Origin: Trinickia symbiotica | GTDB taxonomy: Bacteria; Pseudomonadota; Gammaproteobacteria; Burkholderiales; Burkholderiaceae | Direction: 5' to 3' | Assembly (NCBI RefSeq): GCF_002934455.1 | Contig: NZ_PTIR01000001.1 | Span: 124,001-188,000 of the forward strand | Length of the DNA stretch: 64,000 nucleotides | Shown here: positions 1 through 64,000 of the stretch, in pieces | How the letters are laid out: the number at the start of each line of letters is the position of its first letter | Numbering within the stretch: the stretch's first letter is position 1 | Program-made: the position numbers and the translations under genes | Notes under the pieces: generated by a model | What the model was told of the DNA's origin: nothing | What the model saw: the letters and a program-made list of their open reading frames with translations, nothing else | Database searches by the model: none

Positions 1-193
1 CGCTCGCCGCGCTCGACGAATTCGCCGTGTTTGCTGAATTCGCAGTATCGGCTGCGCCCCTGGCGCCCGCGCCCGCGCCTGGGCTTGCGCTTGCCTGCGC
101 GAACGCGCTTGCCGCGTACAGCGAGCCGAGACATAGAGCGGCGCAGCTAATGGCTGTGCCGAGTTGACGTGACTTCCCGTTGAGGTGGTCCAT
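1..193 (-). CDS. N-terminal part of a secreted protein (runs off window)
   Basis: Only the first 64 codons are inside the window; the gene continues beyond base 1. The reading frame opens with ATG at 193, preceded by GGAG seven bases upstream. The protein starts with a short charged tail, a hydrophobic stretch (ISCAALCLGSLYAASAFA) and an Ala-x-Ala-type cleavage site before QASA, a classic Sec signal peptide. After that comes low-complexity Ala/Gly/Ser/Asn sequence. The product is therefore exported. The function cannot be judged from this piece; a linker in front of a periplasmic or outer-membrane domain is likely. It lies downstream of, and in the same direction as, the efflux operon, but has its own promoter-like region and is separated from that operon by a terminator. 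Confidence 0.7.
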   Translation of the reverse strand, partial: MDHLNGKSRQLGTAISCAALCLGSLYAASAFAQASASPGAGAGARGAADTANSANTANSSSAAS

Positions 194-253
194 ATGCGCT
201 CCGTCGTCGTTGAAATCGATCGCTCTTCGAGTGGCGTTCTGTCATTCGCGGCC

Positions 254-283
254 ACTCTATGGTTTTTTTGTTTGAACGGTCAA
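254..283 (-). promoter_or_regulatory. Predicted promoter with an overlapping palindrome for the secreted-protein gene
   Basis: Read on the minus strand, TTGACC (278-283) is followed after 18 bases by TAGAGT (254-259), a plausible sigma-70 pair. The -35 element lies inside the near-palindrome TTGAACGGTCAA (272-283), where a dimeric repressor could block it. The flanks are unusually A/T rich for this genome. This is inferred from sequence pattern only. Confidence 0.4.
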
Positions 284-317
284 TCAATAAAAAAACGATG
301 ATGGGCTCGTGTCGCTT

Positions 318-354
318 TTGGAAAAGAGAACGTCGGATGAGCAATCATCCGACG
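318..354 (-). terminator. Rho-independent terminator of the efflux operon
   Basis: A perfect 10-bp inverted repeat, CGTCGGATGA / TCATCCGACG with a 4-base loop (331-354), lies just past the stop of the EmrB-like gene. On the minus strand it is followed by the pyrimidine-rich run TTCTCTTTTCC. Position and orientation fit the end of the MarR-OMF-EmrA-EmrB transcript. Confidence 0.75.
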
Positions 355-381
355 TCGTTCGCCGCTCGTGTTGCGGTGCGA

Positions 382-1938
382 TCAGTGCGCGCCCGCGGCC
401 GCCGCGCCACCTCCGCCCTTTGCCGGCTTGGTCAGCCAGATGAGCGGAATGATCGCGACAAAGATCCCGGCGGACAGCCAGAAAATGTCGTTCAACCCGA
501 GCATCGCCGCCTGCGCGTTCAGCGAACGCTCGAAGAAAGCGACCGCCTGATCCACGCTGCCGCCCAGGACCGCATGCACATTCGCGATCGCCGCGCCATA
601 TGTGGGATTGTCGACACTCGACTGCTCGGCGAGTTGCGCGTGATGCAGAATCGTCCGATCGTTCCAGCCGGTCGTGATGAGCGAAGTGCCGGCCGCGCCC
701 GCGAACACGCGCGCGAAGTTCGATACGCCGGCCGCCGCGGGAATCTTCTCCGCGGGCAGGCCGGACAAGATAATCGCCGTCAGCGGGACGAAAAAGAGCG
801 CGGTCGGGATGCCCTGCAAGAGCGTCGGCAATACGAGGGTCCATTGATCGACGTCCGTCGTGTAGTGCGAACGCATCAGGAAGACGCCGGCATAGCCGAC
901 GAACGCCAGCGTCGCCAACACGCGCGGATCGGACTTCGGCATGATTTTCGCCATCACGGGCGCAAGCAGCACGGCGAAGATGCCGAGCGGCGCCGTCACT
1001 AGACCGGCATCCACGGCGCGATAGCCCAGATAGCCCTGAATCCACTGCGGAAGAATCACCAGGTTCGCGAAGAACACGGCGTAAGCGACGGAGATCGCAA
1101 TCGTGCCGCCCCGAAAATTGCGTACCGCAAAAAGCCGCACGTCCACGATCGGGTTTTTCGCCGTGAACTCCCAGATCAGGAAGAAGACGAAGCTGACAGC
1201 GGCCACGGCGGCTAGCGTGCAGATGACAGGCGAGTTGAACCAGTCGAGGTCCTTGCCCTTGTCCAGCATGATCTGCAGCGATGCCACCCATGCAATCAGC
1301 GACAGCAGTCCGATTTTGTCGATCGGAAGCTTGCGCTTCGGCGATTCCCGGTCCCGATAGATCAACCACGTCACCCCCGCCGCGAAGAGACCGACTGGCA
1401 CGTTGATATAGAAGATCCACGACCAGCTATAGCTATCGGTGATCCATCCGCCCAGCGCGGGGCCGGCGATCGGGCCGACCGTCGCCGTCATTGCCCACAA
1501 CGCCAGCGCCGTGGAGCTTTTCTCTTTCGGATAGGATCCGAGCAGGATCGCCTGCGACAGCGGGATCAGCGGTCCAGCTACCGCGCCCTGCAATACGCGC
1601 GCCGCGAGCAGCACCATCAGGTTCGGTGCCACGCCGCACAGCCACGAAGAGAACGAGAACAGCAGGATCGCGACGACGAAGAGCTTGATTTGGCCGACTC
1701 GCTCAGTCAGCCATCCTGTCAGCGGAATCGCCACCGCATTGGCCGCGGCGAACAGCGTGATCACCCAGGTGCCCTCGTCGACCGATACGCCAAGATTGCC
1801 CGAGATCGTAGGGATGGCCACATTGGCGATCGAAGAATCCAGGACGTTCATGAACGTTGCAAGCGCAACCGCGATCGTCGCCAGAATCAGCTTGCCGCCT
1901 GTCAGCGGCGGCGGTGCGAGTCGAATCGGGGAATTCAT
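382..1938 (-). CDS. DHA2-family MFS drug exporter, EmrB-like
   Basis: This 518-residue protein has the 14-helix layout of the DHA2 (EmrB/QacA) branch of the major facilitator superfamily. Near the N-terminus it carries the family's FMNVLDSSIANVAIPTI motif, followed by WVITLFAAANAVAIPLTGWL and the A-loop LTERVGQIK. It is expected to sit in the inner membrane and export toxic amphiphiles using the proton gradient. Its ATG overlaps the stop codon of the EmrA-like gene (ATGA, 1935-1938), implying translational coupling and a shared complex. With the outer-membrane factor upstream it forms a complete tripartite pump. A close paralogue lies at 32517-34118 without adaptor genes. The substrate is not predictable from sequence. 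Confidence 0.92.
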   Translation of the reverse strand: MNSPIRLAPPPLTGGKLILATIAVALATFMNVLDSSIANVAIPTISGNLGVSVDEGTWVITLFAAANAVAIPLTGWLTERVGQIKLFVVAILLFSFSSWLCGVAPNLMVLLAARVLQGAVAGPLIPLSQAILLGSYPKEKSSTALALWAMTATVGPIAGPALGGWITDSYSWSWIFYINVPVGLFAAGVTWLIYRDRESPKRKLPIDKIGLLSLIAWVASLQIMLDKGKDLDWFNSPVICTLAAVAAVSFVFFLIWEFTAKNPIVDVRLFAVRNFRGGTIAISVAYAVFFANLVILPQWIQGYLGYRAVDAGLVTAPLGIFAVLLAPVMAKIMPKSDPRVLATLAFVGYAGVFLMRSHYTTDVDQWTLVLPTLLQGIPTALFFVPLTAIILSGLPAEKIPAAAGVSNFARVFAGAAGTSLITTGWNDRTILHHAQLAEQSSVDNPTYGAAIANVHAVLGGSVDQAVAFFERSLNAQAAMLGLNDIFWLSAGIFVAIIPLIWLTKPAKGGGGAAAAGAH

Positions 1939-3182
1939 GATGCGCTCCGATCAAGTTGCCGGACAGGCCTCGTGTTTTGCTCGATGATCTTTTCGATCTC
2001 GGCATCGGCCTGCGCGCCGTAGTTCGCGAATACATCCGTGCGGTAAGTCGTGTTCGAGGCTGCGCCGAGTTGCGCGCCGGCGTCGTCGTGCGTGTCCACG
2101 TCGACGTTCATCGATAGTCCGATACGCAGTGGATGGGCGTTCAGTTCTTTCTGATCGAGTTCGATGCGTACGGGCAGACGCTGGACCACCTTGATCCAGT
2201 TCCCGGTCGCATTCTGCGCGGGCAATGTGGCAAAGGCGCTCCCCGTACCCGCCGAGAAACCGACCACGCGGCCGTGATATTTGACCTTGCCACCGTAGAC
2301 GTCCGCCTCGAGCGTCACAGGCTGGCCGATGCGCATGCCGCGCAGCTGGCTCTCCTTGAAGTTGGCATCGACCCACACCCCGTCGAGCGGCACAATCGCC
2401 ATCAGCGGAGTACCCGGCGACACGCGCTCGCCGACTTGCACGGAACGTTTCGCGACATAGCCGGTGACTGGCGCGGGCAGCGTGTTGCGCGCGTATGCCA
2501 GGTACGCGTCGCGCACCTTCGACGCGACCGCCAGCACGCTCGGATGCTGCGTGATTGTGGTGTTGTCGGTCAGGACGTGGTTGGCTTGCGCCTGTTGCCG
2601 CACGGCATCGAGCGCCGCCTGCGCGGCCGTGACGGTGTCGCGCGCGTGAGCGATGTCTTCGGCCGACACGGCCCCCGTGCCGGCCACTGCCTGGCGGCGG
2701 CGCAGGTCGTCCTGGGCGCGGGCCAAGTCCGACTGCTTCTGAGCGATGTTCGCGGCGTAGAACTGGTTGTCCACGTAGAGTCTGCTGACTTGCCTCACGG
2801 TCTGCGCGAGTGTCGCTTCCGCGTTGCCGAGCGCGACTTTAGCGTCCGCGTCGTCGAGTCTCACGACCGGGTCGCCCTGCTTGACGATCTGCGTATCGTC
2901 GGCATTCACGGCGACGACGGTGCCCGTCACCTGCGGCGTGAGTTGCACGAGGTTGCCGCTAACGTACGCGTCGTCAGTGGATTCGTGATAGCGGGCGTAG
3001 GTCATGTAGTACGCGCCATAAGCTGCCGCCGAAACCACGATGGCAGCGCCGAGCAGGGCAAGTAGCAACTTCCTCGTTTGAAAGTTCGATTCGTTCGAGG
3101 TAACGGCTTTCGCCGATGTGGTCTCGCGTTTGGCGCTCGTCGCTTGCGACGATTCGAGCTCCGAGGTGTCGATTTCGCTCAT
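1935..3182 (-). CDS. EmrA/HlyD-family periplasmic adaptor of the efflux pump
   Basis: The 415-residue product is a membrane-fusion protein linking the EmrB-like transporter to the outer-membrane channel. It has a short cytoplasmic tail, one transmembrane helix (about residues 40-58), a biotinyl-lipoyl-like half (GTVVAVNADDTQIVKQGDPVV), a long alpha-helical hairpin rich in Ala/Gln, the second lipoyl half (APVTGYVAKRSVQVGERVSPG) and a beta-barrel domain. I chose ATG at 3182 because GGAGAACTCAG precedes it; an in-frame TTG at 3221 would add 13 residues but lacks a ribosome-binding site. The gene follows the outer-membrane factor by 35 bases and overlaps the EmrB-like gene by four. Confidence 0.92.
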   Translation of the reverse strand: MSEIDTSELESSQATSAKRETTSAKAVTSNESNFQTRKLLLALLGAAIVVSAAAYGAYYMTYARYHESTDDAYVSGNLVQLTPQVTGTVVAVNADDTQIVKQGDPVVRLDDADAKVALGNAEATLAQTVRQVSRLYVDNQFYAANIAQKQSDLARAQDDLRRRQAVAGTGAVSAEDIAHARDTVTAAQAALDAVRQQAQANHVLTDNTTITQHPSVLAVASKVRDAYLAYARNTLPAPVTGYVAKRSVQVGERVSPGTPLMAIVPLDGVWVDANFKESQLRGMRIGQPVTLEADVYGGKVKYHGRVVGFSAGTGSAFATLPAQNATGNWIKVVQRLPVRIELDQKELNAHPLRIGLSMNVDVDTHDDAGAQLGAASNTTYRTDVFANYGAQADAEIEKIIEQNTRPVRQLDRSAS

Positions 3183-3217
3183 CTGAGTTCTCCGAGTAGA
3201 TGGGATGGGTTTGCCGT

Positions 3218-4801
3218 TCAACGTGGGGCAGCAACAGCCGGTCGCATCGAGGGAGCGCGGCCGTCAGGCAATGCCGCCGCCGGATAGGGCCGCGCGTCTT
3301 TTCCCGAGTTGGACGTATCGACAAACCCACCGCCGAGCGCGGAAGCCAGCGCGATTTGTTTGTCGCGGCGATCCATACGGAGATTGGCGACCGCCTGATC
3401 AGCCAATAGCGCGTTGACGTCCGCGTTCAATACTGTCAGTTGATTTGTGAGGCCCGCGTTGTATTGGATCAGCGCGAGTTCGTCGGCTTTGCGCGCGGCG
3501 TCCTGCGCCGCCTGCGCATCGACGAGTTGAGCCTCTGTCGAACGAACGCCGGCGAGTTGCGTGGCGACTTCGCTCAGCGCAGTCACGAGCGTCTGGTTAT
3601 ACGTCGCGACGGCATAGTCGAAGTCGGCATAGCGGCCCTTCAGGTTGGCCCGCAGTTCGCCCGCATCGAAGATCGGCAAATGGACCGCCGGGCCGACGGA
3701 AGCTGTCCGGCTCGCCGCCGTCAGGAATCGGCCGAAGCCGAATGCGTCGAGGCCGATTGCGGCGCTCAGGTTGATGTCCGGATAGAACTCGGCCTTCGCC
3801 TCCTTCACGTCGTGCGTCATCGCGTCGACGCGCCAGCGCGACGCAACGATATCGGGGCGGCGGCTCACGAGATCGGCCGGCAGATTGTCCGGCAGGCGAA
3901 CGTCGTCGCCCGGGCCCAGTGTCGGCTGGGCAAGCTGCAAGCCGCGATCGGGACCGGCGCCGAGCAGCGCGGCGATCTGATAGCGCGTCGTCACGATTTG
4001 CCCATCGAGCGCTGTCAGCGCGGCGCGGCTCGTCGCCAGATTGGCCTGCGCGGTCTTGCGCTCGACTTCGGTATCCAGCCCCGTCGCAATCCGCCCTGCG
4101 GTGATGCGCTCGATCTGCTCCCGTCTGGCGACTTCCCGCTGCGCGATGTCGCGCAGCGCGTAGAGGCGTGCGAGCTGGTTGTATGTCCGAGCAATGGATG
4201 TCGTCAGCGTCAGTTTGACGACTTGCGCGTCGGCCTCGCTCGCCTGAAGCTGAGAGATAGCCGCCCTCAGCGCCTCACGATTCTTGCCCCACAAGTCGAG
4301 ATCGTACGAAGCGCTGAGCAGCCCCTTGTTTTCGGTCTGCCAGGAGCCGCCGTAGGGCGGCGGCACGAGCGCCGTGCTCGAGAATTGCTGGCGCGTGAGC
4401 GAGTAGCTGGCATCGACGCGCGGCATCGTGTTGGCATTCGCCGTTTCGCTGTAAGCAGCAGCAGCCGCTACGCGGGCACGCGCCTGATCGAGCGTCGGGC
4501 TATCCTTCAACGCTTCGACGATCAGCGCCTTCAGTTGCGCATCGCCGAACTGGTCAGCCCAGTCGGCCGCAGGCCAACGGCCCCCGTCAGCGGAAATGCT
4601 TTGCTGCGTGGCGTACTGTTGCGGCTCGGCAGTTTTCGCATCGCTATGGATGCCCGCATAGTTCGCGCACGCCGATAGCACTGCGGCGAATATCACTGAC
4701 ATACCGATGCTCAGTACGGCTGAAACGCGCCGCCTGGGGTTCGGTTGAGCGTCATTTTTCCGACTTGTCAGATATCTGCGTAAAAAAATCGTGCCGGACA
4801 T
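3218..4801 (-). CDS. NodT/OprM-family outer-membrane efflux lipoprotein
   Basis: This 527-residue protein belongs to the TolC-like outer-membrane factor family (NodT group). A hydrophobic segment ends in the lipobox LSAC, with the acylated cysteine near residue 46. The mature part contains the duplicated OEP helices and typical phrases such as LPADLVSRRPDIVASRW and YNAGLTNQLTVLNA. It would form the trimeric outer-membrane duct for the EmrA/EmrB pair encoded just downstream. The start at 4801 has GGAGAGAGAAC in front; the pre-lipobox tail is long and arginine-rich, so a later start is conceivable. A MarR-box-like sequence lies inside the first codons. Confidence 0.93.
   Translation of the reverse strand: MSGTIFLRRYLTSRKNDAQPNPRRRVSAVLSIGMSVIFAAVLSACANYAGIHSDAKTAEPQQYATQQSISADGGRWPAADWADQFGDAQLKALIVEALKDSPTLDQARARVAAAAAYSETANANTMPRVDASYSLTRQQFSSTALVPPPYGGSWQTENKGLLSASYDLDLWGKNREALRAAISQLQASEADAQVVKLTLTTSIARTYNQLARLYALRDIAQREVARREQIERITAGRIATGLDTEVERKTAQANLATSRAALTALDGQIVTTRYQIAALLGAGPDRGLQLAQPTLGPGDDVRLPDNLPADLVSRRPDIVASRWRVDAMTHDVKEAKAEFYPDINLSAAIGLDAFGFGRFLTAASRTASVGPAVHLPIFDAGELRANLKGRYADFDYAVATYNQTLVTALSEVATQLAGVRSTEAQLVDAQAAQDAARKADELALIQYNAGLTNQLTVLNADVNALLADQAVANLRMDRRDKQIALASALGGGFVDTSNSGKDARPYPAAALPDGRAPSMRPAVAAPR
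4760..4774. promoter_or_regulatory. Third MarR-box-like copy, inside the start of the OMF gene
   Basis: The sequence CCGACTTGTCAGATA matches the promoter-proximal box at 4833-4847 at 12 of 15 positions and lies exactly 73 bp away, about seven helical turns. A roadblock or looping site is possible. The call rests only on similarity to the other two copies. Confidence 0.4.
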
Positions 4802-4832
4802 GTTCTCTCTCCAATCTGTGCACGCACAATAG

Positions 4833-4847
4833 TTGACCTGTCAGATA
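4833..4847. promoter_or_regulatory. Predicted MarR operator in front of the OMF-EmrA-EmrB genes
   Basis: TTGACCTGTCAGATA sits in the 146-bp gap between the MarR gene and the outer-membrane-factor gene. It is flanked by a wider dyad, GTTGAC (4832-4837) and GTCAAC (4850-4855). It matches the copy upstream of the MarR gene at 13 of 15 positions. On the minus strand the shared form reads TATCTGAC(A/T)GGTCA. This suggests an internal promoter repressed by the operon's own regulator. Confidence 0.6.
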
Positions 4848-4947
4848 TAGTCAACGGCGCGTTGATAACTCACAGTTTCGGTGGGATGAACAATCCGTCC
4901 TATTCGATGAGACCGGGGATGGTCTGGTGATGACCCGCGGTGTCCGG

Positions 4948-5385
4948 TCAGTCGCCGGCAAACTTGTGCAGCAGCCTGCGCAACTCGGCGACCTCGTCCT
5001 TCGTGAAAGCCTTCAGGCGGGCGTTCAGCACTTCCACGGCAACCTCCGGCACCTGGTCGGCGACGGCCGTCCCATCCTTCGTGAGTGATAGGTTGACGAC
5101 ACGCCGGTCTTGCTGATCTCGTGAACGAACGAGGAGCCCTTTCGCTTCGAGCTTGTCGAGCATCCGCGTCATCAGGCCCGTGTCCATTCCGAGCATCTTC
5201 GACATCTCGAAAGGTGTCGTTGCCAGCTTCCGCCTGAGCACCAGCAAGATACCCATCTGTTGGCTTGAAATATCGAATTCCTTAAGCGCGCCGTCCATCT
5301 CGGCGATGATGAGATTTCGCGCCCTGACGAGTTGGAAGCCAACGCTTTCGGTCACATTGAAGGTTGCTTTCGTGTAATGGCGCAC
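4948..5385 (-). CDS. MarR-family transcriptional regulator of the efflux operon
   Basis: The 145-residue protein has the MarR winged-helix fold: an N-terminal dimerisation helix, the helix-turn-helix region TPFEMSKMLGMDTGLMTRMLDKLEAKGLL (about residues 57-85) and the wing with RSRDQQDRRVVNLSLTKDG, including the typical D-x-R-R basic turn. MarR proteins usually repress a neighbouring efflux operon and are released by phenolic or aromatic ligands. It is the first gene of a minus-strand series with the three pump genes. Matching operator-like boxes lie in front of it and in front of the pump genes, so autoregulation with joint repression is the simplest reading. Confidence 0.93.
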   Translation of the reverse strand: MRHYTKATFNVTESVGFQLVRARNLIIAEMDGALKEFDISSQQMGILLVLRRKLATTPFEMSKMLGMDTGLMTRMLDKLEAKGLLVRSRDQQDRRVVNLSLTKDGTAVADQVPEVAVEVLNARLKAFTKDEVAELRRLLHKFAGD

Positions 5386-5415
5386 GTGTCGGCTCCTATC
5401 GGTATCGCAATGCGA

Positions 5416-5430
5416 CTGACCAGTCAGATA
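5416..5430. promoter_or_regulatory. Predicted MarR operator upstream of the regulator gene
   Basis: CTGACCAGTCAGATA lies about 30 bp upstream of the MarR start codon and contains the inverted repeat CTGAC/GTCAG with a 2-bp centre. It is nearly identical to the site at 4833-4847 (13 of 15). Position and similarity support an autoregulatory operator. Confidence 0.62.
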
Positions 5431-5657
5431 CTAGCAGATCAGCTTTCGTTCGCACGCCGATGTGACCCTGCCCTCTCACAGACGCTGACCTACAGCTCTC
5501 GGATCTTGCCCTTTGAGACCATGCCCCATGGGAATGGCAGTTATGCCCGCTGGCTCCTATCCGCGCCGTTTGCGTTTCACCGATGATCGAGCCACGACGA
5601 ATACAGATGTCGTGACTGCCGTAACGAAAGCCGCTGTGAACTACATCGCGTCACGCG

Positions 5658-7439
5658 TTACCGAACGTTGGCGGCGACTGCCGACGCACCGGTTGCTTCG
5701 GACTGCGCGGTCAAAAACTGGTGAATCTGCGCGACCACGGCGGCCCCTTCCCCTACGGCCGCCGCAACGCGCTTCGTCGAACCCGACCGGACATCGCCGA
5801 TCGCGAACACGCCCGCGACGCTGGTCTGGAGCGGCAGCCGCGAGGCGCTCGGGCTGTCTTCCGCCCCCAGGTCAGCGCCTGTCAATACAAAGCCTTTCTT
5901 GTCCACCGATACACCGCAAGTGCGGAGCCAGCTCGTATTAGGCTCGGCGCCGATGAAGAGGAACAGATGATGAGTCGCGATGCTTTCGAGCGCACCGTCG
6001 CGCCGGCGATAACGGACGAGCTCGAGCCGCTCCTCGCCTTCGAGCGCGGCAACTTCGCAATTCGTATGGATCGTGACGTTCGGCAGCGATTGAATGCGAT
6101 CGATCAGATACCGGGACATGCTCTGTTCGAGATCCGGGCCGCGGACGAGTAAATGGACATGAGCGGCGTGCGAAGCAAGAAACACCACCGCCTGCCCCGC
6201 GGAGTTGCCGCCGCCGACCAGCAGCACCGATTCGTTGCGACATAGTCGCGCCTCGATCGGCGTCGCCCAGTAGTAGATGCCGCGACCTTCGAAGCGCCCG
6301 AGGCTATCCACGGCCGGACGCCGATACTCCGCACCGCTCGCGATGATGACGGTGCGCGCCGTGACACGGCGTGAACCCGTCAACTCCACCTCGAGCGGAT
6401 ACTCTCCGCAATGCAGGGCCTTCACCTCTACCGGAATGGCAATGTGCGCACCGAATTTTTGAGCTTGAACGAACGCCCTCCCGGCCAGCGCCTGCCCGGA
6501 GATCCCCGTCGGAAAACCCAGGAAGTTCTCGATGCGGGCGCTCAAACCCGCCTGACCGCCTGGCGCGCGGCAGTCGAAAGCGGCCACCGACAGGCCCTCG
6601 GACGCGGCATACACGGCCGCCGCCAGACCAGCCGGTCCCGCGCCGACGATCGCGACGTCGTATAGGTGGGCGCGATCGAACTCCGGCAGGAGTCCTAAAC
6701 AAGACGCGAGCTGCCCCTCGTCGGGATTGCGCAACACGGTGCCATCCGGACATACGACGAGCGGCATGTCATCGCACTGCGGCGTCAAGCGCTCGAGCAA
6801 GGCAATCGCATCGGCATCGCCGACGTCGAGCGCCATGTGCGGATACGCGTTGCGCCGCAGAAAGTGCTGCAGCGCGAGCAGGCGGGGCCCATCGGGCGAG
6901 CCCACGAGCACCGCCCCCTGCCCGCGCTCGATCGCCGCGACACGCCTCAAAATGAGCGCGCGCATGATCTTTTCGCCGAGCTCGGCCTCCGCGATCATCA
7001 GCGCGCGCAGCCTGTCCGGCGGGATTACGAGCGCTTCGACCTGCTCGATGACTTCAGCATCGACGAGGGCTGGCTTGCCGGACAGCATGCCGATATCGGC
7101 CGTGAATTCGCCGCGCAGAACATCCTCGCGAATCAAGCGTTGACGACCGAGGCCGTCGCGCGCGATGTAACGAACCTTGCCCGACAAGAGGACGAACATG
7201 CCAGGACTCGAGCTGCCCGTGCTATAAAGCATGTCGCCCGCCGCGTAGCAGCAGAGCGCACCAAAACGATGCATCCGATCGATCTCCGCATCGGTCAGCG
7301 TCGGAAAGATCTGGTGGAAACGCAGACTGCTGAACGGAGACTGCTCGTCTCCCGCGGCGGCACGACCCGCGCCGCCATTCGTACCGATTTGGCCTGGGTT
7401 CGCGGGGGCGCCGCTTTGCGAAGAACCGTCACTGATCAT
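5658..7439 (-). CDS. Cyclic-nucleotide-domain / thioredoxin-reductase-like FAD oxidoreductase
   Basis: This 593-residue fusion protein has three parts. First is a cyclic-nucleotide-binding (CRP-like) domain at about residues 45-153. Next is a small thioredoxin-like fold without a CxxC at about 184-245. Last is a TrxR-type flavoprotein with the FAD motif GAGPAG (about 266-271) and the NAD(P)H motif GGGNSAG (about 408-414). Where thioredoxin reductase has CATC, this protein has WATP followed by EARLC, so both redox cysteines of the usual centre are absent. The phosphate-binding arginine of the cyclic-nucleotide pocket is also not evident (GEFTADIG...PALVDA). ATG at 7439 was chosen for its AAGAGG site; upstream in-frame starts look unreal. 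A close paralogue lies at 25096-26847. Substrate and ligand are unknown. Confidence 0.88.
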   Translation of the reverse strand: MISDGSSQSGAPANPGQIGTNGGAGRAAAGDEQSPFSSLRFHQIFPTLTDAEIDRMHRFGALCCYAAGDMLYSTGSSSPGMFVLLSGKVRYIARDGLGRQRLIREDVLRGEFTADIGMLSGKPALVDAEVIEQVEALVIPPDRLRALMIAEAELGEKIMRALILRRVAAIERGQGAVLVGSPDGPRLLALQHFLRRNAYPHMALDVGDADAIALLERLTPQCDDMPLVVCPDGTVLRNPDEGQLASCLGLLPEFDRAHLYDVAIVGAGPAGLAAAVYAASEGLSVAAFDCRAPGGQAGLSARIENFLGFPTGISGQALAGRAFVQAQKFGAHIAIPVEVKALHCGEYPLEVELTGSRRVTARTVIIASGAEYRRPAVDSLGRFEGRGIYYWATPIEARLCRNESVLLVGGGNSAGQAVVFLASHAAHVHLLVRGPDLEQSMSRYLIDRIQSLPNVTIHTNCEVAALEGEERLELVRYRRRDGALESIATHHLFLFIGAEPNTSWLRTCGVSVDKKGFVLTGADLGAEDSPSASRLPLQTSVAGVFAIGDVRSGSTKRVAAAVGEGAAVVAQIHQFLTAQSEATGASAVAANVR

Positions 7440-7636
7440 CAAATGCCTCTTGACCGCGAACATGAATCCTGTCGATGAGCTCAATGTGGGCGTCGTCGCG
7501 GTGTTCGAAACCCCCGAGCAGCTTAATACATCACGGCGAAGAGCGCTTCGGCGTTGACCTGCCGGGAACCGATTATTCCCGCACTCTTTAAAATCGCACG
7601 GTGATCGATACGTTCGATCGTGCATGTACGCGATCG

Positions 7637-9562
7637 CTATTGGCCACTGCCTTGCACGATGACCTGCGCCATGGCGTCTCGCTCGATTCGTTCGAGCGCG
7701 ACGCGCATCTGCGCAAATTCATCCGGCGTGCAAACCTGTTTGCCGAAATCGGCCTTCAGCCAGCGCGTCACTTGAACGACGCGTGTCTGAGGATCGAAAA
7801 TGTAATCGGACGCATAGGTCAAGCCGCCCGCGCTTATCGAAAGTGCTTCGGGGACATAGATCGTCTTGACGTTCGGCGGCAGATCGATCTGCCCTTCCTC
7901 TTCGAACGTGCCGCCGATGCAGACATAAGGTCGAGTTCGCCGCGGCACCGCGAGCCAGTCCTCGACCTGTGTCTCGATCCCGCCCGCCAGGCTCGAGAGC
8001 GCCGGCACGCCCGTCATGCCGTCGGGCCAGACGATATGCTCGATCGTGCCCGTCATCGTGACCGCAAACGGGCCGGCCGTCGCCGATACGTCGTCGGTGG
8101 ACAGCGTCGCCGTGCCGCGTAGACCCGCTTTCTGCAACCGCTCATAGGCGATCTGCTGCACGCGCTCGCGCGTCGCGCGCCGGAAGGCGTTGCGCTCGAG
8201 TTCGGCGGTGAAACCGCTGTCCTCGACATGATAGGCGTAGCGCCCCGTGCCGCTCGAGTCAATGCCGATCTGCACGCGCGCATCGCGCGAGCGTTGTTGC
8301 GTCGCCGGCGTACGTACGAGCACGCCTTCGTCGACGAGCAGCGCCGGCCTATCCATGAGGCTCGACGGCAGATCGCCGAACGCGATGCCGCCCGCGGTGG
8401 TATCGGCGAAGCGCCCAAGCTCGGGAATCCATACGATCGCGTGATTGATCGCGCCCGCTCCGTAACCGGGCACCGAGGGTAACGTGTAGACGGGCCCGAG
8501 TGCGATCAGCGCAGGCTCGCTGCGTATGCCGACGGCCGCGAGCAGTGCGCCATAGAGCGCGACATGGTCCTTGCAGTCGCCATAGCGGTTGCGCAGGATG
8601 TCGGCGACATGGTGCGGCCGCGTCGCCGCTTCGCCGACGAACAGGGCCACATAGCGGATGTTTGCGCGCATCCAGTCGTAGAGCGCGCGCGCTTTCGACC
8701 AGGCATCGGGCGCATTGGCCGTCAGTGCGTGCGCGAAGGCAACGATCGCTGGATCGTTCGCGGTCGGATCGACGGCCCCCTCCTCGTAACGCTCCGCGAA
8801 AGCGGCGAAGCTCGGCGTCGTGGTGACCATCAGCCGATCGCCATACTGCGCATACCCTACCGCGCCGTGCTCGATCGGCGCATAGGGGCCGTGACGGTAA
8901 TCGAACTCGTATCGTGTCCGCCCGCCCTCGGTCACAGGCGGCTTCGCCGCGTACCCGCGAGCGTCGGCATAAAGCGGCATGTCAGCCGGCAGATCGAAGA
9001 CGAGTTGCTGATTCTCGACGGGAACGCGCTCAGGCTCGACGAAGTAGGCGAACGTGCCCGGCTCTATCGCCTTGAAGCGCGACTTGCGAAACGCGACGTG
9101 AATGCGCCACCCGGGCTCCACGCCGGGAAAGATCACGGTGCGCAGGATACCGTCCTCGAACATCGGCGCGCCGGCCGCGCGCGGTTCCTGCACGTCGCGA
9201 ATTGCGTCGGGCCCCACCGGATGCCGATTGCCATCGGGATCGATCGATTCGGCCGCCACCAACGTCAATCTTTCGGTGTCCTTATCGAACCAGACATAGT
9301 GCTGCGCAATCGCATCGACGCCGGTTGCGGTGTTGGCGCGCAATGTCGTGTCGTCGTACTCCTCGAGCGTGCCATTGTGCTGGACGACAAATCGATGAAC
9401 GTCGGACTCGATCGTCATCGGCGCCGCATCGTCCGCCTGGGCTCGCGCGCTCGGGATTCCGCCGATGGACAATGCCACCAGCAGCACGCATGCGAACGTC
9501 GCGCTTAGTCCCGGTGGAAGAACGGTTGCAACGAGCATTGGAGCGACACGTGAATCGCGCAC
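7637..9562 (-). CDS. Exported DUF3857 / transglutaminase-like protein
   Basis: The 641-residue protein begins with a signal sequence ending near ARAQA, so it acts outside the cytoplasm. The DUF3857 domain spans about residues 50-230. It is followed by a transglutaminase-core domain with Cys330 in RNRYGDCKDH, His374 in GAINHAIVW and Asp387 in RFADTT, an intact papain-like triad. A C-terminal beta-rich region follows. Such proteins are common in proteobacteria and may process or cross-link peptides at the envelope; no substrate is known to me. The GTG at 9562 and the ATG at 9538 both lack a good ribosome-binding site, so the start is uncertain. It stands alone between two unrelated minus-strand genes. 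Confidence 0.85.
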   Translation of the reverse strand: MRDSRVAPMLVATVLPPGLSATFACVLLVALSIGGIPSARAQADDAAPMTIESDVHRFVVQHNGTLEEYDDTTLRANTATGVDAIAQHYVWFDKDTERLTLVAAESIDPDGNRHPVGPDAIRDVQEPRAAGAPMFEDGILRTVIFPGVEPGWRIHVAFRKSRFKAIEPGTFAYFVEPERVPVENQQLVFDLPADMPLYADARGYAAKPPVTEGGRTRYEFDYRHGPYAPIEHGAVGYAQYGDRLMVTTTPSFAAFAERYEEGAVDPTANDPAIVAFAHALTANAPDAWSKARALYDWMRANIRYVALFVGEAATRPHHVADILRNRYGDCKDHVALYGALLAAVGIRSEPALIALGPVYTLPSVPGYGAGAINHAIVWIPELGRFADTTAGGIAFGDLPSSLMDRPALLVDEGVLVRTPATQQRSRDARVQIGIDSSGTGRYAYHVEDSGFTAELERNAFRRATRERVQQIAYERLQKAGLRGTATLSTDDVSATAGPFAVTMTGTIEHIVWPDGMTGVPALSSLAGGIETQVEDWLAVPRRTRPYVCIGGTFEEEGQIDLPPNVKTIYVPEALSISAGGLTYASDYIFDPQTRVVQVTRWLKADFGKQVCTPDEFAQMRVALERIERDAMAQVIVQGSGQ

Positions 9563-9630
9563 GCAATAGATGACGGCATATATTGATGCCGCGTCTTGCC
9601 CGTTGCAAGCTTACGCTCGAACGCTGACGA

Positions 9631-10626
9631 TCAAAATACGAGCAAAAGCGCCGCGAATACCGCGTACAGCCAACCGACGCGGACCAACTCCCGGCTATGC
9701 ACCTGCGGCGCCTTGAAGGCTCGTTGCAAGAAAACGATGGCAACCGCCGTGACGCCCGCGGCGATGATCGACTGCGTGGCGAGATGCCAACTCGTGAAGA
9801 AGAGACCGAACGCAGTGGGCACAGTCGCTTGAATCATCATTGCGCCGCTGATGTTGGCGAGAGCAAGACGTTCCTTACGCTGCCGCACCCAGATTACCGC
9901 GTTCATGATTTCGGGCAATTCGGTCGCGATTGGGCTGAGCAGCAGCGCGGTGAGTTGCGGCGCAAGACCTAGCCAAGGTCCGATCACTTCGATTTGCCGC
10001 ACGAACAGCCGCGACGCCAGAAAGATCACGGCCAGCGCACCGAGCGTCTGCACGGCGATCCAGAACATCGCCGGACTTGAATCATGCGGACGCAATTTAA
10101 GCGGTTCCAACTCATCGAGCCCGTCGATATCGTCGGTCGCCGTGAGTTCTTTCCAGCAATAAACGGCGTACGCCAACAGAAACGCGATACCCAGCACGGG
10201 CTTGAAGGAGAACACCACCAAGCCCAGCGCGATCTTGAAGACGAAGATCGCGAGAAACCACAATTGATCGCGCCGCAGTCGGCGCGTGTCCGCCTCGACG
10301 TGTGCCTTGTCCCGACCGATACGGCGCGCCGTTGCGAGAAGCGTGATGCCCACGACGGCATAGGCGACGGTGCTCAGGGCGAGCGGTCCGCCGATCGCGG
10401 CGCCGACACCGATCTCCTTCTGCGCGGCCGTACCGCCAAACGCAACCGCAACGAGTGTAACGACGCTCTCGGGCAACGCAGTGCCGAATGCGGCAAGAAT
10501 GGTGCCGGTGGCCGTTTGACTCACGCGCAGTTTCTGGCCGAGCCATTCGACACCGTTGACGAATGTCTCGCAGGAAAGGTAGATGATTGCGGCGGAGGCG
10601 ATGAGCAGTGCGACAGTCCAGATCAT
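9631..10626 (-). CDS. Cation/Ca2+ antiporter of the CaxA/YrbG family under riboswitch control
   Basis: This 331-residue inner-membrane protein has about ten helices and two copies of the sodium/calcium-exchanger alpha repeat. These are visible as ATGTILAAFGTALPESVVTL in the first half and LLLSPIATELPEIMNAVIW in the second, both with the ion-binding Glu. It would exchange Ca2+ or another divalent cation for Na+ or H+. The real start is ATG at 10626; the longer upstream frame is an RNA leader, not protein. That leader carries a yybP-ykoY-type element, which in other bacteria senses Mn2+ and controls manganese exporters. Mn2+ (or Ca2+/Mn2+) export is therefore the favoured role. Confidence 0.88.
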   Translation of the reverse strand: MIWTVALLIASAAIIYLSCETFVNGVEWLGQKLRVSQTATGTILAAFGTALPESVVTLVAVAFGGTAAQKEIGVGAAIGGPLALSTVAYAVVGITLLATARRIGRDKAHVEADTRRLRRDQLWFLAIFVFKIALGLVVFSFKPVLGIAFLLAYAVYCWKELTATDDIDGLDELEPLKLRPHDSSPAMFWIAVQTLGALAVIFLASRLFVRQIEVIGPWLGLAPQLTALLLSPIATELPEIMNAVIWVRQRKERLALANISGAMMIQATVPTAFGLFFTSWHLATQSIIAAGVTAVAIVFLQRAFKAPQVHSRELVRVGWLYAVFAALLLVF

Positions 10627-10683
10627 GACAGTCGCCCCGTGGCGCGGAGTTGGGAAAGCAGGCGCATCTCGGTGATGTTCCAC

Positions 10684-10729
10684 GGGCCGGGACAAGAGAA
10701 CCCAATGACGTCTCGCCTTCGCCCGGCCC
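10684..10729 (-). promoter_or_regulatory. Hairpin between riboswitch and start codon (possible expression platform)
   Basis: GGGCCGGG (10684-10691) and CCCGGCCC (10722-10729) form a perfect 8-bp stem with a 30-base loop in the antiporter mRNA leader. It lies between the aptamer and the start codon. There is no U-run, so control at translation or by Rho is more likely than intrinsic termination. The role is inferred from position only. Confidence 0.4.
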
Positions 10730-10745
10730 GGGTAAGAAGGGATAA

Positions 10746-10860
10746 CGTCACAGGTCTCGCCAAGCCGAGAAACGGCCGTCATCACCATGGCACAGGCGCG
10801 CCAATTATGTTGATGATGACGCTTCACCACGCTGGTGAAGCAGACTACTCCCCCACGACG
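10746..10860 (-). ncRNA. yybP-ykoY-type (Mn2+) riboswitch
   Basis: On the minus strand the leader contains the family's diagnostic L1 element GGGGAGTAG (10845-10853) followed by a stem. It then has GTCATCATCAACATA, a second helix with CCATGGTGATGACGGCC, and the closing GGCGAGACCT. A basal helix pairs the bases around 10852-10860 with those around 10746-10754, several as G-U pairs. These are the conserved blocks of the manganese-sensing yybP-ykoY class, in the expected order and spacing. The element sits about 120 bases upstream of a cation antiporter gene, the usual target type. Confidence 0.87.
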
Positions 10861-11006
10861 GGGCAGATTATAGCGCAAGCCGGCATCGCGATACTTCGCA
10901 ACTCGCGATCAGCGGCGTCAGAACCACGAGGAATGCCAACAAGAAAGAGAAAAAAGCCCCTTTTTCGATTGGCGCCATCGCACATCAGCCAAGCCGTCAG
11001 CAGATG

Positions 11007-11408
11007 TCAACGGGCCTCGCAGATTCCATAATGCGTTCCTTCGTGGCCAGGCTCTCGATTGAGCTCACATACGAGCTTGATCGGCCGGCCGTCCAGTTCG
11101 GTATTCGCATCCCAGCCGGTCTTGCCGTGCCGCCAACCGATATATTCGACGCCTTGGTAACGGATGACGATTCTCTGAAGCATCACCGGCTGCGATGGAA
11201 CGAGCCTGTGCAGCCCTGCCCTGCGCTCAATAGCAGGGAACCAGAAAGCGCCGCTTGCGTCGGTCAGACAGCTTTGCGGCGGGATTTCATTCTCGTTTTC
11301 GGACCAGATGACTTTCTGAACCAGCTCGGCGCCTTTCACCGGCTCGCCGTCCATCAGCACAGTGCCGTGCACTTCGGAAAAAAGCACCAGACGATCGAAC
11401 ACCCGCAT
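11007..11408 (-). CDS. Small beta-sandwich protein (DUF6795-like)
   Basis: The 133-residue product has no signal peptide or membrane helix. Its first half (VHGTVLMDGEPVKGAELVQ, then TDASGAFWFP) has the pattern of a transthyretin/carboxypeptidase-regulatory-like beta-sandwich: an opening strand, a DGxPVxGA turn and a TDxxGxFxFP turn. The C-terminus is hydrophilic and contains two cysteines. I place it in the DUF6795 group by this pattern with moderate confidence. GGAGGAACGGGCC precedes the ATG. It stands downstream of, and parallel to, the ProQ-like gene, 60 bases away, and may share its transcript. The biochemical role is unknown. Confidence 0.65.
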   Translation of the reverse strand: MRVFDRLVLFSEVHGTVLMDGEPVKGAELVQKVIWSENENEIPPQSCLTDASGAFWFPAIERRAGLHRLVPSQPVMLQRIVIRYQGVEYIGWRHGKTGWDANTELDGRPIKLVCELNREPGHEGTHYGICEAR

Positions 11409-11468
11409 GGCCCGTTCCTCCGGACATACTTGGCTCGAGGCGGAATGACGGTGACGCTGGCGAAAATG

Positions 11469-12077
11469 TCAGGCGGCTCGATCCGACGCGGCTTGGTCGA
11501 TAGACGGGTCTGCCGCCGACGGTTGTTCAGCCGACGGTTGTTCCGCCGACGGTTGCTCAGCCGCCGCATTGGCCGGCTCGGCTGCCCCTTCTTTGGCTTG
11601 CCGACGCGAAGCATGGGCGCCGTGCGCCTGCCTGCGCGCGAACGCCGCGTCGCGCGCGGTGACCGAGCCCGCCGCCGCGCCAGTCAGGTCGACGCGGGCC
11701 GCTCCGTCGACCAGGCATGCCCAGTAACGGCTGCCGCGGCACCAGGTGCTGACCGCGAGGCGGATTTCGTCTTCCTTGAGCTTGAGCTCTTCCGCGTGGG
11801 CTAGAAGGTCCGCCAGAATCCCGATCTTCAGCGGCACCTTGGGCGCCGGCTTCTTGGGGAAAGCCGCCGGAAAGCGCTTCTGCAGCTTGCCGATCGTGCG
11901 CAGAACCGGATCGACCGGCTCCGTCTTCGCGGCCGCCCGGGCGTTCGCCTTCGGCGCGGCGGCGGGCCGTGGGGGCCGAACAGACTTCGGCTTGGCCGCC
12001 TGCTGTTTCGCTTCCCGCTCTTCCTTTGCCGCTTTTTTCAGCTGTTGCTTAAGAACTGCCAGTTGCTCAAAACCCAT
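11469..12077 (-). CDS. ProQ/FinO-family RNA-binding protein
   Basis: This 202-residue protein has a ProQ/FinO core at about residues 55-130, recognisable in LRTIGKLQKRFPAAF, PLKIGILADLL and the Trp-rich end AVSTWCRGSRYWACLVDGAARVDL. FinO-domain proteins bind structured RNAs, especially 3' terminator hairpins, and help sRNA-mRNA pairing. A basic, Ala/Lys-rich tail precedes the core. The C-terminal tail is low complexity and ends with three copies of a 5-residue AEQPS-type repeat encoded by a 15-bp tandem repeat (11518-11562). The gene has no evident partner apart from the small downstream gene. Confidence 0.88.
   Translation of the reverse strand: MGFEQLAVLKQQLKKAAKEEREAKQQAAKPKSVRPPRPAAAPKANARAAAKTEPVDPVLRTIGKLQKRFPAAFPKKPAPKVPLKIGILADLLAHAEELKLKEDEIRLAVSTWCRGSRYWACLVDGAARVDLTGAAAGSVTARDAAFARRQAHGAHASRRQAKEGAAEPANAAAEQPSAEQPSAEQPSAADPSIDQAASDRAA
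11518..11562. repeat. 15-bp tandem repeat, three copies, in the ProQ-like gene tail
   Basis: Three consecutive 15-bp units, GACGGTTGTTCAGCC and two one- or two-base variants, encode the repeated pentapeptide near the C-terminus. The length keeps the frame, so copy-number change would only shorten or lengthen the disordered tail. Confidence 0.85.
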
Positions 12078-12289
12078 GCTACGTCCCGTAACCGTCCTCC
12101 AAGAACTGGAATAGTACCGCCCTTTGCCAACTGACGTCGATCACGGCCCGCCGCGCGGGCCCGCGCTGGGGGCGTTGCTACGCCGAATCATCTGCTGCGC
12201 TCGACGCTGATCAGATCTCACTCGATACGTCACGCCGCTCCACCTCCGTACTCTTCGCTACGCCAGACCACGGCACAGGTCGTGGCTTC

Positions 12290-13255
12290 TCAACCACCAC
12301 CGCCCGAAGCGGTCTCGACGCGCGCATCGCGTCGCACAGCCTGCGGCGGCAAACCAAAGCCGCGCATAAACGCCTCCCGCATATGTCGGCGATCGCGGAA
12401 ACCCGTTTCCTTCGCGATCGTATCCAGCGGATGCCGGCTTTGCTCGATCATCAGGCGCGCCGCTTCGAGGCGTAGTCCTTCGATCGCCTTGGCCGGCGAT
12501 TTGCCCGTTTCGAGCGTAAACACGCGGCTGAATTGACGCGGGCTCAAGTGGACAGCCTCGGCCAATTCCTCGACGGTCAATGTTCGGCTCAGGTTCTTGC
12601 GCGCATAGTCCAACGCGCTCTGGATACGATCGGACTTCGGCGCGAGATCCAGCATTTCAGAGTGCTGCGACTGCCCGCCCGACCGCCTCTGATGCATGAC
12701 CAGCTTGTGGGCGACGGATCGCGCGACATCCGCACCGAGATCCTTCTCCACCATCGCGAGCGCCAGGTCGAGGCCCGCGGTCATCCCGGCAGACGTCCAG
12801 ACGGAACCGTCCACGATATAAATGCGATCGTCTTCGACGCGAATGTCAGGAAAGCGCTTCTGCATTTCTCGCGCGAAAGCCCAGTGCATCGTTGCGCGCC
12901 GCCCGGCGAGCAACCCGGCTTCGGCCAGCACGAATCCGCCCGTGCAAATGCCCGCGATGCGCCGCGCGCGCTGGCCCGCTTTGCGCAGGAATGAGAGGAC
13001 CTCGGCCGGCGCGGATGAAGTGGTCGGATCGATGACGCCCGCCACGATCCACGTATGAACTTCGCGGCGCTCACGCACCGACCGGGTGCCGACAACCATG
13101 CCCAATGACGAGCGCACGTCGCCTCCGTCGACCGAAAAATTGTCGAGCTCGTAGAACGGATCGCCCGTCGCCACATTCGCGCACTCAAAAACGGCCTGTG
13201 TGGCGAGCGCCATGACCTGGAAGCCGTCGCTCAGAAGAAAGCCAATCCGATGCAT
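12290..13255 (-). CDS. GlxA-family transcriptional regulator (DJ-1/PfpI + AraC HTH)
   Basis: The 321-residue protein joins a DJ-1/PfpI-like domain to a C-terminal AraC-type DNA-binding domain. The first domain (residues 1-200) has Cys104 in the ICTGG nucleophile-elbow position. The second (about 215-310) has two helix-turn-helix units, including TVEELAEAVHLSPRQFSRVF and DTIAKETGFRDRRHMREAF. In this family the first domain probably senses a ligand. GGGAGAACGGAC precedes the ATG. It is transcribed divergently from a short-chain dehydrogenase gene 118 bp away, which is its most likely target. A second family member lies at 43497-44486. Confidence 0.92.
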   Translation of the reverse strand: MHRIGFLLSDGFQVMALATQAVFECANVATGDPFYELDNFSVDGGDVRSSLGMVVGTRSVRERREVHTWIVAGVIDPTTSSAPAEVLSFLRKAGQRARRIAGICTGGFVLAEAGLLAGRRATMHWAFAREMQKRFPDIRVEDDRIYIVDGSVWTSAGMTAGLDLALAMVEKDLGADVARSVAHKLVMHQRRSGGQSQHSEMLDLAPKSDRIQSALDYARKNLSRTLTVEELAEAVHLSPRQFSRVFTLETGKSPAKAIEGLRLEAARLMIEQSRHPLDTIAKETGFRDRRHMREAFMRGFGLPPQAVRRDARVETASGGGG

Positions 13256-13373
13256 GTCCGTTCTCCCGCCCCTGTGTCTTGAATCAATACCTTATACGTC
13301 ATTTACGCCACAGTCAAACCGCGTCAAAGTGTCCTCACGCAATTCCTTGCAACGTTCTAATCGGAGAAACGAC

Positions 13374-14174
13374 ATGAAGCAAGCACATCAAGGCACAGCC
13401 GTCATCACTGGCGCATCGTCGGGCATCGGCGCGGTCTACGCGAACCAGCTGGCCCGCCGCGGCTACGACCTCATTCTCGTCGCGCGCAACCGCGACCGTC
13501 TCGCCGCGCTCGCCGCGCGCATCGGCGACGAGACGCGCCAAAGCGTCGAGATCGTCGATGCAGACCTGAGCGACCGGAACGACCTCTCCGCCGTCGAAGC
13601 GAAACTCAGGCAGGACGCGAGCATTACGCTGCTGGTCAACAACGCCGGCGTGGGCACGCACACTCCACTGCTCGAGAGCGACGTCGAAGCGATGACGAAG
13701 ATGATCGATCTGAACGTGACGGCACTCACGCGTCTCACTTATGCCGCGGTACCTGGCTTCGTGGCGCGCGGCAAGGGCGCCGTGATCAACATCTCATCGA
13801 TTGTCGCGATTGCGCCGGAGGTTCTCAACGGCGTCTACGGCGGCAGCAAGGCCTTCGTGCTGGCCTTCAGTCAATCGCTGAACCACGAACTCGCCGACAA
13901 AGGCGTGCAAGTGCAGGCGGTTTTGCCGGGCGCCACGGCCACCGATTTTTGGCAGACAGGCGGTCTGCCGCTCGAAAACCTTCCGAAGGAAATCGTCATG
14001 TCGGCTGAAGCGATGGTCGACGCGGCGTTGACCGGCTTCGATCGGCGCGAACTCGTCACGATCCCGTCGCTGCATGCGGTGGAAGAATGGGACGCTTACG
14101 AGGCGGCGCGCTTGACCATGTCGCCGCATCTCACGAGCAACGTCCCCGCACCGCGCTATACGGTCGCGCAATGA
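13374..14174 (+). CDS. Short-chain dehydrogenase/reductase (classical SDR)
   Basis: The 266-residue protein is a classical NAD(P)-dependent SDR. It has the cofactor motif TGASSGIG (residues 12-19), NNAG after the fourth strand, the catalytic Ser in INISSI and the Tyr/Lys pair in YGGSK. RNRDRL after the second strand, with an Arg following the glycine motif region, suggests NADP(H) preference. The ATG at 13374 is preceded by GGAGAAACGAC; an upstream in-frame start at 13200 would run into the divergent GlxA gene. The substrate is unknown, probably a carbonyl compound whose presence is sensed by the neighbouring GlxA-type regulator. Confidence 0.9.
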   Translation: MKQAHQGTAVITGASSGIGAVYANQLARRGYDLILVARNRDRLAALAARIGDETRQSVEIVDADLSDRNDLSAVEAKLRQDASITLLVNNAGVGTHTPLLESDVEAMTKMIDLNVTALTRLTYAAVPGFVARGKGAVINISSIVAIAPEVLNGVYGGSKAFVLAFSQSLNHELADKGVQVQAVLPGATATDFWQTGGLPLENLPKEIVMSAEAMVDAALTGFDRRELVTIPSLHAVEEWDAYEAARLTMSPHLTSNVPAPRYTVAQ

Positions 14175-14276
14175 TGCTGCTTTCCGCAGTCGTATGAATC
14201 CCGCCGAGAGCGGTGCCCGGTGCGGCGTTGGCAACGCAACCCTTTATCGGCACGCCTTCGGCTCAACTAGAGAACC

Positions 14277-14690
14277 ATGATGGAAAACGCTAAACGATGG
14301 ATGACGGCGCTCATCGCAGCGCTCGTCACAGTGACGTTCCAGGCTGCCGAAGCTGCCGACGTCGAACGGCACGATCCGGCTCCGACGACGGTGGCGCGTC
14401 ACGCTTCCGCGAATTCGCCGATCAGGTTGCGGGTCGAAGCTCCCACTGGGCGCATCGAGCAACTCGCCTATCGACCCGGACGAGGTTGGAGTTCCTCCGC
14501 GCCTGCTGGTTCCGACGCCGGGGCGGCCGCCACCCGCGCCGTACATGCGGATGCGGAAGGACGCGATCGGAACGCGGGCGGAAGCCAGCCCATGAGCGTA
14601 TTCATCGACGGTCCGACTGGCTACACCTACGTTTGGAATCGCGACAAGGGCTGGACATTCGTGGGCCGCATCAGCAACCGCGTCGAGTAA
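14277..14690 (+). CDS. Small secreted protein with duplicated PTG...GW motif
   Basis: This 137-residue protein starts with a signal peptide (hydrophobic residues 9-24, cleavage after AEA). The mature part holds two diverged copies of one motif. The first has PTG at residues 56-58 and RGW at 69-71; the second has PTG at 113-115 and DKGW at 123-126, each in a short strand-turn-strand pattern. The middle is low-complexity Ala/Asp. No enzyme motif or membrane segment is present after cleavage. I do not recognise a function; a periplasmic or surface beta-hairpin protein is a fair guess. It precedes another small secreted protein, but a 216-bp gap separates them. Confidence 0.7.
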   Translation: MMENAKRWMTALIAALVTVTFQAAEAADVERHDPAPTTVARHASANSPIRLRVEAPTGRIEQLAYRPGRGWSSSAPAGSDAGAAATRAVHADAEGRDRNAGGSQPMSVFIDGPTGYTYVWNRDKGWTFVGRISNRVE

Positions 14691-14906
14691 TCGGCGTGGT
14701 CGCGGCCAGGAAGCGGAGCGCTACGACGGCAAAGGCTGAAACGCCAGCGCTCCCTGCACGGCATCGGCCGGGATTGTTCTGCGCCGCGAGCCAGTGATTT
14801 CACGCAGCAGGTATTTAACTCATAAGCGAGCGTGCTTAGACTGCGAAGCACCTGCTGCTGATATCGAATCACAGCTCACTGGAAACAGAACTTAGGAGGT
14901 TACATC

Positions 14907-15224
14907 ATGAACTCGCTCATCAAAGCCGTTGCTGTCGCGCTCGCCATCGCCGCTCCCGTCGCGTCATTCGCGCAATCGAATCAACCGGTCACGCGCGCAC
15001 AAGTTCGCGCCGAACTCGTGCAACTCGAGAAGGCCGGCTACTCGCCGCTCCGTGGTGACGATCCGTACTATCCGGCCGACATCCAGGCTGCCGAAGCGCG
15101 CGTCGCCGCGCAAAACGGCGGCGTCGCAGGTACGACCGACATTGGCGGCGTAAGCGCGGGCGCGGCTGCTTCGGGCCATGCGGCCAATGCAACTGGCACG
15201 AAGTCCATTTACTTCGGGCAATAA
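14907..15224 (+). CDS. DUF4148 secreted protein
   Basis: The 105-residue protein has a Sec signal peptide ending in SFAQS. The DUF4148 core reads VTRAQVRAELVQLEKAGYSPL, with the PYYPADIQAAEARV segment following. This family is found mainly in Burkholderiales, often many copies per genome, and has no known function. A strong AGGAGG site lies in front of the ATG and a terminator hairpin follows, so it is probably a monocistronic and well-expressed unit. The C-terminal part is Gly/Ala rich. Confidence 0.9.
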   Translation: MNSLIKAVAVALAIAAPVASFAQSNQPVTRAQVRAELVQLEKAGYSPLRGDDPYYPADIQAAEARVAAQNGGVAGTTDIGGVSAGAAASGHAANATGTKSIYFGQ

Positions 15225-15301
15225 CCGCGTGGACGCAACAGCGGGGCGACTAGCCCGCCCTGCTCTCGCCCGCAACGTTGCGGCGCGGATTCGATACTAG
15301 A

Positions 15302-15337
15302 GGCCGGCACGGAGCGACCGCTCCGTCGCCGGCCTTT
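15302..15337 (+). terminator. Rho-independent terminator after the DUF4148 gene
   Basis: GGCCGGC and CGGAGCG pair with CTCCG and GCCGGCC around an ACCG loop, followed by a short TTT. It begins 78 bp after the stop codon of the DUF4148 gene. Confidence 0.75.
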
Positions 15338-15453
15338 GCCATTTGGCTCATCCGTCGGGGTACGCAAGCATCCATCTCATCAACGCTTCGCTACTCCTCC
15401 TGTCCATCATTCGATTGACCAAGTCGGCCCCAAACACCTGGGCACACGCCGGA

Positions 15454-15499
15454 TTGTGTCGCAATGTATCCGAGCCGAGTATCGATACAAAGCATTGCA
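15454..15499 (+). promoter_or_regulatory. 46-bp regulatory box upstream of the ccdA-trx-ohr operon
   Basis: The box contains TTGTGTC (15454-15460), TGTATC (15465-15470), GATACAA (15484-15490) and TTGCA (15495-15499). The same blocks, at offsets 0, 11, 30 and 41, occur at 20071-20116 in front of the two-component operon. The 11-bp-spaced half-sites resemble the direct repeats bound by OmpR-family response regulators. It lies 79 bp upstream of the first gene. The rest of 15338-15577 shows nothing else I can name. Confidence 0.6.
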
Positions 15500-15577
15500 A
15501 CGAAGCGGCGTCGGCGACACAAGCGAGATACGTAAGGGCGCTCCAATACAGCATGCGCAAAACGAGGAGCGCCAATC

Positions 15578-16279
15578 ATGCACAATCTGCTCGAACCCCC
15601 TCTGGCCCTGCTCGCAGGCCTCTTCACAGTAGCTTCGCCCTGTGTCCTGCCGGTCATGCCGATCCTGCTCGGTACGTCGGTGGAAAGGCCGAGCCGCGGG
15701 CGCCCGCTTCTCATCGTCGCGGGCTTCATCGTTACATTCACGTCCGTCGCGCTGATGCTCGGTGCCGTCTCTAGCGCGGTTCACGTCGCGCAGAGCGCAC
15801 TGCGCGATACGGCTATCGCTTTGCTGGGATTGTTCGGACTGTTGCGCCTCTGGCCTCGCCCGTATGACTGGCTGGTCGCACGCATCGCCCCTTTGTTGCA
15901 AGTCGGCTCAGGCACGTCAGCCGGCAACGGCAACGCAGGCGGCTTCGTGCTGGGCATGTCGCTCGGCGCCGTATGGACACCGTGCGCGGGCCCGGTTCTC
16001 GCATCGATCCTGGTGCTCGTCGTCAAAGCGCAGAACCTCGAATGGTCCGCGCTGTTGCTGACCCTGTATGCCGTCGGAGCCGCCATTCCGATGCTCGCGA
16101 TCATCTACGGCGGCCAATACATGTTCCGTCATGTACGGTTCGTCGCGCGGCACGCCGAGCGTCTCCAGCAATTGTTCGGTGTACTGATCATTCTCACTGC
16201 GCTCGCGATCTATCTGCAATACGACGTGCTCGTCTACGGCTGGATCTCGTCGTTCTTTCCTTCGTTCAAAGGAGTTTGA
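15578..16279 (+). CDS. CcdA/DsbD-type transmembrane thiol transporter
   Basis: The 233-residue inner-membrane protein has six predicted helices and the two cysteines of the DsbD-beta/CcdA family, in ASPCVLPVMP (helix 1) and VWTPCAGPVL (mid-protein). These proteins carry reducing equivalents from cytoplasmic thioredoxin to periplasmic thioredoxin-like partners. The partner is very probably the next gene, which starts one base after this stop codon. GAGGAG precedes the ATG. The operon also encodes an Ohr-type peroxidase, so the role here is probably repair or defence against thiol and peroxide stress rather than cytochrome c maturation, for which no other genes are present. Confidence 0.9.
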   Translation: MHNLLEPPLALLAGLFTVASPCVLPVMPILLGTSVERPSRGRPLLIVAGFIVTFTSVALMLGAVSSAVHVAQSALRDTAIALLGLFGLLRLWPRPYDWLVARIAPLLQVGSGTSAGNGNAGGFVLGMSLGAVWTPCAGPVLASILVLVVKAQNLEWSALLLTLYAVGAAIPMLAIIYGGQYMFRHVRFVARHAERLQQLFGVLIILTALAIYLQYDVLVYGWISSFFPSFKGV

Positions 16280-16280
16280 C

Positions 16281-16823
16281 ATGCTCGCTCGATTCAAGGC
16301 CCTCGCGGCGGCGGCGGTTGCCGTCGCGATCGCGGCCGCGGTAGCCACCGCCGGAGGCACCGCGACAGCCGGCCAGGCCGGCAACGGCAAGACCGCGCCC
16401 GAATTCACCGGCATCGACAACTGGATCAACAGCCCGCCGCTGACGCAGCAACAGCTTCGAGGCAAGGTCGTGCTCGTCGATTTCTGGACTTATAGCTGCA
16501 TCAACTGCATTCATACGCTGCCGTACGTCAAGACCTGGTACCAGAAATACAAGGATCAGGGCCTTGTCGTGGTGGGCGTGCATACGCCCGAATATCCGTT
16601 CGAACGCAGCACCGATAACGTCAAAACCGCGATCAAGCGCTTCGGCATCGAATACCCCGTCGCGCAAGACAACGAGTACGCGACCTGGAACGCGTACAGC
16701 AATCAATATTGGCCCGCTTTCTATCTGATCGATAAGGAAGGCCGTGTGGTCTATACGCACTACGGCGAAGGCGAGTACGCCCAGACCGAGCAGCAAATCC
16801 GCAATCTTCTTGCACAAAAGTAA
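16281..16823 (+). CDS. Periplasmic thioredoxin-like protein (DipZ/TlpA type)
   Basis: This 180-residue protein has an N-terminal signal/anchor helix (residues 8-30) and a redoxin domain with the active site SCINC (Cys73, Cys76) inside FWTYSCINCIHTLPY. This is the wording typical of the C-terminal thioredoxin domain of DipZ proteins, here as a separate gene. It also has the cis-Pro loop (YWPAFYLIDKEG). It should receive electrons from the CcdA-like protein encoded immediately upstream and reduce a periplasmic substrate. GGAGTTTGAC gives a good start. The gene is in an operon with the Ohr-like gene downstream. Confidence 0.9.
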   Translation: MLARFKALAAAAVAVAIAAAVATAGGTATAGQAGNGKTAPEFTGIDNWINSPPLTQQQLRGKVVLVDFWTYSCINCIHTLPYVKTWYQKYKDQGLVVVGVHTPEYPFERSTDNVKTAIKRFGIEYPVAQDNEYATWNAYSNQYWPAFYLIDKEGRVVYTHYGEGEYAQTEQQIRNLLAQK

Positions 16824-16858
16824 GCACCTTCTCAACACCCAACCAACGAGGAATGACA

Positions 16859-17278
16859 ATGACCACGACTGTCCTTTACACAGCCAAGACTCACACGACA
16901 TCCGGAGGCCGTGACGGCACATCGCGCAGCGACGACGGCCGGCTCGACATCGCGCTTTCGTCTCCCGGCAGTGCCGGCAACGGTACGAACCCCGAGCAAT
17001 TGTTCGCGGCCGGATGGTCGGCTTGTTTCATCGGCGCAATAGGGCTCGCGGCCAAGAAAATGAAAGTGGCGTTGCCGCCTGATCTCGCCGTCGATGCCGA
17101 GGTCGACTTATGCAAGGCCGGCGACGCCTACTCTTTGCAGGCCCGCCTCAACGTGAGCATGCCCGGAGTCACACGAGACACCGCGCAGGCGCTCGTCAAC
17201 GCCGCCCATGAAACGTGCCCCTACTCCAAAGCGACACGGGGCAACATCGAAGTGACGCTGAACGTCGTGGCAGCGTAG
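16859..17278 (+). CDS. Ohr/OsmC-family organic hydroperoxide reductase
   Basis: The 139-residue protein has the Ohr catalytic set: Arg18 in GGRDG, Glu47 in NPEQLFA, the peroxidatic Cys56 in SACFIGA and the resolving Cys120 in ETCPYSKATRGN. Such enzymes reduce organic hydroperoxides with lipoylated-protein electrons in the cytoplasm. I place the start at ATG 16859, seven bases after GAGG; the ATG at 16853 is too close to that site. Ohr genes are often governed by an OhrR repressor. None is adjacent here, and the shared box upstream of the operon points to the nearby two-component system instead. Confidence 0.92.
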   Translation: MTTTVLYTAKTHTTSGGRDGTSRSDDGRLDIALSSPGSAGNGTNPEQLFAAGWSACFIGAIGLAAKKMKVALPPDLAVDAEVDLCKAGDAYSLQARLNVSMPGVTRDTAQALVNAAHETCPYSKATRGNIEVTLNVVAA

Positions 17279-17447
17279 GACTCGTTCTTCCCACGCGAGA
17301 GTGTTTTTCCGCGTTTGTCCGCCGTGGGTGTTCGAAGTCGGACCCGGCGCGCTTGAAGTTCGATCCACCGAATCGATCGAATCGATCGAGTCGAACCATT
17401 CGAACGGCAAGCAGCCAAGTCCAATTCACTTCTTCAGCTTGCGATCT

Positions 17448-18767
17448 TCAACTAGCGCTCTTCAGTGTCAGCGTTGCAGCGAGCCCGCCCTCGGGCCGGT
17501 TCGCCAGGCTCAAAGTCGCATCCATCGCGCGTGCGAGTTGGCGAGCAATTGCGAGTCCGAGGCCGGTGCCGCCCGTATGGCGGTTGCGCGACGTTTCGAG
17601 CCGGTAGAACGGTTCGAAGACCGCCTCGAGCGATTCGGCCGGTATTCCGGGGCCGCTGTCGAGCACCGAAATGGCGACACGCCCATCGGGCAACGCGCTG
17701 ACGTCGATGGTGGCGCCCCCCCCGAACTTGAGCGCGTTGTCGACAAGGTTGCCGACGATGCGACGCAACGCCTGCGGCCGCGCCGTCACCGCAAGCGCGG
17801 CGCGGCTGCCCATCGATACCTGCGCGCCTGCGTCCACATAGTCGTAGACGATGCTCTCGAGCAGCGCGTCGAGGTCGATCTTGCGGGGCTCCTCTCCGGT
17901 GCCGTGGAGCGTGCGCGCATAGGTCACGCCCTCCTTCACGAGGTTTTCCATTTCCCGCAGGTCCTGCTGAAGCTTGCCCGCCCGCTCCCCATCGTCATCG
18001 ACGTCGAGCCGCAGGCGCATCCGCGTGATCGGCGTTTGTAGATCGTGCGAAATAGCCGCCAGTATCTGCATCCGCTCGGCCGTGTAGATCGCGATGCGCT
18101 CCTGCATTGCATTGAACGCCCGAGCCGCGCGCGCCACCTCCGAAGGCCCTTCCTCCGACAGCTTGGTCGGCTTCAGCTCGGGTCCGAGCGCATCGGCCGC
18201 GCTCGCAAGCGCCGCGAGGGGTCGCGTCGCGACCCGCACCGCGAGCCAACAGCAAGCAAGGAGCACCGCAAGCTGCAGGATCAACCCGAATGGCAACCAT
18301 CCCGAGAGCGGGAGGCTCGACATGGGGTGGAAATCGATCGTGAGCGGCGTGCCGTCCGTGAGCCGCAGATGCACTTGCAGATGATCGTGCTCGCCAGGGA
18401 CTGCGTTGGCGGTCACCGGATATCGGGTGCCGACGCCTTCTTCGATCGCTTGCGCGATTCGCGCCGAAAGCTTCTCGTCAGGCGTGCTGCCCGCGATGCC
18501 CGGGCCGAGCACGAAACGGTAGGTGCGTCTCGCGAGCCGCGGCAGCCACGCCTCCCTTTCATCCGGCCGCATCCGATCGAGCAAGGCGACTGAGGTCGTC
18601 ACTTCCCTGTCGATGTAGCTGACCATCATGCTCGTCGTGGTCTGATCGCGCTCGGTCACCGTCAACCAGAACGACATGCCCTGGGCCAGCGCGAGTCCGA
18701 TCGAGAGAATCAGCGCCAGTCGCGCGAATAGCGTGCGCGGCCAATGCCAGGCGCCGAAAAGCTTCAT
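17448..18767 (-). CDS. Sensor histidine kinase (EnvZ-like)
   Basis: This 439-residue membrane kinase has TM1 at about residues 12-33, a periplasmic loop of about 120 residues, TM2 at about 157-178 and a HAMP region. The phosphoacceptor is His241 in AAISHDLQTPITRMR. The ATPase domain shows the N box (GNLVDNALKFGG), G1 (DSGPGIP) and G2 (GGTGLGLAI). It would sense an envelope signal and phosphorylate the response regulator encoded upstream. The ATG overlaps that gene's stop codon (ATGA, 18764-18767), so the two are translationally coupled. The upstream frame extension is the shadow of the regulator gene. Confidence 0.93.
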   Translation of the reverse strand: MKLFGAWHWPRTLFARLALILSIGLALAQGMSFWLTVTERDQTTTSMMVSYIDREVTTSVALLDRMRPDEREAWLPRLARRTYRFVLGPGIAGSTPDEKLSARIAQAIEEGVGTRYPVTANAVPGEHDHLQVHLRLTDGTPLTIDFHPMSSLPLSGWLPFGLILQLAVLLACCWLAVRVATRPLAALASAADALGPELKPTKLSEEGPSEVARAARAFNAMQERIAIYTAERMQILAAISHDLQTPITRMRLRLDVDDDGERAGKLQQDLREMENLVKEGVTYARTLHGTGEEPRKIDLDALLESIVYDYVDAGAQVSMGSRAALAVTARPQALRRIVGNLVDNALKFGGGATIDVSALPDGRVAISVLDSGPGIPAESLEAVFEPFYRLETSRNRHTGGTGLGLAIARQLARAMDATLSLANRPEGGLAATLTLKSAS

Positions 18768-19507
18768 TGCCCCGGCCCGTCCACGGCCGTCACGGCCGCG
18801 GAGAAGACATAGCCTTCGCTGCGCAGGGTCTTGATGTAACGCGGCTCGCGCGCGACGTCGCGCAACCGCTGGCGCAACCGGCTGACGAGCAGGTCGATCG
18901 AGCGATCGAACGCGTCGGCCTGCCGTCCCTGCGTCAGATTCAATAGCTGGTCGCGCGTCAAGACGCGCTGAGGGTGATCGAGAAAGACGCGCAACAGACG
19001 ATACTCGGCGCCGCTCAGCGAGACCATCATTCCTTCCGAATCGAGCAAGTGGCGTGCGGTGGTATCGAGCCGCCAATCGCCAAACGCGAGCATGTTCGCC
19101 GTTTCGGTCACCTGCATGCCCGGCGGCAGCATGCGCGTGCGGCGCAAGACGGCACGCACGCGCGCTAGCAGCTCGCGCACGGCGAACGGCTTCGCGAGGT
19201 AATCGTCGGCGCCCATCTCGAGCCCCACGATGCGATCGGTCTCTTCGCCGCGCGCCGTCAGCATCAATACGGGCGTCGCGCGGTGCTTGCCAGCACGCAG
19301 ATCGCGGCAAAGGACAAGCCCGTCTTCGCCAGGCAGCATCAAGTCGAGCACGATCAGGTCAGGCGCTCCGCCTTCGAGCACCTGACGCATCTCGCGACCG
19401 TTCGCCGCCAGCGACACGCGCATGCCGTTTTTCTCGAGATAGTCGCCCACGAGCTCGCGGATACCGCGATCGTCGTCGACGACGAGCACATGATCGATTT
19501 TGTCCAT
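18764..19507 (-). CDS. OmpR-family response regulator
   Basis: The 247-residue protein has a receiver domain with the acidic pair DDD (residues 11-13), phosphoacceptor Asp55 in VLDLMLP and Lys106 in LAKPF. A winged-helix DNA-binding domain follows (about 140-235), with GAEYRLLRVFLDHPQRVLTRDQLL and the recognition region SIDLLVSRLRQRL. OmpR-type regulators bind tandem half-sites about 10-11 bp apart. Such repeats occur in the operon's own promoter (20071-20087) and in front of the ccdA-trx-ohr operon (15454-15470). ATG at 19507 fits the family start; it follows the 40-aa ORF by seven bases. Confidence 0.93.
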   Translation of the reverse strand: MDKIDHVLVVDDDRGIRELVGDYLEKNGMRVSLAANGREMRQVLEGGAPDLIVLDLMLPGEDGLVLCRDLRAGKHRATPVLMLTARGEETDRIVGLEMGADDYLAKPFAVRELLARVRAVLRRTRMLPPGMQVTETANMLAFGDWRLDTTARHLLDSEGMMVSLSGAEYRLLRVFLDHPQRVLTRDQLLNLTQGRQADAFDRSIDLLVSRLRQRLRDVAREPRYIKTLRSEGYVFSAAVTAVDGPGQ

Positions 19508-19514
19508 GAGCAGA

Positions 19515-19637
19515 TCATACGCCGCGCCGCTTGACGCGCACGGGACTGGCGCTGAGCAGCATGCACTGCACGGGATGCGCGAGCTCAGCGGCGAGGCCAC
19601 CCACGAGCAACGCAGCGATCGCAAGGAGGCGTTTCAT
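19515..19637 (-). CDS. 40-residue small membrane or exported peptide in the two-component operon
   Basis: This 40-codon frame lies between the GFA gene and the response regulator. Its ATG overlaps the GFA stop codon (ATGA, 19634-19637) and has GGAGGACGC in front. It ends seven bases before the regulator start, so it fills the gap exactly as a real coupled gene would. The peptide begins MKRLLAIAALLVGGLAA, a typical signal or membrane helix. It continues with a single Cys in HPVQCMLL and ends in a basic tail (VRVKRRGV). I do not recognise a family. A small membrane modulator of the kinase is an attractive guess, not shown by sequence. Confidence 0.6.
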   Translation of the reverse strand: MKRLLAIAALLVGGLAAELAHPVQCMLLSASPVRVKRRGV

Positions 19638-20017
19638 GCGTCCTCCGCGACAGACAGGCTCGCGCCATCGGCAACGGTAGCTTCGAGCGCATAGGGGTCG
19701 ACGCCTTCCAGACAGCCCACATTGACGCGCCAGAGCTTCGGGTTCATCCGCGTCTGATGAAATGTATAAACACCGCAATGCCGGCAAAAATAGTGCTTGG
19801 CCACGTGCATGTTGAATTGATAGAGCGTCAGCGCATCGTTGCCGCGGACAATCGTCAGATGGTCCGCTTCGAACGGCGGCGACATCAGCGCGCCCCGGCG
19901 TCGGCAGAGGCTGCAGTTGCAGCGCGTCGCGGGCTGTAGCGCGGTGCGCACCTCGAACTGCACGGCCCCGCAGTGGCAGGATCCGTGCAGCGGCGCATCG
20001 TCATCGGTATGGCTCAT
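19634..20017 (-). CDS. GFA-family (glutathione-dependent formaldehyde-activating-like) zinc protein
   Basis: The 127-residue protein carries the GFA/CENP-V zinc ligands: HGSCHCGAVQF near the N-terminus, CNCSLCRRRG, and HYFCRHCGVYTFH. The family was named for spontaneous glutathione-formaldehyde binding, but most members have no proven reaction. ATG at 20017 is preceded by GGAGAGTGTT. It is the first gene of an operon with the 40-aa peptide, response regulator and kinase, joined by four-base overlaps or very short gaps. A TATAAA -10 element (20046-20051, minus strand) lies at a suitable distance from the two direct half-sites. Confidence 0.88.
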   Translation of the reverse strand: MSHTDDDAPLHGSCHCGAVQFEVRTALQPATRCNCSLCRRRGALMSPPFEADHLTIVRGNDALTLYQFNMHVAKHYFCRHCGVYTFHQTRMNPKLWRVNVGCLEGVDPYALEATVADGASLSVAEDA

Positions 20018-20070
20018 AACACTCTCCAATGATGGTGATGCTCGCTTTATACCGCGAAGGCCGCCGCGGT

Positions 20071-20116
20071 TTGTATCTCCGTGTATCCGGCCGATCCGCC
20101 GACACAAAACGTTGCA
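20071..20116 (-). promoter_or_regulatory. 46-bp regulatory box in front of the GFA-peptide-RR-HK operon
   Basis: The plus strand shows TTGTATC (20071-20077), TGTATC (20082-20087), GACACAA (20101-20107) and TTGCA (20112-20116), the same offsets as the box at 15454-15499. On the minus strand the two GATACA half-sites overlap the -35 position relative to TATAAA at 20046-20051. This is where an OmpR-type activator would contact RNA polymerase. Relative to the controlled operon, the orientation is opposite to the other copy; the outer arms are quasi-palindromic. Confidence 0.62.
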
Positions 20117-20195
20117 CTTGCCCGGCGAGCAAACGACTGGAGGTCCGTCCGGCTAGCGAAGCGGCGAACTCGCTACGCCTCGAGCCGAGCTATGG

Positions 20196-20222
20196 CGCCA
20201 CCTTTCGATCACGCCACCTTTC
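20196..20222. repeat. Two direct copies of CGCCACCTTTC, 16 bp apart
   Basis: CGCCACCTTTC occurs at 20196-20206 and again at 20212-20222, upstream of the sugar ABC operon promoter. The copies are exact. Their function is unknown; a regulator site is possible but the spacing is unusual. Confidence 0.5.
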
Positions 20223-20265
20223 AATTTCAGGGACGTCCCATTAATTGGTAGGGTTGCGGTGCCGC

Positions 20266-20293
20266 TTGACAGGTCTTTCGCCACTCATCTAAC
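20266..20293 (+). promoter_or_regulatory. Predicted promoter of the sugar ABC importer operon
   Basis: TTGACA (20266-20271) is followed after 16 bases by TCTAAC (20288-20293), a sigma-70-like pair with a consensus -35 and a weak -10. It ends about 45 bp before the start codon of the binding-protein gene. Confidence 0.45.
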
Positions 20294-20338
20294 GTTTTCG
20301 GATCAGGCGGTACTCACCTGGTCGATGGGGGAAAATCA

Positions 20339-21475
20339 ATGAGAAGCATGCAGAAAGTTCTGTATCCCACGGCAACTGCAATACTGATGACGGTGGCATT
20401 GTCATTATCGACGCCGGCTTTTTCCGCGGGTCCTAAGGTAGTCAATGGGCCCGGCGCGGAGCCAGGCTGCTTCAAGCCGGAATCGGCCAGCACGAAATTC
20501 TTCCAGTGGCCAGCGAAGCCGGGGCCTTACCGAATCGCGCTCGTGAATGGGTTCATCGCCAACGACTGGCGCGTCCAGATGATCCGGGTCGCCAAGGCCT
20601 ATGTCGCCCAGCCCGCGGTGAAGAAGGACATCAAGGAATTCAAGGTCGTCTCGGTCGGCCAGGACGTCGCCGCGCAGATCGCCGCCGCCAACAATTTCAT
20701 CGATCAGGGCTTCGACGCGATCATCGTCGACGCCAATAGCGCCGCGGCCTTCAAAAGCGTGGTCCACAAGGCGAATGCGAAGGGCGTGGTCGTCGTATCG
20801 TTCGACAACGTGATCGACAGCCCGGACCAGATCTCGGTCAACGTGAACCAGCTCGGTCTCGGCGAAATGGCCGCAAAGTTTCTGCTGGAAAAAGCCAAGA
20901 AGGCGGGCGATCTCACGTTCCTGCACGTCCGCGGCCCGTCCGGTCAGCCGGTGGACCTCGCCCGGGACAAGGGCTTTCATGACGTGCTCGACAAGTCGGG
21001 CCGCAAGGTCAAGGTGGTCGACGTCATCGGCAACTGGGCGCCCGGGGATGCGCAGAAGGCGACCGCCGACGCGATCGCAGCGGGTGGCGTGTTCGACGGC
21101 CTCTACGTTCAGGGCGGAACGCAAGGCGCGGTGCAGGCGATGCTCGACGCCAACAAGTTCAAGGCGCCGATCTCCGGCGAGACGGAGAACGCTTACCGCA
21201 TGCTTTGCGACAAGGCCGATCTCACCTGCCAGTCCGGCGGCACGGGCCCGGCGCAAAGCGCCGTGGCCATCAAGACCGCGATTGCCGCGCTTAAGGGCGA
21301 CGCAATCCCACAAAGCATCGCGCTGCCCACGTCGGTCGATTACTCACCGTTCAAGCCGGGCGAGAACGTCTTCCCGAAACTGCCGGGCAGCTTCTTCGCC
21401 GGCAACAACTTCCCAAGCTGCAATATCGGTTTCTCGGCCGAGGAAATCGCGACGCAGAGCGGCACGAACAACTGA
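20339..21475 (+). CDS. Periplasmic sugar-binding protein of a ribose-type ABC importer
   Basis: The 378-residue protein has a signal peptide (cleavage near AFSA) and a type I periplasmic-binding fold of the RbsB/XylF kind. Recognisable segments are YRIALVNGFIANDWRVQMI, AANNFIDQGFDAIIVDANS and FDGLYVQGGTQGAVQAML. It delivers a sugar or related polyol to the two permeases encoded downstream. Compared with ribose-binding protein (about 270 mature residues) it is longer, with an N-terminal segment of about 40 residues containing a cysteine, and two further cysteine pairs towards the C-terminus. It is first in a four-gene operon. The substrate is not predictable. Confidence 0.88.
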   Translation: MRSMQKVLYPTATAILMTVALSLSTPAFSAGPKVVNGPGAEPGCFKPESASTKFFQWPAKPGPYRIALVNGFIANDWRVQMIRVAKAYVAQPAVKKDIKEFKVVSVGQDVAAQIAAANNFIDQGFDAIIVDANSAAAFKSVVHKANAKGVVVVSFDNVIDSPDQISVNVNQLGLGEMAAKFLLEKAKKAGDLTFLHVRGPSGQPVDLARDKGFHDVLDKSGRKVKVVDVIGNWAPGDAQKATADAIAAGGVFDGLYVQGGTQGAVQAMLDANKFKAPISGETENAYRMLCDKADLTCQSGGTGPAQSAVAIKTAIAALKGDAIPQSIALPTSVDYSPFKPGENVFPKLPGSFFAGNNFPSCNIGFSAEEIATQSGTNN

Positions 21476-21524
21476 ACCGGAGAGCGGCGGCGATCGCCGC
21501 CGCGCGGGAGGGAGACGCGACACG

Positions 21525-23075
21525 ATGGTGGAGCAAACGCCGGGCTCACTGCTACGGGTCGACGGGGTATCGAAGCACTACGGCGGCGTCCGGGCGCTGC
21601 AGGACGTGCGATTCTCCTGCCGCGCGGGCTCGATCCACGCCCTTTTGGGCGAGAACGGGGCGGGCAAGTCCACGTTCATCAAGATCCTCTCCGGCGTGGT
21701 GCGGCCGGACAGCGGCCGCATCTTTCTCGGCGGCGAGCCGGTCAGCTTCGAGACGCCCAAAGCCGCAGCGGACGCGGGCATATCCTGCATATTCCAGGAG
21801 CTTTCGCTGCTGCCCGATCTGACCGTGGCCGACAACATCTGCATCGCCGACCGGCGGCGCCGGTTCGGGCTGATCGATCGAGCGGCCGAGCGGCGGCGAG
21901 CTGAAGAGATGCTGGCCATCATCGGCGGGGAGGACATCCATCCCGCCGCCCCGGTCGGCAGCCTGCCTCTATCGCGCCAGCAGATGGTCGAAATCGCCAA
22001 GGCGCTGGCGCGGCGGCCCAAAGTGCTGATCCTCGACGAAGCGACGTCGGCGCTGACGGCCGCCGATGTGGCGAAGGTCTGCGCGCTTCTCAAGCGGCTC
22101 AGGGCGGAAGGGATGGCGATCATCTACATCTCTCACCGGATGCACGAGATCGCGGAGCTCGCCGACGAATGCACGGTTTTCCGCAATGGCCGCTACATCG
22201 AGACGTTCGCGGCCGGAACGCGTTCGGACGATGCGATCGTCGAAATGATGATCGGCCGGGAATACTCGAGCGCATTTCCGCCGCTCGGCGGGACCCGGCG
22301 CGAAGGAACGCCGGCGCTTGCTGTCCGCCATCTTTCCTGGGCCGGCGAATTGAACGATGTCTCCCTCGAAGTTCATCCGGGGGAGGTGGTCGGGTTAGGC
22401 GGGCTCGACGGTCAAGGCCAGCGCGAGTTCCTGCTGGCGCTCTTCGGCGCACTGATCGGTGTTGGCGGCGAGATCGAAGTGGCCGGCAAGCCGGTGAAGA
22501 TCACGAGCCCCCGGCGCGCGAAGTCGGCTGAGCTCGGGCTCGCGTTGATTCCCGAAGATCGAAAGAACGAAGGCCTGATGCTGCCGATGACCGTGCGCGA
22601 AAACCTGTCCTTCGCCGCGCTCGACGCGGTCAGCCGTTTCGGCCGGATCGACCGCAAAGCCGAAGCCGCGTTGATCGACGCGCTGGTGCGTCAGCTCGCG
22701 ATCAAGTCGGACGGGCTCGATGGTCCCGTGGCCGCGCTTTCAGGCGGCAATCAGCAGAAGGTCGTGATCGGCAAATGGCTGATGACTAAGCCGCGCGTCG
22801 TGCTGCTGAACGACCCGACGAGAGGCATCGACGTCGGCACGAAGCAGGAGATCTACCAACTGCTGCGGCGGCTGGCGGAGCAAGGAACGGCCATCCTTTT
22901 CTATTCCACCGATTACGATGAACTGATTGGATGCTGCGACCGCGTGGCCGTCTTCTACGATGGCACGATCACGCGGATGCTGGAAGGTGCCGAGCTGACC
23001 GAGCACAATCTGATCGGCGCCGCGCTGAACCTGACGTCGGCGGCCAGGCGGCCCGCTTCGTCCGTCGCGAGGTAG
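21525..23075 (+). CDS. Double-domain sugar ABC transporter ATPase (RbsA/XylG type)
   Basis: This 516-residue protein contains two fused ABC ATPase halves. The first has Walker A GENGAGKST, signature LSRQQMVEIAKALA and Walker B VLILDEATSAL. The second has a degenerate Walker A region (GLGGLDGQGQREF), signature LSGGNQQKVVIGKWL and VVLLNDPTRGIDVGTK. This asymmetry is normal for the CUT2 family. It powers import by the adjacent permeases. ATG at 21525 follows a purine-rich GGAGGGAGA site. The gene overlaps nothing and is followed four bases later by the first permease. Confidence 0.93.
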   Translation: MVEQTPGSLLRVDGVSKHYGGVRALQDVRFSCRAGSIHALLGENGAGKSTFIKILSGVVRPDSGRIFLGGEPVSFETPKAAADAGISCIFQELSLLPDLTVADNICIADRRRRFGLIDRAAERRRAEEMLAIIGGEDIHPAAPVGSLPLSRQQMVEIAKALARRPKVLILDEATSALTAADVAKVCALLKRLRAEGMAIIYISHRMHEIAELADECTVFRNGRYIETFAAGTRSDDAIVEMMIGREYSSAFPPLGGTRREGTPALAVRHLSWAGELNDVSLEVHPGEVVGLGGLDGQGQREFLLALFGALIGVGGEIEVAGKPVKITSPRRAKSAELGLALIPEDRKNEGLMLPMTVRENLSFAALDAVSRFGRIDRKAEAALIDALVRQLAIKSDGLDGPVAALSGGNQQKVVIGKWLMTKPRVVLLNDPTRGIDVGTKQEIYQLLRRLAEQGTAILFYSTDYDELIGCCDRVAVFYDGTITRMLEGAELTEHNLIGAALNLTSAARRPASSVAR

Positions 23076-23079
23076 CCGA

Positions 23080-24099
23080 ATGAGCGTCGAGCGAGGAATG
23101 ATCATGACGAGCAGGCGGCGCGAGGGAAGCTGGCGCTACTGGTTGGCGGCGCATCGCGGCGCGCTTGCCGCCGCGGCCATCTTCGTCGCCATGTTCGGCG
23201 TCTACGGGGCGGCCCAGCCGATGGGGCTCACCGTCGATGTCGTCAATACGGCGGCCAACAAAGGCGCGCTGCTTGCGCTCGTGGCGATGGCTCAGACGTT
23301 GCCCGTGCTGACCGGCGGGCTCGACCTTTCGGTCGGCATGATCTTCATGCTCGCCAATTGCCTCGCATCGACGATCGTCACCGGCGATGCGGCGACGACC
23401 GCCCTCGGCATCGTCGGTGTGCTGGTCGCGGGCCTCGCTTGCGGCGGGTTGAATGGATTGATCGTCGTCTACGGCCGGCTGCAGCCGCTCATCGCGACGC
23501 TCGCGACCAGCGCAATTTATTTCGGCGTCGCGCTCGCCCTGCGTCCGCAGCCGGGCGGCGACATCAACGGCGATTTCGCCGACCTGATGACGCGCTCGAC
23601 CTACGGCATCCCCTCGTCCGTGCTGTTGATCCTCGCCGCTCTCGTCCTCGTCTGGATGCCCTACCGCAATTGCACGCTCGGACGCGCAGCCTATGCCGTG
23701 GGCTCCTCAGAGCAGGCGGCCTACATGTCCGGTGTTCCGATCGCGCGCGCGAAGCTCTGCGCCTACACCCTTGGGGGGCTTTTCGCGGCGCTGGGCGGGC
23801 TTCTGCTCACCTGCATCACCTATTCGGGCGAGGCGCGAGCCGCGCTCGGCGGCGACTACACGCTCAATTCGATCGCCGCCCTCGTGATCGGCGGCACGTC
23901 GCTCTTCGGCGGCTCGGGCGGCGTGGTCGGCTCCGTCTTCGGCGCGTTCGTCATGCGCACGGTGGGCGATCTGCTCATCGTCTTCAACATCAATCCGGTG
24001 CTGCAGCCGCTGTTCGTCGGGGTCGTCCTGCTGTTCGCGGTCAGCCTCGGCTCGCTGCGCCTGCTGCGCATCCGCAACAAGCTCGACCTCTATCGGTAG
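23080..24099 (+). CDS. Sugar ABC transporter permease 1 (RbsC type)
   Basis: The 339-residue inner-membrane protein has about ten helices and the BPD_transp_2 family hallmarks: LPVLTGGLDLSVGMIFMLAN and ALVIGGTSLFGGSGGVVGSVFGA. It forms half of the translocation pore of the ribose-type importer. ATG at 23080 follows the ATPase stop by four bases with GAGGTAGCCGA in front; a later ATG at 23104 (after GAGGA) would remove eight residues and is also plausible. Having two different permease genes in one operon is usual for parts of this family. Confidence 0.92.
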   Translation: MSVERGMIMTSRRREGSWRYWLAAHRGALAAAAIFVAMFGVYGAAQPMGLTVDVVNTAANKGALLALVAMAQTLPVLTGGLDLSVGMIFMLANCLASTIVTGDAATTALGIVGVLVAGLACGGLNGLIVVYGRLQPLIATLATSAIYFGVALALRPQPGGDINGDFADLMTRSTYGIPSSVLLILAALVLVWMPYRNCTLGRAAYAVGSSEQAAYMSGVPIARAKLCAYTLGGLFAALGGLLLTCITYSGEARAALGGDYTLNSIAALVIGGTSLFGGSGGVVGSVFGAFVMRTVGDLLIVFNINPVLQPLFVGVVLLFAVSLGSLRLLRIRNKLDLYR

Positions 24100-24106
24100 A
24101 AGCCAC

Positions 24107-25102
24107 ATGCTTCGCTCCTTGCCCAAGATCGACGCCGCGACGCTGATCGCCTTCGGCTGCATCCTGCTGCTGCTCGCGGTGGGCGCCGCCGCCAAGCCGG
24201 GGTTTCTCTCAGTCGGATACCTCGCTCAGCAACTTCAAGTCGCCTCCTTCCTCGGCACGATCGCAACCGGGGAGATGATCGTGATCCTGATGGGGCAGAT
24301 CGATCTCTCGATCCCGTGGACGATCGCCATGGGCGGCATGATGGCCACCGGTGCAACGGGCATTCTCGGCCCCGGCGTTGGCGTACCGCTCGCGATCCCG
24401 TTCGGGATTTTCTGCGGTATCGTCGTCGGCCTCGTGAACGGCCTGGGGGTCGCCTATCTGCGCGCGCCTTCGATGATCTTCACACTAGGCATGAATGCCG
24501 TCGCGCAGGGCCTGATGGTCTATCACACCGGCGGCTTCGCGCCGCAGGATCGCGCCACCGGCCTGATGATCGAGCTCGCCGGCGGCCAGCTCGTTCCCGG
24601 CATTCCCAATCCGCTGCTGGTCTGGATCGCCGTCGGGGCGGTCACGGTCTATATGCTGACGCGCACGAAGCTCGGCCGGCAGATCTATGCGATCGGCAAT
24701 CGGGAGCGGGCCGTGTTTCTCTCCGGCGTCGACAGCCGGCGCGTGACGCTGATCGCCTTCGCGCTCTCCGGCGCCTGCGCCGCGGCCGGCGGCGTGCTGC
24801 TCGCCGGCTGGGCGAATCGCTCTTACCAGGCGATGGGCGATCCATATTTGCTGCCTACGATCGCGGCAATCGTGCTCGGCGGCACGAACGTGCTCGGCGG
24901 CCGCGGCACTTATCTCGGCACCATCGCCGGCGTGATCCTGATCACGCTCTTGCAATCGATCCTCTCTGTGCTGCAGCCGCAGGATTATTTCGCGGAAATC
25001 GGCGTCCGTCTGCCCGCCGATGTCTTTCGCCAAGTGGTGTTCGGACTCGTGATCATCGTGATGATGATGCTCTACGGTCGCGAGAAACTGATGCGTCAAT
25101 GA
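24107..25102 (+). CDS. Sugar ABC transporter permease 2 (RbsC type)
   Basis: This 331-residue permease is related to the previous gene product and should pair with it. Family phrases are EMIVILMGQIDLSIPWTIAMG, LRAPSMIFTLGMNAVAQG and AAIVLGGTNVLGGRGTYLGTI, with about nine or ten helices. It starts seven bases after the first permease. Its 3' end overlaps the 3' end of the convergent CNB/TrxR-like gene by seven bases (25096-25102). No regulator or sugar-metabolism enzyme is encoded with this operon, so the importer's substrate remains open. Confidence 0.92.
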   Translation: MLRSLPKIDAATLIAFGCILLLLAVGAAAKPGFLSVGYLAQQLQVASFLGTIATGEMIVILMGQIDLSIPWTIAMGGMMATGATGILGPGVGVPLAIPFGIFCGIVVGLVNGLGVAYLRAPSMIFTLGMNAVAQGLMVYHTGGFAPQDRATGLMIELAGGQLVPGIPNPLLVWIAVGAVTVYMLTRTKLGRQIYAIGNRERAVFLSGVDSRRVTLIAFALSGACAAAGGVLLAGWANRSYQAMGDPYLLPTIAAIVLGGTNVLGGRGTYLGTIAGVILITLLQSILSVLQPQDYFAEIGVRLPADVFRQVVFGLVIIVMMMLYGREKLMRQ

Positions 25103-26847
25103 ACGGCGCGCTCGCCCTGCCTTTCGGCCAGGAAACTGTGAATTTGCGAGACCACGGCGGCGCCTTCGCCGACTGCCGATGCGACCCGCTTCGTCGATCC
25201 GGAACGAACGTCGCCGATCGCGAAGATCCCCGCCACGCTGGTCTGTAGGGGCATCAACGGCGAACCCTCGGCGCCGGTGCACGTGATGACGAACCCCTTT
25301 GTATCGACCGACACGCCGCAAGTGTCGAGCCAGCCGGTGTTCGGCTCGGCGCCGATGAAGACGAATAGATGATGGATCGCCACGCTGGCCTCCATGCCGC
25401 CGGCGCCGCGATAGTGGACGCGCTCGAGACGCGCGTCGCCCTCGAGCGACGTCAGCTCGGTGCGCGTATGCAGCGTTAGATTCGGCAGCGAGGTGACCCG
25501 CTCGATCAGATAGCGCGACATGCTGTGCTCGAGGCTCGCGCCGCGAATGAACATGTGCACATGTTCGGCGTGCGACGCGAGAAACACCGCCGCCTGCCCC
25601 GCCGAGTTGCCGCCGCCGACGAGCAGCACCGGCTCCTTGCGGCACAGCCTCGCCTCGAGCGGGGTGGCCCAGTAGTAGACGCCGCATCCCTCGAACTGCG
25701 CGAGACCGTCGACGACAGGACGCCGATATTCGGCGCCCGTCGCAATGACGACCGTGCGCGCGGTGACGCGCTTGTCGTTGGCGAGCTCGACGACGAACGG
25801 TTGCCTGTCGCAATACAACGCCTTCACCTCGCACGGAATGCCGATATGCGCGCCGAACTTCTGCGCCTGGACGAAGGCGCGGCCCGCGAGCGCCTGTCCG
25901 GTAATGCCGGTGGGAAAGCCCAGATAGTTTTCGATGCGTGAGCTGGTGCCGGCCTGGCCGCCCGGTGCGCGGCAATCGAATACCGCGACCGACAATCCCT
26001 CGGATGCCCCGTAGACGGCCGCCGCGAGTCCGGCCGGGCCGGCGCCGACGATCGCGACGTCGTAGATATGGGTCGGATCGAATTCGGGAATCAGACCGAG
26101 GCACGAAGCGAGTTGGCCCGCGTCGGGGTTCCGCAGGACCGTGCCGTCCGGACAGACAGCAAGCGGGAAGTCGTCGGCCTGCGGGGTCACGTGCTCGAGC
26201 AGCGCGATGGCTTCCGCATCCTGCTCCGCGTCGAGAACCGTGCTCGGAAAACCGTTGCGGCGTAAAAAGCCCTGCAGTGCCAGGAGTCGCGGGTTGCCGG
26301 CCTCACCGAGAAGCACGACACCCTGCCCGCTCTCGATCACCCAGACGCGCCTCAAGATCAGCGCCCGCATGATCTTTTCACCAAGCTCGGCTTCACCGAT
26401 CATCAGCGCGCGCAGGCCGTCGGGCCGAACCAGCAAGACCTCGACATCTTCGACGACGTGCGCATCCACCACTGCCGGCTTGTTCGAGAGCTGACTCACG
26501 TCGGACGTGAATTCTCCGCGCAGCGTATAGGTGTGGATCAGGCGTTCGTGGCCCAGTCCATCGCGGCCGACTATGCGAATCTTTCCCGACAACAAGACGA
26601 ACATGCCGGGGCAGAGGCTGCCGGCGCGGTAGAGCAGTTCGCCTTTCGCGTAGCGCGATAACGTGCCGAAGCGACGAATCCTGTCGAGCTCCGCATCGCC
26701 CAGGACCGGGAAAATCTGGTGGTACCGAGGATGCTCGCGGATGCCGGGGCCGTCCCCGGATTCAACGTCATCCGCATCCGGCGGGCCTGCATTGCCAGCC
26801 GGCCTGTCGACGGGCATCCCGCCGTCGGGCGTCGATTCGCTGCTCAT
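25096..26847 (-). CDS. Second cyclic-nucleotide-domain / TrxR-like FAD oxidoreductase
   Basis: The 583-residue protein has the same architecture as the product of 5658-7439: CNB-like domain (about 45-150), thioredoxin-like middle without CxxC (about 184-245), FAD motif GAGPAG (268-273) and NAD(P)H motif GGGNSAG. Again WATP replaces the CATC redox centre, with EARLC following. The cyclic-nucleotide cassette (GEFTSDVS...PAVVDA) shows no phosphate-binding Arg. GGAGAACCCACG precedes the ATG. The N-terminal about 40 residues differ from the paralogue and are Asp/Gly/Pro rich. It faces the ABC operon tail-to-tail and a DUF488 gene head-to-head. Confidence 0.88.
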   Translation of the reverse strand: MSSESTPDGGMPVDRPAGNAGPPDADDVESGDGPGIREHPRYHQIFPVLGDAELDRIRRFGTLSRYAKGELLYRAGSLCPGMFVLLSGKIRIVGRDGLGHERLIHTYTLRGEFTSDVSQLSNKPAVVDAHVVEDVEVLLVRPDGLRALMIGEAELGEKIMRALILRRVWVIESGQGVVLLGEAGNPRLLALQGFLRRNGFPSTVLDAEQDAEAIALLEHVTPQADDFPLAVCPDGTVLRNPDAGQLASCLGLIPEFDPTHIYDVAIVGAGPAGLAAAVYGASEGLSVAVFDCRAPGGQAGTSSRIENYLGFPTGITGQALAGRAFVQAQKFGAHIGIPCEVKALYCDRQPFVVELANDKRVTARTVVIATGAEYRRPVVDGLAQFEGCGVYYWATPLEARLCRKEPVLLVGGGNSAGQAAVFLASHAEHVHMFIRGASLEHSMSRYLIERVTSLPNLTLHTRTELTSLEGDARLERVHYRGAGGMEASVAIHHLFVFIGAEPNTGWLDTCGVSVDTKGFVITCTGAEGSPLMPLQTSVAGIFAIGDVRSGSTKRVASAVGEGAAVVSQIHSFLAERQGERAVH

Positions 26848-27024
26848 CGTGGGTTCTCCGAGCGTCGTCGAATATCGAGTATCGCGGCCGATTCTGACAT
26901 CTTTGTTTGTCGCCGGATAGCCGAGAATCGGCCGGCGCGCAGCGGCGCCGTTGCGAAACGGCGGGAATCAATCGTAGCTGGGATCGACAAACACTATGTG
27001 TCGATTCGACGAGCGCTGACCGCT

Positions 27025-27567
27025 ATGTCGCAGCCCTTTTTCACGATCGGACATTCGACCCGGAGCCTGAGCGAGTTCATCGACTTGCTCAAGAACTCCG
27101 GGGTGGAACAGCTCGTCGACGTGCGCAGCTTCGCCAGGTCGCGCACGAACCCGCAGTTCAATGAAGAAACGCTGCCGGGCGCCCTCCAGCCGGAGGGGAT
27201 CGGCTATCTGCATCTGAAACAGCTCGGCGGACGCCGTGGCAAGGCCGCGGGAGCGCCCGCTTCGCCGAACGCCTATTGGACCCATCCGGCGTTTCGCAAC
27301 TATGCCGACTATGCGACGACCGAGGCGTTCAGCGAGGGGCTGCGCACGCTGATCGAGCTCGGAAGCAAGCGTCGTTGCGCGATTATGTGCTCGGAGGCCG
27401 TCTGGTGGCGCTGCCACCGTCGCATCATTGCGGATTACCTGCTGGCTCGTCACAAGGACGTCCGCCACATCATGGATGCGCACCACGTCACGTCCGCCAC
27501 GATGACCCCGGCCGCTCGCCCTCAGTCCGACGGTACGCTGCTGTATCCGCCGGAAGAAGAGGAGTGA
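27025..27567 (+). CDS. DUF488 family protein
   Basis: This 180-residue protein opens with FFTIGHSTRSLSEFIDLL and VDVRSFARSRTNPQFN, the DUF488 signature. It ends the core with CAIMCSEAVWWRCHRRIIADYL, where Cys, Glu and the CHR-type Cys/His are conserved. DUF488 proteins have no established reaction; the conserved residues suggest a metal- or nucleotide-related enzyme. The start at 27025 is chosen by family alignment; there is no strong ribosome-binding site. The gene is divergent from the CNB/TrxR-like gene, with about 177 bp between them. Confidence 0.85.
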   Translation: MSQPFFTIGHSTRSLSEFIDLLKNSGVEQLVDVRSFARSRTNPQFNEETLPGALQPEGIGYLHLKQLGGRRGKAAGAPASPNAYWTHPAFRNYADYATTEAFSEGLRTLIELGSKRRCAIMCSEAVWWRCHRRIIADYLLARHKDVRHIMDAHHVTSATMTPAARPQSDGTLLYPPEEEE

Positions 27568-27615
27568 CGCCTGGCGAGCCGTTACCGAGGCGCCCTTTCG
27601 TCTGAACAGAACCGC

Positions 27616-27648
27616 ATGCCGGCAATCGTCTCGCCGCCGGCCTTTGTA
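27616..27648 (+). terminator. Weak hairpin after the DUF488 gene
   Basis: GCCGGC pairs with GCCGGC across a loop of about 12 bases and is followed by CTTTGT. The stem is short, so it may terminate only partly. Confidence 0.35.
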
Positions 27649-27754
27649 TTCGCGATCGAGGCGCGAGGTTCGATCAGGCACGAATACCCTAGCTAGCCGG
27701 CCGCGTCTTTTTCACCAATAATGCGCGATAACGATTGCAGGATGAGGGGAGGAC

Positions 27755-29806
27755 ATGGAATACCAACCCGAAGCCATCCGTACCATCGCATTGGTCGGCC
27801 ACGCCGGTTGCGGCAAAACCTCGCTCGTCGAAGCGCTGCTGCACGAGGGCGGCGCCGTCCATACGGCGGGCAGTGTGGAGCGCGGCAGCACCGTCTGCGA
27901 TTTCGATCCGCTCGAGCGCAAGTACCACCACTCGTTGAGCTCCGCGATCACCCACCTGCACTACCGCGACACCCGCATCTACCTTCTCGATACCCCTGGC
28001 TACCCCGACTTCTCCGGTCTCTCGATCGGCGTGCTGCCCGCTGTCGAAACAGCCGCAATCGTCATCGACGCGCGCACCGGCATCGAGATGACCACGCGCC
28101 GCATGATGGCCTCCGCCGAGGCGCGCAAGCTCTGCAAGATCATCGTCGTCAATGGCATCGACGCAGAGAAGATCGATTTGCCCGAGCTCCTCACGCAAAT
28201 CCAAGAAACTTTCGGCAACACGTGTCTGCCGATCAATCTGCCAGCGCAGGGCGGACAGGCCGTCGTCGATTGCTTTTTCAATCCGTCGGGCGAGTCCGAC
28301 TTTCTGTCCGTCGAGTCTGCGCACAACGCGCTCGTCGATCAGGTCATCGAGCTCGATACGAAGCTGATGGAGCTGTATCTCGAGCAAGGCGAGGCGATTC
28401 GCCCCGAACAGCTGCACGAGCCTTTCGAGCGCGCGCTGCGCGAAGGCCATCTCGTCCCCGTTTGCTTCGCGTCCGCCGCGACGGGTGCGGGCATAAGAGA
28501 ACTGCTCGACGTGTTCGTTCGATTGCTGCCGAATCCGCTAGAGGGCAACCCGCCCCTCTTCTACCGCGACGTCGATAGTCGCCGCGAGACGGTGCAGGCC
28601 GAACCGGCCCCCGACAAGCACGTGCTCGCGCACGTCTTCAAGATCGTGATGGATCCCTACATCGGCAAGATGGCCGTCTTTCGGATTCATCAGGGCACCG
28701 TGCGACGCGACAATCAGCTCTATATCGGCGATGCGCGGCAGCCGTTTCGCGTCGCGCATCTGATGTTGCTGCAGGGCAAGGACCATGTCGACGTCGCGCA
28801 AGCCGGCCCCGGCGATATCTGCGCGACGGCGAAGGTCGACGAGATCGACTTCGATGCGGTGCTGCACGACGCGCCCGAAGACGGCAACATTCATCTCGCT
28901 CCCCTCGCCTTCCCGACGCCGATCTATGGGCTTGCGATCGAGCCCGAACGTCGAGGCAACGAGCAGCGTCTTTGGGAGCTTCTTCAAAAGCTGGCCGCGG
29001 AAGACCCGTGCCTGAGGATCGATCACCCGGTCGGCACGAACGAAACGGTCGTTCGCGGGCTCGGCGAGCTGCACCTGCGGCATATGCTCGAGCGCCTCAC
29101 CGATCAGTACAAGCTCGCCGTCGTCACGCGGCCGCCGAAAATCGCCTACCGTGAGACGATCGGCACGAAGGCCGAGGGACACCATCGGCACAAGAAACAA
29201 ACCGGCGGCGCCGGCCAATTCGGGGAGGTCATGCTGCGCGTGGAGCCCCTGCCGCGCGGCGTCGGCTATGAGTTCGTCGACGCCGTCAAGGGCGGCGCGA
29301 TTCCGGGCCAGTTCATGCCGGCCGTCGAGAAAGGCATTCTTCAGGTGATCGATAGCGGGCCGCTCGCCGGCTTTCCGATGCAAGACGTGCGCGTGACGGT
29401 CTTCGACGGCAAGAGCCATCCCGTCGATTCAAAAGAAGTCGCGTTCGCCACCGCGGGGCGCAAGGCATTCATCGATGCGGTACTGAAAGCGCAGCCGATC
29501 CTGCTCGAACCGATCGTCAATATCGAGGTCATGGCGCCCGAGGCGGTGATGGGCGATATCATCGGCGATCTGTCGTCGCGGCGTGCGCAGGTTCAGGGCA
29601 CGCGCAACCTGGCCGGTCACATGTGCGTCGTGATGGGGAAGGTGCCGCTATCCGAGCTGGCCGACTATCAATCACGTCTCAATGCGCTCGCGGGCGGGCA
29701 CGGCAGCTACAGCATCGAGCTCAGCCACTATGACCCGGTGCCGCCGAACCAGCAGGAACGAATCGCCTCGCAATTCAGGAAGCAAAGCGAAGCCGCCGCC
29801 CAGTGA
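27755..29806 (+). CDS. EF-G-like translational GTPase paralogue with altered G motifs
   Basis: The 683-residue protein has the EF-G domain order (G, II, III, IV, V). In domain IV a HRHKKQTGGAGQFGEV segment resembles the EF-G sequence. Its nucleotide motifs differ from true EF-G: G1 is GHAGCGKT (15-22), G3 is DTPGYPDF (79-86) with Tyr in place of the catalytic His of DTPGH, and G4 is NGID (133-136) instead of NKxD. It is probably one of the EF-G-like proteins present beside normal EF-G in many genomes, possibly acting on stalled or special ribosomes. GGGGAGGAC precedes the ATG. It is monocistronic by position. Confidence 0.88.
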   Translation: MEYQPEAIRTIALVGHAGCGKTSLVEALLHEGGAVHTAGSVERGSTVCDFDPLERKYHHSLSSAITHLHYRDTRIYLLDTPGYPDFSGLSIGVLPAVETAAIVIDARTGIEMTTRRMMASAEARKLCKIIVVNGIDAEKIDLPELLTQIQETFGNTCLPINLPAQGGQAVVDCFFNPSGESDFLSVESAHNALVDQVIELDTKLMELYLEQGEAIRPEQLHEPFERALREGHLVPVCFASAATGAGIRELLDVFVRLLPNPLEGNPPLFYRDVDSRRETVQAEPAPDKHVLAHVFKIVMDPYIGKMAVFRIHQGTVRRDNQLYIGDARQPFRVAHLMLLQGKDHVDVAQAGPGDICATAKVDEIDFDAVLHDAPEDGNIHLAPLAFPTPIYGLAIEPERRGNEQRLWELLQKLAAEDPCLRIDHPVGTNETVVRGLGELHLRHMLERLTDQYKLAVVTRPPKIAYRETIGTKAEGHHRHKKQTGGAGQFGEVMLRVEPLPRGVGYEFVDAVKGGAIPGQFMPAVEKGILQVIDSGPLAGFPMQDVRVTVFDGKSHPVDSKEVAFATAGRKAFIDAVLKAQPILLEPIVNIEVMAPEAVMGDIIGDLSSRRAQVQGTRNLAGHMCVVMGKVPLSELADYQSRLNALAGGHGSYSIELSHYDPVPPNQQERIASQFRKQSEAAAQ

Positions 29807-29872
29807 GTGCTCTTGCAACGGGGCCTCAGCCACTCATCGATTCGATGGCAGCGGCTGACGCCCCATGAGGAC

Positions 29873-31228
29873 TCACGTATCGAGAACCCTTTTGTGACCT
29901 CCTTCGTCATGTCCCGCCGGTTCGCCGGCTCGGCCCTCGAGCGCGGAATCGTGATGCAGCAGCAGCGCCGCGACGACGCCGACCAGGCCCGCGCCCGCGA
30001 GACAAAGCAATCCCGGGCCGAAGCTGCCCGTACTGTCCTTGATCCAGCCCATCGCATAAGGGCCGAAGAACCCTGACAGGTTGCCGATCGAGTTCACGAC
30101 CGCGATACCGCCCGCGGCGGCGGCGCCCGACAGGAACGCGGCCGGCAAGGTCCAGATGACCGGCAGGCAGCCGAAGATGCCGAAGCCCGCGATCGAGATC
30201 GCGATCATCTTGGCGACAGGATTGTCGATCACTGCCGCGCCCGCGATGCCGGCTGCCGCGATCAGCAACGCGACGGCGACATGGCGCTTGCGCTCGAGCT
30301 TGCGATCCGAGCGGCGTCCCCAGAAAATCATGCTGAACACACCGACTGCGTACGGCGCCGCGGTGACGAAGCCGGTCTGCAGGTTCGTGAGGCCGAAGCC
30401 TTTTACGATCTGCGGCAGGAAAAAGCTGAGGCCGTAGTTGGTGGCGACGGCACCAAAGTAGATCAGCGCAATGACGAGGACGCGCGGGTTAAACAGGGCC
30501 TCCACTACGTTGAACTTGCGCACTGCCTCACGTTGGCTGCGCTCACGCGCCAGCCGGGAGACCAGCCATTCGCGCTCGTCGGATTCGAGCCAGGTCGCAT
30601 CGGCAGGCTTGTCCGTCAGGTAGAGCACGACGACGAACGAAAGCAGCAGCGCCGGCAACGCCTCGATCAGATAGAGCCACTGCCAGCCGGCGAGACCGGC
30701 AATGCCATCCATCGACAGCAGTGCCCCCGAAATCGGACTGCCGATCACCGTCGAGAGCGGAATCGCCACCATGAAGTAGCCCACCATCCGCGCGCGATAC
30801 TTCGCGGGAAACCAAAGCGTCAGCAGGAAGATGATCCCCGGAAAGAATCCCGCCTCTGCGATGCCAAGCAGAATCCGCAATATGTAGAAAACGTGCGTGG
30901 TCGATAGCCCCGTATAGCGAGCGATGTTGGGGATGAATGCCATTGCGCCCGCAACGACACCCCATGTCAGCATGATCCGCGCGATCCAGCGGTGAGCGCC
31001 GAACTTTTCGAGCAAAAGATTCGACGGCACTTCGAAAAAGAAGTACGCAATGAAGAAAATGCCCGCGCCGAAACCGAATGCGCTCGCGGTAAGCCCGATG
31101 GCCTTGTTCATCTCCAACGCCGCGAAGCCGACATTGACGCGGTCGAGATAAGCCACGAAATAACAAAGGATCAGGAACGGGATGAGGCGCGCCGTGACGC
31201 GCGCGATAGTGCGTTTCTCTAAATCCAT
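29873..31228 (-). CDS. MFS transporter of the anion:cation symporter (ACS) family
   Basis: This 451-residue, 12-helix protein has the ACS-family opening LIPFLILCYFVAYLDRVNVGFAAL and the loop LLLEKFGAHRWIARIM after helix 3. Further phrases are GIAEAGFFPGIIFLLTLWFP and the second-half loop GRRSDRKLERKRH. Relatives import organic acids such as phthalate, tartrate, glucarate or 4-hydroxyphenylacetate. The start ATG 31228 (GGAGACAACCA before it) agrees with the family; the longer frame upstream is not supported. No catabolic genes are adjacent: its neighbours are an EF-G-like gene and a sulfotransferase gene, so the substrate stays unknown. Confidence 0.9.
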   Translation of the reverse strand: MDLEKRTIARVTARLIPFLILCYFVAYLDRVNVGFAALEMNKAIGLTASAFGFGAGIFFIAYFFFEVPSNLLLEKFGAHRWIARIMLTWGVVAGAMAFIPNIARYTGLSTTHVFYILRILLGIAEAGFFPGIIFLLTLWFPAKYRARMVGYFMVAIPLSTVIGSPISGALLSMDGIAGLAGWQWLYLIEALPALLLSFVVVLYLTDKPADATWLESDEREWLVSRLARERSQREAVRKFNVVEALFNPRVLVIALIYFGAVATNYGLSFFLPQIVKGFGLTNLQTGFVTAAPYAVGVFSMIFWGRRSDRKLERKRHVAVALLIAAAGIAGAAVIDNPVAKMIAISIAGFGIFGCLPVIWTLPAAFLSGAAAAGGIAVVNSIGNLSGFFGPYAMGWIKDSTGSFGPGLLCLAGAGLVGVVAALLLHHDSALEGRAGEPAGHDEGGHKRVLDT

Positions 31229-31396
31229 TGGTTGTCTCCTCTGGTTAGCGCGTCGAACGCATTGTCTCTCGACGCTTCGGTCGATGGATGGACCGGTTCC
31301 AAGACTAACCCCTCGCACGCGCCGCGGGAAGAACTGGTTTCCCACTAGTTGCCGGGCGTCGCGGGCGAAATGTTCAAATAGTGAGACGGCGCGGAT

Positions 31397-32242
31397 TTAA
31401 AGCGCACCGAGGCCGGCTGCCGGTGGACGATCGAGCGGTCCCTTCGATGCATCCGCATAGCCGAGGTGAATGGCACCCGGTCCCGCGAGCTGAAGAAGAC
31501 GATCGTCGTCCCGGTTGGCCGCCGGTATTGCGTAAAGGTCCGCGATATCGGTGATAGGCTCGCTGAACGGCGTCGGCAGCTCGCGCTGGCGCGCAAGGAA
31601 GTCGACGATCGGCGAAACATCGGCCAGATCGAGAAAATGCCCGATGCTCGTCGCTGTCGTTTGGGGGCTTTCGATCAAGTCCCTGTACGAAAACGTCAGT
31701 GCCTGTTCCTCCGGCAACTCGCCGAAGAATTCGACGATTTCGGAAACGTATTGCGCCCAGACGCGCACGCCGTCTTCAACCGACCCGATCCAATGCTTTC
31801 GAACCATCGATTTCGCGACATGCGCGGGATGGCGATGGAGGTGAATGAAGCGTGCCTGCGGCAACGTCTCGCGAATTAGGCGCAAGCATGAGCCGGACAT
31901 AGGCAGATGCGCGACGGCGCCGGTGCGCGCCGACAGTATCGTAGGGTCGGCGTAAGGCGGATGCTTGTCGCCCCAGATCGGCGTGCTGACGCCAAGCTCC
32001 TCGCGATAGAAGCGCTCGACCCACGCGCCGAGCGTACGGCGACTGAAACGCTCGAATCGCTGCAGATATGTCGGCGTGAGCAAATCCGCTCGCCGACTGT
32101 CCACTTCCACCATCTGCTTCAAAAGCGCGAAGATCCGGCATTCGTTGGTCAAGTGAATAGACGGATGCACATTGAGCGTGGAGCACAGAAACGTCGTTCC
32201 CGATCTCGGCGCACCAATGATGAAAAGCGGGCAGGATTGCAT
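31397..32242 (-). CDS. Sulfotransferase-family protein
   Basis: The 281-residue protein has the PAPS-binding P-loop-like motif FIIGAPRSGTTFLC (5'-phosphosulfate binding) at the very N-terminus. A candidate 3'-phosphate region is RFIHLHRHPAHVAKSMV, where Arg and Ser are conserved. It belongs to the Sulfotransfer_3 family, which transfers sulfate to carbohydrates, lipids or other acceptors in the cytoplasm. ATG at 32242, with CGGAG before it, puts the motif at the family-typical position; the longer frame to 32344 is unlikely. There are no PAPS-synthesis or polysaccharide genes nearby to reveal the acceptor. Confidence 0.85.
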   Translation of the reverse strand: MQSCPLFIIGAPRSGTTFLCSTLNVHPSIHLTNECRIFALLKQMVEVDSRRADLLTPTYLQRFERFSRRTLGAWVERFYREELGVSTPIWGDKHPPYADPTILSARTGAVAHLPMSGSCLRLIRETLPQARFIHLHRHPAHVAKSMVRKHWIGSVEDGVRVWAQYVSEIVEFFGELPEEQALTFSYRDLIESPQTTATSIGHFLDLADVSPIVDFLARQRELPTPFSEPITDIADLYAIPAANRDDDRLLQLAGPGAIHLGYADASKGPLDRPPAAGLGAL

Positions 32243-32516
32243 CGTCGGCTCCGAGGCTCTCGCGAAAAAGGGGAGGTTCCGCCACGAATGAAGCATAGAT
32301 GAAGCCAAGCGCCAGGTCGAAGCGTTGTCGCGCGCAAAACTCAATTGCGCTCCGCGGTGGGAGCACTCTGCTTACATTAGGTTGTGCACAGCCACCGCCA
32401 CCCCATCGGCGATCTTGTCGCAATCCGACGGGCCGTACCCCTTTCCCTCGGCCCGAAAGTTGCTCGCGCAACCAACGCCGCTGGCGCATTCGCGCGCGCC
32501 CGCCGCGTTTTTCTCG

Positions 32517-34118
32517 ATGGAGAACTCCCCGTTGAGCCAGCCCTCCACCGCAACGCCCGCTCCCTCATCGGCGCCGCCGCCTGCGCCTCCGCCACCGATG
32601 CACGGCGGCCAGCTCGTGCTTGCAACGTTTGCCGTCGCGCTCGCCACCTTCATGAACGTGCTCGACACGTCGATCGCGAACGTCGCGATTCCGACGATCG
32701 CCGGCGACCTCGGCGTCTCGGTCGACGAAGGCACCTGGGTCATCACGGTCTTCGCCGCGGCCAACGCCGTGTCGATCCCGCTGACGGGCTGGCTGACGCA
32801 GCGAATCGGCCAGATCCGTCTCTTCGTCGGCGCGATCCTCATGTTCGTGCTCGCGTCGTGGCTCTGCGGCATTGCACCGAATCTGATCGTGCTGCTCGGC
32901 GCGCGGGTGCTGCAAGGCGCCGTCGCGGGCCCGCTCATTCCGCTCTCGCAATCGATTCTGCTCGGCTCTTATCCGAAAGAAAAATCGTCGATGGCGCTCT
33001 CGCTCTGGGCGATGACGGCAACGGTCGGTCCGATCGCCGGACCCGCGCTCGGCGGCTGGATCACGGACAGCTATAGCTGGTCATGGATCTTTTTCATCAA
33101 CATCCCCGTCGGGCTGTTCGCCGCCGGCGCCACGTGGATGCTCTATCGCCATCGGGAAACGCCAGTCCGCAAGCCGCCGATCGATGTCGTCGGGCTGGCT
33201 TTGCTGATCGCATGGGTCGCGCCGCTGCAGATCATGCTCGACAAAGGGAAGGACCTCGACTGGTTCGCCTCGCCCGTGATCGTCACGCTGGCTATCACGG
33301 CACTGGTCGCCTTCGCATTCTTCCTCGTATGGGAACTCACCGAGCGGGACCCGGTGATCGACCTGCGCCTTTTCGGCCAGCGCAATTTTCTCGGCGGCAC
33401 GATCGCGATCTCCGTCGCCTATGCCGTCTTCTTCGGCAACCTCGTGCTGCTGCCGCAGTGGATGCAGGAGTACCTGAACTACCGCTCCGTCGATGCAGGC
33501 CTCGTCACCGCGCCGCTCGGCGTGTTCGCCGTCGTGCTGGCGCCGATCATGGGCCGGGTCCTGCCGCGCACGGACGCGCGGATGATCGCGACGCTCGCCT
33601 TCATCGGCTTCGCGGTCGTGTTTTTCATGCGCTCGAAATATGTCATCGAGGTCGACACGTTCCATCTCGTTCTGCCGACGCTGCTGCAAGGCATTCCGAT
33701 GGCGCTCTTCTTCGTGCCGCTCACCGCGATCATTCTCGCGGGCCAGCCGCCGCATCGCATCCCGGCCGCGGCCGGGTTGTCGAATTTCGTGCGCGTCTTC
33801 TGCGGCGCCATCGGCACCTCGATCGCGACCAACGAATGGAACAACCGCACCGTGCTCCACCACGTGCGACTGACCGAGGTCGCCAACGCGGACAACCCCG
33901 TTTTTCGTCAGCAGATGCAATCGACGCAATCGCTGCTGCACATCGGCAATCCGTCGGCGAACGCGCTCTTCGACTTCACGGTCAATACGCAAGCCGCGAT
34001 GATGGGACTGAATGACATCTTCTACATCTCCGCGGTCATCTTCTTGGTCATCATTCCGCTCATCTGGATCACGCGCCCCGTCAAGGGCGGTAAATCGGAT
34101 GCGGGCGGGGCGCATTGA
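32517..34118 (+). CDS. DHA2-family MFS exporter, EmrB-like paralogue
   Basis: The 533-residue protein closely resembles the product of 382-1938. It shares FMNVLDTSIANVAIPTIAG, GDLGVSVDEGTWVIT, QGAVAGPLIPLSQSILLGSYPKEKSS and the C-terminal NTQAAMMGLNDIFYISA. It has a 14-helix layout and a Pro/Ala-rich N-terminal tail (about 28 residues) absent from the paralogue. Unlike the first copy, it has no EmrA or outer-membrane-factor gene next to it, so it may borrow the other operon's adaptor or act alone. The start at 32517 lacks a clear ribosome-binding site; an internal ATG before HGGQLVLATF is possible. Confidence 0.88.
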   Translation: MENSPLSQPSTATPAPSSAPPPAPPPPMHGGQLVLATFAVALATFMNVLDTSIANVAIPTIAGDLGVSVDEGTWVITVFAAANAVSIPLTGWLTQRIGQIRLFVGAILMFVLASWLCGIAPNLIVLLGARVLQGAVAGPLIPLSQSILLGSYPKEKSSMALSLWAMTATVGPIAGPALGGWITDSYSWSWIFFINIPVGLFAAGATWMLYRHRETPVRKPPIDVVGLALLIAWVAPLQIMLDKGKDLDWFASPVIVTLAITALVAFAFFLVWELTERDPVIDLRLFGQRNFLGGTIAISVAYAVFFGNLVLLPQWMQEYLNYRSVDAGLVTAPLGVFAVVLAPIMGRVLPRTDARMIATLAFIGFAVVFFMRSKYVIEVDTFHLVLPTLLQGIPMALFFVPLTAIILAGQPPHRIPAAAGLSNFVRVFCGAIGTSIATNEWNNRTVLHHVRLTEVANADNPVFRQQMQSTQSLLHIGNPSANALFDFTVNTQAAMMGLNDIFYISAVIFLVIIPLIWITRPVKGGKSDAGGAH

Positions 34119-34416
34119 CCCGTGAATTTTTCCGAGTCGTGCCCGCGCGCGCCGAACAGCGGCCATTGCCAGCGAATCGGCGCGCAGCGGCTAAGTTTTG
34201 ACCGATGCGCGCTGCCTGGAACGACCCGCGGCGGTTGACGCTCGCGGGCTGCTGGCCGATATTGGCCACGTTGTTCGATTCGATTCCGATCGTCATAACG
34301 ATCAGGCGACTTGTCTGCTGAATCGAGCCCGTACATGTGCTCGCGCACCGCGTCATGCACATCGTCCACCTCCGACGCATCGTTCGCGTCTTTCAGAGAC
34401 AGGGGATAACTCAACG

Positions 34417-35535
34417 ATGAGCGATCAAACCGCTCGCGGCCCGGCCATTGGCGGTACCACTTTTGGTGGCCCCACTTTTCCGACGACCTGCGCGCGCTGC
34501 GGCGGCAAGTTATCGGGGCCGGTTGCATTCTGCCCGCATTGCGGCACACCCGCGCGGCTCGCGTTCGGCGAACGCACGCCGCCGACGAGGCAGGATGCGG
34601 TCCGCTCACCGGTGCCGCCGCCGAACGGCACGGCCGGAACGCGGGCCGGCGCCTCGCGCGCCGAAATGCTCTGGCCGTCCCGGCCCACGCCGTTGTTCGC
34701 CTCCGCCGACAGCGACCCTTACGGCGACGCGCAGACACCGTCAGCCGAGAGAGCAGGCTCGGTTCGGTGGGGCATCGACCGCTGGGCCGGCACCATTCGC
34801 CGCGCCATCCATCGCTGGACTGCTGCCCATCGCTGGACTGCTACCCACCACTTGGCTGCTATCCATCGCTGGGCTGCTATTTACCGCTCGGCTGCTATTC
34901 ATCGCTGGGCTGCTATCGGTCGCTCGAGCGACAGTGCTCGCTGGAGCGACAGTCGCTGGGGCATCAAGCGAGGCACCGCGCTGACGCTGCTGGCGTTCTT
35001 CGCTCTCTTCGGAGGAACCGTGCTATTGCACCGGTACGACGACGCCGAGACTCGCGAGCAGCAACAGCAGCAGACATCGGTGCAAGGCCCGGTGCAAGGC
35101 ACGGCTGCCGTCCAAGGCACCGATGCGGCGCAACGCCCGGCGAGCGCGCCGACGACCGCACCGACCTCCGCCCATATCGCGCGCGAAACGAATCGCGCAC
35201 CGCAATCTGTCGCGGCACCCGCCGTGCCGCAAGCGGCACCGCCGGCGCGTATCACGCAGCAAGCCGCCGAGCCGTCGCCGTCTCTCTCGAGGAAGGAAAG
35301 CTCGGCGACGAGCGGCAAGTACAGCGCCAAAAATCAGCGGCTGATATCGCTCGCGCTCGCGCGAGCTCATAGTGGATTCGAGAAAAACGACCTGCGCATG
35401 GCGCGCTCGGGCGTCTATTGGGCGCTCTCGCTGCAGCCCGACAACAGCGAAGCACTGTCGCTGAAGCAGGAATTGCTCGCACGGGAACGGGGGCATGTCG
35501 CCGCGTCGAAGGCCTTCGATAGCGGCGAAGAATGA
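34417..35535 (+). CDS. Zinc-ribbon membrane protein with a hexapeptide repeat
   Basis: This 372-residue protein starts with a zinc ribbon, two CxxC pairs in CARCGGKL and CPHCGTPA (about residues 24-47). A disordered Pro/Thr region and a block of six 6-residue repeats (HRWTA/HRWAA type) follow. Next come one transmembrane helix (LTLLAFFALFGGTVLL), a Gln/Ala/Pro-rich periplasmic linker and a helical C-terminal segment with a TPR-like character (ARSGVYWALSLQPDNSEALSLKQEL). The topology suggests a cytoplasmic metal-binding head and a periplasmic tail. I do not recognise the family. ATG at 34417 is chosen because the zinc ribbon then lies at the N-terminus. Confidence 0.72.
   Translation: MSDQTARGPAIGGTTFGGPTFPTTCARCGGKLSGPVAFCPHCGTPARLAFGERTPPTRQDAVRSPVPPPNGTAGTRAGASRAEMLWPSRPTPLFASADSDPYGDAQTPSAERAGSVRWGIDRWAGTIRRAIHRWTAAHRWTATHHLAAIHRWAAIYRSAAIHRWAAIGRSSDSARWSDSRWGIKRGTALTLLAFFALFGGTVLLHRYDDAETREQQQQQTSVQGPVQGTAAVQGTDAAQRPASAPTTAPTSAHIARETNRAPQSVAAPAVPQAAPPARITQQAAEPSPSLSRKESSATSGKYSAKNQRLISLALARAHSGFEKNDLRMARSGVYWALSLQPDNSEALSLKQELLARERGHVAASKAFDSGEE
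34810..34917. repeat. 18-bp tandem repeat, six units
   Basis: Six consecutive 18-bp units related to ATCCATCGCTGGGCTGCT lie inside the zinc-ribbon protein gene and encode a hexapeptide repeat. Unit length is a multiple of three, so gain or loss of units keeps the frame. Units differ from each other at several bases, with periodic retention of the GCTGCT end. Confidence 0.85.
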
Positions 35536-35630
35536 TCGAAAAGCCGCACGAACGCCAAACGCGCCCGTGCGTGCCGTTCGACGGCGGGCAAGTGGGCCGC
35601 ACCGCCGCTTGCCTCTGCTTGCGCCGCTGG

Positions 35631-36056
35631 CTAGGCTCCCGACGCAGCCGCTGCCGATGCGGCCTTGCCCTTCTTGGACTTCTTCTTCCCCGTGGCCGGA
35701 GCCGCCGGGGACGAAGCGGCTGTCGCGGGCGCCGTTGCGGCGGGCGCGGCGCCCTTGGCCGATGTCGTCTTGCCGCTCGGCGGTTTCGCGGAGCCGTTGA
35801 TCGTCAGGCCCGCCGCTTCGAGCTTGAGCACCGACTTCGGCCCGATGCCTTTTACGCGATTGACGAGGTCGTCCGCATCCTTGAACGGACCGTTCTTCGT
35901 GCGCTCGTCGATGATCGCCTTCGCGTGGACGGGTCCTATCCCCTTGACCGATTCGAGCGCGGCCTGATCGGCGGTATTGACTTCGACCGCCGAGGCGAAT
36001 GCGGCGCACAGCGACAGGGTTAGGGCAACGCACAACATTATTAGCTTTTTCATCAT
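35631..36056 (-). CDS. ComEA-like helix-hairpin-helix DNA-binding protein
   Basis: The 141-residue protein has a signal peptide (cleavage near ASA) and a ComEA-type double helix-hairpin-helix: VNTADQAALESVKGIGPVHAKAII and FKDADDLVNRVKGIGPKSVLKLE. A Lys/Ala-rich tail (GKKKSKKGK) follows. ComEA binds double-stranded DNA in the periplasm during natural transformation. This short form has no membrane anchor and no com genes nearby, so it may be a free periplasmic DNA-binding protein. Two adjacent ATG codons follow GGAGCGATTGCC, so the start could be 36056 or 36053. Confidence 0.88.
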   Translation of the reverse strand: MMKKLIMLCVALTLSLCAAFASAVEVNTADQAALESVKGIGPVHAKAIIDERTKNGPFKDADDLVNRVKGIGPKSVLKLEAAGLTINGSAKPPSGKTTSAKGAAPAATAPATAASSPAAPATGKKKSKKGKAASAAAASGA

Positions 36057-36289
36057 GGCAATCGCTCCGTTAGACGTTAACCCGGTGCATTACGATATTG
36101 TTGCGTTCGCAGGATAGCTCAGTTTCGTGACTGGACAAAATCGCCGCTATTGCAAAAAGCAAATGACAAAATGTCCTATAACGTTGCCTATCCATTTTCG
36201 ATGTAAAGTCACGTAGCTGCCGCGCGCTGCGCCGCGCGATGGCCGCACGCTTCATCGCCATGTCCTGAACCTTTACCATCGACACCTCT

Positions 36290-36886
36290 ATGACGACATC
36301 GAATTCGCGCACAGCGGACCACGCGATCGACCGGCAGTTTCTCGATCGTTGGTCGCCTCGCGCGTTCACACCCGACCTGATCCCCGAATCGACGCTGCTG
36401 ACTTTTCTCGAGGCGGCGCGTTGGGCGCCCTCCTCGTACAACTCGCAGCCGTGGCGCTTCGTCTACGCTCGGCGCGACACGGAGCACTGGACGCGCTTTT
36501 TAGGATTCCTCAACGAATTCAACCGTAGCTGGGCGCAACATGCGGCCGCGATCGTGATCGTCCTGTCGAAGCGCACGTTCACGCCGCCGGGCGCCACGGA
36601 AGAACGGCCGGCGCCGTCACACTCGTTCGATACCGGCGCCGCATGGGGCTACTTCGCCCTGCAGGCGAGCCTGTCAGGCTGGAAAGCGCACGGACTCGCC
36701 GGCATCGAGCGCGAGAAGATCCGCGCCGAGCTCGGCATTCCCGAAGGCTATGCCATCGAGGCCGGCGTCGCCCTCGGCCGGCCCGGCGACAAGGCATCGC
36801 TGCCCGAAGCGCTGCAGGCGCGGGAAGTGCCGAGCTCGCGAAACCCGCTCCCCGCCATCGCGAGCGAAGGCCGATTCGTCGCCTGA
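36290..36886 (+). CDS. Nitroreductase-family FMN protein
   Basis: This 198-residue protein matches the small nitroreductase fold. Its FMN-contacting start is FLDRWSPRAF with ARWAPSSYNSQPWRFVY; the middle reads SFDTGAAWGYFALQASLSGWKAHGLAGI, and it ends in the strand ALGRPGDK. It would use FMN and NAD(P)H to reduce nitro compounds, quinones or similar. No partner enzyme is adjacent; the convergent TetR-type gene lies 31 bp beyond its end. No strong ribosome-binding site is visible, but the family alignment supports this ATG. Confidence 0.88.
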   Translation: MTTSNSRTADHAIDRQFLDRWSPRAFTPDLIPESTLLTFLEAARWAPSSYNSQPWRFVYARRDTEHWTRFLGFLNEFNRSWAQHAAAIVIVLSKRTFTPPGATEERPAPSHSFDTGAAWGYFALQASLSGWKAHGLAGIEREKIRAELGIPEGYAIEAGVALGRPGDKASLPEALQAREVPSSRNPLPAIASEGRFVA

Positions 36887-36917
36887 CGAGAGCGCAACAC
36901 GCGCGGCTTGGCTGAGT

Positions 36918-37652
36918 TCAGCGTCGGCGAGCGGTGCGAGTCGGTGCCCGCTCGTCGCGCTCGGTCAGCAAGCCGTTCAGCAACATATCGGTCTGCACGC
37001 GGATCAGCTCGTCCAACGGCTCCCATGGGAAGTGCGGGCGCGGCCGCGCGATCAGGATCGCGACGAGCCCGTGAATCGACGCCCACAGTGCCTGCGCGAC
37101 CAATAGCGGCGGCCCGAGATCGGCGCGCACGACACCGGCCTCGATGGCCTGCTCGATTCGCTTCGTCAGCTGCATGAACACCGGCACGCCGACGCGCGTG
37201 CCCTCGCCAACCTCTTCGTTCTCGTCGAGTTGCTCGGCGTTGTAGGGCTTGCGGTAAGCCTTGATCACCATGAAGGCAAGCCGGTATTCGTCGGGATGGC
37301 TGAGCCCGAACGCGACATAACCGGTGACGCAACGGCGCATCCAGTCGCGCTCGTCGGTCGCGGTCCGATCACACTCGGCGAGCGCCTGCGCGAGCTCGCC
37401 GAACGCGTCGCGAATCAACTGGCCGAAGATGTCGTCCTTGGTCTTGTAGTACGCGAAGAGCGCCGTCTGCGAGATTCCCACGCGTTCGGCGATCTTGCGC
37501 GTCGAGACGTTTTCGAATCCGTGCTCGAGGAAAAGCGCCTTTGCCGCGGCGAGAATCTCTCGGAGCCTCTCGTGGCCCGATCCCCGCGCTTTGCGGTTCG
37601 CGAGCGAAATCGTATAGGTCTTGGCCGTCGTTCCGGTCTTCCTGGTCGGCAT
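36918..37652 (-). CDS. TetR-family transcriptional regulator
   Basis: The 244-residue protein has an N-terminal TetR helix-turn-helix (REILAAAKALFLEHGFENVSTRKIAERVGISQTALFAYYKTKDDIF, about residues 30-75). A ligand-binding domain follows, with a WHG-type pattern (GYVAFGLSHPDEYRLAFMV). The C-terminus is Arg-rich. ATG 37652 is the best family fit; a start further upstream would add a cysteine-containing tail without a ribosome-binding site. It follows the carotenoid-oxygenase-like gene on the same strand, 135 bp away, and could regulate that gene. The target is not shown by sequence. Confidence 0.88.
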   Translation of the reverse strand: MPTRKTGTTAKTYTISLANRKARGSGHERLREILAAAKALFLEHGFENVSTRKIAERVGISQTALFAYYKTKDDIFGQLIRDAFGELAQALAECDRTATDERDWMRRCVTGYVAFGLSHPDEYRLAFMVIKAYRKPYNAEQLDENEEVGEGTRVGVPVFMQLTKRIEQAIEAGVVRADLGPPLLVAQALWASIHGLVAILIARPRPHFPWEPLDELIRVQTDMLLNGLLTERDERAPTRTARRR

Positions 37653-37787
37653 CTGATCTGTTATCGCGTCGAGGCATCGTGAATGAAGCCTCAACGATAC
37701 GGCAAATCACCGCTTGCGCACAAAATGCATCGATGCGCAGGCCGTCGAAACGGCAACGCCGCGCTCCTGCCACGCGGGCGAGAGTGC

Positions 37788-39341
37788 TCAAGTTTGCGCC
37801 GCGTCCCACCAGCCGTGGAAGCTGAACGGCAGTGCATGGTGGAGCCGGACCTTCGCGAGCGGACCGTCGGCAAGCGCGTTCGCGTCGAACACGGCAATGA
37901 AGCTCGTGCCGCTGGCGCCTTCGAGCACTTCGGCGAGCAGCCACCCCGTATCGTGTTCGCCGTCGCCGCGCGCGGCCGGGTCGGGCGCGAAGACCGGCTC
38001 GCCGACGTAATACCCGCTGCCGAAGTGGAACGCCTGCTCCTTGCCGGACGTCACGTCGATCCGCGAGATACCGTCATGAAACCATCCTTGATCGGAGACG
38101 CGCGACGACGAAACATAACCATACCGATACGGCTGCCCGACACGGCGCTGTGGAACGAACGGAAATTCGTAGCGGCCTGCGAGGATCGTTTCGACTCGTG
38201 CTCGACGCGCCGCCAGGTCGATCGTCATGCGCCGCAGCGTGCCCGGCGATTTGGCGACACCCTCTCGGCCTTGCATGATTGCGCGGAAGCTCGCGTCGGG
38301 TCCGAGAAAATGATCGGGCGTGTCGTAGCCGACGAAGTCCGCGACGATCGTGTTTCCCGCCACGTGCGCGTTCAATGCATGCCACATCCACGACGCCGGG
38401 ATATCGAGCACGAGCGGCGGCCTCGCACCGGTCGTATCGACGACGAACAGCATGCTGCCTTCTTCCGGTCGCCATTCAAGGCTCTCGGCAAACGTACGGG
38501 TGCCGATCAGCATCGGCAGCGGCGACAGCATCGCCGGTTGCAGGTGGAACACCGCGTAGGGATCGGCCCAGAAGAAATCATGAAAATACGCGCGGCCACG
38601 GGGGCTCGCATACGCAATGTGCCGCGTCTGATGTCCGGCGCTGTTCTTCACGACGACATGCAGTTCGGGTTTGCGCTGACCTCGCTGCCCCACGAGCACC
38701 CAGTCGCCCGTTTTCGCGTCCGTTTTCGTGTGCGCCTTGTAGTTCACGGGCCCGGTCCCGGCTTCGCCTTCGTACGGATTGGTTTCGCGGCCGGCGTCGA
38801 GCGTGCGCGGATCGATCGGATAGGGGCCGCCTACCTCGTCGAACGCATAGAGCACGCCGCCTTTGACCACCGGCGTGACACCCGCCTGGCTGCGGCTCGG
38901 GATGCAGGGGATGTTCGAAAAAAAGCCGGGCGCGGGTGTCGTCCACGTCGGGTAGAGAAACTCGCCCGCCGACTCCTCGGCCACATACTTCGTAGTCCGA
39001 ACGAACCGATTGCGGAAGCGCACGCCGCCATCGCTGAACCGCGTCGCGCGGATCATCCCGTCGCCATCGAGAATCGTCCGCTTGCTGAAGCCGTTTCGCG
39101 CGAACATGCCGGGCCCGTTTCGGTACAGGGTGCCGGTCAGCCCGACAGGCAGCCGCCCTTCCACATCGGCCGAGTGGTCGTATTCCTTGTCCATCCCCTT
39201 GGCCAGTAACGTCAGCCATTTGCGGTCGGCCGGCAGCGGCGGCGCGCTGGATGCGTCGCCCATGTCGGTCCCGCAATCGGCGAGCGCGGTTGCGGCGACG
39301 CCGCCGGCGGCGGCTCGGATGAATTCACGACGGGTGAGCAT
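37788..39341 (-). CDS. Tat-exported carotenoid-cleavage-oxygenase-like protein
   Basis: This 517-residue protein starts MLTRREFIRAAAGG, a twin-arginine signal, and then shows a lipobox-like LADC near residue 22, so it is probably a folded lipoprotein of the periplasm. The rest is the carotenoid oxygenase (RPE65/CCO) seven-bladed propeller, with LTGTLYRNGPGMF near the start. The four iron ligands are expected in segments such as TRHIAYASPRGRAYFHDFF, WMWHALNAH and the C-terminal FSFHGWW. Relatives cleave carotenoids or stilbenes such as lignin-derived lignostilbene. GGAGGGCACTGAC supports this start. An exported CCO would see substrates from outside the cell. Confidence 0.87.
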   Translation of the reverse strand: MLTRREFIRAAAGGVAATALADCGTDMGDASSAPPLPADRKWLTLLAKGMDKEYDHSADVEGRLPVGLTGTLYRNGPGMFARNGFSKRTILDGDGMIRATRFSDGGVRFRNRFVRTTKYVAEESAGEFLYPTWTTPAPGFFSNIPCIPSRSQAGVTPVVKGGVLYAFDEVGGPYPIDPRTLDAGRETNPYEGEAGTGPVNYKAHTKTDAKTGDWVLVGQRGQRKPELHVVVKNSAGHQTRHIAYASPRGRAYFHDFFWADPYAVFHLQPAMLSPLPMLIGTRTFAESLEWRPEEGSMLFVVDTTGARPPLVLDIPASWMWHALNAHVAGNTIVADFVGYDTPDHFLGPDASFRAIMQGREGVAKSPGTLRRMTIDLAARRARVETILAGRYEFPFVPQRRVGQPYRYGYVSSSRVSDQGWFHDGISRIDVTSGKEQAFHFGSGYYVGEPVFAPDPAARGDGEHDTGWLLAEVLEGASGTSFIAVFDANALADGPLAKVRLHHALPFSFHGWWDAAQT

Positions 39342-39484
39342 GTCAGTGCCCTCCTTCTGTGACGTTTTCGCGGATCGAGGATCCCGGAACGGGACTGGAC
39401 GGCAGGATATCGACCGTGTCCGTTCAACGATAACAGAGCATCGCTCAGTTATCAACGAACATTTTTGAGTGCCCGAGCATTCCG

Positions 39485-40519
39485 CTAGGTCGCGGATTTG
39501 CGTCGTGCGACGGGCGCGGGCCCGGTCGATTCGCGCACGACGAGCTCCGGCTCGCCAACGGTATAGACGCTCCGAGCGGCTGAACCGCCCTCGATCATCT
39601 CCAGCGTCAGCGCGATCGTTTGCGCGGCGATGCGCTGCGTGGGAAACCTGACCGTGGTCAAGGCCGGCCGGAACTGGTGGGCGAGATGAATGTCAGTCAA
39701 CCCGACGACCGAAAGATCGTTCGGAACGCGCTTGCCAAGATCGGCGGCCGCCTGCATCGCGCCGATCGCCATCAAATCGTTGGTCGCGAAAAGCGATGTC
39801 AACGTCGGCCTCGCACGCAGCAGCGCACTCGCCGTTTCGTAGCCGCTTTCTATCGTATCCCGCGACTCCGCGACCGCGAGCGCTCGTTCCGGATGACCGC
39901 GTGCGGCGAGGGCCTGCGCGAAACCACCCAGCCGTCGCGACTGCGGCCCTCCCGACCCCACGCCCACGAGCGCGCCGAACTTCCTGTGCCCGAGTTCGGA
40001 CAGATGCTCGGCGGCAAGCGAGCCGGCCGCCGCGAAATCGGCTGTCACGCAAGGCAGCGTGCGCGACGCCCTCACATGCTCCCACATGCAGAGCACCACT
40101 GCGGCGCCGTTGCGCGCCGTTTGGGCCAGCTCCCGCTCGCCCAGATCAGTGTTCATCACGATGACGCCCGCCGCGAGCGTGCCTGCGATCTGCTCGAGAT
40201 AAGCCCGGGTAGTCGCCGGATCGTCGTCGGTATTGCAAACAAGCAGGAAGTAGCCGCGCTTGCGCGCTTCGCGCTCGGCCGCCAGCACGAATTCCGGGTA
40301 GAACGGGTTGGTGACGTTCGAAAGCATCAGCGCCAGCGTCGAGGTACGGCCCGAGGCAAGGGCGCGCGCGGTCAAATTCGGGCGATAGCCGAGCTCCCGG
40401 ATCGCGGCCATCACGCGCTCGAGCGTCGCGGGCTTGACCTTCTGGGGGTTGTGCAACGCGTTCGATACTGTCGCGGCCGTTACCTTGGCCCGCCGTGCAA
40501 CTTCGGCAAGCGTCACCAT
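39485..40519 (-). CDS. LacI-family transcriptional regulator
   Basis: The 344-residue protein has the LacI helix-turn-helix at the extreme N-terminus (MVTLAEVARRAKVTAATVSNALHNPQKV), with the hinge helix LTARALASG. A type I periplasmic-binding-like effector domain follows, containing TLALMLSNVTNPFYPEFV, TSLFATNDLMAIGAMQAA and DLSVVGLTDIHLAHQFRPALTTV. It likely responds to a sugar. GGAGGCCGTC precedes the ATG. It is divergent from an orphan sugar-binding-protein gene; a perfect 20-bp palindrome with a central CG, typical of LacI operators, lies between them (40728-40747), strongly suggesting its site. Confidence 0.93.
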   Translation of the reverse strand: MVTLAEVARRAKVTAATVSNALHNPQKVKPATLERVMAAIRELGYRPNLTARALASGRTSTLALMLSNVTNPFYPEFVLAAEREARKRGYFLLVCNTDDDPATTRAYLEQIAGTLAAGVIVMNTDLGERELAQTARNGAAVVLCMWEHVRASRTLPCVTADFAAAGSLAAEHLSELGHRKFGALVGVGSGGPQSRRLGGFAQALAARGHPERALAVAESRDTIESGYETASALLRARPTLTSLFATNDLMAIGAMQAAADLGKRVPNDLSVVGLTDIHLAHQFRPALTTVRFPTQRIAAQTIALTLEMIEGGSAARSVYTVGEPELVVRESTGPAPVARRKSAT

Positions 40520-40727
40520 GACGGCCTCCGAGCGTCGGGGCCGTTCACGGTCGCCCGGGTGACCGGCAGCGTCAGCGGCGGCGCAAAACCATCGGCTCGG
40601 TGATTGCTCATTTGGTGGGACGATGTCTCAAAAGTTGCGCGACATTGATCGCTGCGCTAATGTCGTGAGCCATCACTATCGATGGCGCAGCGTCATGGTA
40701 CGTCCATGAGGGTGCTTGATGCCATAA

Positions 40728-40747
40728 GAATTTAAGCGCTTAAATTC
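40728..40747. promoter_or_regulatory. Predicted LacI-family operator
   Basis: GAATTTAAGCGCTTAAATTC is a perfect 20-bp palindrome with the central CG pair that LacI-family hinge helices recognise. It lies 58 bp upstream of the sugar-binding-protein start codon and about 210 bp from the divergent LacI gene. Confidence 0.82.
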
Positions 40748-40805
40748 GCCGCGCTGCACTGATCGGACACGGCGCGGCATATAACGCCAAGTCAAGGAGA
40801 CGGAG

Positions 40806-42047
40806 ATGAGATTCGACGCACGCAGGCTCGCGCTCACCTGTATTGCCGCAGCGACGCTTTGCGCCGCGACCAGTGCCATTGCGGGCACGCTCGCGGTCAA
40901 CGTATCGGCGCGCGGCAGTCAACGCGCCACCTGGCAAAACCTGTTCGATCAGTTCAAGAAGGCGAACCCCGACGTCGACCTGAAAGTCACGTATGTGGGC
41001 GAGGAAGCCTACAAAGTGCAGATCTCGGGGTGGCTTGCGACCGATCCGCCCGATGTGCTGAGCTGGCACAACGGAGAACGCATGGCCTACTTTGCCAAGC
41101 GCGGGCTGCTCCAGGACCTCAGCAGCGACTGGCAGAAAAACGGCTGGGACCAAACCTACGCGTCGGTGAAGCAATCGTCGACGTGGGCCGGCAAGCAATA
41201 CAGCGTGCCGCTTGGGACCGATGCCTACGGGTTCTTCTATCGCAAGGACCTGTTTGAGAAGGCCGGCATTTCGGGCGAGCCGGCCACATGGGCTCAATTC
41301 CTCGACGACTGCAAGAAGCTGAAGGCTTCGGGCGTGGCGCCGATCGCCGTCGCCGCGCGCGATTCGTGGACGCTCGCCGCCTGGTTCGACTATCTGGACC
41401 TGCGCATCAACGGCTATGCGTTCCATCAAAAGCTGATGGCCGGCGACGTACCCTACACCGATGCGCGCATACGCAAAGTCTACGAGACGTGGAAAACCCT
41501 GATCGACGACAAGTACTTCATTGACAACGCGCTTTCGTACGACGTCGATTCGGTCGGGCCGCTGCTCGTCAACGGCAAGGCCGCCACCATGCTGATGGGC
41601 ACGTTCTTCTCCGCTGTGTTGCCGGAGGCGACGCGTGGCGAAATGGGTTATTTCCGCTTCCCCATCATCGATGCATCGGTGCCGGTTGCCGAAGACGGCC
41701 CCGTCAACGTGCTCGTCGTGCCCGCGAAGGCCAAGAACAAGGTCGACGCCCGACGCCTCCTCGCCTTCATGGGCCAGCCCGAGATCAACGGCGAGCTCGC
41801 GAAAGGCTGGGGTCAACTGCCGTCGAACAACAAGGCACCCGAGCCGCAGGACCCGATTGCGAAGGTCGGTTTCCAGACTTTGTCGGGCACCACAGGAGGG
41901 ATCGCCCAATTCTACGATCGCGATATGACGAAGGAGATGGCGGACGAAGGCATGAAGGCGATGCAGCGGTTCTTCTCCGATCCGACGCAGCTCGACGCAA
42001 TCCTTCAACGCCTCGAGCAGACGCGCAAGCGCATCTACAAGAAGTAA
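40806..42047 (+). CDS. Orphan sugar-binding protein (ABC CUT1 type)
   Basis: This 413-residue protein has a signal peptide (cleavage near AIA) and the extracellular solute-binding type 1 fold (glucose/maltose family). Recognisable segments are FDQFKKANPDVDLKVTYVG, VLSWHNGERMAYFAKRGLLQDL, YSVPLGTDAYGFFYRKDLFEKAGI and a LLVNGKAATMLMGTF strand. GGAGACGGAG lies ahead of the ATG. No ATPase or permease gene is adjacent. The next gene is an MFS sugar-efflux-type protein, so the binding protein must use a transporter encoded elsewhere or act as a sensor ligand-binding protein. A LacI operator sits directly upstream. Confidence 0.9.
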   Translation: MRFDARRLALTCIAAATLCAATSAIAGTLAVNVSARGSQRATWQNLFDQFKKANPDVDLKVTYVGEEAYKVQISGWLATDPPDVLSWHNGERMAYFAKRGLLQDLSSDWQKNGWDQTYASVKQSSTWAGKQYSVPLGTDAYGFFYRKDLFEKAGISGEPATWAQFLDDCKKLKASGVAPIAVAARDSWTLAAWFDYLDLRINGYAFHQKLMAGDVPYTDARIRKVYETWKTLIDDKYFIDNALSYDVDSVGPLLVNGKAATMLMGTFFSAVLPEATRGEMGYFRFPIIDASVPVAEDGPVNVLVVPAKAKNKVDARRLLAFMGQPEINGELAKGWGQLPSNNKAPEPQDPIAKVGFQTLSGTTGGIAQFYDRDMTKEMADEGMKAMQRFFSDPTQLDAILQRLEQTRKRIYKK

Positions 42048-42096
42048 GCAGCGTGCAGCGGCGAGCGGTTGTTACCATCGCGATAGACTTGGCCGC

Positions 42097-43470
42097 TTGT
42101 ATAGTCGATTGAACACATATCGATCAGTGCATTCTCAACTGAGCCGCCTCGCGCGGATTCCGCATTTCCCGTCGCTTGCGATCGCCACGCTGATGCTCGG
42201 CGTGGCGATGTCTTTTACCGCGCCGTACCTCTCGCTTTTCGGTGTCGAGGAAGCGTCGATGTCGCCGGTAAGGCTCGGCATCTTCATGACGCTCATTTCC
42301 GCGAGCGGCGTATTGGCCAGCACCGCCGCGGGCCGCTGGTCCGACCGCCGCGGCAGGCATCGCGCACCGCTCATTCTTTCCCTCGTGGCGGCGGCGCTCG
42401 GCTTTCTCTCCTTTTGCTTTCTGCGCGACTATCGGTTGCTGACCGCGAGCGGCGTGCTGTTGCTCGGCACAGGCGCGGCTTCGTTGTCGCAGGTGTTTTC
42501 GTTTGGACGCGCGGCCTTGCCTGTCGCGGACAACGCTGAGCGCGATTTCGCTTCCGCCGCGCTTCGCACACTACTGTCGGTCGCATGGGTCTTCGGTCCT
42601 GCCGTCGGAGCGCTGATTCTCGCTCAGGCCGGCTTCAACGGTCTGTTCGGATTCGCCGCCGCCAGTTTCGCCGTGAGCGCGGCACTCGTCTCGCTTATCG
42701 TCGAGGCCCCGGCTGGGCGTCACGGGGAGGCAGCGGCGAAGGCTCCCGACGCGGACGTTGTACCTGCATCGCAAACCACGTCTACTTCGAATGAACATCG
42801 ACACGCAAGCCGCCGCGTTGCGCTGCCTACGTCCGACGAGGTATCTCTCGGCCTGCTCTGGCGCGCACTTTTCGCATTGACGCTGATCGGACTCGCCGCC
42901 AGCGCGACGATGATCGTCCTGCCGCTCTATGTCGTTCATGCGCTCAAAGGCACACGCTTCACGGTATCGGCCACGCTCGGGCTCGGTGCGTTCCTCGAGA
43001 TTCCGATGATGCTGTGGCTCGGCGCGCGCTCGTTGAAGTTGAACAAGCAGGGCTGGTTGACGACGAGCGCGGCCGTTCAGGCGGCCTATTTCGTCGCGGT
43101 GGCGGCCGTTCGCGAGCCGGCCGCCGTTATCCCGCTGCAGGCGCTCAGTGCGTACGTCGTCTCGGTCACATCGTGCCTCGGCATGACGTATGTGCAAGAC
43201 CTGATGCCTCGCCAACCCGGCGCCGCGACCGCGCTCTTCTTCAATGCCTGGCGCGTCGGCTCGATCCTCTCGGGCGTGCTCTCGGGAACGATCATCGGCG
43301 CATTCGGATACCGGTCAGTATTCCTGATGTGCTTCGGCATCGCGCTCGTCGCATTCCTGCTGCTCGCGATCGACGCGCTGCCCGCGATGCGCTCGCGCGC
43401 GACGAGCTTGCTATTGCGGCTCTTTCGGCTAGCTGCCCGGTTGCGCGTAGGGTCGCGGCGCTCAAACTGA
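42097..43470 (+). CDS. MFS sugar-efflux transporter (SetA family)
   Basis: The 457-residue, 12-helix protein resembles the Set group of sugar efflux MFS transporters. It has LMLGVAMSFTAPYLSLFGVEEASMSP in helix 1, GRWSDRRGRHRAPLIL in the A-loop and ATALFFNAWRVGSILSGVLSGTIIGAFGYRSVF near the end. A hydrophilic insert of about 40 residues lies between the two halves. It begins about 50 bp after the orphan sugar-binding-protein gene and may be in the same LacI-controlled operon. The start is uncertain: TTG 42097 and GTG 42127 are both in frame, neither with a clear ribosome-binding site. Confidence 0.82.
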   Translation: MYSRLNTYRSVHSQLSRLARIPHFPSLAIATLMLGVAMSFTAPYLSLFGVEEASMSPVRLGIFMTLISASGVLASTAAGRWSDRRGRHRAPLILSLVAAALGFLSFCFLRDYRLLTASGVLLLGTGAASLSQVFSFGRAALPVADNAERDFASAALRTLLSVAWVFGPAVGALILAQAGFNGLFGFAAASFAVSAALVSLIVEAPAGRHGEAAAKAPDADVVPASQTTSTSNEHRHASRRVALPTSDEVSLGLLWRALFALTLIGLAASATMIVLPLYVVHALKGTRFTVSATLGLGAFLEIPMMLWLGARSLKLNKQGWLTTSAAVQAAYFVAVAAVREPAAVIPLQALSAYVVSVTSCLGMTYVQDLMPRQPGAATALFFNAWRVGSILSGVLSGTIIGAFGYRSVFLMCFGIALVAFLLLAIDALPAMRSRATSLLLRLFRLAARLRVGSRRSN

Positions 43471-43496
43471 GCGGATGGCGGATCGTCACTCGACCC

Positions 43497-44486
43497 TCAC
43501 GCCGAAGGCGTCGATCCCCCCGCAAACCGCTCCCGATACACCTGCGGCGTCACGCTCAGCACGCGCATGAAGCTACGCCGCATGGTTTCCTCGACGCCAA
43601 ACCCGCAGCGGGCCGCGATGCGCTTCACCGGCCACGAGGTTTCGGCCAGCAACCGCTGCGCCGCCTCGACGCGAAATTGCTCGACGGCGCGCGCGGGCGT
43701 GCGGCCTGTTTCCGCACGATAGTGACGCATGAAGCTGCGCTCGCTCATGCCAATACGCTCGGCGAGCTCGGGAACCGACAGGTCGGCCGTCAGATGCTCG
43801 GCGATCCATGCATGCAATTCGCCAAAACGATCGCCCGCCTTTTGCATCGACAATGTCGCGCTGAACTGCGCCTGCCCGCCCGGGCGCTTCAAAAACACGA
43901 CGAGCTCGCGAGCGACATCGAGCGCCATTGCGCGGCCGAGATCGTCTTCGACGAGCGCGAGCGCCAGGTCGATTCCCGCTGTGACGCCGGCCGACGTCCA
44001 TACGTCCCCTTCGCGGATGAAAATCGGATCCGGCTCCACCCGCAGGCTCGGATAACGCCGTGCAAGCTCGTCGCAGTGGAACCAATGCGTCGCCACGCGG
44101 CGCCCATCGAGCAATCCCGCCTCCGCCAGCAAAAACGCTCCCGTGCATACGGAAGCGATACGCCTCGATCTCGCTGCCTGCCTGCGCACCCAATCGAGGA
44201 GCTTCGGCTCCTTGGACGCGGAATGGACACCTCGACCGCCAGCAATGATCAACGTGTCGGCTTGCCTGCCCGCCGATCGAAGCGAATCGGACATCAACGC
44301 AACGCCCGCTGATGTCGTCACGAGCCCTCCTTCGAACGAGACGACACGCGGCGCATACGGCCTCGCGAGCCCCTGTAGCACGGCAAGCTCGTTCGCTGAC
44401 GCGAAGACCTGGAGCGGGCCCGTCACGTCGAGCAGTTGAGCGTTCGGGAACGCGAGAACGAGGATCGATCGCTTATCGGAATGCAT
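43497..44486 (-). CDS. GlxA-family regulator divergent from the isonitrile-hydratase-like gene
   Basis: This 329-residue protein couples a DJ-1/PfpI domain, with Cys114 in ASVCTGAFLLAEAGLL, to a C-terminal AraC-type DNA-binding domain (about 228-320, with SVPELAERIGMSERSFMRHYRAETGRTP). The start has only a weak ribosome-binding site but fits the family. It is transcribed away from a gene for another DJ-1/PfpI protein, 175 bp apart. That intergenic region holds an inverted repeat (44509-44532). The pairing of a PfpI-domain regulator with a PfpI-type enzyme suggests the regulator senses the enzyme's substrate or product class. Confidence 0.92.
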   Translation of the reverse strand: MHSDKRSILVLAFPNAQLLDVTGPLQVFASANELAVLQGLARPYAPRVVSFEGGLVTTSAGVALMSDSLRSAGRQADTLIIAGGRGVHSASKEPKLLDWVRRQAARSRRIASVCTGAFLLAEAGLLDGRRVATHWFHCDELARRYPSLRVEPDPIFIREGDVWTSAGVTAGIDLALALVEDDLGRAMALDVARELVVFLKRPGGQAQFSATLSMQKAGDRFGELHAWIAEHLTADLSVPELAERIGMSERSFMRHYRAETGRTPARAVEQFRVEAAQRLLAETSWPVKRIAARCGFGVEETMRRSFMRVLSVTPQVYRERFAGGSTPSA

Positions 44487-44508
44487 GCTGAGGCAGTGGC
44501 AGAAATTG

Positions 44509-44532
44509 TTGGCGATATGGCATTTCCGCCAA
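44509..44532. promoter_or_regulatory. Inverted repeat between the GlxA and DJ-1/PfpI genes
   Basis: TTGGCG (44509-44514) and CGCCAA (44527-44532) form perfect 6-bp arms 12 bp apart, about 22 bp upstream of the GlxA-type regulator start. This could be a dimeric regulator site shared by the divergent genes. The call rests on symmetry and position only. Confidence 0.4.
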
Positions 44533-44661
44533 ACACTACGCGCATAGAATCGATTTGTCCATCGATGGCCGGGCGCGCCAGCCGTCGTCGATGGCCCACC
44601 CTCGCTCGTCGGCCGCCACCGGCGGTTGACGATACTCCCCGCATCCCCATGAGGTATCGAT

Positions 44662-45348
44662 ATGGCATTGCAAATCGGCTTTCTCGTATTCCCGCGTATT
44701 CAGCAACTCGACCTGACCGGGCCGCACGAAGTATTCGCTTCGTTGCCCGACGCAACGGTCCATCTGATCTGGAAAACGCTCGAGCCCGTCGTTTCGAGCA
44801 ACGGCCTTGTCCTGACGCCAAACATGACATACGGCGATTGCCCGCCGCTCGACGTCATTTGCATCCCCGGCGGCAGCGGTGTCACGCCGCTGCTCGAAGA
44901 CCGGGATACGATCGAATTCGTTCGCAAGCAGGCCGACAGCGCCCGCTATGTCACGTCCGTCTGCACGGGCTCACTGCTGCTCGGTGCTGCGGGTTTGCTG
45001 CATGGCCGCCGCGCCACGACGCACTGGGTATCGCATGGTTTCCTCGAACCGTTGGGCGCCATTCCGGTGCATGGCCGAGTGGTTCAAGACGGGAATTTGA
45101 TCACGGGAGGCGGCGTGACGGCCGGTATCGACTTCGCCTTGTCGGTCGCGGCCGAACTCGCGGGTCAGCAAGAAGCTCAGGCCATTCAGCTCGAGCTCGA
45201 ATACGCGCCTGCACCGCCGTTCGATGCCGGGAGCCCACAGACAGCGCCGAGGTCGGTCGTGGACCTCGTCAAGCAGCAATCGGCGCAGGAGTTCGCCAAA
45301 CGCGAGCGCATCGTCAGCCGGATTGCCACCACGCGTGCCGGCCAATAA
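44662..45348 (+). CDS. Isonitrile-hydratase-like DJ-1/PfpI protein
   Basis: The 228-residue protein belongs to the DJ-1/PfpI superfamily. Its Asp17, Cys101 and Thr102 (in LDLTGP and SVCTGSLLLG) fall at the catalytic positions known for Pseudomonas isonitrile (isocyanide) hydratase, which converts isonitriles to N-formamides. Total length also matches. The C-terminal about 40 residues are Ala/Gln rich. The gene is divergent from a GlxA-type regulator. If it is an isonitrile hydratase it would detoxify isonitrile metabolites; other DJ-1-type activities cannot be excluded from sequence. Confidence 0.82.
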   Translation: MALQIGFLVFPRIQQLDLTGPHEVFASLPDATVHLIWKTLEPVVSSNGLVLTPNMTYGDCPPLDVICIPGGSGVTPLLEDRDTIEFVRKQADSARYVTSVCTGSLLLGAAGLLHGRRATTHWVSHGFLEPLGAIPVHGRVVQDGNLITGGGVTAGIDFALSVAAELAGQQEAQAIQLELEYAPAPPFDAGSPQTAPRSVVDLVKQQSAQEFAKRERIVSRIATTRAGQ

Positions 45349-45720
45349 GCACCAGCAGCAGGAACCGAGGCGCTCGCGAGAGACCGCGAAGCGCCTGCGC
45401 ACCACAATGGAACAAGCGATCCGCACCATCACGGAACATTTCGAAGTCCTAATAGAACCCATAAAAACGTTTGACTTTCCAAAATATTCCGTTCGTCCCA
45501 GACTGGCTGCCACGTCGTCGTAACAAATCGCAGGATCTCAATTCTTTATCCGAGCGAATTCTTCGCGATGCGAACGATTCGTATCCCTCGCATTCGCTCG
45601 CAAAATAGCAAGCGAATGAAAAGGTGCTCGGCCTACGGGAGGCGTCGGTCATACCTGATTTAACCATCATTCATTTCAAATAACTTTCTATACCGTACAA
45701 GAGATACGGAGGAGACATCG
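45349..45720. other. Gene-free stretch before the porin gene
   Basis: This 372-bp region has no convincing gene. Just after the DJ-1/PfpI gene is a hairpin-like segment (AGGCGC...GCGCCT, about 45369-45396) without a T-run. The rest is more A/T rich than the surroundings, including ATTTAACCATCATTC and CTTTCTATACC close to the porin gene. A long, regulated porin leader is plausible. No clear promoter pair stood out. Confidence 0.5.
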
Positions 45721-47415
45721 ATGAAATCGCGAAAAAGGCCGCTTTACGCGGCGTGCCGGCTATTACTTTTTGCAGCCGGGGGGACCGCCCTTTCAGGAAC
45801 CGCGCTCGCCCAAGCTTTGCCCGCGACGAACGAGAATCAGGAAATCCAATTGTTGAAGCAACAAGTGGACATGCTGAGCAAAAAGCTCGATTCGCTCATG
45901 GCAAAGCAGCAGCAACAACAGCAGCAGGCGGTGACGACCAATCAGAAGCCGGCCGTAACGCCCGGCGCGACTTCCAATCCCGGCGAAGTGCACGCGTCGA
46001 ATGTACCGCCCGAGCCGGCGCCGAATGTCTCCTCGTCGGGCTGGGGCGCGGGCATGCCGCCCAAGCTGAAGTCGTTGTTGTCGTTTCTTGGCGAGGTCGA
46101 TTTCTATGGCAACCTCGACCTTTCCGTCGACTATGCGACGAAAGGCTTGGCGAGCTCGTACACGCTGCCGGACGGCACGGTCGTCTCTCCGAGAGGTCAC
46201 ATGGGATGGCAGCCCGACATTTCGTCGAATCTTTCCTACATCGGTGTGCGCGGTAAGCGTCCGTTCGGCTCGTCTTCCGATCTGTCGTTCGTTTATCAAT
46301 TGGAAACGCAGCTCGACGTATCGGCGACCTCCGGCACGGCGAATTCCAATTCCGCGCAGGATTCGACCGTCAAAGGCGCTTTGACTTCGCGCAATAGCTA
46401 TATCGGCATCGCTTCCGCGAGGTGGGGCGCAATCAAAGCTGGTAAAACGGATGCGCCCTACAAAACATCCACCGCGCGCATGAATCCGTTTACCGGAACG
46501 CTCGGCGATTACTCCTCGATAATGGGTAATACAGGCGGCGATAATCGAGTCGAATTCGGCACGCGTCTCGATCATGCGATCTGGTATGAATCGCCGAATT
46601 TCCATGGTTGGTCCTTCAACGCGCTCGTTTCGCCGGGACAAAACCGCGGGTACGAGAATTCGACGCAGGCCGCCGGCGAATCCGACTGCACGGGCGGCAA
46701 TGTTCCCGGCAGCGGCGGCAACCCGGTGGCCTGTAACGATGGCAGCTACGGTTCAGCGTATAGCGCGAACCTCGCGTACGCGAACGGCCCCTTCTATTTC
46801 ACCACTGCCTATGAGTTGCACCGCGACGTGAATCGTTCGAGCGACGTGACAGCGAGCCCCGCCGCGCTTGCCTCGCCGGACGGCACCGATCCGAACGACA
46901 TCGGCAACGAGTGGGCGTTCAAGGTCGGCGCGCAATACAAGCTTCCGACCCACACGATCTTGAGCGGCATCTACGAGTGGATACGCAGGGAGGTGCCCGC
47001 CTACCTCGAGGTGCAAAACGAGCGCAGCAGAAATGGCTTCTGGCTTGCGATCACGCAGGAGTTCACGCCGAAGGACAGCGTGAGCATCGGCTGGGCGCAT
47101 GCCGGCCGCACGCCGGGCGATCCGGGGCAACACAACACGCCGCCGCTGACCAATGCGCTCGGCACCGCCAACCCTGACAATGCCGCCAACATGTTTACGG
47201 CCATGTACAAGCATGCGGTCGACAAGCACACGACCGTCTACGCCGACTACGCGCTCGTGCTCAATCACCCGGCCGCGCACTACGCGATGGGCGCGGGCGG
47301 ACGCAGCGTGACGATCGATTGTCACGATGGCAGCTCGATCTCGCAAGGCGCGCCGTTTTGCTTTGCGGGCGGCAGAGAGATGGGGGTCTCGGTCGGCCTC
47401 GACTATAAGTTCTGA
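45721..47415 (+). CDS. Outer-membrane porin with N-terminal coiled coil
   Basis: The 564-residue protein has a signal peptide (cleavage near ALA). A short coiled coil (EIQLLKQQVDMLSKKLDSLMAKQ) with a run of glutamines follows, then a Gram-negative porin barrel (GEVDFYGNLDLSVDYATKG and a closing strand GVSVGLDYKF ending in Phe). The C-terminal Phe is the usual outer-membrane insertion signal. The coiled coil could hold a trimer or reach the peptidoglycan. It is longer than typical Burkholderia porins (about 360-390 residues). GGAGGAGACATCG precedes the ATG, and a terminator follows. The substrate is unknown. Confidence 0.9.
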   Translation: MKSRKRPLYAACRLLLFAAGGTALSGTALAQALPATNENQEIQLLKQQVDMLSKKLDSLMAKQQQQQQQAVTTNQKPAVTPGATSNPGEVHASNVPPEPAPNVSSSGWGAGMPPKLKSLLSFLGEVDFYGNLDLSVDYATKGLASSYTLPDGTVVSPRGHMGWQPDISSNLSYIGVRGKRPFGSSSDLSFVYQLETQLDVSATSGTANSNSAQDSTVKGALTSRNSYIGIASARWGAIKAGKTDAPYKTSTARMNPFTGTLGDYSSIMGNTGGDNRVEFGTRLDHAIWYESPNFHGWSFNALVSPGQNRGYENSTQAAGESDCTGGNVPGSGGNPVACNDGSYGSAYSANLAYANGPFYFTTAYELHRDVNRSSDVTASPAALASPDGTDPNDIGNEWAFKVGAQYKLPTHTILSGIYEWIRREVPAYLEVQNERSRNGFWLAITQEFTPKDSVSIGWAHAGRTPGDPGQHNTPPLTNALGTANPDNAANMFTAMYKHAVDKHTTVYADYALVLNHPAAHYAMGAGGRSVTIDCHDGSSISQGAPFCFAGGREMGVSVGLDYKF

Positions 47416-47452
47416 GAACGCTTACCTCCTCCAAGCGACGCCAACCGCCCTA

Positions 47453-47484
47453 CCTCCGCGAGATGCAATCCTCGCGGGGGTTTT
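47453..47484 (+). terminator. Terminator after the porin gene
   Basis: CCGCGAG (47456-47462) pairs with CTCGCGG (47471-47477) around an 8-base loop, followed by GGGTTTT. It starts 38 bp after the porin stop codon. Confidence 0.75.
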
Positions 47485-47573
47485 GGCGGTTCCAGCCTAC
47501 CGAGCCTGCCGGCGCCGCATCGACCGGCCCGAACGCCAGCTGATTCCACCTTGCCAACCGCTGGCTGGAAGTT

Positions 47574-47602
47574 TCGTCATCGTGCTGTCATCTTAACGAC
47601 AC
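47574..47602 (+). promoter_or_regulatory. Pho-box-like repeats upstream of the PiT gene
   Basis: TCGTCAT, CTGTCAT and ACGACAC occur at 47574, 47585 and 47596, each 7 bp with 4-bp spacers (11-bp period). This matches the Pho box arrangement CTGTCAT-N4-CTGTCAT bound by PhoB; the middle copy is identical to the consensus half-site. It lies about 50 bp upstream of the start codon of a phosphate transporter gene. Confidence 0.6.
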
Positions 47603-47652
47603 ACGCGCCACGCAGCATGGGTTCTCCCTGCGACTCAACTCGGAGAACCGGC

Positions 47653-49236
47653 ATGCCGGAACTTTCGTATCCGCAGTCCACCGCCACCCCGGCGCGCCGC
47701 GGCCTCGGCCTTCTCGTCTTCCTGCTCGCCATCGCGCTCGGTCTCGCCTATTGCACGACCCGTCTCGTCACCGATTTGCAGCCCGTGCGACTGCCCTCGG
47801 CGCTGCCGTACGTGCTGCTCGGCGTGGCCCTCTTGATTGCGCTCGGCTTCGAGTTCGTGAATGGATTTCACGATACGGCGAATGCCGTGGCTACCGTCAT
47901 CTATACGCATTCCCTTGCGCCGATCCCGGCGGTGATTTGGTCCGGGACCTGGAATTTCCTCGGCGTGTTGACATCGACCGGCGCAGTCGCGTTCGGCATC
48001 CTGCAACTGCTGCCTGTCGAGCTGATCTTGCAAGTCGGCAGCGGCGCGGGATTCTCGATGGTGTTCGCGCTTCTCATCGCGGCAATCATCTGGAACTTGG
48101 GCACCTGGTATCTGGGCCTACCCTCGTCGAGCTCGCACACGCTCGTCGGCTCGATCATCGGCGTCGGCCTCATGAATCAACTCATGCACGGGGCTTCCGG
48201 TACGAGTGGCGTCGATTGGGGCCAGGCGCTCGGCGTCGGAAAGTCACTGCTCTTTTCGCCAATCGTCGGGTTTTTGCTCTCGGCGCTCCTGCTCGTCGTT
48301 CTGAAAGCCGCCGTGCGCGTCCCGCAACTCTACGCGGAGCCGGCCAGCAACGAGCCGCCGCCGTTCTGGATTCGCGCCTTGCTGATCCTGACCTGCACGG
48401 GCGTCTCGTTTGCGCACGGCTCGAACGACGGACAAAAAGGCATGGGCCTCATCATGCTGATTCTGATCGGCACAGTACCCACGGCCTATGCGCTGAATAA
48501 AGCGGTGACGCCCGCTCAAACGCAAACGTTCCTCGCCGTGGCGCAGCAAACATCGGCCGTGCTCTCGAAGTACACGAACGGCGTGCCGGCGCCGGCGGAT
48601 GTGCGCGGTGGCGTCGAAGACTACGTACGGACCCGGCACTTGACGCCGACCACACTGCCCTCGCTGGAAGCGCTCGTCACGCGTATCGGCCAACAGGTCG
48701 GCAGTTCCGGAGCGATGGCCAATGTGCCGACAAACACTGTCAGCAACGCGCGCAACGATATGTACGTCGCCTCCGAGGCGATCCGGCTGATGGAAAAGGC
48801 GAAGCAACCGGCGTTTTCCGCGGACGATCTCAAGGCGGTCGACAACTTCAAGAAGCAGTTGGACGGCGCAACCAAGTTCATCCCAACCTGGGTCAAGGTT
48901 GCCGTCGCCATCGCGCTGGGGCTCGGCACGATGGTTGGGTGGAAGCGTATCGTCGTGACAGTCGGCGAAAAGATCGGCAAGCAGCATCTGACGTATGGGC
49001 AAGGCGCTTCAGCCGAAGTCGTCGCCATGCTCACGATCGGCGCGGCCGACGTTTATGGGCTGCCCGTCTCGACCACGCACGTGCTGTCGTCCGGCGTAGC
49101 GGGAACGATGGCCGCAAACGGCTCCGGTCTGCAATGGAGCACGGTACGCAGCCTCTTGCTGGCGTGGGTGCTCACGCTGCCCGCTTCGATTGCGCTCTCG
49201 GCCGGGCTCTACTGGGTGCTCAGACAAGTGGCTTGA
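47653..49236 (+). CDS. PiT-family inorganic phosphate transporter
   Basis: This 527-residue inner-membrane protein has the duplicated PiT signatures ALGFEFVNGFHDTANAVATVIYT and CTGVSFAHGSNDGQKGMGL, plus VYGLPVSTTHVLSSG and GLPSSSSHTLVGSIIG. A large cytoplasmic loop of about 130 residues separates the two halves. It imports phosphate (as metal-phosphate) with protons. CGGAGAACCGGC precedes the ATG. A Pho-box-like element upstream suggests PhoB control, which is unusual for PiT-type low-affinity transporters. The convergent neighbour is polyphosphate kinase 2, a functional link in phosphate storage. Confidence 0.93.
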   Translation: MPELSYPQSTATPARRGLGLLVFLLAIALGLAYCTTRLVTDLQPVRLPSALPYVLLGVALLIALGFEFVNGFHDTANAVATVIYTHSLAPIPAVIWSGTWNFLGVLTSTGAVAFGILQLLPVELILQVGSGAGFSMVFALLIAAIIWNLGTWYLGLPSSSSHTLVGSIIGVGLMNQLMHGASGTSGVDWGQALGVGKSLLFSPIVGFLLSALLLVVLKAAVRVPQLYAEPASNEPPPFWIRALLILTCTGVSFAHGSNDGQKGMGLIMLILIGTVPTAYALNKAVTPAQTQTFLAVAQQTSAVLSKYTNGVPAPADVRGGVEDYVRTRHLTPTTLPSLEALVTRIGQQVGSSGAMANVPTNTVSNARNDMYVASEAIRLMEKAKQPAFSADDLKAVDNFKKQLDGATKFIPTWVKVAVAIALGLGTMVGWKRIVVTVGEKIGKQHLTYGQGASAEVVAMLTIGAADVYGLPVSTTHVLSSGVAGTMAANGSGLQWSTVRSLLLAWVLTLPASIALSAGLYWVLRQVA

Positions 49237-49243
49237 TCGAACG

Positions 49244-49277
49244 GTGCTCGAGGCCGGCATGCGTGGGCCTCGAGCAC
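49244..49277. terminator. Strong hairpin after the PiT gene
   Basis: GTGCTCGAGGCC (49244-49255) and GGCCTCGAGCAC (49266-49277) form a perfect 12-bp stem with a 10-base loop, eight bases after the stop codon. No T-run follows, so it may protect the 3' end or block read-through in both directions rather than end transcription on its own. Confidence 0.6.
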
Positions 49278-49285
49278 ATCGTCTA

Positions 49286-49321
49286 TGCCGGCACCATCTC
49301 AGTAGAGCCCCGGTGCCGGCA
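49286..49321. terminator. Second hairpin between PiT and PPK2 genes
   Basis: TGCCGGCACC (49286-49295) and GGTGCCGGCA (49312-49321) form a perfect 10-bp stem with a 16-base loop, immediately after the end of the convergent PPK2 gene. Together with the previous hairpin it insulates the two convergent genes. Confidence 0.55.
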
Positions 49322-49326
49322 ACGGC

Positions 49327-50253
49327 TCAGTAGATCTCGGGCACGATCATCGACGCCGGCACCGGCTGGCGGATGTAATCCTCGTTGTGCACGCGCTCGG
49401 GCAGCGTGACGACCGGGTGCTCGACCTCGTGGTACGGCACCTGGCTCAACAGGTGGTGAATGCAGTTCAGGCGCGCGCGCTTCTTGTCGACCGCCTGCAC
49501 GACCCACCAGGGCGCCTCGGGAATATGCGAGCGCTGCAGCATCACCTCTTTCGCCTGCGTATAGGCTTCCCAGCGGCGCCGGCTCTCGAGGTCCATCGGG
49601 CTCAGCTTCCATTGCTTGAGCGGATCGTGGATGCGCGCCTGGAAGCGGATCTCCTGCTCCTCGTCGGTGATCGAGAACCAGTATTTGAGGATCTGGATGC
49701 CGCTCCTCACGAGCATCTTTTCGAACTCGGGCACCGAGCGGAAGAATTCTTCGTACTCCTCATCGGTGCAAAAGCCCATGACGCGTTCGACGCCCGCACG
49801 GTTGTACCAGCTACGGTCGAACAGCACCATCTCACCGCCGGCGGGCAGGTGCGCGGAGTATCGTTGAAAGTACCATTGCGTGCGCTCGCGGTTGCTCGGC
49901 GCGGGCAGCGCGGCGACGCGGCACACGCGCGGGTTGAGCCGCTGCGTGATGCGCTTGATCGCACCGCCCTTGCCCGCCGCGTCGCGGCCTTCGAAGATCA
50001 CCACGAGCCGATGGCCGGTCGCGACGATCCAGTCCTGCAGCTTCACCAGCTCGCCCTGCAGGCGGAAGAGCTCGCGGAAATAATGCCTGCGGTCGCTGCG
50101 TGCCTCTGGAGTGAAAGCCGACGAACCATCGAGGAGGCGGTCGTCCACCTCCATTTCGAGTTCTTCGTCGTAGGCATCGACGAGATCTTCCTCGAAACGG
50201 CGCTGCCGCTCGGCGACAAGCTCCGCGTCGGATTTCCTGTCCTCTTTGTCCAT
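49327..50253 (-). CDS. ppk2: Polyphosphate kinase 2
   Basis: The 308-residue protein has the PPK2 P-loop kinase core: Walker A FEGRDAAGKGG (about 87-97), Walker B LFDRSWYNR (144-152) and the lid with RVCRVAALPAPSNRERTQWYFQRY. PPK2 uses polyphosphate to phosphorylate GDP/ADP (or the reverse). The length and single-domain form fit class I-type enzymes. GGAGGATACG supports ATG 50253; the longer frame is not needed. It converges with the PiT phosphate transporter, separated by two hairpins, so phosphate uptake and polyphosphate use are side by side. Confidence 0.93.
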   Translation of the reverse strand: MDKEDRKSDAELVAERQRRFEEDLVDAYDEELEMEVDDRLLDGSSAFTPEARSDRRHYFRELFRLQGELVKLQDWIVATGHRLVVIFEGRDAAGKGGAIKRITQRLNPRVCRVAALPAPSNRERTQWYFQRYSAHLPAGGEMVLFDRSWYNRAGVERVMGFCTDEEYEEFFRSVPEFEKMLVRSGIQILKYWFSITDEEQEIRFQARIHDPLKQWKLSPMDLESRRRWEAYTQAKEVMLQRSHIPEAPWWVVQAVDKKRARLNCIHHLLSQVPYHEVEHPVVTLPERVHNEDYIRQPVPASMIVPEIY

Positions 50254-50444
50254 CGTATCCTCCAAGGCAACCGGTAGGCGCCAACGGCCGCCATGCTGGC
50301 GGCGCAAAGCTAGTGATTATCGTTACGCCTGGTGTCAACCGTATTACTGCGAGCGGGCGCGCTCCGCCTCCCGTCGACCGGCCGCCACGCCGTTTACAGC
50401 CATGCCGGGGCGGACCCGCCGTTACGGCGGAGGCCGACGGCCGG

Positions 50445-50873
50445 CTAGCCAAGCGGTCTCGCAAAGCTGATTTCATGGCCGTCCGGATCGACGATATGAA
50501 AGTATCGCTCGCCCCACGGCGCGTCGAGCGGCGCGAACTCCGGCTCGAGTCCCGCGGCGAGCGCTTTCCGGTAAAGGCGATCCACGTCGGAGACGTAGAC
50601 GATCACACGCCCCCACCATGCCGCCGGCGCGCGCGCGTCGGCGATGAGATTCAAAAACGTACCGCCGAATTCGAACGATGTGAAGGTTTCCGATGGCCCG
50701 CCATACTTGAGCGGGAAGCCAAGCGCTTCGTAAAAGCGCACTGCACGGGCCATGTCGCGCGTCGCAAGCGTCACCGCGCTCAGCGTCAGAATCTTGGGCT
50801 GCTGCGCCGCAGCCGCTGCATCGTCGTCTTTCGCCGCCGTGCCGACACGTCGGTTTCCCGCCTTGTTCGCCAT
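50445..50873 (-). CDS. VOC-superfamily (glyoxalase/bleomycin-resistance-like) protein
   Basis: This 142-residue protein has a charged/Ala-rich tail of about 28 residues and then the paired beta-alpha-beta-beta-beta units of the vicinal oxygen chelate fold: LSAVTLATRDMARAVRFYEALGFPLKY and VIVYVSDVDRLYRKALAAGLEP, ending in RYFHIVDPDGHEISFARPL. The candidate metal ligands (His and Glu of the DPDGHE end) are present; the first-half ligand is less clear, so metal binding is uncertain. GGAGGCTGACG precedes the ATG. No neighbour reveals a substrate. Confidence 0.85.
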   Translation of the reverse strand: MANKAGNRRVGTAAKDDDAAAAAQQPKILTLSAVTLATRDMARAVRFYEALGFPLKYGGPSETFTSFEFGGTFLNLIADARAPAAWWGRVIVYVSDVDRLYRKALAAGLEPEFAPLDAPWGERYFHIVDPDGHEISFARPLG

Positions 50874-51057
50874 CGTCAGCCTCCGAAAGCCCGGGCCGTC
50901 GAACAGTCTTCGAGCTACCCTGGGCAGCCGCACGCATCATGCCATGGCGATTCCGCACGCACGAACGAACGAAGCCTTTAATTCTTTGACTGCGACGCCG
51001 ATTCCCGCTAAAAGATGATTGGTTGTCGCTGTTGCGTTCACGAGAGTGGAGCCCACG

Positions 51058-52212
51058 ATGAGCACGAGAATGCGGACCACGAGCCCCGAAGCGGCTTCGG
51101 ACCACACCAGCGCCTGCGCGCCGATGCCCGGCCAGGTCGTGCTCGTCTTGCAGGGGGGCGGCGCGCTCGGCGCCTATCAGGCCGGCGTCTACCAAGCACT
51201 GCACGACGCGCGAATCGAACCGGACTGGATCATCGGCACCTCGATCGGCGCGATAAACGGTGCTCTCATCGCGGGCAATCCATTCGAAGACCGGCTCACG
51301 CGGCTGCGGCAGTTCTGGGACGGTGTCTCCCAGCGCGGCATTTCAACGCCAGGCTGGCTGCCCGGCTTCGAAAACTGGTCGCGCGATCTCGCGATCGTCA
51401 CGCAAGGCATCGCCTCGTTCTTCACGCCACGTCTTGACGTCTGGGCTGGCCTTCACCAGCGCGTCGGCGTCGAGCACGCCGCGTTTTACTCGACCGCGCC
51501 GTTGCGCGAAACCCTCACTTCGCTCGTCGATTTCACGTACCTCAACGAGCGAAAAACGAGGCTCACGGTAGGTGCCGTCAACGTCTGCAGCGGGCGCATG
51601 CATTACTTCACGAATCGCGACGCGCCCATGGATCCCGAACATGTCATGGCATCGGCGGCGTTCCCGCCCGGCTTCCCGTCGGTGCGGCTGGAAGGCGAGC
51701 CGTATTGGGACGGCGGCATCTATTCGAATACGCCGCTCGAGGCGGTGCTGGACGACAAGCCTCGACGCAGCTCCATCATTTTCGCGGTGCAGTTGTGGTC
51801 GACGGACGGCCCCGAGCCGGACTCGATCTGGCAGGTGCTGAGCCGTCAGCGGGACATCCAGTATGCGAGCCGCTCGGAAAGCCATCTCGCGCGGCAAAAG
51901 CAGATCCATCGGCTTCGGCACGTGATTCGCGAGCTCGGACGTCATGTTCCCCAAGAGCAGCTCGAATCGCCCGAGGTGAAAGAGTTGCTCGGCTGGGGAT
52001 GCAACACGACGATGCAAGTCGTCGAGCTCGACGCACCGCGGTCCGATGGAGACCTCAACAGGGACATCGATTTTTCGGCGAGCGGGATCGAGCGGCGCTG
52101 GAGCGCCGGCTACGAGGACACCAAGCAAATGCTCGAGCTCGCGCCCTGGCAAGAAGAGCCCGACCCGATGGAGGGAATATCGGTCTACCGAGCAAGCGCC
52201 GCGGTACGTTGA
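51058..52212 (+). CDS. Patatin-like phospholipase
   Basis: The 384-residue protein has the patatin oxyanion motif GGGALGAYQAG, the nucleophile Ser in GTSIGAINGALIAG and the catalytic Asp in the DGG motif (YWDGGIYSNTPL), so the Ser-Asp dyad is intact. It follows the bacterial DUF3734-type pattern, with a C-terminal region containing RLRHVIRELG. Such proteins hydrolyse lipids, sometimes as secreted effectors, but no signal peptide or secretion genes are seen here. GGAGCCCACG before ATG 51058 decides the start. Confidence 0.88.
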   Translation: MSTRMRTTSPEAASDHTSACAPMPGQVVLVLQGGGALGAYQAGVYQALHDARIEPDWIIGTSIGAINGALIAGNPFEDRLTRLRQFWDGVSQRGISTPGWLPGFENWSRDLAIVTQGIASFFTPRLDVWAGLHQRVGVEHAAFYSTAPLRETLTSLVDFTYLNERKTRLTVGAVNVCSGRMHYFTNRDAPMDPEHVMASAAFPPGFPSVRLEGEPYWDGGIYSNTPLEAVLDDKPRRSSIIFAVQLWSTDGPEPDSIWQVLSRQRDIQYASRSESHLARQKQIHRLRHVIRELGRHVPQEQLESPEVKELLGWGCNTTMQVVELDAPRSDGDLNRDIDFSASGIERRWSAGYEDTKQMLELAPWQEEPDPMEGISVYRASAAVR

Positions 52213-52332
52213 CGGCGCTTGGTTAGTACTCCCAAAAGACTGCCATGATGAATAGAGCGTGAACGCGCTCATGATGCAGCGCGTTCACTCGTCGCCTATT
52301 ACCGCACCGGCGGGAAATCCACGTCTGTATCG

Positions 52333-53188
52333 TTGATTCGATTGAACGTATTCGTGAATGTGATCAGTGCAATGGCGAGCGAAATGTCGGCCAATTGTGT
52401 GTCGCTGTCCTCACGGCTCGGCTCACGTCTTGCACGACGGGAGCGCGCGGCCGCCGGCGCCCGTTCGCGTAACGGAAGGGGCCAATGTCATCGTCAACGA
52501 AAACACAGGATCGGGCGAGCGTCTCGACATGCTCTGCGGTCGCTTCTTCGTCGAACCGCCGCATGACAGGCTCGTTCGCGACTATCTGCCCACTACGTTG
52601 ATCGTCCGCACGCCGAACGCGGTTCGTGACGCGGAGAACGCGCCGGCCGCCGATCAGCTTGCCAGCCTCGTGCGAATGATGAGAGTCGAGGCCGTGGGAG
52701 AGAAGCTCGGCAGCCATGCGATGCTGAATGTGCTGTCGTCGGCCCTCTTTGCATTGACGCTGCGCGCGGCGAGCGAATTGCAGCAGACGCCGAAAGGGCT
52801 GCTGGCATTGGCCGGACACCCACGCCTCGCGCCGGCCGTGACGGCGATGTTCGGCGATCCCGCGAAGCCCTGGACGTTGCCGGAACTGGCACAACTTTGC
52901 AATATGTCGCGCGCGACGTTCGCCCGTCACTTCGAGGACGCACTCGGGCGCTCGGCGCACGACCTGTTGACCGATATCAGGATGAGCCTGGCGGCCAACG
53001 CCCTGAAGCATCCCTCGATCACGACCGAAGCGGCCGCTGAACTCGCCGGCTTCCAATCGATCGCGGCTTTTCGGCGCGGCTTCGCGCAATGGATGGGCGT
53101 GACCCCGGGAGAATGGCGGCGTGCCGCACGGCGGTCAGAGGCGGCCGGCTCGGTTGTCGTTGAAGATGCGGGTGCACGTGCAGGCTAG
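52333..53188 (+). pseudogene. AraC-family regulator with damaged N-terminal cupin domain
   Basis: From about 52395 the +2 frame shows a cupin-type AraC regulator (PHGSAHVLHDGS...PVRVTEGANVIV...LDMLCGRFFVE). A full C-terminal DNA-binding domain follows (TLPELAQLCNMSRATFARHFEDALG, ending SIAAFRRGFAQWMGVTPGEWRR). The first about 60-80 residues expected in this family are missing. The frame is closed by TGA at 52361, and an upstream fragment starting at 52333 (IRLNVFVNVIS) lies in another frame. An internal deletion plus frameshift is the simplest explanation. The GTG at 52367 could still give a 273-residue product lacking part of the sensing barrel. Confidence 0.65.
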
Positions 53189-53216
53189 GCATCGTTCGCC
53201 CCAGGATATGACGACC

Positions 53217-53630
53217 CTATCCTCCGTGCCGTGCCCAAAACGCCGCCGGCGACACGATCGGATAACGCTCTCCCAATACGAGCAGATCCTTGTCACCCGT
53301 AATCAGGTAATCCGCCTGGGATGCCAGCAGTGTTGCAAGCACCGGCTGGTCTGCCGGATCGCGCAGGGCCACCTCGTGACCAGCGACCGGTTCGACGATA
53401 TCAGCCAGAAACATCAAGCTCTCAGTGAGATCGCGAATATCGCTGGCGCTCAACTGAATGCGAGAAAGGCGGGGCAAGACGCGCGCGGTTTCATCGAGGA
53501 TGTATCGCGATAAGACGACGTCCAATCCGCCTTGCCGCCAAGCCCCAACGATCCGTCCCGGCACACTGGCGGGATAGGCCAACCCGGATACCAGTACGTT
53601 GGTATCGAGCACCACTCGCAACGCCGACAT
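53217..53630 (-). CDS. PIN-domain toxin (VapC-like, putative toxin of a TA pair)
   Basis: This 137-residue protein has the PIN nuclease acidic residues: Asp in VVLDTNVLVSGL, Glu in LDETARVL, and Asp in DPADQPVLATLLASQADYLITGDKDLL. It belongs to the 'putative toxin-antitoxin system toxin component, PIN family' type. It would cleave RNA when free of its antitoxin. Its ATG lies one base after the stop of the Phd-like gene, so the two are translated together. Confidence 0.88.
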   Translation of the reverse strand: MSALRVVLDTNVLVSGLAYPASVPGRIVGAWRQGGLDVVLSRYILDETARVLPRLSRIQLSASDIRDLTESLMFLADIVEPVAGHEVALRDPADQPVLATLLASQADYLITGDKDLLVLGERYPIVSPAAFWARHGG

Positions 53631-53631
53631 A

Positions 53632-53907
53632 TCAGCGCTTGCTTCGGCGTTCTTTGGCGACGGCTGCGTCGATCTCGGCAAGGCCCTCTTCCACCGGCAC
53701 GTCGGAATAGGCCTTCACGATTCGGTCGCTTAGCGCGTCGAAGCGCTCGCGCATGCGACGGATCCGTGCAAACAGCTCGGCATCCACCAACGCAGCCACT
53801 GGCTTGCCGTCCTTGTTGATCACGATGCTATCGTGGCGGTATTGCACCTGTGTCAGCATATCGCCGAGGTTTTGCCGGAAATTCACTGCGCTCACTTCTG
53901 TTATCAT
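53632..53907 (-). CDS. Phd/YefM-family antitoxin
   Basis: The 91-residue protein starts MITEVSAVNFRQNLGDML, followed by DSIVINKDGKPVAALVDAELFARI, the Phd/YefM pattern; the C-terminal helix should wrap the PIN toxin. I chose ATG 53907 because the upstream bases 53916-53942 form a perfect palindrome better explained as the operon's operator than as coding sequence, and because the length then matches the family. The longer in-frame starts to 54006 are therefore unlikely. The toxin gene follows after one base. Confidence 0.85.
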   Translation of the reverse strand: MITEVSAVNFRQNLGDMLTQVQYRHDSIVINKDGKPVAALVDAELFARIRRMRERFDALSDRIVKAYSDVPVEEGLAEIDAAVAKERRSKR

Positions 53908-53915
53908 TTCAATCA

Positions 53916-53942
53916 CCATAATGGTCGTTATGGTCATTATGG
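53916..53942 (-). promoter_or_regulatory. Predicted antitoxin-binding operator
   Basis: CCATAATG (53916-53923) and CATTATGG (53935-53942) are perfect 8-bp arms separated by 11 bp, nine bases upstream of the Phd-like start codon. Inside, ATGG/TTATGG elements repeat about every 10 bp. Phd/YefM antitoxins repress their own promoters through such palindromes. Confidence 0.65.
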
Positions 53943-54135
53943 CATCGTTCGCAGGCCTCGTCCACTCAGCCGCGCGGCGCAAAGAAAGCGCCCCGCGAGC
54001 GCTCAACCCTTGAACCTCGGCTCACGCAGCCGGCGCACGCCATCCAGCCCCCGCGCGGCATGAAATCCGCCGATTGCTGGAATAACCGACTTCCAACGGT
54101 GTTCTCCCCGAAAGAATCCCCATCAAGGAGCACCC

Positions 54136-55224
54136 GTGACCGCACCTTTCTCCTCGCCGCCCGGACGCATTTGCGTGCCGTGCCGCCTATCGGCGATCGG
54201 CGTCGTCGTCGCCCTGCTTGCGAGCGGCTTCGCCTATACGGCGGGCTGGCTGACGCCGTCGCGTCTCACGACGACCAAACTCATCGATACTTTCGAACGG
54301 AACGGCGGCGTGCATGCGGGCTTTCGCCGCAACCATGCCAAGGGCTTGTGCATCGAAGGCTACTTCCAGAGCAACGGTCGTGCGAGCGCATTTTCGAAGG
54401 CGGCCGTGTTCGCGCAGGGACGCACGCCTGTCATCGGGCGCTTCGCGATTCCCGGCACCAATCCCGAGGCGCCCGATAACAGCGTGCCGATTCGCAGCAT
54501 GGCGTTGCTCTTCAACGAGCAAGACGGCCAGCAATGGCGTACGGGGATGAACTCGGTGCCGCTCTTCCCCGTGCATACCCCAGCGCAGTTTTACCAGCAG
54601 CTCGTCGCTTCGCGTCCTGATCCCGCGACGGGCAAACCCGATCCGGCGAAGCTGAAGGCCTTCTACTCGGCCAATCCCGAAGCGCAAGCCTTCATGACCT
54701 GGATCAAGCAGCATCCACCTTCGTCGAGCTTCGCGAACGGCGCTTACTACAGCGTCAACGCGTTTTACCTCGTCGGCGCGGCGGGAAAGCGCAATGCGGT
54801 ACGTTGGTCGATGCAGCCGGAATTGCCCTATACCCCGTTGACCGCCGCTGAAAAAGGCGAGTCGGCGTACCTCGCGTCCGAGCTGTACGACCGGCTGCTG
54901 ACGGGCCCTCTGCGCTGGCACCTGATCCTGACACTGGCCGCGCCGGGCGATCCGATCGACGACGCGACGAAACCCTGGCCGGCCGATCGCCCGCAAGTCG
55001 ACGCCGGCACGCTCGTGGTCGAACGCGCCTCATCGCAAGAGAGCGGCGCGTGCCGCGACGTCAACTTCGACCCGACGATCGTGCCGGCAGGCATCGAGCC
55101 GGCGAACGATCCGCTGCTCGCCGCGCGATCCGCCGCTTACGCCCTTTCCTATCAGCGACGCACGCACGAAGAAGCGCTGAATCCCGCGCTGCACAGCGAC
55201 ACGCACAAGGCCAATCCCTCATGA
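54136..55224 (+). CDS. Membrane-anchored catalase-like heme peroxidase
   Basis: This 362-residue protein is a small catalase-family peroxidase (SrpA type). An N-terminal hydrophobic segment (residues 18-38) is probably a periplasm-directing anchor or signal. The distal His67 lies in RRNHAKGLC, and the proximal heme Tyr in ARSAAYALSYQRR, near residue 335. It lacks the tetramerisation and C-terminal parts of true catalases. The gene starts with GTG (GGAGCACCC before it). It is followed by a cytochrome b561 gene whose ATG overlaps its stop, a pairing that suggests quinol-derived electrons feed a periplasmic peroxidase. Confidence 0.88.
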   Translation: MTAPFSSPPGRICVPCRLSAIGVVVALLASGFAYTAGWLTPSRLTTTKLIDTFERNGGVHAGFRRNHAKGLCIEGYFQSNGRASAFSKAAVFAQGRTPVIGRFAIPGTNPEAPDNSVPIRSMALLFNEQDGQQWRTGMNSVPLFPVHTPAQFYQQLVASRPDPATGKPDPAKLKAFYSANPEAQAFMTWIKQHPPSSSFANGAYYSVNAFYLVGAAGKRNAVRWSMQPELPYTPLTAAEKGESAYLASELYDRLLTGPLRWHLILTLAAPGDPIDDATKPWPADRPQVDAGTLVVERASSQESGACRDVNFDPTIVPAGIEPANDPLLAARSAAYALSYQRRTHEEALNPALHSDTHKANPS

Positions 55225-55772
55225 GCACCCACCGCCCTCATATCCACTTCAGCGTTTTGCAAAGGCTGCTTCATTGGCTGATGGCGGCCATGATTTTGTC
55301 GATGCTCTTCATCGGCATCGCGATGGTCACGACCGTTTCGAGAGCGCATGAGACGCTGATCGCCATCCATCGTCCGCTCGGCATCGCGCTTTTAGCACTC
55401 CTGATCATTCGTACGTTCGTGCGCGTCACGCGCGGCAGCCCGCCGCTGCCTGACGATATGCCCGCCGCGCAGCGGTTCGCCGCCAAGGCTTCGCACCTCG
55501 TGCTCTACCTGCTCATGGCCGCGATGCCCTTGATCGGCTGGGGCATGCTGTCGGCAGGCGGATACCCCGTGACGATGTTCGGCGCGTTTCATCTGCCACC
55601 GATTCTCCCGCATGACACGCGTCTCTATGCGCTGCTGCGCGCACTTCACACAGGGCTCGCGTTTGCCTTGTTCGCGACGGTCCTGCTGCATCTCGCCGCT
55701 GCACTGTTGCACGGCCTGATTCGCCGTGACGGGGTCTTCGCCAGCATGACCTGGGGACGCGGCCGAGCTTGA
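55221..55772 (+). CDS. Cytochrome b561
   Basis: The 183-residue inner-membrane protein has four predicted helices and the two His pairs expected for bis-heme b ligation: LQRLLHWLMAAM, AIHRPLGIALLALL, LVLYLLMAAMP and LHTGLAFALFATVLLHLAAALLHG. It belongs to the prokaryotic cytochrome b561 group (quinol to periplasmic acceptor). Its ATG overlaps the catalase-like gene's stop (55221-55224), so the pair is translationally coupled and very likely works together. Confidence 0.92.
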   Translation: MSTHRPHIHFSVLQRLLHWLMAAMILSMLFIGIAMVTTVSRAHETLIAIHRPLGIALLALLIIRTFVRVTRGSPPLPDDMPAAQRFAAKASHLVLYLLMAAMPLIGWGMLSAGGYPVTMFGAFHLPPILPHDTRLYALLRALHTGLAFALFATVLLHLAAALLHGLIRRDGVFASMTWGRGRA

Positions 55773-55794
55773 CGTCGGCGCGAGCGTAGTCGAA

Positions 55795-56718
55795 CTATGC
55801 CTTTTTGCGAGCGGCCGCGCGTGGACGACTGACCGTGTCGCCCAGCAACGAAGCGAATCTGTCCGCGAGCGTCGGCCGCGAGCGTTGCGGCCAGATTGCG
55901 CTCAGCTCGAACGGCGGCAAGTACTCCCCGTCGCGCACCTCGCAGAGACGCACGCCCGCGAACTGCAGCGTCTTCGTCGAATGGGGCAGAAGCGACGCGC
56001 CGCAGCCCGCCGCGACGCACGCAAGCACCGTCAAGGAGCGATTGGCGTCCTGGACGATGGTGGCTTCGCGGCCCGCCTTCCTGAAGGCGCTCAGTATCCC
56101 GGCGCGAATGCCGGGAAGCTGGTCTTGCGGAAACCAGACCAACCCGATGTCCGCAAGCTCGGCCAGGCTGACCTTGCCGTCGTCGGCCACCGGAAAAGAT
56201 TCGTGAACGACGGCGAGAAGCGGCTCGCTCGCGATCAACTTTTCGTGCATCTTGCCGCCGACGGTCACCGGGGTATGAAGCAGCCCAAGGTCAATCTCAC
56301 CTTTTTCGAGCGCGCTTGCCTGCTCCGCGTTGCTCATTTCTCGCAGAGACAGCTTCACGTTCGGCGCGTCCTTGCGCAAGGCACCGATCGCGGCCGGCAG
56401 CACTTCGAAGAGCGCCGCCGAGACGAATCCGATCGCGAGCCTGCCGCCATGCTGCGTGCCGATATCGCGAGCACGCGTTTGCGCGGCCTCGATGCGCGAG
56501 ACGCTGAGCCGGATATCGTCGACGATGGCCTCGCCCGCCGCCGTCAGGGTGGCTCCGCGGCGTGTGCGCTGAAACAGCTTCACGCCCAGTTCACGCTCCA
56601 TCCTCGTGATCGCCTGGCTGAGCGCCGGCTGTGCGATGCCGAGCACTTCAGCCGCGCCCGTCACGCTGCCGGCATCGGCAACGGCCAGAAAGTAGCGAAG
56701 GTTCCGCGTGGATTCCAT
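55795..56718 (-). CDS. LysR-family regulator of the downstream catabolic cluster
   Basis: The 307-residue protein has the LysR winged helix (LRYFLAVADAGSVTGAAEVLGIAQPALSQAITRMERELG) and a periplasmic-binding-like effector domain. ATG 56718 gives the family-typical start; no ribosome-binding site is clear, and the longer upstream frame is improbable. It is divergent from the MFS-amidohydrolase-isocitrate-lyase-family genes. Two dyads lie between them: TCAT-N6-ATGA (56720-56733) and AGTA-N6-TACT (56751-56764), 31 bp (three turns) apart. It probably activates that cluster with a pathway intermediate. Confidence 0.9.
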   Translation of the reverse strand: MESTRNLRYFLAVADAGSVTGAAEVLGIAQPALSQAITRMERELGVKLFQRTRRGATLTAAGEAIVDDIRLSVSRIEAAQTRARDIGTQHGGRLAIGFVSAALFEVLPAAIGALRKDAPNVKLSLREMSNAEQASALEKGEIDLGLLHTPVTVGGKMHEKLIASEPLLAVVHESFPVADDGKVSLAELADIGLVWFPQDQLPGIRAGILSAFRKAGREATIVQDANRSLTVLACVAAGCGASLLPHSTKTLQFAGVRLCEVRDGEYLPPFELSAIWPQRSRPTLADRFASLLGDTVSRPRAAARKKA

Positions 56719-56719
56719 A

Positions 56720-56764
56720 TCATTCTGTGATGAAAGATCAACAGTTTCATAGTATCGCGCTACT
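56720..56764. promoter_or_regulatory. Possible LysR binding sites
   Basis: TCAT-N6-ATGA (56720-56733) and AGTA-N6-TACT (56751-56764) are two dyads with the same 6-bp gap, 31 bp apart, between the divergent LysR and MFS genes. The arrangement resembles LysR recognition plus activation sites but does not match a strict T-N11-A box in both. Confidence 0.35.
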
Positions 56765-56850
56765 GCAATGCTTTTTAGAATCTGTTTCGATCGTGTCGTG
56801 GGCGAGCGCCTCTTTCCACCCATTGCACGCGATAAAAACGGGAGACATTG

Positions 56851-58152
56851 ATGCAGTGGTATGGAGATATTTCGCAGTCCGAACGACGCACGCTATGGAG
56901 TTGCTTCTCCGGCTGGGCGCTCGACGCAATCGATACGCAGGTTTTCAGCCTCGTCATCTCTGCGTTGCTCGCGACATGGGGCATCAGCAAGGGGCAGGCA
57001 GGGCTCATAGGCGGCGCGACGCTCGTGGCCGGATCGCTGGGCGGACTGCTCGGGGGGATTCTGTCGGATCGCATCGGCCGCGTCCGCGCGCTTCAACTGA
57101 CGGTCGTCTGGTTCTCGCTCTTCACTTTTCTGAGCGCATTCGCGCAAAACTTCGAGCAGCTTCTCGCGCTGAAGGCGCTGCAGGGCCTTGGATTCGGCGG
57201 CGAATGGACAGCGGGCGCCGTGCTGCTCAGCGAAACGATCAACGCCAGGCATCGCGGCAAGGCGATGGGCGTCGTGCAAAGCGCCTGGGGCTTCGGGTGG
57301 GGCGGCGCCGTGCTGCTCTATACGATCGTCTTCTCGTGGGTATCGCCGCAATGGGCATGGCGTGTCGTCTTCGCGCTCGGCCTGCTGCCCGCGCTACTGG
57401 TGCTCTATTTGCGCCGTAACGTCGAGGAGCCGCCGCGTCCGAAAGCAACTTCGGCGCAGCCCGGAAAAAAGCCTGGCGTCTTCGCCATCGCGGCGGGCAT
57501 CTTCGATCGCTCCGTCGTCCGCACGACCCTCGTGGGAGGTGTCATCGGTCTCGGTGCGCACGGCGGCTACCACGCGATCACGACGTGGCTGCCGACGTAC
57601 CTCAAGACCGAGCGCCATCTGTCTGTGCTCGGAACAGGCGGCTATCTCGCCGTCGTCATCGTCGCCTTCATCACCGGATGCTTCGTCAGCGCGTGGCTGC
57701 AGGATCGCATCGGCCGGCGCCTCAACGTGATTTTCTTCGCGCTTTGCTGCGTCGTGACCGTCAACCTCTATGTGTTCCTGCCGATCGGCGATACGGCGAT
57801 GCTCATCCTGAGCTTTCCGCTCGGCCTTTTCTCCGCGGGCATCCCGGCCACGCTCGGCGCGCTCTTCAACGAGCTTTATCCACAGGGCGTCCGAGGGACG
57901 GGCGTCGGCTTCTGCTATAACTTCGGGCGGATCGTATCGGCAGGCTTTCCTGTGCTGATCGGACATATGAGTGGTTCGATGCCACTCGGCGCCGCGATCG
58001 GCATCGACGCGGGCGTGGCCTATGGTCTCGTCGTCATCGCTGCCTTGCTGCTGCCCGAGACGCGCGGCCGGCGAATCGATGCGGCAACCGCATCGGCCGC
58101 GCGCGGCGGGTCTTCATCGTCGGCGGACCCCGCGCCTGCCGCGCGCGGATAA
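56851..58152 (+). CDS. MFS transporter (AAHS/SHS-type carboxylate or aromatic-acid uptake)
   Basis: This 433-residue, 12-helix protein resembles the SHS/AAHS branches of the MFS: WALDAIDTQVFSLVISALLATWGIS in helix 1 with the charged D-x-x-D, SDRIGRVRALQL in the A-loop, and GALFNELYPQGVRGTGVGFCYNFGR near the C-terminus. Relatives import lactate, aromatic acids or dicarboxylates with protons. ATG 56851 lies after GGGAGACATTG. It is the first gene of a plus-strand cluster with an amidohydrolase and an isocitrate-lyase-family enzyme under a divergent LysR regulator, so it probably imports that pathway's substrate. Confidence 0.88.
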   Translation: MQWYGDISQSERRTLWSCFSGWALDAIDTQVFSLVISALLATWGISKGQAGLIGGATLVAGSLGGLLGGILSDRIGRVRALQLTVVWFSLFTFLSAFAQNFEQLLALKALQGLGFGGEWTAGAVLLSETINARHRGKAMGVVQSAWGFGWGGAVLLYTIVFSWVSPQWAWRVVFALGLLPALLVLYLRRNVEEPPRPKATSAQPGKKPGVFAIAAGIFDRSVVRTTLVGGVIGLGAHGGYHAITTWLPTYLKTERHLSVLGTGGYLAVVIVAFITGCFVSAWLQDRIGRRLNVIFFALCCVVTVNLYVFLPIGDTAMLILSFPLGLFSAGIPATLGALFNELYPQGVRGTGVGFCYNFGRIVSAGFPVLIGHMSGSMPLGAAIGIDAGVAYGLVVIAALLLPETRGRRIDAATASAARGGSSSSADPAPAARG

Positions 58153-58185
58153 GTGCATCGTCCATTTTTTTGCTCACTACGCGTC

Positions 58186-59088
58186 ATGAACGATCTCGAC
58201 GTCAACGCAGCCCGCGACACGGAGACGGCTGCCCCGTCCATTCAGCACCATGCGGATTGGCTGGAGCACCGCGCGCCTGACATCACGGCCGTCGATTCGC
58301 ATGCTCACGTCTTTACGCGCGGTCTGCCGCTCGCCGCGGTTCGGCGCCATGCGCCCGATTACGATGCCACGCTCGATGCCTATGTCGCGCATTTGAAATC
58401 GAACGGCGTCTCCCATGGCGTGCTCGTGCAGCCGAGTTTCCTCGGGACCGATAACTCCTTCCTGCTTGCCGCGACGAAACGCTATCCGCGGCGCTTTCGC
58501 GGCGTGGCGGTCGTCGATGTCGATATCTCCGAGCATGAGCTCCAGGCGCTCGATCAGTGCGGCGTGGTCGGCATCCGGCTCAATCTCATCGGTCTGTCGC
58601 TGCCCGACCTGCGGACGGGTGCATGGCCTCGCCTTCTTGCCCGCGTGAACGCGTTGCGCTGGCACGTCGAAGTGCATCGGCAGGCGGCCGATTTGCAGGT
58701 CGTCGTCGATGCGCTGCTGTCGCAAGGGTGCACGGTCGTCGTCGATCATTTCGGCCGCCCCGACCCGCACGCCGGCGCCGCCGACCCCGGCTTCCGTTAT
58801 CTGCTTTCGACGGCCGATTCGGGCCGCGTTTGGGTCAAGCTGTCCGCGGCCTACCGCAGTGCGTCGGGCAGCGATGGCCTGGCGCTCGGCAAAGCGCTTA
58901 CCGAGCGCTTGCTCGATGCGTTCGGCGAGCAACGGCTCGTCTGGGGCAGCGACTGGCCCCACACGCAGCACGAGGAGCTGATCGATTATGCTTCATCGTT
59001 TGAAGCACTCGAAGCCTGGGTGCCCGACGTTTCGCGCAGGCGGTCGATACTGACGAGTTCGGCCTGTACGCTATTTCGCATTCCTTGA
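58186..59088 (+). CDS. Amidohydrolase-2 family enzyme (2-pyrone-dicarboxylate-lactonase-like)
   Basis: The 300-residue protein is a TIM-barrel metal-dependent hydrolase: DSHAHVF near the N-terminus supplies two metal-site His, and VEVHRQAADLQ, VVVDHFGRPD and WGSDWPHTQ carry further ligands including the catalytic Asp. The pattern is close to PDC lactonase (LigI) and related aromatic lactone/decarboxylase enzymes, which open lactone rings of aromatic-degradation intermediates. It follows the MFS gene by about 33 bp and precedes an isocitrate-lyase-family gene by about 40 bp. The start ATG has a weak ribosome-binding site. Confidence 0.87.
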   Translation: MNDLDVNAARDTETAAPSIQHHADWLEHRAPDITAVDSHAHVFTRGLPLAAVRRHAPDYDATLDAYVAHLKSNGVSHGVLVQPSFLGTDNSFLLAATKRYPRRFRGVAVVDVDISEHELQALDQCGVVGIRLNLIGLSLPDLRTGAWPRLLARVNALRWHVEVHRQAADLQVVVDALLSQGCTVVVDHFGRPDPHAGAADPGFRYLLSTADSGRVWVKLSAAYRSASGSDGLALGKALTERLLDAFGEQRLVWGSDWPHTQHEELIDYASSFEALEAWVPDVSRRRSILTSSACTLFRIP

Positions 59089-59130
59089 CGATTGCGTCCG
59101 CGCCGTCGTCCCACACACGAGGATTACTCC

Positions 59131-60015
59131 ATGAGCTCATCCGCTGCCTCCCGTAGAGAACGCTTTCGCGCCGAGATCGGCAAGAAGCAAGGCCTGCTCG
59201 TACCCGGCGCGTTCAACGCCATGAGCGCGCGTCTCATCGAGGATATGGGTTTCGGCGCCGTCTATCTGACGGGTGCCGGCGTCACCAACATGTCGTTCGG
59301 GCTTCCCGACCTCGGTTTCATCGGCCTCACCGATATCGCCGAACACGCGGCGCGCGTTCGCGATGCCGTCGAGCTGCCGCTCATCGTCGATGCCGATACC
59401 GGCTTCGGCAACGCGCTCAACGTTCGCCAAGCGGTGCGTACGCTCGAGCGCGTCGGTGTCGATGCCATTCAGATCGAAGATCAGGTCATGCCCAAGAAAT
59501 GCGGCCACTTCTCCGGCAAGGAAGTCGTCAGCGCCGGGGAAATGGTCGGCAAGATACGCGCCGCCGTCGATGCGCGCACCGACGACAACTTCCTGATCGT
59601 CGCCCGCACCGATGCCGCGGCGGCGCATGGAATCGACGCGGCTATCGACCGCGCGCATCGCTTCGTCGAAGCGGGTGCGGACGTGCTCTTCATCGAGGCG
59701 ATGGAGACGCGCGCCGATATCGAGCGGTTGCCGGGTCTCTTCGAGAAGCCGTTGCTCATCAATATCGTCATCGGCGGCAAGACGCCCGTCCAGGATCGCG
59801 ACGCGCTCGCCGCGCTCCGTTATGGATTGGTGCTCTACGCGAATGCAGCTCTACAGGGTGCCGTGCGCGGCATGCAACAGTCGCTCGGCGTGCTGCGCGA
59901 GCGGGGACGCGTGGATGAAGACCCGGCCATCGTCGCGCCGTTCAAAGAGCGCCAGCGTCTCGTTCAGAAACCCCTCTTCGATAGTCTCGACGCGCGGTAT
60001 AAAGAGGACGACTGA
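59131..60015 (+). CDS. Isocitrate-lyase / PEP-mutase family enzyme (C-C lyase)
   Basis: This 294-residue TIM-barrel enzyme has the family motifs LLVPGAFNAMSARL, VYLTGAGVTNMSFGLPD, VDADTGFGN (metal-binding Asp) and KKCGHFSGK with the active-site Cys. The lyase branch (methylisocitrate, 2,3-dimethylmalate lyase, oxaloacetate decarboxylase) uses this Cys, whereas true phosphomutases differ here, so C-C cleavage of a malate-type acid is the likely reaction. GAGGATTACTCC precedes the ATG. The gene ends a three-gene cluster with the MFS transporter and lactonase-like enzyme. Confidence 0.9.
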   Translation: MSSSAASRRERFRAEIGKKQGLLVPGAFNAMSARLIEDMGFGAVYLTGAGVTNMSFGLPDLGFIGLTDIAEHAARVRDAVELPLIVDADTGFGNALNVRQAVRTLERVGVDAIQIEDQVMPKKCGHFSGKEVVSAGEMVGKIRAAVDARTDDNFLIVARTDAAAAHGIDAAIDRAHRFVEAGADVLFIEAMETRADIERLPGLFEKPLLINIVIGGKTPVQDRDALAALRYGLVLYANAALQGAVRGMQQSLGVLRERGRVDEDPAIVAPFKERQRLVQKPLFDSLDARYKEDD

Positions 60016-60157
60016 CGGAGGACCGCATGATCGCCGGCGGGAAAAAGAGTGTTTACCGGCCGGCGATTGTCGTTCGCCTATCCACGAACCAATATTGAAC
60101 GAACTGAAGGCTCGACGTGACGAGCCGTTCGATTGGAAGATGGGTGGGTGGACGCAA

Positions 60158-61324
60158 ATGGAAAACGCATTAGTACGAGCGCGCGGCGCTCCCGTACTGG
60201 AGTCGATTGCCGGCGCATTGATTCTTGCCGTCGGAATGGGATTCGGCCGTTTCTCGTTCACGGGCATGTACCCGCTGATGGTGAAGGAAGCGGCCATGAC
60301 CGTGTCGGGGGGCTCGCTCGCGGCGTCCGCGAACTACGCCGGCTATCTGCTCGGCGCACTCGCCGTCAGCCGGATCGATCATCGGCATGCGGTGCGCCTC
60401 TGTCAATTCGCCACTATTGGAACAGTCGTTTGCCTGGCCACCCTTGCGCTGCATCCGTCGATTGCGCTCATCATCGGCGCAAGGTTCATCGCGGGCGCCA
60501 TGAGCGCACTCGCGCTCGTTGCCGTATCGGTATGGCTGTTCCATGTGGTCGGACACCATCACGGCGCGCCCATCCTCTATTCGGGCGTGGGGACGGGCAT
60601 TGCCATTTCGGCCGAACTGATTGCGTTCGGTCATGCGGGAGGGCTATGGACCGCGGCGCTTTGGCTTCTTCTTGCCGCCGCATCGGCAATTCTCTCCGCT
60701 ATTGCTTGGCCGGCGGTGGCACGCAACGTTCGTTCGTACTCCGAAGGAGATGAAGGAGCAGGAGGCGCTTCGAGCACGAATGATGCGGTCATCGCCCCTC
60801 GGGCCTTAATCGCCATTTATGGTCTCGCCGGCCTCGGCTACATCGTCACGGCAACTTATCTGCCGCTACTCGTCAGAAACGCCCTGCCCCAGGTCAATCC
60901 CGTCCACATCTGGGCAGCGTTCGGCTTGGCCGCCGTTCCGTCGTGCTTCCTTTGGCACTGGCTCCATCATCGCTGGGGCAGCCGCACCACCTTGGCCGCC
61001 AACCTGGCCGTGCAAGCCGCCGGCGTCATCCTGCCTGTTCTCGATCACTCGGCGTTCGCATTCCTCGGTAGCGCCGTGCTCGTCGGCGGCACGTTCGTCG
61101 GCACCGTGACCGTCGTCATGCCCGCGGCGAAGCGCGTCGCTCATGCGGTGAAGTTCAATCTGATGGCCACCCTCACAGCCGCCTACGGGCTCGGGCAAAT
61201 CGTCGGCCCGCTGTTGTCGGATCGACTCGTGGCGCACACGCACTCGTTCGATCAACCGCTCGTCGTCGCGGCCGTAGCATTGTTCGTCGCGGCAGCGGTC
61301 TCTTGCGGACGAGGCCGCGCATGA
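60158..61324 (+). CDS. YbfB/YjiJ-family MFS transporter
   Basis: The 388-residue protein has about 12 helices and the YbfB/YjiJ pattern: AGALILAVGMGFGRFSFTGMYPLMV in helix 1, SANYAGYLLGALAV in helix 2 and YGLGQIVGPLLSDRL late. Substrates of this family are mostly unknown. The start may be ATG 60140 or ATG 60158; I prefer 60158, after GGTGGACG. Its last 73 bases overlap the 3' end of the convergent LysR gene (61252-61324), so both proteins share a coding region on opposite strands. Confidence 0.85.
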   Translation: MENALVRARGAPVLESIAGALILAVGMGFGRFSFTGMYPLMVKEAAMTVSGGSLAASANYAGYLLGALAVSRIDHRHAVRLCQFATIGTVVCLATLALHPSIALIIGARFIAGAMSALALVAVSVWLFHVVGHHHGAPILYSGVGTGIAISAELIAFGHAGGLWTAALWLLLAAASAILSAIAWPAVARNVRSYSEGDEGAGGASSTNDAVIAPRALIAIYGLAGLGYIVTATYLPLLVRNALPQVNPVHIWAAFGLAAVPSCFLWHWLHHRWGSRTTLAANLAVQAAGVILPVLDHSAFAFLGSAVLVGGTFVGTVTVVMPAAKRVAHAVKFNLMATLTAAYGLGQIVGPLLSDRLVAHTHSFDQPLVVAAVALFVAAAVSCGRGRA

Positions 61325-62253
61325 GCGGCCCACGCGAGCTCATTGGTGCGAAGCACATCACCGCTCCACGCTCGGAGGAATTCGATCCACGTTTTAATCT
61401 TCGCGTCGACGTATTGGCGCGATGCATACACCGCATAGATATTGAGCGTCTGCAAATGGCACTCAGGCAGGACCCTGACGAGCGATCCGCTACGAAGGAA
61501 CGCACGGGCCACGAACACCGGCAATGCGCCGATGCCCATCCCTTCTTGCAACGCAACGGCCATCGCGTCGGGAACGTTCACTTTGAATCGATGGTCGGGC
61601 AAACGAAAGAGGCGTTCGCCGTCGGGCCCGACAAGTCGCCAGTGATCGGCGGGGAAGACAGACGGCAACGCCACCTGCAAACAAGTATGCCGCGATAGAT
61701 CCTCGACCGTCTGCGGCGTGCCGCGCGCCGCAAGGTACTGCGGAGCGGCGCAGAGGATGCCTTGAGCCGACCCGAGCTCATGGGAAATGTAGTTTGAATC
61801 GGGCAGCGTATCGAGCGACACGCGCAGCGCAACGTCATACCCGTCCTCGAGCAAGTCCGGTACGTTCTGCGTTAACGTGAGCTCGATCGTCACTTCGGGA
61901 TAGCGCTGCTGGTAGGCGGCGATGGCGGGCATGACGAAGTTCTGTCCGATGCTCGACATCGCATGCAGTCGCAGCGTGCCCGATGGCTTCGCATGTGCCT
62001 CGGATGCCTCCGCTTCAGCTTCGTCAATCGAAGCGAGAATGGCGCGGCAACGATTCAAATAGCGTTCACCCGCCTCGGTCAGCGCGATGCGGCGCGTCGT
62101 CCGGTTCAGCAGCCTTGTGCGCAGGCGCGACTCGAGCTCCGAAATCGTGCGCGAGACATATCCTGTGCTCGCGTCGAGTTCGAGCGCGGCCGCCGTGAAG
62201 CTGCCCGATTCCGCGACCGCGATGAAAATCTTCATGCTGCGCACGACATCCAT
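61252..62253 (-). CDS. LysR-family regulator overlapping the MFS gene
   Basis: This 333-residue protein has the LysR DNA-binding head (SMKIFIAVAESGSFTAAALELDASTGYVSRTISELESRL) and the effector domain, with HAMSSIGQNFVMPAIAAYQQRYPEVTIELTL at its start. The body ends near DAKIKTWIEFLRAWSG; beyond it is a tail of about 30 extra residues, Ala/Thr/Asn rich, which is exactly the part overlapping the convergent MFS gene by 73 bp. The extra tail may therefore be the product of stop-codon loss. No target is obvious. Confidence 0.88.
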   Translation of the reverse strand: MDVVRSMKIFIAVAESGSFTAAALELDASTGYVSRTISELESRLRTRLLNRTTRRIALTEAGERYLNRCRAILASIDEAEAEASEAHAKPSGTLRLHAMSSIGQNFVMPAIAAYQQRYPEVTIELTLTQNVPDLLEDGYDVALRVSLDTLPDSNYISHELGSAQGILCAAPQYLAARGTPQTVEDLSRHTCLQVALPSVFPADHWRLVGPDGERLFRLPDHRFKVNVPDAMAVALQEGMGIGALPVFVARAFLRSGSLVRVLPECHLQTLNIYAVYASRQYVDAKIKTWIEFLRAWSGDVLRTNELAWAAHARPRPQETAAATNNATAATTSG

Positions 62254-62324
62254 GATCAGGTTCCGCGCCCCGCCCTATTCCAGAGCATGCCGATTGTTGC
62301 CTCGTTGACTAGTACCAACTTTAG

Positions 62325-62501
62325 CAACGTTTGCATGGCACGCTGGCGGTTTGTTCAGATAGGGGTATCACAAAGCGCGATACCCGTCGGGGTGTCATCG
62401 TCGAATTCGCGCCCGAACTGCTCCGCAAAGGACTGAAGCGCCACACGATGATCTACGAGCCTGGTGGCATCAGGATAGAGTTCGATGTCGTTCCTGCCTG
62501 A
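62325..62501 (+). pseudogene. Possible 3' remnant of a VOC-type gene
   Basis: A 58-codon open stretch begins right after a TAG at 62322-62324 and ends with TGA. It reads RRGVIVEFAPELLRKGLK and RHTMIYEPGGIRIEFDVV, the last part like the DPDG-I-x-I-E-F end of a vicinal-oxygen-chelate domain with its Glu ligand. There is no suitable start codon or ribosome-binding site. The stretch may be a degraded gene end or chance; the rest of the 258-bp gap between the LysR genes is otherwise blank. Confidence 0.3.
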
Positions 62502-62511
62502 ACCGTAATAC

Positions 62512-63399
62512 TCAAGCCGCGGCTATGACGGGTCCGAGCTGTGAACGGGCAGTGTCGACGAACGAGCGCATCGCGCTCGATACGTACGCATCGTGTCGGC
62601 GGATGAACAGCGTTTCGACGTCGGCGATTTCCGGCGGCACAGTGTGGATGGTTACCAGATTCTGATCGGCAGCAGCCGACACCACGCCCCTCGGCAACAG
62701 GGTAACGCCGATACCCGCCGCCACGCAGGCGACGATCGCATCGAGCGAGCCGAATTCGAGCGGCGTCGCCGTCACGATGCCCATGTCGGCGAGCAGTTCA
62801 TCGAGCCGCTGACGATAGGAGCAGCCGAGTCGGAAGACGATCGTCTTGAGTTCACCGATCGCGTTGAGCGCTTCGCGTGAGCGAATCGCGCGCGCAGTGA
62901 CGAGCACCAATTCTTCGCGGAAAACCGTTTCGCAGTGAAGATCGGGATGATCGACCGGCCCCGCCACAAATGCGGCGTCGAGACGGCAATCGGCCACGTC
63001 CGCCGTCAAGCTGCAACTCGTGCCCGTGGTCAGCGAGAGGCGAACTTGCGGATACATGCGAGCAAAGCTGCTGAGAACGGGGGCCAACCGAAGCGCTGCC
63101 GTCGTCTCGAGCGTTCCGAGCGTGAGCGTGCCACCCGGCGCGCCGTCGTCGAGCGCCGCCAGCTTTGCGTCGGCCACGAGCTTCGCGATGCGCGCGGCGT
63201 ACGGCAGCATCCGCTCGCCGGCCGGCGTCAGGCTCACCCCGCGTACATGCCGCTGAAACAAGGCCACGCCGATCTCACGCTCGAGCGACCGGATCCTCGC
63301 CGTGACATTCGACTGCACGGTATGCAGTTCGGCGGCAGCGCGGTTCATGCTGCCATGCCTCGCCACGGCTTCGAATACCTTGAGGTCGGTCACGTCCAT
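62512..63399 (-). CDS. LysR-family transcriptional regulator
   Basis: The 295-residue protein has the LysR head DLKVFEAVARHGSMNRAAAELHTVQSNVTARIRSLEREIG. The effector domain contains GGTLTLGTLETTAALRLAPVLSSFARMYPQVRLSLTTG and a later VACVAAGIGVTLLPRGVV, typical of the CbbR/CysB-like fold. GAGGGGCAAAGC supports ATG 63399; the longer frame to 63540 is not needed. It stands alone between another LysR gene and the nitronate monooxygenase gene on the same strand. The target is unclear. Confidence 0.9.
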   Translation of the reverse strand: MDVTDLKVFEAVARHGSMNRAAAELHTVQSNVTARIRSLEREIGVALFQRHVRGVSLTPAGERMLPYAARIAKLVADAKLAALDDGAPGGTLTLGTLETTAALRLAPVLSSFARMYPQVRLSLTTGTSCSLTADVADCRLDAAFVAGPVDHPDLHCETVFREELVLVTARAIRSREALNAIGELKTIVFRLGCSYRQRLDELLADMGIVTATPLEFGSLDAIVACVAAGIGVTLLPRGVVSAAADQNLVTIHTVPPEIADVETLFIRRHDAYVSSAMRSFVDTARSQLGPVIAAA

Positions 63400-63584
63400 G
63401 CTTTGCCCCTCGGGGAAGTGGAACACATCGCAAGCATCGCTGCTAATGCTACACCACCGTGTGTTCCCGCCGATGCAAGGAACGAGCCCCCCCGGCATCG
63501 TTTCCAGTGCCGGCCGCCTACGGCAGCGATAGAGGGACACGGTGCGCTCGCCATGCGACCGGCTGCGGCGACCGTTTCACGCTT

Positions 63585-64000
63585 TCAGATAGCGCATCGG
63601 TCGCAAAGCCCGCTAACGGCGGCCTTGAACTCCTCCTCCAGTTGCGCGACGAGTTCCGCCGCAGGCAAATCTCGTGCAAGCGCGGCGGCTTGCCCTGCCC
63701 ATTGCGCACCGTATCCGAATTCGCCCTTCGCCTTCGCGGCAGCATGGAGCGCCTTGCCAATGTCATAGGTGATGGGGTAAGCCGGGACCTGCGGCGCCTC
63801 GGCATCGGCACCGAGTTCGGTGAACTTGTTCACGATGCTTCGCGCTCGACGACCGGAAATGGCCTCGGTAAATGTCGTGCGACGCGCGTCGTCTCCGAGC
63901 AAAGCACGCCGGTAACCATCGTCGATCGAGGTTTCCGGGCATGCGACGAAGGCGGTACCGAGCTGAGCCGCCGCGGCGCCCAGCGCGAACACCGCTGCGA
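63585..64000 (-). CDS. C-terminal part of a nitronate monooxygenase-like protein (runs off window)
   Basis: The frame is open to base 64000 and continues outside. The visible about 138 residues are the C-terminal end of a nitronate monooxygenase (2-nitropropane dioxygenase family). LGAAAAQLGTAFVACPETSID is the FMN-phosphate-binding GTAF-type segment and is followed by ARSIVNKFTEL. A helical end follows, with TYDIGKALHAAAKAKGEFGYGAQWAGQAAALAR. The enzyme oxidises alkyl nitronates, or acts as an NADH:quinone-type flavoprotein in some relatives. The C-terminal CDRC is unusual but seems to be real sequence. Confidence 0.87.
   Translation of the reverse strand, partial: AAVFALGAAAAQLGTAFVACPETSIDDGYRRALLGDDARRTTFTEAISGRRARSIVNKFTELGADAEAPQVPAYPITYDIGKALHAAAKAKGEFGYGAQWAGQAAALARDLPAAELVAQLEEEFKAAVSGLCDRCAI

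Follow-up and report, generated by a model that had tools for sequence, protein, structure and literature searches.

The 64,000-nucleotide stretch of Trinickia symbiotica DNA analysed here (hereafter the window) carries two copies of a 46-bp block, one ahead of genes for thiol reduction and peroxide removal and the other ahead of an operon that encodes a two-component system. This raises the question whether the block, here called the box, is a regulatory site common to both operons and, if so, which protein binds it. Based on genome comparison, we consider it highly probable that the box is the operator of the response regulator encoded in the second operon and partnered by the adjacent histidine kinase, and that its two ends drive different promoters.

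Both 46-mers lie exactly where an earlier, sequence-only reading of this DNA had placed them (Table 1). They are identical at 30 of 46 positions and share four blocks at equal offsets; the half-sites are conserved, whereas the intervening bases have diverged. Within the window, the runner-up among ungapped alignments to either 46-mer, in either orientation, scores 24-26 of 46 positions. When up to three mismatches are allowed, the four-block pattern matches the two boxes and nothing else in the window, with 0 matches in 100 dinucleotide shuffles. The genome-wide search that the same reading had called for (6,714,023 bases in 61 contigs, up to three mismatches) likewise returned only these two boxes, and 0 matches for the reversed-pattern control. 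A relaxed search yielded a third site in the host genome, upstream of a Tat-type alpha/beta hydrolase gene and with TATAAA at 19 nt. A non-coding RNA as the explanation of the site was rejected, as positions 12000-22000 gave no Rfam match at gathering thresholds.

The half-site spacing had been given as 11 bp. It is 10 bp, with the TGTATC repeat starting at offsets 1 and 11, and the longer spacing was rejected because the half-site grid has its maximum at 10-19-10, where an arm spacing of 10 and a centre of 19 dominate. The inverted half-sites begin at offsets 30 and 40, which makes offset 23 the centre of symmetry of all four. The consensus is TGTATC-n4-TGTATC-n13-GATACA-n4-RTTGCA, two tandem pairs placed face to face. 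Positions free in the pattern are also kept, namely C at offset 8 in 92% and C at offset 39 in 88% of 160 boxes. The direct repeat TGTATC-n4-TGTATC, at 10 bp, matches the tandem half-sites about 10-11 bp apart that define OmpR/PhoB-family sites.

Table 1. Features of the box locus in the window
Feature	Position	Strand	Details
GlxA-type regulator	12290-13255		
Box 1	15454..15499	+	TGTGTC 15455-15460, TGTATC 15465-15470, GATACA 15484-15489, ATTGCA 15494-15499; right end toward ccdA
Third half-site pair, right-end promoter	15516..15532	+	GACACA 15516-15521, GATACG 15527-15532
Putative -10 TCCAAT of ccdA-trx-ohr promoter	15542..15547	+	-10 role suggested by conservation
CcdA/DsbD-type transmembrane thiol reductase	15578..16279	+	DsbD_TM 5.7e-12
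Thioredoxin-like protein, probably exported	16281..16823	+	Redoxin 2.7e-17; active-site stretch CINC
Ohr organic hydroperoxide peroxiredoxin	16853..17278	+	TIGR03561 164.9 bits, cut-off 88.85
Sensor histidine kinase	17448..18767	-	HAMP-HisKA-HATPase; small domain between two predicted membrane helices
OmpR-family response regulator, proposed box binder	18764..19507	-	Response_reg and Trans_reg_C
40-codon ORF between GFA and response regulator	19515..19637	-	tblastn matches at many related loci
GFA-domain protein, first gene of regulator operon	19634..20017	-	GFA 1.3e-17
-10 element TATAAA	20046..20051	-	19 nt off left end of box 2
Box 2	20071..20116	+	TGTATC 20072-20077, TGTATC 20082-20087, GACACA 20101-20106, GTTGCA 20111-20116; left end toward GFA (minus strand)

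The regulator and kinase belong to the OmpR/PhoB two-component family, with receiver, Trans_reg_C, HAMP, HisKA and HATPase_c domains all above their Pfam gathering scores, HisKA narrowly so (27.1 vs 26.9). Within the second membrane helix of the kinase, Cys172 is near-invariant (96 of 102 aligned kinases). A structure model of the kinase (pTM 0.42) was used solely for the order of helices and strands, and the solved structures nearest to the two proteins added nothing specific. The recognition-helix stretch of the regulator (DRSIDLLVSRLRQ) was rejected as proof of the binder, since it is identical in Pseudomonas paralogues without a box. Among the neighbouring genes, the thioredoxin-like protein has ResA as its best NCBIfam match, below the ResA cut-off, and its N-terminus points to probable export. 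The 40-codon ORF has no Pfam match. A GlxA-type gene is found near the cluster in Sinorhizobium meliloti as well as in the window.

Across 398 genomes of the family Burkholderiaceae, the box occurs in 194, and 190 of these also encode an orthologue of the histidine kinase found here; four have the box only, 54 the kinase only and 150 neither. Kinship among genomes inflates these counts and those of boxes given below. Where the kinase is close (171 genomes), 165 have a box at three or fewer mismatches, and five of the remaining six carry a weaker box (PWM 33-52) ahead of a relative of the response regulator; where the kinase is more distant (73 genomes), only 25 have a box at that stringency. 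Of the assessable loci, 34 of 38 with a kinase at >=65% have a box (PWM >=25) no more than 1.2 kb upstream of the response regulator, as against 1 of 35 with a kinase at <50%; four close loci and one further genome have no box at the regulator. Outside the family, the 10-19-10 geometry gave 27 matches at 21 loci with full-length kinase relatives (two of them in Sinorhizobium), each of 80 other spacings gave at most five, and 27 paralogue loci (410,560 bases) gave 0. Within several genera, box copies precede a recurring gene set at fixed promoter spacing, and in many relatives one box serves both sides divergently. GFA operons on a different contig from the kinase (two genomes) also have a box, as do other genes. 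Because the box recurs beside the same sensor-regulator pair in so many related genomes, it is very probably the binding site of that regulator. The comparative evidence from co-occurrence, geometry and promoter elements thus supports the earlier proposal of a regulatory site common to both operons, and co-occurrence and geometry support an OmpR-type response regulator as its likely binder.

The two ends of the box are associated with different promoters and different genes. The sequence-only reading had correctly located the TATAAA of the GFA promoter and its overlap with the box at the -35 region; a distance of exactly 19 nt from the left end places the outer half-site in that region. TATAA is found at exactly this distance in 78 of 88 boxes with GFA or regulator-operon genes on the left, which lends comparative support to the proposed autoregulation. 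Of the 77 boxes with no regulator-operon gene on the left, 6 also have TATAA at 18-20 nt on that side. On the right, the third pair GACACA..GATACG accompanies 58 of 76 boxes that have Trx, CcdA, Ohr or DUF4148 genes (effector genes) on that side, and it occurs on the left side of 0 of these 76. After clustering at 70% identity, the left TATAA (18-20 nt) is found in 29 of 34 boxes and the right third pair in 28 of 41. Among all 165 boxes, which come from loci chosen for retrieval, none has TATAA at 18-20 nt on the right, and nine have effector genes on the left, showing that the pairing of promoter and gene is not strict. Hydrolase genes of the Tat type start to the right of 14 and to the left of 9 among 48 boxes listed. 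In the window, the third pair, absent from the earlier reading, adjoins box 1 and not box 2, and the right-end promoter pattern has a single match in the host genome. The box had previously been described as inverted with respect to its operons. It consists of tandem repeats facing each other, and both operons of the window use the box end preferred by most of their relatives; that the two boxes are read from opposite ends accounts for the apparent inversion.

Two alternatives bear on the box itself. It could be bound by another regulator, for example of the OhrR/MarR, LysR or GlxA type, with the kinase-regulator pair as a mere target. Three reduced genomes (3.7-3.9 Mb) do retain boxes while lacking kinase and response regulator at the thresholds used, response-regulator operons could be simple targets, and a GlxA-type gene accompanies the cluster here and in S. 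meliloti. The near-complete co-occurrence with the kinase (see above) and the two 10-bp tandem pairs, which we take to fit OmpR-family sites, nevertheless make this improbable. That the repeat is a non-regulatory leftover of a duplication or a mobile element might be suggested by the two copies flanking the gene cluster in the same orientation. This we consider exceedingly improbable, as the bases between the half-sites diverged and the half-sites did not, and as copies precede recurring genes in several genera at fixed promoter spacing; a mobile or structural repeat was rejected on half-site conservation and on the fixed promoter elements of each end.

A third alternative concerns the signal and not the operator. 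The system may sense copper as in DsbRS of Pseudomonas aeruginosa, where copper inhibits the phosphatase activity of the kinase and the regulator induces genes for disulfide handling. In two relatives the box precedes genes of DUF2282, which is presumably a family tied to copper-binding bufferins, and 94 of 102 kinases retain His133 in the sensor domain. DsbRS is described as controlling dsb genes in response to copper (PMC10141476). Yet neither a metal exporter nor an oxidase is encoded behind the two boxes of the window, and Ohr and GFA are, to our knowledge, not typical copper genes. We regard copper sensing as a rather unlikely, if credible, reading of the signal.

We therefore retain the response regulator as the binder and posit the following mechanism. 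The adjacent kinase would activate the regulator, which would act on the four half-sites, probably as one dimer per tandem pair, and by activation rather than repression. The left end would drive the TATAAA promoter that normally serves the GFA and regulator genes, giving autoregulation, and the right end, through GACACA-n5-GATACG followed by TCCAAT, would normally serve genes that reduce thiols and remove peroxides. In the host genome these functions appear to be split over two boxes, each retaining the promoter of one end, and a third box elsewhere may act on the Tat-type alpha/beta hydrolase gene. The signal may be envelope thiol/peroxide stress caused by an oxidant, an electrophile or copper; the content of CcdA, exported thioredoxin-like protein, Ohr and GFA fits thiol, peroxide or electrophile stress, and copper fits too. 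More tentatively, it is possible that an apparently horizontally spread envelope redox system reaches from Burkholderiales as far as rhizobia and further proteobacterial orders. Its kinase, through Cys172, would sense oxidants or electrophiles within the membrane, and a polar four-half-site operator would provide two promoter types, one serving the regulator and the other periplasmic thiol reduction together with removal of peroxides.

The box can serve as a ready sequence tag of a regulon that about half of the 398 sampled family genomes possess, and a related site is found in other proteobacterial orders. It points to a regulator of genes whose roles are poorly understood (DUF4148, the Tat-type hydrolase, the GFA-domain protein and the 40-codon ORF), would mark a stress-defence circuit with genes for repair of oxidised thiols and destruction of peroxides, and is an unusually clean example of one operator with structurally different promoters at its two ends. 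Among the literature matches listed, no open-licence paper describes the box system in its title or opening abstract.

Compared with known systems, the pair resembles OmpR/EnvZ and PhoB-type systems in its receiver plus winged-helix regulator and its HAMP-HisKA-HATPase kinase. In OmpR/PhoB-type sites, tandem half-sites follow each other at about one helical turn and the half-site closest to the promoter occupies the -35 region, as in the window box. The box differs in consisting of two facing tandem pairs, 13 bp apart, with a promoter type of its own at each end, and the proteins fall below the NCBIfam cut-offs for the osmolarity pair OmpR-EnvZ proper (NF007005, 252.7 vs 331 bits; NF007004, 180.9 vs 415 bits). 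OhrR, which controls ohr in organic hydroperoxide resistance, is a one-component MarR repressor; Ohr is a proposed target here as well, but the two box-bearing operons of the window contain no MarR gene. In Burkholderia cenocepacia, BCAL1763-1766, encoding exported proteins and Ohr, are reported to be strongly induced by H2O2 and NaOCl (PMC2830190). This is only a lead, since in one relative with a DUF4148-DUF4148-Ohr cluster (L077) the only box of PWM >=9 precedes GFA. A study of copper exposure in Cupriavidus metallidurans (PMC7563307) gave no usable link to the box system. As in the system described here, DUF4148 genes adjoin a two-component system in IrlRS of Burkholderia pseudomallei (PMC7549894), which is tied to Cd/Zn resistance, whereas the window regulator scores below the cut-off of the CztR/SilR/CopR heavy-metal regulator class (TIGR01387, 145.4 vs 279.2 bits). 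Two-component control of thiol/disulfide genes, as proposed for the window, is described for P. aeruginosa DsbRS (PMC10141476 and PMC12802237); its targets there are dsbDEG, whereas here they would be CcdA/DipZ, the thioredoxin-like protein, Ohr, GFA, DUF4148 and the hydrolase.

The 46-bp box repeated in the window is well supported by comparative evidence as a putative common operator of the neighbouring two-component system, shared by the two operons as the sequence-only reading had proposed. The pairing of blocks with a common spacing was right: box 1 and box 2 are identical at 30/46 positions, the runner-up match to either within the window reaching 24-26/46. The four-block pattern (TTGTRTC ... 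GAYACAA, TTGCA, at offsets 0, 11, 30 and 41), at up to three mismatches, matches exactly these two boxes in the window and again across the 6,714,023-base genome, not random sites. It had no match in 100 shuffles of the window, its reversed form as control had 0 in the genome, and a weight-matrix (PWM) scan of the window revealed no further box.

Downstream of box 1 lie ccdA, a thioredoxin-like gene and ohr; downstream of box 2, on the opposite strand, are a GFA-domain gene, a 40-codon ORF, an OmpR-family response regulator and a HAMP-type histidine kinase, the latter two scoring too low to pass the curated thresholds set for EnvZ, OmpR and the heavy-metal family. The 40-codon ORF overlaps the GFA stop codon, is kept between GFA and the regulator in many relatives and has no match in Pfam. 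A DUF4148 gene adjoins the cluster, and the nearby divergent GlxA/SDR pair is also found near the kinase relative of Sinorhizobium meliloti (58% and 67% identity).

Coordinates of boxes and genes in the window and in other loci (L, genomic loci around kinase relatives or boxes)
Feature	Sequence	Coordinates	Strand
GlxA-type regulator and SDR oxidoreductase, divergent pair	window	12290-14174	
DUF4148 gene	window	14907-15224	
Box 1 (right end faces ccdA)	window	15454-15499	
Histidine kinase	window	17448..18767	-
OmpR-family response regulator	window	18764..19507	-
40-codon ORF	window	19515-19637	
Box 2 (left end faces GFA)	window	20071-20116	
Two back-to-back boxes	L090, L092, L093	around 5730-6045	
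Two boxes within 1 kb	L082, L083	about 5750-6700	
Box before DUF2282 gene	L100	about 6002	
Box before DUF2282 gene	L239	about 1501	
Box with TGTAAC	L159	887-932	

Across 160 distinct boxes at up to four mismatches, copies of the half-site TGTATC begin at offsets 1 and 11, with inverted copies starting at 30 and 40, symmetric about offset 23; the spacing between half-site starts is therefore 10-19-10, instead of the 11 bp read previously. Positions left unconstrained by the pattern are conserved too (C at offset 8 in 92%, at offset 39 in 88%), and the outermost right half-site is usually RTTGCA, with GATGCA, GATTCA or GATACA in some relatives.

The box recurs together with the kinase. The pattern is present in 5/11 genomes of the genus and in 194/398 sampled Burkholderiaceae genomes (reversed pattern 0 in the rows); 244 of those 398 genomes contain a kinase relative at E <=1e-80. 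In a co-occurrence table transcribed from the box and kinase tables, 190 genomes have both, 4 the box only, 54 the kinase only and 150 neither. Where the kinase is close (E about 1e-165 or better), 165/171 genomes have the box, as do 25 of the 73 remaining kinase genomes. In five of the six close-kinase genomes lacking a pattern match, a response-regulator relative is preceded by a weaker box (PWM 33-52), in G383 one of three such relatives; G154, also with a close kinase, showed none in the locus examined. Among box-only genomes, one (G296) has the regulator and no kinase hit, and three (G226, G281, G306; 3.7-3.9 Mb) have neither at the thresholds used; these three still have boxes, close to DUF4148, CcdA-Trx or Ohr genes. 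When 80 named loci were scored for a box of PWM >=25 no more than 1.2 kb upstream of the regulator, it was present in 34 of the 38 loci that could be assessed at a kinase match of at least 65% (2 more cut off), in 1/3 at 54-65% and in 1 of the 35 assessable ones below 50% (2 more not assessable). The last is from Denitromonas (L150), whose box (PWM 30.4) has TATAA 19 nt from its left end, as judged by eye.

The two ends of the box face different genes. We compared 165 boxes with PWM >=40 from the loci collected, counting genes within 260 bp of each end. Eighty-eight boxes have regulator-operon genes (GFA, 40-codon ORF, regulator, kinase) beyond the left end and 0 have them beyond the right; effector genes (Trx, CcdA, Ohr or DUF4148) are found beyond the right end of 76 and beyond the left of 9, and 48 of the 165 boxes stand divergently between the two types. 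In 78 of the 88 boxes with a regulator-operon gene on the left, the distance from that end to TATAA is exactly 19 nt; TATAA is at 18-20 nt in 6 of the 77 without one, and at 18-20 nt from the right end in none of the 165. An extra pair, GAYACA..GATAC (some variants allowed), starts 15-16 nt from the right end in 58 of the 76 effector boxes and is found on the left of none. Clustering at 70% identity left 82 boxes, among which the left TATAA (18-20 nt) occurs in 29/34 and the right extra pair in 28/41. The Tat-type hydrolase does not follow the rule strictly: in one listed set of 48 boxes, its start is to the right of 14 and to the left of 9. On the left of box 2 is TATAAA, at 19 nt, and to the right of box 1 are GACACAAGCGAGATACG and TCCAAT. 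Neither box showed the reverse elements at its other side (partly judged by eye); the two thus look like one bidirectional element that was split.

Double boxes were also observed, either back to back with 10 bp separating them and flanked by thioredoxin-like and CcdA-type genes (L090, L092, L093) or near an ECF sigma factor gene (L082, L083), in L083 with a DUF4148 gene nearby as well. DUF2282 genes, which we take to be a family of copper-binding bufferins, are preceded by a box in two loci.

Beyond the family, the kinase was matched at E <=1e-70 in 30/398 phylum genomes (family members included). Nineteen loci with near-full-length kinase matches (47-55%; 1 belonging to a different family within the order, 12 to different orders within the class and 6 to different classes) and two Sinorhizobium plasmid loci made up 21 outside-family loci. 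All of these except L261 contain at least 17/24 half-site letters in the 10-19-10 layout (20/21), and 964,866 mononucleotide-shuffled bases gave nothing above 16/24. Over a grid of 81 spacings, 10-19-10 yielded 27 hits at >=18 and every other spacing at most 5; 27 paralogue loci (26 Pseudomonas, one Rhodospirillales) yielded 0 for 10-19-10. Many, not all, of the outside-family hits lie upstream of hydrolase, DipZ/CcdA or regulator genes. In L159, from a gammaproteobacterial metagenome (kinase 39%), TGTAAC replaces TGTATC with unchanged geometry and the regulator's recognition helix is changed, a possible co-variation of the two.

Within the Trinickia genome, a relaxed three-half-site pattern (reversed-pattern control count, 1) matched one further place besides the two boxes, on both strands of contig C13. 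This site has TATAAAGC at a distance of exactly 19 nt and precedes a gene that shares 67.8% identity with an alpha/beta hydrolase of Sinorhizobium, where that hydrolase sits beside the kinase relative. TTATA-n19-TTGTATC-n4-TGTATC with up to three mismatches recovers GFA (0), the C13 hydrolase-like gene (1) and one further place (3); the right-end promoter pattern has ccdA as its sole match.

We posit that phosphorylated regulator dimers would occupy both half-sites of each tandem pair and, from the -35 region, activate transcription, the left end serving autoregulation and the right end the defence genes. In the kinase, Cys172 of the second membrane helix is near-invariant (96/102 aligned kinases) and His133, located in the domain that the membrane helices flank, is kept in 94/102; a structure model of modest confidence supports this layout. 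Their conservation suggests redox or metal sensing, with neither favoured.

Among the matches listed in a search of open-licence papers (titles and abstract openings), none describes the box or the regulon. Published work describes DsbRS as a two-component system that controls disulfide genes in response to copper (PMC10141476; PMC12802237), places DUF4148 genes beside IrlRS-type systems (PMC7549894) and reports induction of ohr and exported-protein genes of B. cenocepacia by H2O2 and NaOCl (PMC2830190). We rate the present system as an OmpR-type regulon, whose novelty lies in its unusual two-ended operator.
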